Assembly: GCA_022560365.1 (NCBI GenBank)
Contig: JADFTG010000005.1
Coordinates: 1-15,314 of the forward strand
DNA: 15,314 bases
Reading direction: 5' to 3'
From: Chloroflexota bacterium
GTDB lineage: Bacteria > Chloroflexota > Dehalococcoidia > SM23-28-2 > RBG-16-64-32
Both the position numbers and the translations under genes were made by a program. The notes beneath the pieces are model-generated. The model was not told the DNA's origin and ran no database searches. It saw only the letters and a list, made by a program, of their open reading frames with translations. Below, piece by piece: positions 1-15,314 of the stretch (position 1 is its first letter; the number at the start of each line of letters is the position of its first letter).

Positions 1-163
1 GTCCGGCTGCGGGAAATCTGCCACATCGACATCTCGCAGGGGTATGCCGGTATTCCTCACTACAACGGGAGACGTGCGATCACGGTGAGCGCACAGGTGG
101 ACACCAAGGTCAACAACGCACACGCGGTCAACGCGATGATCCAGGAAGAGTTCGCGCAGAGCG
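1..163 (+). CDS. RND-family efflux transporter, internal fragment
   Basis: Frame 1 from the first base reads as part of an AcrB/HAE1-type RND permease. Visible stretches include GYAGIPHYNGRRAITVSAQV and, after a few residues, NNAHAVNAMIQEEF. They match the periplasmic porter region of the family, usually seen as 'vplrdva...I.r.ngqRavtVtAdvd...naneV...i...f'. RND pumps are inner-membrane proton antiporters of roughly 1,000 residues, so only about 54 residues are here, and the gene would continue leftward beyond the window. Family resemblance is lost near base 160, where a methyltransferase-like reading begins on the opposite strand. The frame stays open to base 429, but that extension is only an antisense shadow. 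There is no start codon and no natural stop. Recognition is by eye, and the segment is short. Confidence 0.6.
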
Positions 164-1007
164 CCGGTGCCGTGGTCAGAGTAGAGGCCCGAGGGCACGA
201 TGAAGCCGAGGCGGCCGCCGTTGCGCAGAAGGGCGTGAGCCTGCTCGAGGAAGAGCTTGTAGAGGTTGATGTCGGCCGAGCCCTGGTGGCGGAAGGAGTG
301 CGCAGGGTCGGCGTAGCCGCTGCTCTTCGCGCGTGCGCTTCGCCAGCGCGGAAATCGCCGAAGATGACACCGAGGAAGTTCTTGACCTCGGGCGGGAAGC
401 TGCCACCGATGCCCTTCTTGATGCTGTAGGACGAGACCCAGCTGGGACTCGCGGCGCCCTCCTGGAAGCGATCGACGGCCGCCAGCAGGGCGAACATGTT
501 GATCACGCAGCCGGTCTTGTGCGGCGAGTTGCCGCCGACGGAGATCGTCTCGCCGGTCTGCAGGTCGGTGACGGCGATGCCGACTTCGATGCCGCCGGTC
601 TGCACGACGTAGGCGTCAATCTCGTCCTGGAGGATGTCTCGCAGGCCCAGTAGTTCCTCTTCCGCTGTGTTTTCGGGTCGCGTGCCATGCGTGTCCGGGA
701 CGACAGTTCCGGGCTGGTCGCCGCCCGTCTGCGGATCGTCAACCAACGGCGGTGGACTGGGCGAGGCCGAGGGCGAGGGCGACGACTGCGTCGTGGGCGA
801 TGGTGTAGCAGCCGGAGACGCGGTGGCGGTGGCCGTCGCGGTGCCGGCGCCGGGCGTGGAGGCAGGCGCCTCCTCGTGCGAGGCAAGGAGGAAAGTCACC
901 GTCCCCAGGGACAGGCCCACGAAGATGGCGACGGGAATCGACACGCGGAACAGCAGGCGACGGATCACGACCCCCCTTTGGCCGGTCTCAACGGATTGGT
1001 CGGTCAT
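60..1007 (-). CDS. Membrane-anchored beta-lactamase/transpeptidase-like protein, truncated and frame-disrupted
   Basis: The product begins with an N-terminal transmembrane anchor (about residues 17-42). A low-complexity Thr/Ala/Ser/Pro linker follows (about 47-90), which would span the cell wall. The start of a class A beta-lactamase-like domain comes next (about 125-227), with the phrases VGIAVTDLQTGETISVGGNS and MFALLAAVDRFQEG. Where this family usually has the Ser-x-x-Lys nucleophile motif, the sequence reads C166-V-I-N169, so serine hydrolase activity is doubtful. Family-like sequence ends near residue 227 (around base 330). The remaining residues to the stop at 60 are Ala/Thr/Ser-rich out-of-frame reading of the methyltransferase-like fragment. 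The true protein would be longer and is broken here. Start ATG 1007 lacks a clear Shine-Dalgarno sequence. The gene diverges from glcD. Confidence 0.6.
   Translation of the reverse strand: MTDQSVETGQRGVVIRRLLFRVSIPVAIFVGLSLGTVTFLLASHEEAPASTPGAGTATATATASPAATPSPTTQSSPSPSASPSPPPLVDDPQTGGDQPGTVVPDTHGTRPENTAEEELLGLRDILQDEIDAYVVQTGGIEVGIAVTDLQTGETISVGGNSPHKTGCVINMFALLAAVDRFQEGAASPSWVSSYSIKKGIGGSFPPEVKNFLGVIFGDFRAGEAHARRAAATPTLRTPSATRARPTSTSTSSSSSRLTPFCATAAASASSCPRASTLTTAPALCANSSWIIALTACALLTLVSTCALTVIARLPL
136..330 (-). pseudogene. N6-adenine DNA methyltransferase (Eco57I-like) fragment
   Basis: Read on the minus strand with codons starting at 318, 315 and so on, this segment gives GYADPAHSFRHQGSADINLY, then KLFLEQAHALLRNGGRLGFI, then VPSGLYSDHGTGALRELFLD. 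This is the typical '(Q)GsaDiNlYKLFlE.a..LLr.GGrlGfIvPSGlysD.gt.aLReLFl' block of Eco57I-like restriction-modification methylases. It lies just after the catalytic NPPY/W motif, which is not present here. About 65 of the usual 900 or more residues remain. The expected continuation after LFLDH, a 'rWeWLfgFeNr' type sequence, is missing because the plus-strand RND-like reading takes over. Upstream, the reading changes frame into the lactamase-like gene. It is either a chimera piece or a degraded remnant and has no start of its own. Confidence 0.6.
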
Positions 1008-1142
1008 ATATGTTCTACGCAGTCGGAGAAGACGTCTAGCCCACCCAGGCTGCTTCTACCTTGCTTAAACGCACGATCAGGCGAGTTAGATATCCATTCC
1101 CGGAGTGAATTCAACAGCTTTTCCACTTTTCGACAAGGCCCG

Positions 1143-1151
1143 TGCTAGACT
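1143..1151 (+). promoter_or_regulatory. Extended -10 element before glcD
   Basis: TGCTAGACT reads as TGn plus a TAGACT hexamer, the extended -10 form of a housekeeping sigma promoter. It ends 7 bases before the preferred GTG start at 1159, so transcription would begin at or next to the start codon and give a leaderless glcDEF mRNA. No convincing -35 box is seen at the usual distance. This is inferred from sequence only. Confidence 0.35.
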
Positions 1152-1158
1152 GATTTCC

Positions 1159-2604
1159 GTGGCTGCCTCGCTCATCAAGGACCTCCAGTCCGCTATCGGG
1201 GTGAAGTACGTCCTCCACGCCCCGGAAGACCTCCTCGTCTATGAATATGACGCGACAATCGAGCGCGGGTTACCGGAGGCCGTCGTCCTGCCTGAGACGA
1301 CCGAAGAGGTGGCCGCGGCGGTACGAGTGGCGAAGCGCCACGGCGTTCCCGTGACGGCGCGCGGCGCCGGCACCGGCCTCTCGGGCGGCGCCATCCCCTG
1401 CGAAGGCGGGATCGTCCTTGTCACGGCGCGCATGGACCGCATCCTCAAACTCGACCCGGCGAACCGCCTGGCGGTCGTCCAGCCGGGCGTGATCAACCTC
1501 GACGTCTCCAGGGCCGCGGCGCCGCACGGCCTCTACTTCGCCCCCGATCCGTCCAGTCAGAAGGCGTGCAGCATCGGCGGCAACGTCGCGCAGAACGCCG
1601 GCGGGCCGCACACGCTGCGCTACGGATCGACGGTCAACCACGTGCTCGGCCTCGAGATCGTGACGCCTGACGGCGACATCGTCACGCTCGGCGGCGAGAC
1701 GCTCGGCGTGCCCGGGTACGATCTGACGGGCCTCGTTGTCGGCTCGGAAGGAACGCTGGCGATCGTCACGGCTGTCGTCGTGCGGCTCCTGCCGCGGGCG
1801 CCGGCGACGATCACGCTGCTGGCGGTGTTCGACGAAGTGCGAGAGGCGTCGGAGGCGGTGTCGGCGATAATCGCCGCGGGCGTCCTGCCGGCAGCGCTGG
1901 AGATGATCGACGACAAGACGATGCAGGCAGTCGAGCCGTTCGTCAACGCGGGCTACCCGCCGGACGCCGGCGCCGCGCTGCTGATCGAGGTCGAGGGCCT
2001 GGAGGAAGAGACATCAGAGCAAGCCGAGGCCGTGCGGGCGACCTGCGAGGCGAGCGGCGCGCGCGAGATACGCATCGGCATGTCGCCGGAGGAGCGCGAG
2101 AAGCTATGGGCCGGGCGCAAGGGCGCGCTGGGCGCGCTGGGACGGCTGGCACCGTCCTACTACATCCTGGACGGCGTCGTACCGCGCACGCGCCTCCCAG
2201 ACGTGCTCTCGGGCATCTACGAGGCCTGTGAGCGCTACGACATACCCGTCGCCAACGTATTCCACGCCGGGGACGGCAATCTGCACCCGAACCTCATGTT
2301 CGACGACCGCGTGCCGGGCGCATCCGAGCGCGTCCTGGAGCTGGGCGAGGAGATCATGCGGCTTTGCGTCGACGCGGGCGGCTCGATTACGGGCGAGCAC
2401 GGTGTCGGCTCCGAGAAGCGCAACTACATGTCGTGGATCTTCTCCGACGACGACCTCACGGTGATGGCGCGCGTGAAGAGCGCTTTCGGCGCAGACGAGA
2501 GGTTCAATCCGGGCAAGATTTTCCCGACGTCCAAAGGCTGCGGCGAGGTGTCGTCCCGCATGAAGGCCGCGATCGCCAGGATCGGCCCCGACGCCTACGT
2601 CTGA
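1159..2604 (+). CDS. glcD: Glycolate oxidase subunit GlcD (FAD-linked oxidase)
   Basis: This is the catalytic FAD subunit of the glycolate dehydrogenase complex, which oxidises glycolate (or D-lactate in close relatives) to glyoxylate and passes electrons to the membrane quinone pool. It spans about 481 residues, normal for GlcD. The N-terminal PCMH-type FAD-binding domain shows GAGTGLSGGA (about 69-78) and SIGGNVAQNAGG (about 138-149). The C-terminal FAD-oxidase domain shows HAGDGNLHPN (near 369) and GEHGVGSEKRN (near 412), and the protein ends with the typical FNPGKIFP. The open frame extends upstream to ATG 1105. GTG 1159 is preferred because the protein then starts at the usual GlcD position (AASLIKDLQ) and a -10-like element lies just upstream. 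The stop is 3 bases before glcE. Confidence 0.93.
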   Translation: MAASLIKDLQSAIGVKYVLHAPEDLLVYEYDATIERGLPEAVVLPETTEEVAAAVRVAKRHGVPVTARGAGTGLSGGAIPCEGGIVLVTARMDRILKLDPANRLAVVQPGVINLDVSRAAAPHGLYFAPDPSSQKACSIGGNVAQNAGGPHTLRYGSTVNHVLGLEIVTPDGDIVTLGGETLGVPGYDLTGLVVGSEGTLAIVTAVVVRLLPRAPATITLLAVFDEVREASEAVSAIIAAGVLPAALEMIDDKTMQAVEPFVNAGYPPDAGAALLIEVEGLEEETSEQAEAVRATCEASGAREIRIGMSPEEREKLWAGRKGALGALGRLAPSYYILDGVVPRTRLPDVLSGIYEACERYDIPVANVFHAGDGNLHPNLMFDDRVPGASERVLELGEEIMRLCVDAGGSITGEHGVGSEKRNYMSWIFSDDDLTVMARVKSAFGADERFNPGKIFPTSKGCGEVSSRMKAAIARIGPDAYV

Positions 2605-2607
2605 GCG

Positions 2608-3801
2608 ATGGTGCATCAGGTGACTGTGCTGACCGAACTCCAGTCGATCATCAGTGCGGAGGACGTGCGCCCTGGCAGCGACGAGTTCGCGGTGGACGGC
2701 ATCGCGCCGCAGGCGGTCGTCCGGCCGGCAACGGTCGAGGCCGCCGCGGCAGTGATAGGCCACGCGAACGCGACCAGGCTGGCTGTGATCCCGATCGGCG
2801 GAAAGCAGCGCCGCGGGCCAGGAAACGTGCCGACGCGGTACGATATCGCGCTCGACGTGACGGCTCTGCACGCCGTCGTCGAATACGAGCCGGGGGACCT
2901 GACGATCACCTGCGGGGCCGGCATCACGCTGGGTGATCTCCGAAAGGCGACGGCGGCAGCCGGGCAGATGGTGGCGTTCGACCCGGAGATCGCCGACGAG
3001 GCGACCGTTGGCGGCGTTCTCGCGGCGGACCTCTGGGGCCCGTCAAGGGTCTCGCTCGGCGGGCCGCGCGACTTCACGATCGGCCTGCGCGTGATCACCG
3101 GCGATGGCTTGATCACGCGCGCCGGCGGCCGCGTCGTCAAGAACGTGGCCGGCTACGACCTGTGCAAGCTCTACGTGGGCTCCCTTGGCACGCTGGTGGT
3201 GATCACGGAGGCGACGTTCAAGGTGCAGCCTCTGCCGAAGGCGACCCGTGACCTTGCGTTCACGGCCGGTTCGGCGGCGGAGGCGTGTGGCATCGCCAGC
3301 GAGTCGTTGATGCGCGGCCTCAGCCTGCGATCCGTAGTGGTGACCAGGGCGGACGAGCGCTGGCGGCTGGACATCACGCTTGCCGGATCAGAGGCGGCTG
3401 TAGAGCGCTCGGCAAGAGAGCTCGCTTCGCTTGCAGGAGACAGGGGACAGGAGACAGGAGACAGGGACGAGCGCGCGGACGAGCGCCCGATCGGCGTGCG
3501 CATCTCGGCCCTGCCGTCGGAGCTGCCGTCGCTGCTCGAAGGCCTGCCGACGGACGCCCGCTTCCTCGCGTATCCGACGCTTGGCGTCGTGCGCATGCGT
3601 CTGAGAGATGAGGGCGAACTGCCTCCGCTTGTGGCAATGGGCGCACTCATTGAAGACGCCCCGCCGGAGGTGAAGCGCGGGATCGATGTCTTCGGTCCGG
3701 AGCCGCCGTCGTCCGCCGCAGGTGGACTGATGCGCTCGATCAAAGCGCAGCTCGACCCGAACGGCGTGCTCAGCCCGGGCCGCTTCGTGGGGCGGCTATG
3801 A
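2608..3801 (+). CDS. glcE: Glycolate oxidase FAD-binding subunit GlcE
   Basis: This is the second flavin subunit of the GlcDEF complex and needs its partners for activity. It resembles GlcD but carries only the FAD-binding half plus a divergent C-terminus. At 397 residues it is of usual or slightly long size. PCMH-type FAD contacts include PIGGKQRRGPGN (near 62), DEATVGGVLAADLWGPSR (near 130) and NVAGYDLCKLYVGSLGTL (near 179). It ends in the standard DPNGVLSPGRF. Start ATG 2608 is 3 bases after the glcD stop, with no strong Shine-Dalgarno sequence, which suggests translational coupling. Its stop overlaps the glcF start in an ATGA. About residues 277-293 are a Gly/Asp/Arg/Glu-rich insert made by a 7-base tandem repeat. 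It lies in a weakly conserved region and probably forms a surface loop. Confidence 0.9.
   Translation: MVHQVTVLTELQSIISAEDVRPGSDEFAVDGIAPQAVVRPATVEAAAAVIGHANATRLAVIPIGGKQRRGPGNVPTRYDIALDVTALHAVVEYEPGDLTITCGAGITLGDLRKATAAAGQMVAFDPEIADEATVGGVLAADLWGPSRVSLGGPRDFTIGLRVITGDGLITRAGGRVVKNVAGYDLCKLYVGSLGTLVVITEATFKVQPLPKATRDLAFTAGSAAEACGIASESLMRGLSLRSVVVTRADERWRLDITLAGSEAAVERSARELASLAGDRGQETGDRDERADERPIGVRISALPSELPSLLEGLPTDARFLAYPTLGVVRMRLRDEGELPPLVAMGALIEDAPPEVKRGIDVFGPEPPSSAAGGLMRSIKAQLDPNGVLSPGRFVGRL
3435..3468 (+). repeat. glcE: AGGAGAC heptamer tandem repeat inside glcE
   Basis: Four consecutive heptamers (AGGAGAC, AGGGGAC, AGGAGAC, AGGAGAC) are followed by a 6-base variant, AGGGAC. Seven is not a multiple of three, so gain or loss of one unit would shift the glcE frame, while three units (21 bases) keep it. 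It encodes the low-complexity stretch GDRGQETGDRD. The repeat is read directly from the sequence; any role is inference. Confidence 0.9.
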
Positions 3802-5063
3802 CCGATCCGCGGCCCTTCGCGCCGACCGACGAGGACCTTTCGCAGTGCGTGCGGTGCGGGCTCTGTCTGGAGCACTGCCCGACGTACGTTGAGACTCGAC
3901 TGGAGACGGAGTCGCCACGCGGACGGCTGTACCTGATCCAGGCCATCTCAGACGGCGTGATCGAGCCAACGCCGAACGCGCTGGACCACCTGGACTCGTG
4001 CCTGCAGTGCCGGAACTGCGAGGCGGTCTGCCCGTCCGGCGTGCCTTACGGGCGGATCATGGAGCAGGCGCGTTCGGACGCGATGGAGAGCGGCGCTGCA
4101 CCGCTCTCCTGGCGCCTGCGCGCACTCTTCCTGAGGGAAGTGATCGCGCGGCCGGGCCGCCTGCGCTTCTTCGCTACGGTGCTCCGCGCGTCGGGGCGTG
4201 TGGGACTGCTCTCCGTAGCGCAGCGACTGCCGTTCGTTGGAACAAGCGCTGCGCTGGCGCCGCGGATGCGCGGGCGGCCGTTCACGGACACGGGCCTGAT
4301 CGCGCGGCCACAGGGCGCAGAGCGAGCGCGCGTCTCGATGCTGAGCGGTTGCATCATGCCGCTGGCCTACGGCGACGTGCACCGGGCGACCGCGCGCGTG
4401 CTGGCCCACAACGGCTGCGCGGTCAGCTCGCCGGCGGCGCAGGGCTGCTGCGGTGCGCTGCACGCCCACAACGGCGACCTCGAGACAGCGCGGGCGCTCG
4501 CTCGGCGCAACATCGACGCGTTTCTGGAAGAGGCGCCGGACGCCATCGTCGTCAACTCTGCCGGCTGCGCGGCGGCGATGAAGGAGTACGGTGATCTGCT
4601 CGCCGGCGACGCCGAGTATCGCGACCGGGCACAGCAGATGTCGGCTCTCGTGAGAGACGTGCACGAGTACCTGGTGGGCCTGCCTTTCGATGCACCAACG
4701 AAGACACTGGACATCACTGTGACGTATCAGGACTCGTGTCACCTGGCGCACGCGCAGGGCATCAGCGCCGCGCCGCGAGAAGTGCTGAAGGCGATCCTGG
4801 GCCTGCACCTGGTCGAGATGGAGAACCCGGACCGCTGCTGCGGCGCCGCCGGCGTGTACTCCTTTACCCAGGCGGAGATGTCGATGCGCCTGCTGGACGA
4901 GAAGATGCTCGACGCGCAGAACACCGGCGCGGACGTCATCGCGACGGCCAATCCCGGCTGCCTCGCGCAGCTGGAGGCTGGCGTGCGGCGCGCCGGCGGC
5001 TCGGCGCGCGTGCGGCACGTGATCGAGCTGTTAGACTGCGCCTACGGCCCAAGCGGCGTCTAA
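3798..5063 (+). CDS. glcF: Glycolate oxidase iron-sulphur subunit GlcF
   Basis: This is the electron-transfer subunit of glycolate dehydrogenase, linking the GlcD/GlcE flavins to the membrane. An N-terminal double 4Fe-4S ferredoxin domain shows C17-x2-C20-x2-C23-x3-C27-P and C68-x2-C71-x2-C74-x3-C78-P. Two cysteine-rich CCG domains follow, with CCG at 217-219 (AQGCCGALHAHNG) and 347-349 (NPDRCCGAAG). Between them lies YQDSCHLAHAQG, the typical residues preceding the second CCG. At 421 residues the length is standard. ATG 3798 overlaps the glcE stop by 4 bases, which implies coupled translation. Nothing appears truncated and all family cysteines are present. D-lactate dehydrogenase or heterodisulphide-reductase-like alternatives are less likely given the glcD-glcE-glcF order. 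Confidence 0.93.
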   Translation: MTDPRPFAPTDEDLSQCVRCGLCLEHCPTYVETRLETESPRGRLYLIQAISDGVIEPTPNALDHLDSCLQCRNCEAVCPSGVPYGRIMEQARSDAMESGAAPLSWRLRALFLREVIARPGRLRFFATVLRASGRVGLLSVAQRLPFVGTSAALAPRMRGRPFTDTGLIARPQGAERARVSMLSGCIMPLAYGDVHRATARVLAHNGCAVSSPAAQGCCGALHAHNGDLETARALARRNIDAFLEEAPDAIVVNSAGCAAAMKEYGDLLAGDAEYRDRAQQMSALVRDVHEYLVGLPFDAPTKTLDITVTYQDSCHLAHAQGISAAPREVLKAILGLHLVEMENPDRCCGAAGVYSFTQAEMSMRLLDEKMLDAQNTGADVIATANPGCLAQLEAGVRRAGGSARVRHVIELLDCAYGPSGV

Positions 5064-5115
5064 TTTACGCGCTGTTCACCGGCCTTAACCGTTCCCCAAC
5101 CGGCTCCTTGCAATA

Positions 5116-5131
5116 CTGGCTCTAGAGCCAG
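5116..5131. promoter_or_regulatory. Perfect 16-base palindrome in glcF-sigma intergenic region
   Basis: CTGGCTCTAGAGCCAG is a perfect inverted repeat with no loop, about 70 bases upstream of the -35 box of the sigma-factor promoter. With no loop and no T-run after it, it makes a poor intrinsic terminator for glcDEF. A dimeric regulator site is more likely. The remaining sequence between glcF and the sigma gene (5064-5293) shows only this palindrome, the ECF promoter and a Shine-Dalgarno sequence. Confidence 0.4.
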
Positions 5132-5200
5132 ATGACGTTCGCTAGTGGGCGCCAGACACCAGTCGGCGCGGCAAGAGTTCCGAGATTCTTTTACCAAACG

Positions 5201-5228
5201 TGTAACGGAGCGCAAACCGGGGCGTCTA
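5201..5228 (+). promoter_or_regulatory. ECF-type promoter for the sigma-factor gene
   Basis: TGTAAC (5201-5206), a 16-base spacer and CGTCTA (5223-5228) match the 'AAC ... CGTC' pattern of many extracytoplasmic-function promoters (for example the Bacillus SigX/SigM type). The predicted start lies about 60 bases before ATG 5294. Because the downstream gene is itself an ECF sigma factor, autoregulation is the natural reading. An almost identical element precedes cpaB in this window. Confidence 0.6.
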
Positions 5229-5293
5229 TTCATCGTCTCAATCACGGGACATTCGTACAGCCATACCGGATGCAGCACCGAGAGTGAGGGAGC

Positions 5294-5926
5294 ATGACCA
5301 CCGCAAGGATCGCGATCGACAGGGCGCGCAAAGCGCCGGCACGAACGGCCACTCAGCCAGCGACACTCAGAGCCACCGCCGCGGCGGTTCCGGAAGCCAC
5401 TTTCGCCCCAACAGTGTCCGAGTTTTCAGAACTCTACAACGAGTACTTCGGCAAGGTCTTCGCCTACGTCTACGGCCGCGTACAGGATAAGGAAGTCTCC
5501 CTCGATATCGTCGCGGACGTGTTTGAGAAGGCGTTTGTGAAAGTGCGATCTCTGCGCTCCCGCGACTCCTTCGGTTCGTGGCTCTTTACCATCGCCCGCA
5601 ACGAGGTCTCGTCACACTGGCGCAAGGAGAAGCCGGCGCAGAAGGCGGCCCGGGAGGCGGCGATCGAAAAGGAGCTGCACAGCCAGCCGAAGAGCCCCGA
5701 AGAGATACTCGTCCACAAGGAGCGGTTGGCGTTCCTATCCACGCTCGTCCGCGGGCTGCCGAAGCGAGAGCAAGAGATCATAGCGCTCAAGTTCGATGCC
5801 GAGCTCACGAACCGTGAGATCGCCGGCGTCCTCAGCACCAGCGAGGTCAACGTCCGCGTCACGATCTTCCGCGCGCTTCGCAAGCTGCGCGACCGAATGA
5901 AGAACCTCGGCGACAGCCTGGGATGA
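5294..5926 (+). CDS. RNA polymerase ECF-family sigma factor
   Basis: This 210-residue protein has region sigma-2 at about 43-112, including the -10 recognition and core-binding helices FGSWLFTIARNEVSSHWR. A charged linker follows, then region sigma-4 at about 144-202 with the helix-turn-helix LTNREIAGVLSTSEVNVRVT that reads the -35 box. It lacks sigma-1.1 and sigma-3, as ECF factors do. An Ala/Thr/Arg-rich N-terminal extension of about 40 residues is unusual; a shorter start is possible, but ATG 5294 is preceded by GAGGGAG. It overlaps the next gene by ATGA, the usual arrangement of sigma and regulator. The upstream ECF promoter suggests self-activation, and the matching cpaB promoter suggests that the Tad operon is a target. 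The ECF subgroup cannot be assigned by eye. Confidence 0.92.
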   Translation: MTTARIAIDRARKAPARTATQPATLRATAAAVPEATFAPTVSEFSELYNEYFGKVFAYVYGRVQDKEVSLDIVADVFEKAFVKVRSLRSRDSFGSWLFTIARNEVSSHWRKEKPAQKAAREAAIEKELHSQPKSPEEILVHKERLAFLSTLVRGLPKREQEIIALKFDAELTNREIAGVLSTSEVNVRVTIFRALRKLRDRMKNLGDSLG

Positions 5927-6261
5927 CCCAGGAAAACCTCCGCGACGTCATCGGCCTTCGAATGCAGCTCGCCCGTGAGGTTCTGGACCTGGCCGAGGAG
6001 CACCGCGACGAGGTCTGGGCGCGCCTCCGTTCTCGCATCAGCGGCCTGGAAGACGTCGCCGACGCTGACGCCGAAACAGAACACACGACACCAACGTCGC
6101 GACGGGACGGCCCCGAAAGACGCCGCGGCCCGACCGAGCCGATGTACGCCGGTGAGGAACCTCTGGGTAGAAAGCTGGGCTGGCCGCCGTTGGGTCTGGC
6201 CCACGTCGCGGGGGCGGCACTGATCGCCGCCGCAGTCGCAGCGGCGATCACGTTAAGTTAG
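5923..6261 (+). CDS. Small membrane protein, candidate regulator of the ECF sigma factor
   Basis: This 112-residue protein belongs to no family I recognise. Residues 1-45 form a charged, probably helical segment (MTQENLRDVIGLRMQLAREV and onward). Residues 46-85 are polar and probably disordered. About 90-111 (LGLAHVAGAALIAAAVAAAI) make a single C-terminal transmembrane helix with almost nothing beyond it. The start overlaps the sigma-factor stop in an ATGA, so the two are translationally coupled. That position, and a cytoplasmic helical domain tied to the membrane, fit an anti-sigma factor. However, there is no zinc-binding HxxxCxxC motif and no extracytoplasmic sensor domain, so a canonical ZAS anti-sigma is excluded. 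A membrane-recruitment partner is an alternative. Confidence 0.75.
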   Translation: MTQENLRDVIGLRMQLAREVLDLAEEHRDEVWARLRSRISGLEDVADADAETEHTTPTSRRDGPERRRGPTEPMYAGEEPLGRKLGWPPLGLAHVAGAALIAAAVAAAITLS

Positions 6262-6345
6262 CGACGCTGGGCCTGCGGGCTCATCTCCAGGCGTGACGAG
6301 GGCAAAGCGCCCACTCCACGCGATCACGAACCCAGGGACACAGCG

Positions 6346-6528
6346 CTAAGCGAGGTCTTCGCGCGCACGCTGCTCCTCCCGCATCATTTCGAACAACAGG
6401 TTCTCGACGACCATCAGCAGCAGGAGCACCTGCCGCTGCTGGCGGCGTGACATGCGCGACAGCATATTGAGCAATTCCGGGTCTACGCGCTCCGCGAGTG
6501 CCGCCTGATCGTCAGTTCCCTCAGCCAT
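6346..6528 (-). CDS. 60-residue protein matching only the C-terminal domain of the neighbouring XRE regulators
   Basis: Residues 15-45 (VDPELLNMLSRMSRRQQRQV, then LLLLMVVENLL) align without gaps to the C-terminal segments of the two XRE proteins upstream: VDPELLRFLARFPREQQTYL and IDGELLGYLATLPREKQRRL. No helix-turn-helix is present. The rest is a short acidic start and a charged tail (EMMREEQRAREDLA). ATG 6528 lies 3 bases after the stop of the second XRE gene, so this is the last gene of the Tad-linked minus-strand unit. If the shared segment mediates self-association, the protein could form mixed, DNA-binding-deficient complexes with the XRE proteins. That is inference. It converges on the sigma-factor unit across 84 bases with no clear terminator. 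Confidence 0.7.
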   Translation of the reverse strand: MAEGTDDQAALAERVDPELLNMLSRMSRRQQRQVLLLLMVVENLLFEMMREEQRAREDLA

Positions 6529-6531
6529 AGG

Positions 6532-6972
6532 CTACAAGGATACCTTGGTCAGGCCACCAGCGCGCGCCACGACCGTGTCCCGTTCGCCTCTTTCACCGAC
6601 AGAGTCCGTGGCCGGCTCACCGTCCGCGAGCACCTGCTCTATGCCTTGCAGCAGCGATAGCAGGCGGCGCTGCTTCTCTCGCGGCAGAGTCGCCAGGTAG
6701 CCAAGCAGCTCGCCGTCGATCGTCGATTCGTAACGCTCATAAGTTGCACGAAGGGTGCGCACGGTCGGGTAACCGGCGGCCTCGAACAGGTCGTCCGGAT
6801 CGATGTTCATCGCCTGAGCGACGCGCAGCAACACGGCCGCCGATGGGTTCTTCACCTCGCCGTTCTCAAGCTGTGAAAGGTAGCCCTGGCTAACGGATGA
6901 GCTCTGGGCCAGCTGACCCTGGGTGAGCTCACGCTTGTCGCGAAGCTTTCGGATTCTGTCTCCAAGTTTCAT
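6532..6972 (-). CDS. XRE-family transcriptional regulator (second copy)
   Basis: This 146-residue protein has an N-terminal XRE/Cro-type helix-turn-helix at about residues 4-62 (MKLGDRIRKLRDKRELTQGQ, then SVSQGYLSQLENGEVKNPSA). After a short linker comes a helical segment at 85-114 (IDGELLGYLATLPREKQRRL) shared with its paralogue at 7429-7815, and then a polar tail without recognisable features. ATG 6972 has GAGGGA close upstream. It lies 32 bases after the DUF192 gene and 3 bases before the small C-terminal-only gene, within one minus-strand unit. It is probably a DNA-binding repressor or activator that acts on its own operon or on pilus genes. The effector is unknown. Confidence 0.85.
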   Translation of the reverse strand: MKLGDRIRKLRDKRELTQGQLAQSSSVSQGYLSQLENGEVKNPSAAVLLRVAQAMNIDPDDLFEAAGYPTVRTLRATYERYESTIDGELLGYLATLPREKQRRLLSLLQGIEQVLADGEPATDSVGERGERDTVVARAGGLTKVSL

Positions 6973-7004
6973 ATCGTCCCTCGCTCCAGTGGGGTCGCGG
7001 CGCG

Positions 7005-7415
7005 TCAGACGCGCGTTTCCCGCTTTTCTCTGACGCTTGCCGGCGACTGGTCTTGTGCATGATCGGTCCCCGGCTGGTCGACGATGACCAGCCTGTCACC
7101 CCCCACGACGTCGGCCTTACCGGCGCTGCCGGCGTTCAGCTCCAGCGCGGAGTGACCGCGACTGAGCGCCGCCCAGAACGGCCGGACGTTTTCTGCTACC
7201 TTGACGACTTGCTTCTCCCGGTCCAGGAACACGACATCGATCGGGAAGCGCATGAAGGCGGTGTGGATCGAAGCACTGGGCTCGATCAGGAGCGCCTCAC
7301 CCGACGCCATTTCCCGACGCAGCATGAGGCCACGAAAGCGACCCCAGAAACTGCGTGCGACGGCGACGTCTTCGGCGACGACCGTCCCCTTGGTGACGTT
7401 AAGAATGCGTGCCAC
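7005..7415 (-). CDS. DUF192 domain protein
   Basis: The 136-residue product carries the DUF192 fold over most of its length. Characteristic phrases are SFWGRFRGLMLRREM (about 22-36), EALLIEPSASIHTAFMRFPI (about 40-59), DVVFLDREKQVVKV and GHSALELNAGSA. Many DUF192 proteins are exported and carry an N-terminal signal; this one has none and should be cytoplasmic. The biochemical function of the family is not known. The C-terminal tail (DHAQDQSPASVREKRE) is polar and extra. The start is GTG 7415, with a GGAG-like sequence about 9 bases upstream, 13 bases after the first XRE gene's stop. It sits between two XRE regulators at the end of the Tad gene run. DUF192 genes do occur near Tad clusters, and a link to pilus assembly is possible but unproven. 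Confidence 0.88.
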   Translation of the reverse strand: MARILNVTKGTVVAEDVAVARSFWGRFRGLMLRREMASGEALLIEPSASIHTAFMRFPIDVVFLDREKQVVKVAENVRPFWAALSRGHSALELNAGSAGKADVVGGDRLVIVDQPGTDHAQDQSPASVREKRETRV

Positions 7416-7428
7416 GGTAGTCGCTCCG

Positions 7429-7815
7429 CTAGCTCTTCGCTGCTACGCCGTGAGGTAGCGACTGGCCGGACTTGTCCTGCTGCTGGTCGAGGCTCCTCAG
7501 CAGACGAAGCAGGTAGGTCTGTTGTTCGCGCGGAAAGCGGGCCAGGAAACGCAACAGCTCCGGGTCCACCGTGACGGCGAACTCCGATTCGGATCCGTTG
7601 ACGCCACGGTCGTAGCCGGCCGCGTCCATGAGCACGCGGGGGTCAACGTTGAGCGCCTGCGCCAGCCTGAAGATGACGGCCGCGCTGGGGTTCTGGACTT
7701 CGTCGTTCTCAAGCTGGGAGAGGTACCCCTGGCTGAGGCCGCCCTGCGAGGACAGCTGTGCCTGGCTCATTCCCAGCTCTTCCCGAAGTTGCCTGATTTT
7801 CTTTCCGAGGGCCAT
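7429..7815 (-). CDS. XRE-family transcriptional regulator (first copy)
   Basis: This 128-residue protein has an XRE helix-turn-helix at about 4-62 (MALGKKIRQLREELGMSQAQ, then GLSQGYLSQLENDEVQNPSA). It then has a variable linker and the helical segment VDPELLRFLARFPREQQTYL continuing through LLRLLRSL (83-109). It is clearly paralogous to the regulator at 6532-6972. The frame can be extended to TTG 7830, but ATG 7815 is preferred because it begins at the same position as the paralogue (MKLGDRIRKL). It starts 11 bases after the tadC stop, so it should be co-transcribed with the Tad secretion genes. A feedback regulator of pilus expression is a reasonable inference. No ligand domain is visible. 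Confidence 0.85.
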   Translation of the reverse strand: MALGKKIRQLREELGMSQAQLSSQGGLSQGYLSQLENDEVQNPSAAVIFRLAQALNVDPRVLMDAAGYDRGVNGSESEFAVTVDPELLRFLARFPREQQTYLLRLLRSLDQQQDKSGQSLPHGVAAKS

Positions 7816-7826
7816 GTGTGGATTCT

Positions 7827-8732
7827 TCAAAACGTCTCCGAGATACTGATCACCGCCGGTGCGAGGATCACGGCGAGGAACGCCGGGAAGATCAGCAGCA
7901 CCAACGGGAAGATCATCTTGACCGGCGCTTCGTTAGCGAGGCGCTCGGCTCGCTGGCGTCGTTTTGTTCGCAACTGGTCGGACTGCACGCGCAGCACCCG
8001 AGAGATACCAACGCCGAGTTTCTCGGCCTGGATGATGGATGCAATGAAAATCGAAAGCTCTTCAACGCCGATGCGGTCGGCCATCTCCTGCATCGCCTCG
8101 CGCCGCAGCTTGCCCATCGCGACGTCGCGCAGCATGCGGTGCAGCTCGACGGAGAGAGGACCCTGGCTATGTTCCGCAACGCGCGCGAGAGCAGCGTCCA
8201 GGCCAAGACCGGCCTCCACGCAGGTCGTGATAAGGTCGAGATTGTCCGGAAGGCCGAGGATGACGGCCTTCTGCTTAGCCTTGACGCGGCTCTTGAGCCA
8301 CATCCGAGGCAACCTGTAGCCGAGCACCAGCAGAACAACGGCGACGGCCAGCGACGGCAGGCTACCTATTGTGAAGAAGACCACGAGACCGAGTCCACCG
8401 AAGACAGCGAGTGACGACATCCAAAAGGTGACGAAGGAGCTCAGCTTCATTGGCGAACGGGCCATCGTCAGCTGGTGCTGGATGTCGGACAGGACGGACT
8501 GAGGCAGGAGGTTAGTGGCGCTTCGCGCGAGGCCGTCGATGGCTGGCCTCACGACGCGCTCGCCGAAGGTCATCTCGATGTCAACGTCCGCCTCATCGCG
8601 CTGCGTTGTAGCGCGGGCGCGGAACATCTCAATTCGCGTTTCCATGACGGAGCTGCCCCTGCGGCCGAAGATGGCGACGGAGAGGCAGGCGAAGAGTCCG
8701 GAGAGGACAGCGACGATCAGGACGATAAGCAT
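7827..8732 (-). CDS. tadC: Tad pilus inner-membrane platform protein TadC
   Basis: This 301-residue protein has a T2SSF (GspF-like) domain at about 165-295. It includes LPDNLDLITTCVEAGLGLDA, SVELHRMLRDVAMGKLRREA and the membrane end PLVLLIFPAFLAVILAPAVI. Hydrophobic segments lie at about 2-22, 103-122, 127-142 and 273-293. TadC works with TadB as the membrane platform that couples the CpaF ATPase to pilin extraction and Flp pilus growth. ATG 8732 lies 9 bases after the tadB stop and is preceded by a good AGGAGAG Shine-Dalgarno sequence. Its length and layout (N-terminal helix, cytoplasmic loop, paired helices, T2SSF) are standard. tadB and tadC are distant paralogues, and the assignment rests on gene order and size. 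Confidence 0.9.
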   Translation of the reverse strand: MLIVLIVAVLSGLFACLSVAIFGRRGSSVMETRIEMFRARATTQRDEADVDIEMTFGERVVRPAIDGLARSATNLLPQSVLSDIQHQLTMARSPMKLSSFVTFWMSSLAVFGGLGLVVFFTIGSLPSLAVAVVLLVLGYRLPRMWLKSRVKAKQKAVILGLPDNLDLITTCVEAGLGLDAALARVAEHSQGPLSVELHRMLRDVAMGKLRREAMQEMADRIGVEELSIFIASIIQAEKLGVGISRVLRVQSDQLRTKRRQRAERLANEAPVKMIFPLVLLIFPAFLAVILAPAVISISETF

Positions 8733-8741
8733 TGTTCTCTC

Positions 8742-9722
8742 CTAGATCTCGATCGCCATGATCCGCTTCATTGCGAGATAGCCCAGCACTTCGAGGCCGA
8801 TGGCCACGACGAGGATGAGGCGGCCAATGTTCTCCTCGAAGAAGACGCTCATGTATTCCGGGTTCATGACTGTGAAGATTGCGAACATGAAGAACGGCAG
8901 ACCGCCGACGACGATACCGGTCAGCTTCTGTTGTGAAGTCAGCGTGGCGATATCGCTGCGAATGCGCTCACGTTCGCGCATCGTGTAGGCAACCTTGTCG
9001 AGAATCTCGGCGAGGTTACCACCGACGGCGCGCTGGATGTTGATTGCGATGAGGACCAGGTCCAGGTCCTTGCTATTGATGCGTTGTCCCATCGCGTGGA
9101 GGGCGTTTTCGGACGTCATTCCCAGAGTCGCCTCGCGAAGCATGCGCCGGAGCTCCAGGCCCAGTGGGTCGGGAAGCTGGCTGCCCGCGAACTCCAGGCT
9201 CTGCATCAGGCCATAGCCTGACTTGATTGAATTGGAGACCATGCCCAGCATGTCCACGAGCTGTGCGTTAATGCGCTCGGTCCGCTTATTGCGCTTGTTC
9301 TTCAGCCACTGCGACGGAGCCATGTAGCCGACTACGCCCAGGACGAGCGCGATGAAGAGGTTGAACAGCGAGAAGCCGAAGACCAGCGGCGCCAGGAAGA
9401 GGGCGACCGCGGCGATCAGGCGGATCATGTAGTATTCGCCGACACGCAGGGGCACGCCGGCCCGCTCCAGTTGGAGAGCTATCGCCTCCGAACTGCCCAC
9501 TCTCGCCAGCAGCGAGCTGAACGCCGGAATGCCGGAGTAGTCCTGCTTGTGCCGCAAACCGTCAACTTCTTCTTTGTCGTCCGACGGCTTCTCGTCCTCG
9601 CGGAAGGCCTTCAGGCGGGCTTCCACGAAGCGAGTGTGTGATTCCCGCTTGCCGAAAGCGAGCACGAACAGCATGACAGTGCCGAGGACGAACAGAGAGA
9701 TCGCCAGAAGGAGCAGGTCCAT
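8742..9722 (-). CDS. tadB: Tad pilus inner-membrane platform protein TadB
   Basis: This 326-residue protein has an N-terminal membrane helix (about 3-23), then a charged cytoplasmic loop. A hydrophobic hairpin follows at about 98-138, then a T2SSF domain at about 155-285 (LVDMLGMVSNSIKSGYGLMQ, LGLELRRMLREATLGMTSEN, AINIQRAVGGNLAEILDKVA), and two C-terminal helices at about 272-320. TadB/TadC form the platform of the Flp-type pilus machine. The start codon ATG 9722 comes one base after the TAA of cpaF (TAACATG), which indicates tight translational coupling. The region is complete and in family size. It belongs to the cpaB-cpaE-cpaF-tadB-tadC run. Confidence 0.92.
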   Translation of the reverse strand: MDLLLLAISLFVLGTVMLFVLAFGKRESHTRFVEARLKAFREDEKPSDDKEEVDGLRHKQDYSGIPAFSSLLARVGSSEAIALQLERAGVPLRVGEYYMIRLIAAVALFLAPLVFGFSLFNLFIALVLGVVGYMAPSQWLKNKRNKRTERINAQLVDMLGMVSNSIKSGYGLMQSLEFAGSQLPDPLGLELRRMLREATLGMTSENALHAMGQRINSKDLDLVLIAINIQRAVGGNLAEILDKVAYTMRERERIRSDIATLTSQQKLTGIVVGGLPFFMFAIFTVMNPEYMSVFFEENIGRLILVVAIGLEVLGYLAMKRIMAIEI

Positions 9723-9723
9723 G

Positions 9724-11100
9724 TTAGGCGCTCCTCGCCAGGAATATGCCCTCGGGCAGCTCGATGCCGGCGGGTCCGAACCTCTCGGCGAAGCTCGGGC
9801 GGATGCCGGTCGGGCGCATCTCGCCGTGGATCTTGCCCTCGCCGTCGATGTGCGTCTGATTGAACTCGAAGAGGTCCTGCAGAGTGATGATTTCGCCCTC
9901 CATGCCGGTGCACTCGGTAACCTTAGTCACGCGACGCACACCGTCGCTGAAGCGGGCGAGCTGGATGAAGACGTCGATGGCTGACGCCGTCTGCTCTCGG
10001 ATCGCCCGGTCGGGCAGATCCAGGCTGGCCATCAGCACCATGTTCTCGATGCGGGAGAGGGCATCGCGCGGCGAGTTGGCGTGGATGGTCGAGAGTGAAC
10101 CCTCGTGGCCCGTGTTCATCGCGTTCAGCATGTCGAAGGCTTCAGGGCCGCGCACCTCGCCGATGATGATCCGGTCAGGGCGCATGCGGAGGGTGTTGCG
10201 CAATAGGTCTCGCTGGGTGATCTCGCCCTTGCCATCGATGTTGGCCGGGCGGGCTTCCAGCGAGACGACGTGCGGCTGCTGGATCTTGATTTCCATCGGG
10301 TCTTCAATGGTGAGGATGCGCTCGGTCTCCGGGATGAACACGGACATCGCGTTGAGGAACGTGGTCTTGCCGGTACCCGTACCACCGGAGACGATGATGT
10401 TGAGCTTGAGCCTGACGCAGGCCCTGAGGAACTCGGCCATATCAGGGGTTAGCGTCTGCGCGGCCACCAGGTCTTCCATGCTCAGTTTGTCAGCACGGAA
10501 CTTACGAATGGTGATAGTCGGGCTCTTGGGAGCCACCGGCGGGATGATGACGTTCACACGAGAGCCGTCAGGAAGGCGAGCGTCGACCATGGGCGACGAC
10601 TCGTCCACGCGGCGGCCGATGGGCGCGATGACGCGCTCGATTACGCGCATGATGTGCGTCACGTCGCGGAAGCGAACGTCGCTGAGGTAGAGGACCCCTT
10701 CGCGCTCGAAGAACACTTCTTCGGGCGCGTTGACCATAACTTCCGAGATCGAAGGGTCGCGGAGCAGCGCGTCGATCGGGCCCAGGCCGACAACTTCGTC
10801 GACAACGCGGGCGACGATCTGATCACGCGTGATGCCGCCGACGTTGGACAGCTCGCGCTTGACGAGCGTTTCAGCGGCGCCTTCGACGACGCGACGACGC
10901 TCGTCCGCGGGCAACGCCGCGATCTGGTCGGCGTCCAGCTCTTCGATGAGAATCTGGTGGATGCGGAAAATGAGCTGCTCCATGTCCTCGTTGTAACGGC
11001 CGGGTGTCGTCCGGGCGCCGCCAGCGTTAGCGGGGGCGCCGGCGGTGGGTTCGCCGAGCCGCTGAGAACCGTTGTTTTTGCCGGGTTGCCAACTCGTCAT
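9724..11100 (-). CDS. cpaF: Tad/CpaF secretion ATPase
   Basis: This hexameric motor ATPase (TadA/CpaF, type II/IV secretion family) powers Flp pilus assembly. From ATG 11100 it has 458 residues. An N-terminal Gly/Ala-rich tail (1-35) precedes the helical N-domain. The ATPase core shows Walker A GGTGTGKT (about 239-246), the Asp box TIEDPMEI (about 264-271), Walker [13 protein letters not shown] (about 310-321) and the His box [14 protein letters not shown] (about 331-344). All catalytic motifs are intact. The frame extends to GTG 11115 inside cpaE; ATG 11100 is chosen because it lies 4 bases after the cpaE stop with GGAG about 8 bases upstream. It couples to tadB with a one-base gap. Confidence in the family is very high. 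Confidence 0.95.
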
Positions 11101-11104
11101 GATG

Positions 11105-12346
11105 TCACTCCACACTCACTTCGGCTCTGTCCTGCGTCCCCAGGATCTTCGAGATGATGCCGCCCTTCCGAGCGTCCTTGGACGTCTGCGACTTCTGCTG
11201 GCGAACGCCGCTCAGCGCGAACGACATCTCTACCATGCTCTCTGAGGCCTTCGACTGAGGCTTCGCCAGGACGACGGGCATGCCCAGCTGGGTCGCCGTG
11301 CTGATGTTGCGGTCGTACGGGATCGACCAGAAGACTTCACGGCCGAGCATCCGCTTCACTTCGTGCGGCTGCACGTTTGTGGCTTCGTTCGTTGCGTTGA
11401 TGACGAGCTTGATCTTCTCCTGGGGGAAGTTCCAGGAGCGCAGCATGTCGAGGGCCAGCAGGGTGTCTTTGAGGCTGGCCAGGTCGACGGTGGCGACCAG
11501 CACCACTATGGAGGCCAACTCCAGCGCCCGGGCGACGATGTCGTTGAAGGTGCCTGGCGTATCCAGCACGACGTAGTCGTAGCTTTGCGTCAGGGTCGTC
11601 ACGATCTTTTCGATGTGGCCCGCGTGCACATTGCGCCAGTCCGTGGGCCGGATCGGCGCCGGCAGGATGTAAACGCCGCTGTTGTGCTGGTAGAGGCAGT
11701 CCTGCACCATTTCGGCGGTTATCGAATCTTCGTCCACGGCCAGGTCGGCGATGCTGCGCTCGACCGGGATGTCCATGAGTATCCCGACGTCGCCGAAGCG
11801 GGTGTCGAGGTCGATGAGGACCGCCGACTGGTTGGTCTTTTGAACGAGCGCCGTCGCGACGTTGGTGGCGATCGTAGTCTTGCCGATGCCGCCCTTGGCG
11901 CCGAACACGGTGATCACCGATCCGGCGGCCACTGGCTCCTCCGCTTCGCCGGCGATGCGCTGGCGCTTGCGCTCCTGCTGGGCGAGAACCGTGTAGATGG
12001 AGTTGACCAGGTCCTCGTCCTTGACCGGCGCCGCCAGGAAGTCGCTGACGCCTGCCAGCATCGCCTTACGCATCGCCTCCGGTTGGCGGATGGTGGAGTA
12101 GCCGATGATGGCGGTGTTTGGCAGCATGTCCGATAGCGCCTCGACGGTCTGGAGAGCGCGGATCGTCGGCTCTTCGACGGCGATCACGATGACGTCCGGG
12201 TCGGACTTCTTAGCCAGCGTGACGGCCTCGATGCCGTAGCCTGCTTCGCCGACCACGGTGAAGCCGGAGACGGCGAGAGTTTTGTTGACGTTGGACCGGC
12301 TGTTGAGGTCCTGGTCGATGACTGCTACTCGTGGATTGCGTGTCAT
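11105..12346 (-). CDS. cpaE: CpaE-like pilus assembly protein: pseudo-receiver plus MinD/ParA ATPase
   Basis: This 413-residue protein has an N-terminal response-regulator-like domain (about 4-120) and a MinD/ParA-type ATPase (about 140-370). The ATPase has the deviant Walker A GAKGGIGKTT (about 149-158), LIDLDTRFGDVG (Walker A' region) and VVLDTPGTF (Walker B region). CpaE positions the Tad machine in the cell in characterised systems. In the receiver, the place of the phospho-accepting Asp reads VIVIAVEEP, so it cannot be phosphorylated in the usual way; the conserved Lys in AAPVK remains. ATG 12346 is preferred over ATG 12379 because it gives the typical MTRNPRVAVID start and avoids a 25-base overlap with cpaB. 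Its stop lies 4 bases before cpaF. Confidence 0.92.
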   Translation of the reverse strand: MTRNPRVAVIDQDLNSRSNVNKTLAVSGFTVVGEAGYGIEAVTLAKKSDPDVIVIAVEEPTIRALQTVEALSDMLPNTAIIGYSTIRQPEAMRKAMLAGVSDFLAAPVKDEDLVNSIYTVLAQQERKRQRIAGEAEEPVAAGSVITVFGAKGGIGKTTIATNVATALVQKTNQSAVLIDLDTRFGDVGILMDIPVERSIADLAVDEDSITAEMVQDCLYQHNSGVYILPAPIRPTDWRNVHAGHIEKIVTTLTQSYDYVVLDTPGTFNDIVARALELASIVVLVATVDLASLKDTLLALDMLRSWNFPQEKIKLVINATNEATNVQPHEVKRMLGREVFWSIPYDRNISTATQLGMPVVLAKPQSKASESMVEMSFALSGVRQQKSQTSKDARKGGIISKILGTQDRAEVSVE

Positions 12347-12354
12347 ATTCTCGC

Positions 12355-13176
12355 TCACGAACCAGCGAATGTCTGGCACGTTGGAAGGCTGGCGTTAATA
12401 CTTGAGTCTCCGAACGGGCGCAGCGACATCCACAACTGCGTCTCAACACCATCGCCGCTCACACTCCCCTGCGCCGCGGCAAGCTGCCAGGCCTCTTCCG
12501 AAGTGACAGCCAGCGTGGCTCGGTTGGCCTCCGAGTTGGCCTCCACCGCGGCGATGCCGACAGCATCAGACGGACTGGTCGCCCGGGTGAAACCGCTGTT
12601 CAGGGCCAGCACTGCTACGTTCTGAAGCACGTAGCAGGCCGACGCGCCCGTAAGCGTGCCTTCATCCGGCGCACTGATGAGCTCACCGGTGAGGATCAGG
12701 TCCACGTAGTCACCGGGCCGGACGAGACCGCCGGCGGCGCCGACAGCGCTTATAGAGATGGTGAACGCTCGCATGCCCTCCGGGATGATGAGGGAGAGCG
12801 GCGTTGCGTCACCGAAGAGGTCCAGCGCGCTGCCGGGACTTGTGAGTTTCGACTGCAAGACCTGCTCACCGAGCACGATCGAGACCTGGGTCGTCTGACC
12901 GATAGCGTCCTCGGTCTCGCTAAAGGCACCGGTCAAGACGAGGTCGAGAGGGATCGCCTTGACGACGAGCATTTCGGCCGTGATCTGGGTCAGCGGATCG
13001 ATCTCGGCTGCGGCGACGACCACCGTGCGGGTGGTAACCGGAGCGACCGTCTCTCCGCCGCCATCCAGGGTGCTCAGGTAGAGCCCGATGAGAATTGCGG
13101 AGATCAGGCCCAGCAGCAGTGCCGCAAGCAGCAACACGCGGCTGTTTCCGCTGCCAATAGCCATGTTCTTGATCAT
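12355..13176 (-). CDS. cpaB: Flp pilus assembly protein CpaB/RcpC (SAF domain)
   Basis: This 273-residue protein has an N-terminal membrane anchor (about 13-34). An SAF domain follows at about 45-107 (TTRTVVVAAAEIDPLTQITA), then an RcpC/CpaB C-terminal domain at about 115-230 (LSLIIPEGMRAFTISISAVG, GLVRPGDYVDLILTGEL). The extracytoplasmic domains are thought to interact with cell wall or outer-envelope parts of the Tad machine. The frame runs upstream to ATG 13218, but ATG 13176 has a clear Shine-Dalgarno sequence (AAGGGGG, 6 bases before) and gives the usual MIKN...RVLLLAALLLG anchor. It is the first gene of the cpaB-cpaE-cpaF-tadB-tadC unit and is preceded by an ECF-type promoter and a palindrome. 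It ends 8 bases before cpaE. Confidence 0.9.
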   Translation of the reverse strand: MIKNMAIGSGNSRVLLLAALLLGLISAILIGLYLSTLDGGGETVAPVTTRTVVVAAAEIDPLTQITAEMLVVKAIPLDLVLTGAFSETEDAIGQTTQVSIVLGEQVLQSKLTSPGSALDLFGDATPLSLIIPEGMRAFTISISAVGAAGGLVRPGDYVDLILTGELISAPDEGTLTGASACYVLQNVAVLALNSGFTRATSPSDAVGIAAVEANSEANRATLAVTSEEAWQLAAAQGSVSGDGVETQLWMSLRPFGDSSINASLPTCQTFAGS

Positions 13177-13223
13177 GGGTTTCCCCCTTGGTTTTGATGT
13201 GCTTATGGGAAGGTTCAAAATAG

Positions 13224-13251
13224 ATGACGCTGGCCGCCCAACATCGTTACA
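13224..13251 (-). promoter_or_regulatory. ECF-type promoter for the cpaB-tadC operon
   Basis: On the minus strand TGTAAC (13251-13246), a 16-base spacer and CGTCAT (13229-13224) reproduce the element upstream of the ECF sigma gene (TGTAAC-N16-CGTCTA). The -35 heptamer TGTAACG is identical and 4 of 6 bases of the -10 match in place. It lies about 47 bases before ATG 13176 and beyond the terminator of the flp-tadE unit, exactly where the operon needs its own promoter. Confidence 0.55.
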
Positions 13252-13273
13252 GCAATCTTGTTAAGAGCCGGTA

Positions 13274-13295
13274 GTCTGGGCACTAGTGCCCAGAC
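13274..13295. promoter_or_regulatory. Perfect 22-base palindrome upstream of the cpaB promoter
   Basis: The half-site GTCTGGGCACT is followed directly by its exact reverse complement, so all 22 bases are symmetrical with no loop. The centre lies about 67 bases upstream of the predicted cpaB transcription start, where activator sites are common. No T-run follows, so it is a poor terminator. It shares a CTGG...CTAG...CCAG layout with the 16-base palindrome upstream of the sigma gene. Confidence 0.5.
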
Positions 13296-13324
13296 CTTCA
13301 TCCTCTATTTCCTCTTCCTCTACT

Positions 13325-13359
13325 AATGAAAAGAGGGCCCGGCCACCGGAGCCAGACCC
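13325..13359 (-). terminator. Probable intrinsic terminator after tadE-like gene
   Basis: On the minus strand, GGGTCTGGC (13359-13351) pairs with GCCGGGCCC (13343-13335) across a 7-base loop. The 9-pair stem includes two G-U pairs and is followed by TCTTTTCATT. It lies 28 bases after the tadE-like stop and before the cpaB promoter, so it would separate the flp-tadE transcript from the cpaB-tadC transcript. Confidence 0.55.
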
Positions 13360-13386
13360 ACTGAGGCAATCGCTCGCCGAGCGAGG

Positions 13387-13821
13387 CTATTCGATTCTCA
13401 TTTCCGCTTCAGAGCTGAAGGTGATGGGAGACCCCATTCCACCTCCGAATATGCCAAGAACGTTGGCGAGTGGAGTGATCAGGTCGTAGTCATATTGGAC
13501 GTCGACCGAGACGGACTCGCCGGGTGCGCCCTGAGCGTTGACGATCGTGACGTTAAGATCATCCTCGACCAACGAGCTTGCGATGTCGACGACACGCGCT
13601 TCGATCGTCGCTGAATCGGCACCAACAGCGCCGATGCGTGCGCCCTCGCGCGCCGCGTTGGTGACCGTGATCCAGGCGTGGAACCCCATGCCGAAGTCGA
13701 CGATGGCGAAGACCAGGATAAGGAAGATGGGGACGACCATCGCGAACTCCACGAGGCTCTGCCCTTTCTCGCCGTCTCTGCGGTTCCTGCCAGTCCACTT
13801 CCCAGTCACTTGTGTATCCAT
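13387..13821 (-). CDS. TadE-like pseudopilin
   Basis: The protein has 144 residues from ATG 13821. A basic leader (MDTQVTGKWTGRNRRDGEKG) is followed by GQSLVEFAMVVPIFLILVFA, the type IV prepilin-like cleavage and membrane segment of TadE/TadF proteins. Cleavage would follow the Gly, with Glu at position +5. Next comes TNAAREGARIGAVG, the common TadE continuation, and a small extracellular domain. TadE-like minor pilins assist Flp pilus assembly. The frame is open to 13941, but the upstream part has no pilin character and overlaps the flp-tadE hairpin region, so ATG 13821 is preferred although its Shine-Dalgarno sequence is weak. It lies 103 bases downstream of flp and upstream of a terminator. 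Confidence 0.85.
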   Translation of the reverse strand: MDTQVTGKWTGRNRRDGEKGQSLVEFAMVVPIFLILVFAIVDFGMGFHAWITVTNAAREGARIGAVGADSATIEARVVDIASSLVEDDLNVTIVNAQGAPGESVSVDVQYDYDLITPLANVLGIFGGGMGSPITFSSEAEMRIE

Positions 13822-13874
13822 TTCCGAGGCCCTGTCCGGCCCCTCGTTTCCGTCGGGTTTTGAAGGCTGATGGA

Positions 13875-13902
13875 GGCGGACGGACCGCGTGGCCCGTCCG
13901 CC
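13875..13902 (-). other. Strong hairpin between flp and the tadE-like gene
   Basis: GGCGGACGGGCC and GGTCCGTCCGCC form a 12-pair stem (one G-U pair) around the tetraloop ACGC, starting 22 bases after the flp stop. The following sequence, TCCATCAGCC, is not T-rich, so it is unlikely to be an efficient terminator. A partial terminator, or an RNA-stabilising hairpin that raises pilin over TadE expression, would fit the layout. Confidence 0.55.
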
Positions 13903-13924
13903 AGCCATTGCCTTAACGCTTTGC

Positions 13925-14125
13925 CTAGCTGCCAGCGGCACCGGTCAGCTCGGATTCGACATCGCCAAACACGTTGACGATACCGCCGGCCAGCAGAGCC
14001 AGAGCGCCGATCGCGGCTACCGCGACCAGGGCGATGATCAGGCCGTACTCTGCGAGAGCCTGACCCGCCTCATCCTGGACACGTACGACCAGCTTGCGAA
14101 GCGCTTCGTTGATCTTGGAGAACAT
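13925..14125 (-). CDS. flp: Flp family type IVb pilin
   Basis: This 66-residue major pilin of the Tad system has a short leader (MFSKINEALRKLVVRVQDEA). The class-specific processing site follows: G21 is followed by QALAEYGLIIALVAVAA, giving Glu at +5 and Tyr at +6 of the mature protein. The hydrophobic helix then runs to about residue 53, with a short tail ending GAAGS. The mature pilin of about 45 residues is normal for Flp. The frame is open to 14242, but ATG 14125 is certain in practice because AAGGAGG lies 6 bases upstream and the leader fits the family. It has its own leader with an ECF-like promoter and is followed by a hairpin, consistent with high expression. The prepilin peptidase is not in this window. 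Confidence 0.95.
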   Translation of the reverse strand: MFSKINEALRKLVVRVQDEAGQALAEYGLIIALVAVAAIGALALLAGGIVNVFGDVESELTGAAGS

Positions 14126-14183
14126 GTTCTCCTCCTTTCCTAGGTTTCTTGCCGATCGGTCTTCGGCGGGGTTGTTAAAAGCT

Positions 14184-14212
14184 AAGATGGCGGCCTTCGA
14201 TCCGGCGTTACA
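14184..14212 (-). promoter_or_regulatory. Possible ECF-like promoter for flp
   Basis: TGTAACG begins at 14212 on the minus strand, the same heptamer as in the sigma and cpaB promoters. With a 17-base spacer the -10 would be CATCTT (14189-14184), which keeps only four of six positions of CGTCTA. The element lies about 60 bases before ATG 14125. The -35 match is exact, while the spacing and -10 are weaker than in the other two. Confidence 0.4.
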
Positions 14213-14249
14213 GGCTCCGCTGCAGGTGCAAGGCTTATTCACCCCTCAG

Positions 14250-15269
14250 TCACCCGCCTGTAACCTGCTGTGTCGATTCGCCGATCTGAGGAGACTCGCC
14301 GGGGGCCACGCCGACAGCGGGCCCAGCCTCAGTGGCACTCTTCTGAGCAGCCGATTCACGTCGCGCGATGTAGGCACCGATGCCCGCCCAGACAGCTGCC
14401 GCGACGCCCAGGCCGGCGAACCCATCGACGGCGTAGTGCTCACCCAGGTAGACGACGGCGAACAGCATCGATATCGCGTAGCCGACGCCGAACCAGCGCA
14501 GCCAGTTGTACTTCCAGAGCGCGAATGCGATCAGGCCCGGTATCGCGACGTGGAGCGAGGGCATCGCCGCCACCGGGTTGGCGCCGGCGATCTCGTAGAC
14601 GTTTTCGTAGGTGCCCGGCGTCACGTGACCGGCGACGTCAGGGACGACCTGGTAGACGTGCGGAATGTATCCAAGCTGGCTGGCCAGCCAGGGAGGCGCG
14701 GTCGGCAGCACGGCGCTTATCAAGAGGCCAACGTACAGCGTAATCATGAACGCGAAGACGTAGCTCTTGAAGCGCGGCCGGTCCCACTTCCACAGCGCGA
14801 ACGCCACGATGTGCGGGACGAAGAAGTAGCTGAGGTAGACCGCCATCGTGTAAAGCTCCAGCGGCCCCAGACGGGCGAAAGAGTACAGCCGCTCCTGCAG
14901 CCAGATGCTGGGGATCTCACCGAAGAAGCTCGCCCTCTCCATCGCGATGGCGTAGTCGAACTGGACCGGGGTGCCGATCCCGTCGGCGAAGCCGCGCAGC
15001 TGGGCGAAGAGGATGAACCCGGTGAGATACAGGACCCAGATGCGGAAGGAGGTGGCGCCCAGTGCGATGTAGACAAAGGCCAGCGCGAGAATATAGAAGG
15101 CGATGTGCGCTTGAATGGCAGTCTCGGTACGCGTGAGGACGAGCAGCCAGACGGCGGCTGCCACGCACGCGAACCGGAAGAGAAAGGTCAGTACAACTCG
15201 CAGGGCAGTCAGGTACTTCCCCAGCGCCGGCGGTACTACCGGCCGATAGGTAGTCGTTTCGCTACTCAC
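14250..15269 (-). CDS. PAP2-superfamily membrane protein, Aur1/inositolphosphotransferase-like
   Basis: This 339-residue polytopic protein has hydrophobic segments at about 25-45, 53-71, 76-92, 140-160, 168-188, 240-252 and 258-275, plus one near 284-300. The PAP2 catalytic signature is present. AMPSLHVAIP (about 235-244) holds the catalytic His, and LGEHYAVDGFAG (about 275-286) holds the second His and Asp. LPTAPPW (about 188-194) resembles the Aur1-type first motif. Such proteins transfer or hydrolyse lipid-linked phosphate groups, for example phosphoinositol or undecaprenyl phosphate; the substrate is not visible. The C-terminal 35 residues are polar and probably cytoplasmic. The start is GTG 15269 with GAGGA 6 bases upstream, overlapping the stop of an upstream frame. 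It ends 124 bases before flp. A functional link to the pilus is not evident. Confidence 0.82.
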   Translation of the reverse strand: MSSETTTYRPVVPPALGKYLTALRVVLTFLFRFACVAAAVWLLVLTRTETAIQAHIAFYILALAFVYIALGATSFRIWVLYLTGFILFAQLRGFADGIGTPVQFDYAIAMERASFFGEIPSIWLQERLYSFARLGPLELYTMAVYLSYFFVPHIVAFALWKWDRPRFKSYVFAFMITLYVGLLISAVLPTAPPWLASQLGYIPHVYQVVPDVAGHVTPGTYENVYEIAGANPVAAMPSLHVAIPGLIAFALWKYNWLRWFGVGYAISMLFAVVYLGEHYAVDGFAGLGVAAAVWAGIGAYIARRESAAQKSATEAGPAVGVAPGESPQIGESTQQVTGG

Positions 15270-15314
15270 CGGCCATCCTCAGCCTGTAGACGTCAGCGTA
15301 GTAGACTTGCCCGA
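15262..15314 (-). CDS. C-terminal end of an unidentified upstream gene (partial)
   Basis: The minus-strand frame from the window edge reads GQVYYADVYRLRMAGE and then stops with TAG at 15264-15262. The other two frames stop early. The stop overlaps the GTG start of the PAP2 gene by 8 bases, a typical operon junction. Only 17 codons are visible, so no function is proposed, and it could also be a non-coding open stretch. Confidence 0.4.
   Translation of the reverse strand, partial: GQVYYADVYRLRMAGE

Follow-up and report, generated by a model that had tools for sequence, protein, structure and literature searches.

An alternative sigma factor encoded in an order of uncultured Chloroflexota seems to turn on its own gene, the genes for Tad pili and a small RNA by way of a single promoter motif. 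The window, by which is meant the whole stretch of 15,314 nucleotides that was analysed, encodes an ECF sigma factor, a membrane protein immediately downstream of it and a string of tad genes (Table 1). In the preferred reading, to which a probability of about 0.78 is assigned, the motif is the promoter of this one sigma factor, which would activate itself and drive the Flp pilin gene, the cpaB-tad operon, a structured small RNA in relatives and several envelope or signalling genes, with the downstream protein as its anti-sigma partner. A circuit built on a shared motif in this manner suggests an envelope-sensing system that controls surface attachment. What would be gained for this uncultured group is a testable regulatory circuit, a promoter motif for regulon prediction and a candidate new small-RNA family.

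The bipartite element that a sequence-only reading had described upstream of both the sigma gene and cpaB was found as claimed, and the two transcription units do converge in the gene map of the window; the 16-base spacer given for it is obtained by counting after TGTAAC, and becomes 15 if the next G is joined to the box. A third site in the window, upstream of flp, had been missed. The likely start of cpaB is ATG 13176 (TTG 13218 in the ORF list), so the promoter ends approximately 48 nt upstream. The expectation by chance was 0.03 for the window, and two or more matches were obtained in 1 of 200 shuffles. Within the window's genome (an assembly of 1.65 Mb in 343 contigs, 76% complete) the exact pattern occurred six times and its reversed control not at all, and the enrichment that the sequence-only reading had proposed to look for was observed in four congeneric genomes, with 32 matches to TGTAACN15-18CGTCW and four to the reversed pattern. 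These values bear on the proposition that two GTAAC/CGTC words merely resemble each other in a 15-kb window and carry no regulatory meaning. It draws on the shortness of each box and on the likeness of ECF consensus boxes across bacteria, but the shuffles, the reversed controls and the conservation described below, which extends across genera with diverged flanks, render it extremely improbable, and chance or a repeat artefact was rejected on these grounds. A further word, GGTAACCCGCGCTCGATTGTCGCGTCA, lies at 1274-1248 on the minus strand within a FAD-oxidase (glcD-like) gene and is probably a chance occurrence.

Table 1. Features of the window in order of position, followed by loci in relatives.
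Feature	Position	Strand	Details
ECF-type promoter, sigma gene	5201..5230	+	TGTAAC -35, 16-nt spacer, -10 CGTCTATT; site 5201-5226, TGTAACGGAGCGCAAACCGGGGCGTC
ECF sigma factor, 210 aa, regions 2 and 4	5294..5926	+	Pfam PF04542, PF08281; NCBIfam TIGR02937
Anti-sigma-like protein, short (112 aa)	5923..6261	+	One cytoplasmic repeat and C-terminal hydrophobic segment
Second HTH regulator	6532..6972	-	Pfam HTH_3
HTH regulator, end of tad gene string	7429..7830	-	Pfam HTH_3
tadC-type T2SSF protein	7827..8732	-	Pfam PF00482
tadB-type T2SSF protein	8742..9722	-	Pfam PF00482
tadA/cpaF ATPase	9724..11115	-	Pfam T2SSE; TIGR03819 333 bits, below cut-off 373
cpaE/tadZ-like ATPase, N-terminal receiver domain	11105..12379	-	Pfam
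cpaB/rcpC, 273 aa	12355..13176	-	Pfam RcpC; NCBIfam TIGR03177 above cut-off (longer ORF scored)
ECF-type promoter, cpaB and downstream tad genes	13224..13251	-	TGTAAC-N16-CGTCAT; site 13251-13226, TGTAACGATGTTGGGCGGCCAGCGTC
TadE-like gene, start uncertain	13387..13908	-	Pfam PF07811, 67.6 bits
flp, Tad/Flp pilin, 66 aa	13925..14125	-	ATG after AAAGGAGGAG; Pfam PF04964
ECF-type promoter, Flp pilin gene	14185..14212	-	TGTAAC-N17-CATCT, TGTAACGCCGGATCGAAGGCCGCCATCT
Small RNA copies (relatives)	L205-L215, e.g. L210:677-745	- (L210)	
Conserved protein of ~100 aa	L285:1147-1461; L287, L293, L306, L309, L297	- (L285)	

The minus-strand genes make up a Tad/Flp pilus set of Flp pilin, CpaB, CpaE/TadZ, TadA ATPase, TadB/TadC and TadE, with the Flp (Pfam) and TadA (NCBIfam) scores lying under the curated cut-offs; no outer-membrane secretin (RcpA/CpaC) was found among the window ORFs scanned. 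The tad gene string has two HTH regulators and a DUF192 gene at its 3' end (6532-7830).

The sigma factor scored 90.3 bits against TIGR02937, above the ECF superfamily cut-off of 42.9. The nearest records that bear a name are Chloroflexi/Dehalococcoidia MAGs. Close orthologues (58-100% identity) were recovered from 17 of the 61 genomes searched, and [TC]GTAAC-N16/17-CGTCT was present upstream of the gene in all 17; the letters of the boxes are set by the search pattern itself, and the informative parts are the match at every orthologue, the TATT that follows the CGTC at 13 of these sites, and the strong divergence, across eight lineages, of both the spacer (35%) and the flank upstream of the site (34%). 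The extended form, TGTAAC-N16/17-CGTCTATT, occurred in 15/15 genomes of the family and in 0/235 other Dehalococcoidia genomes sampled, four of which possess the sigma factor with a different -10 extension; with G007, the CGTCTATT match is not located at a sigma gene. Judged from sequence, such a conserved ECF-type motif 5' of the factor's own gene makes autoregulation likely. The idea that the motif accompanies ECF genes in general was rejected because the other ECF genes examined were without it: none of 12 paralogue loci, none of the five other ECF genes of G000 and G001, and none of the 13 and 10 ECF matches of two further sets. Sixteen named loci, taken with flanks of up to 10 kb, contained 394 ORFs of 120 aa or more, and 29 of these had a site no more than 450 nt upstream or 60 nt into the frame, with none for the reversed control. 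The 29 comprised 15 sigma genes, 11 Tad genes (either cpaB, or tadE by way of the flp site) and three others.

The site of the Flp pilin gene lies 87 nt upstream of ATG 14125; the ORF list begins this ORF at GTG 14242, a start that would place the promoter within it. The pilin scores 25-27 bits against PF04964, under the gathering score of 32.2. A survey of flp loci from 16 genomes, two of which had just 97 and 20 nt upstream, revealed the site in all 14 having at least 290 nt, compared with 7 of 2800 shuffles and none with the reversed control. The flp genes of G005, G006 and G007 also possess it and were left uncounted because their loci had been fetched by the motif. Two tandem ECF-type sites approximately 75 nt apart precede flp in three genomes of family f2 (L278, L279, L280).

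Conservation at cpaB was assessed with a matrix built from the sigma promoters only. For all but one of the 14 cpaB loci of the family, the best site fell between -34 and -103; six of these 13 had shuffle p values of 0.035 or less and seven were weak (0.05-0.18). The exception, a cpaB-like copy in G006 (31% identity), was without a site. The eight loci from the rest of the order, a ninth being too short, provided one clear site (in G023, which has it at both cpaB copies), one inside coding sequence and six without; the second of these, at -242 in G018, was not taken as support because it falls inside the upstream ORF. No site was found within 400 nt of cpaB in three f2 genomes, at any of seven cpaB loci outside the order, or on the Tad strand of six Tad regions inspected there, one of which has an opposite-strand match.

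The -10 boxes allow a different assignment, in which the sigma factor autoregulates through CGTCT and another ECF factor sharing the GTAAC -35 box reads flp (CATCT) and cpaB (CGTCA/CATC). Consistent with this, Tad and sigma promoters differ systematically within f1, where the flp box is CATCT, and the window's genome has eight ECF matches. With f4, the flp site (TGTAAC..CGTCT) is present in both genomes with a visible flp (L315, L316), yet the motif was found at none of the 14 f4 ECF sigma genes examined, of 22 matches, which points either to a diverged or unexamined f4 sigma factor or to a Tad promoter that is not tied to this sigma factor alone. The same f4 site ruled out the notion that families without the sigma factor have no Tad sites. 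The flp sites of f2 and f5, however, are CGTCT as at the sigma gene, and wherever a single contig carries sigma as well as cpaB, which is the case in 13 of the 17 genomes, the two are neighbours and converge. The CATCT version itself gave 51 matches in 15 family genomes (reversed, 2), and no ECF gene was seen downstream in the 22 CATCT loci inspected, among which are those of flp and cpaB as well as of an OmpR-like response regulator and a conserved protein of ~100 aa. A second ECF factor is thus considered quite unlikely, and the Tad sites would be read by the sigma factor encoded beside them. To this extent the ECF-controlled pilus regulon that the sequence-only reading had proposed is supported, as part of a candidate regulon that is wider than it envisaged.

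The small RNA of the preferred reading was recognized through a conserved word, GGTCCCAAACCCTCCCTTTTGGG, first noticed behind six motif sites. Sought alone with up to one mismatch, the word occurred in 11 of the 25 genomes of the order, and TGTAAC..CGTCT lay directly upstream of all 11 copies, including five found by the word alone. The RNA is predicted to fold into two hairpins (three sequences, z -4.9 to -6.7); one loop contains CCCUCCC, and the second hairpin is terminator-like, with four pairs that change on both sides. Searches of six loci against Rfam up to an E of 1 returned no match over the RNA itself and one sub-threshold match (E 0.76) in a neighbouring stretch of L175. When a model was made from these 11 copies, it detected 15 in the order at more than 50 bits, of which 11 had the promoter and four did not, and no copy in the window's genome. 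At a guess from its loop, the RNA might block ribosome-binding sites.

The membrane protein encoded just downstream probably holds the sigma factor. In the window's genus it is cut to 112 aa, and ten orthologues of 416-457 aa carry an outer domain with the predicted fold of the RseB/MucB sensors known from sigma-E and AlgU systems. Alignment of the short protein with the full-length family by hhalign (probability 97.7, E 2.3e-12, 39 columns) identifies it as a reduced form of the partner in other genera, which amounts to loss of the sensor domain. An alternative nevertheless to be weighed is that the promoters do belong to this sigma factor but that the gene behind it does not encode an anti-sigma factor, activity being governed by transcription or by a different protein: the membrane protein matched no anti-sigma family profile, its outer domain is missing in the window's genus and G018, and its frame is interrupted in G006. 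Set against these points are the 4-nt overlap or close coupling with the sigma gene in the 15 orthologues having a readable partner, the hydrophobic segment, and the RseB-like outer domain found in other genera, such that a partner without anti-sigma function seems unlikely. The RseA family was absent among its Pfam hits up to an E of 1, the structure of the cytoplasmic part was predicted with low confidence, and nothing significant was returned when the partner alignment was used as a profile to search the sequences of solved structures.

With the partner acting as an anti-sigma factor, an envelope or surface signal would lead to release of the sigma factor, which would then amplify its own production, have Tad pili built and the small RNA made. 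Such a circuit parallels the sigma-E/RseA/RseB system of Escherichia coli and the AlgU/MucA/MucB system of Pseudomonas in its likely autoregulated ECF sigma factor, its co-encoded membrane partner, the predicted RseB-fold outer domain and the presence of a small RNA in the regulon; the sigma-E regulon includes small RNAs. It differs from both in that the RseB-like domain is fused to the membrane protein rather than separate, no RseA domain is recognizable, the boxes are TGTAAC/CGTCT, and the candidate regulon is centred on Tad pili, so that envelope sensing, possibly linked in this way to surface attachment, would have a different output. The more specific proposal of a sigma-E-like circuit in Chloroflexota with a one-piece RseB-type anti-sigma factor and a CCCUCCC-loop small RNA, and with signal-driven Tad pili as its conserved core output, is given even odds. 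ECF promoters of the sigma-X/W/M type in Bacillus subtilis have similar -35 and -10 boxes at a spacing of 16-17 nt, and represent the generic ECF consensus without a link to Tad pili.

Control of Tad genes by alternative sigma factors has some precedent. Loss of the ECF factor SigX in Pseudomonas aeruginosa lowers the transcripts of flp (17-fold) and tad, and also that of pprB, the direct activator of the Flp pili (PMC3832394); the SigX effect may hence be indirect, whereas the motif described here sits directly at flp and cpaB. FliA of Bdellovibrio directs a Tad operon (PMC5430801) and is likewise an alternative sigma factor, but a flagellar one and not of the ECF type. The open-licence PMC full text searched yielded no case of an ECF sigma factor that acts on Tad promoters directly, and queries on ECF classification and the motif string returned nothing on this system.

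Beyond sigma and cpaB, the targets of motif sites in all four congeneric genomes were a zinc-ribbon RDD membrane protein and a Trans_reg_C protein. An FtsH-like gene and a GAF-HD (HD-GYP-like) protein each followed the motif in two of the four, and a LysM-transglycosylase in one; targets were called on a similar matched sequence and downstream start, with one copy of each scanned for domains. The genome of the window itself has eight sites, and two of them (C23, C299) had no clear target. These wider targets are regarded as candidates because the motif may be common to other ECF factors. In G000 the Trans_reg_C protein is followed by a sigma-region-4 protein, and at L070:797-2115 a Trans_reg_C protein and a following protein with a sigma-region-4 match only lie behind a motif site. 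The conserved protein of ~100 aa (C.HHW...GRCKxCGEEREFRNS) is found behind TGTAACGTA..CATCT in several genera, and resembles Pfam DUF5817 at a sub-threshold score only.
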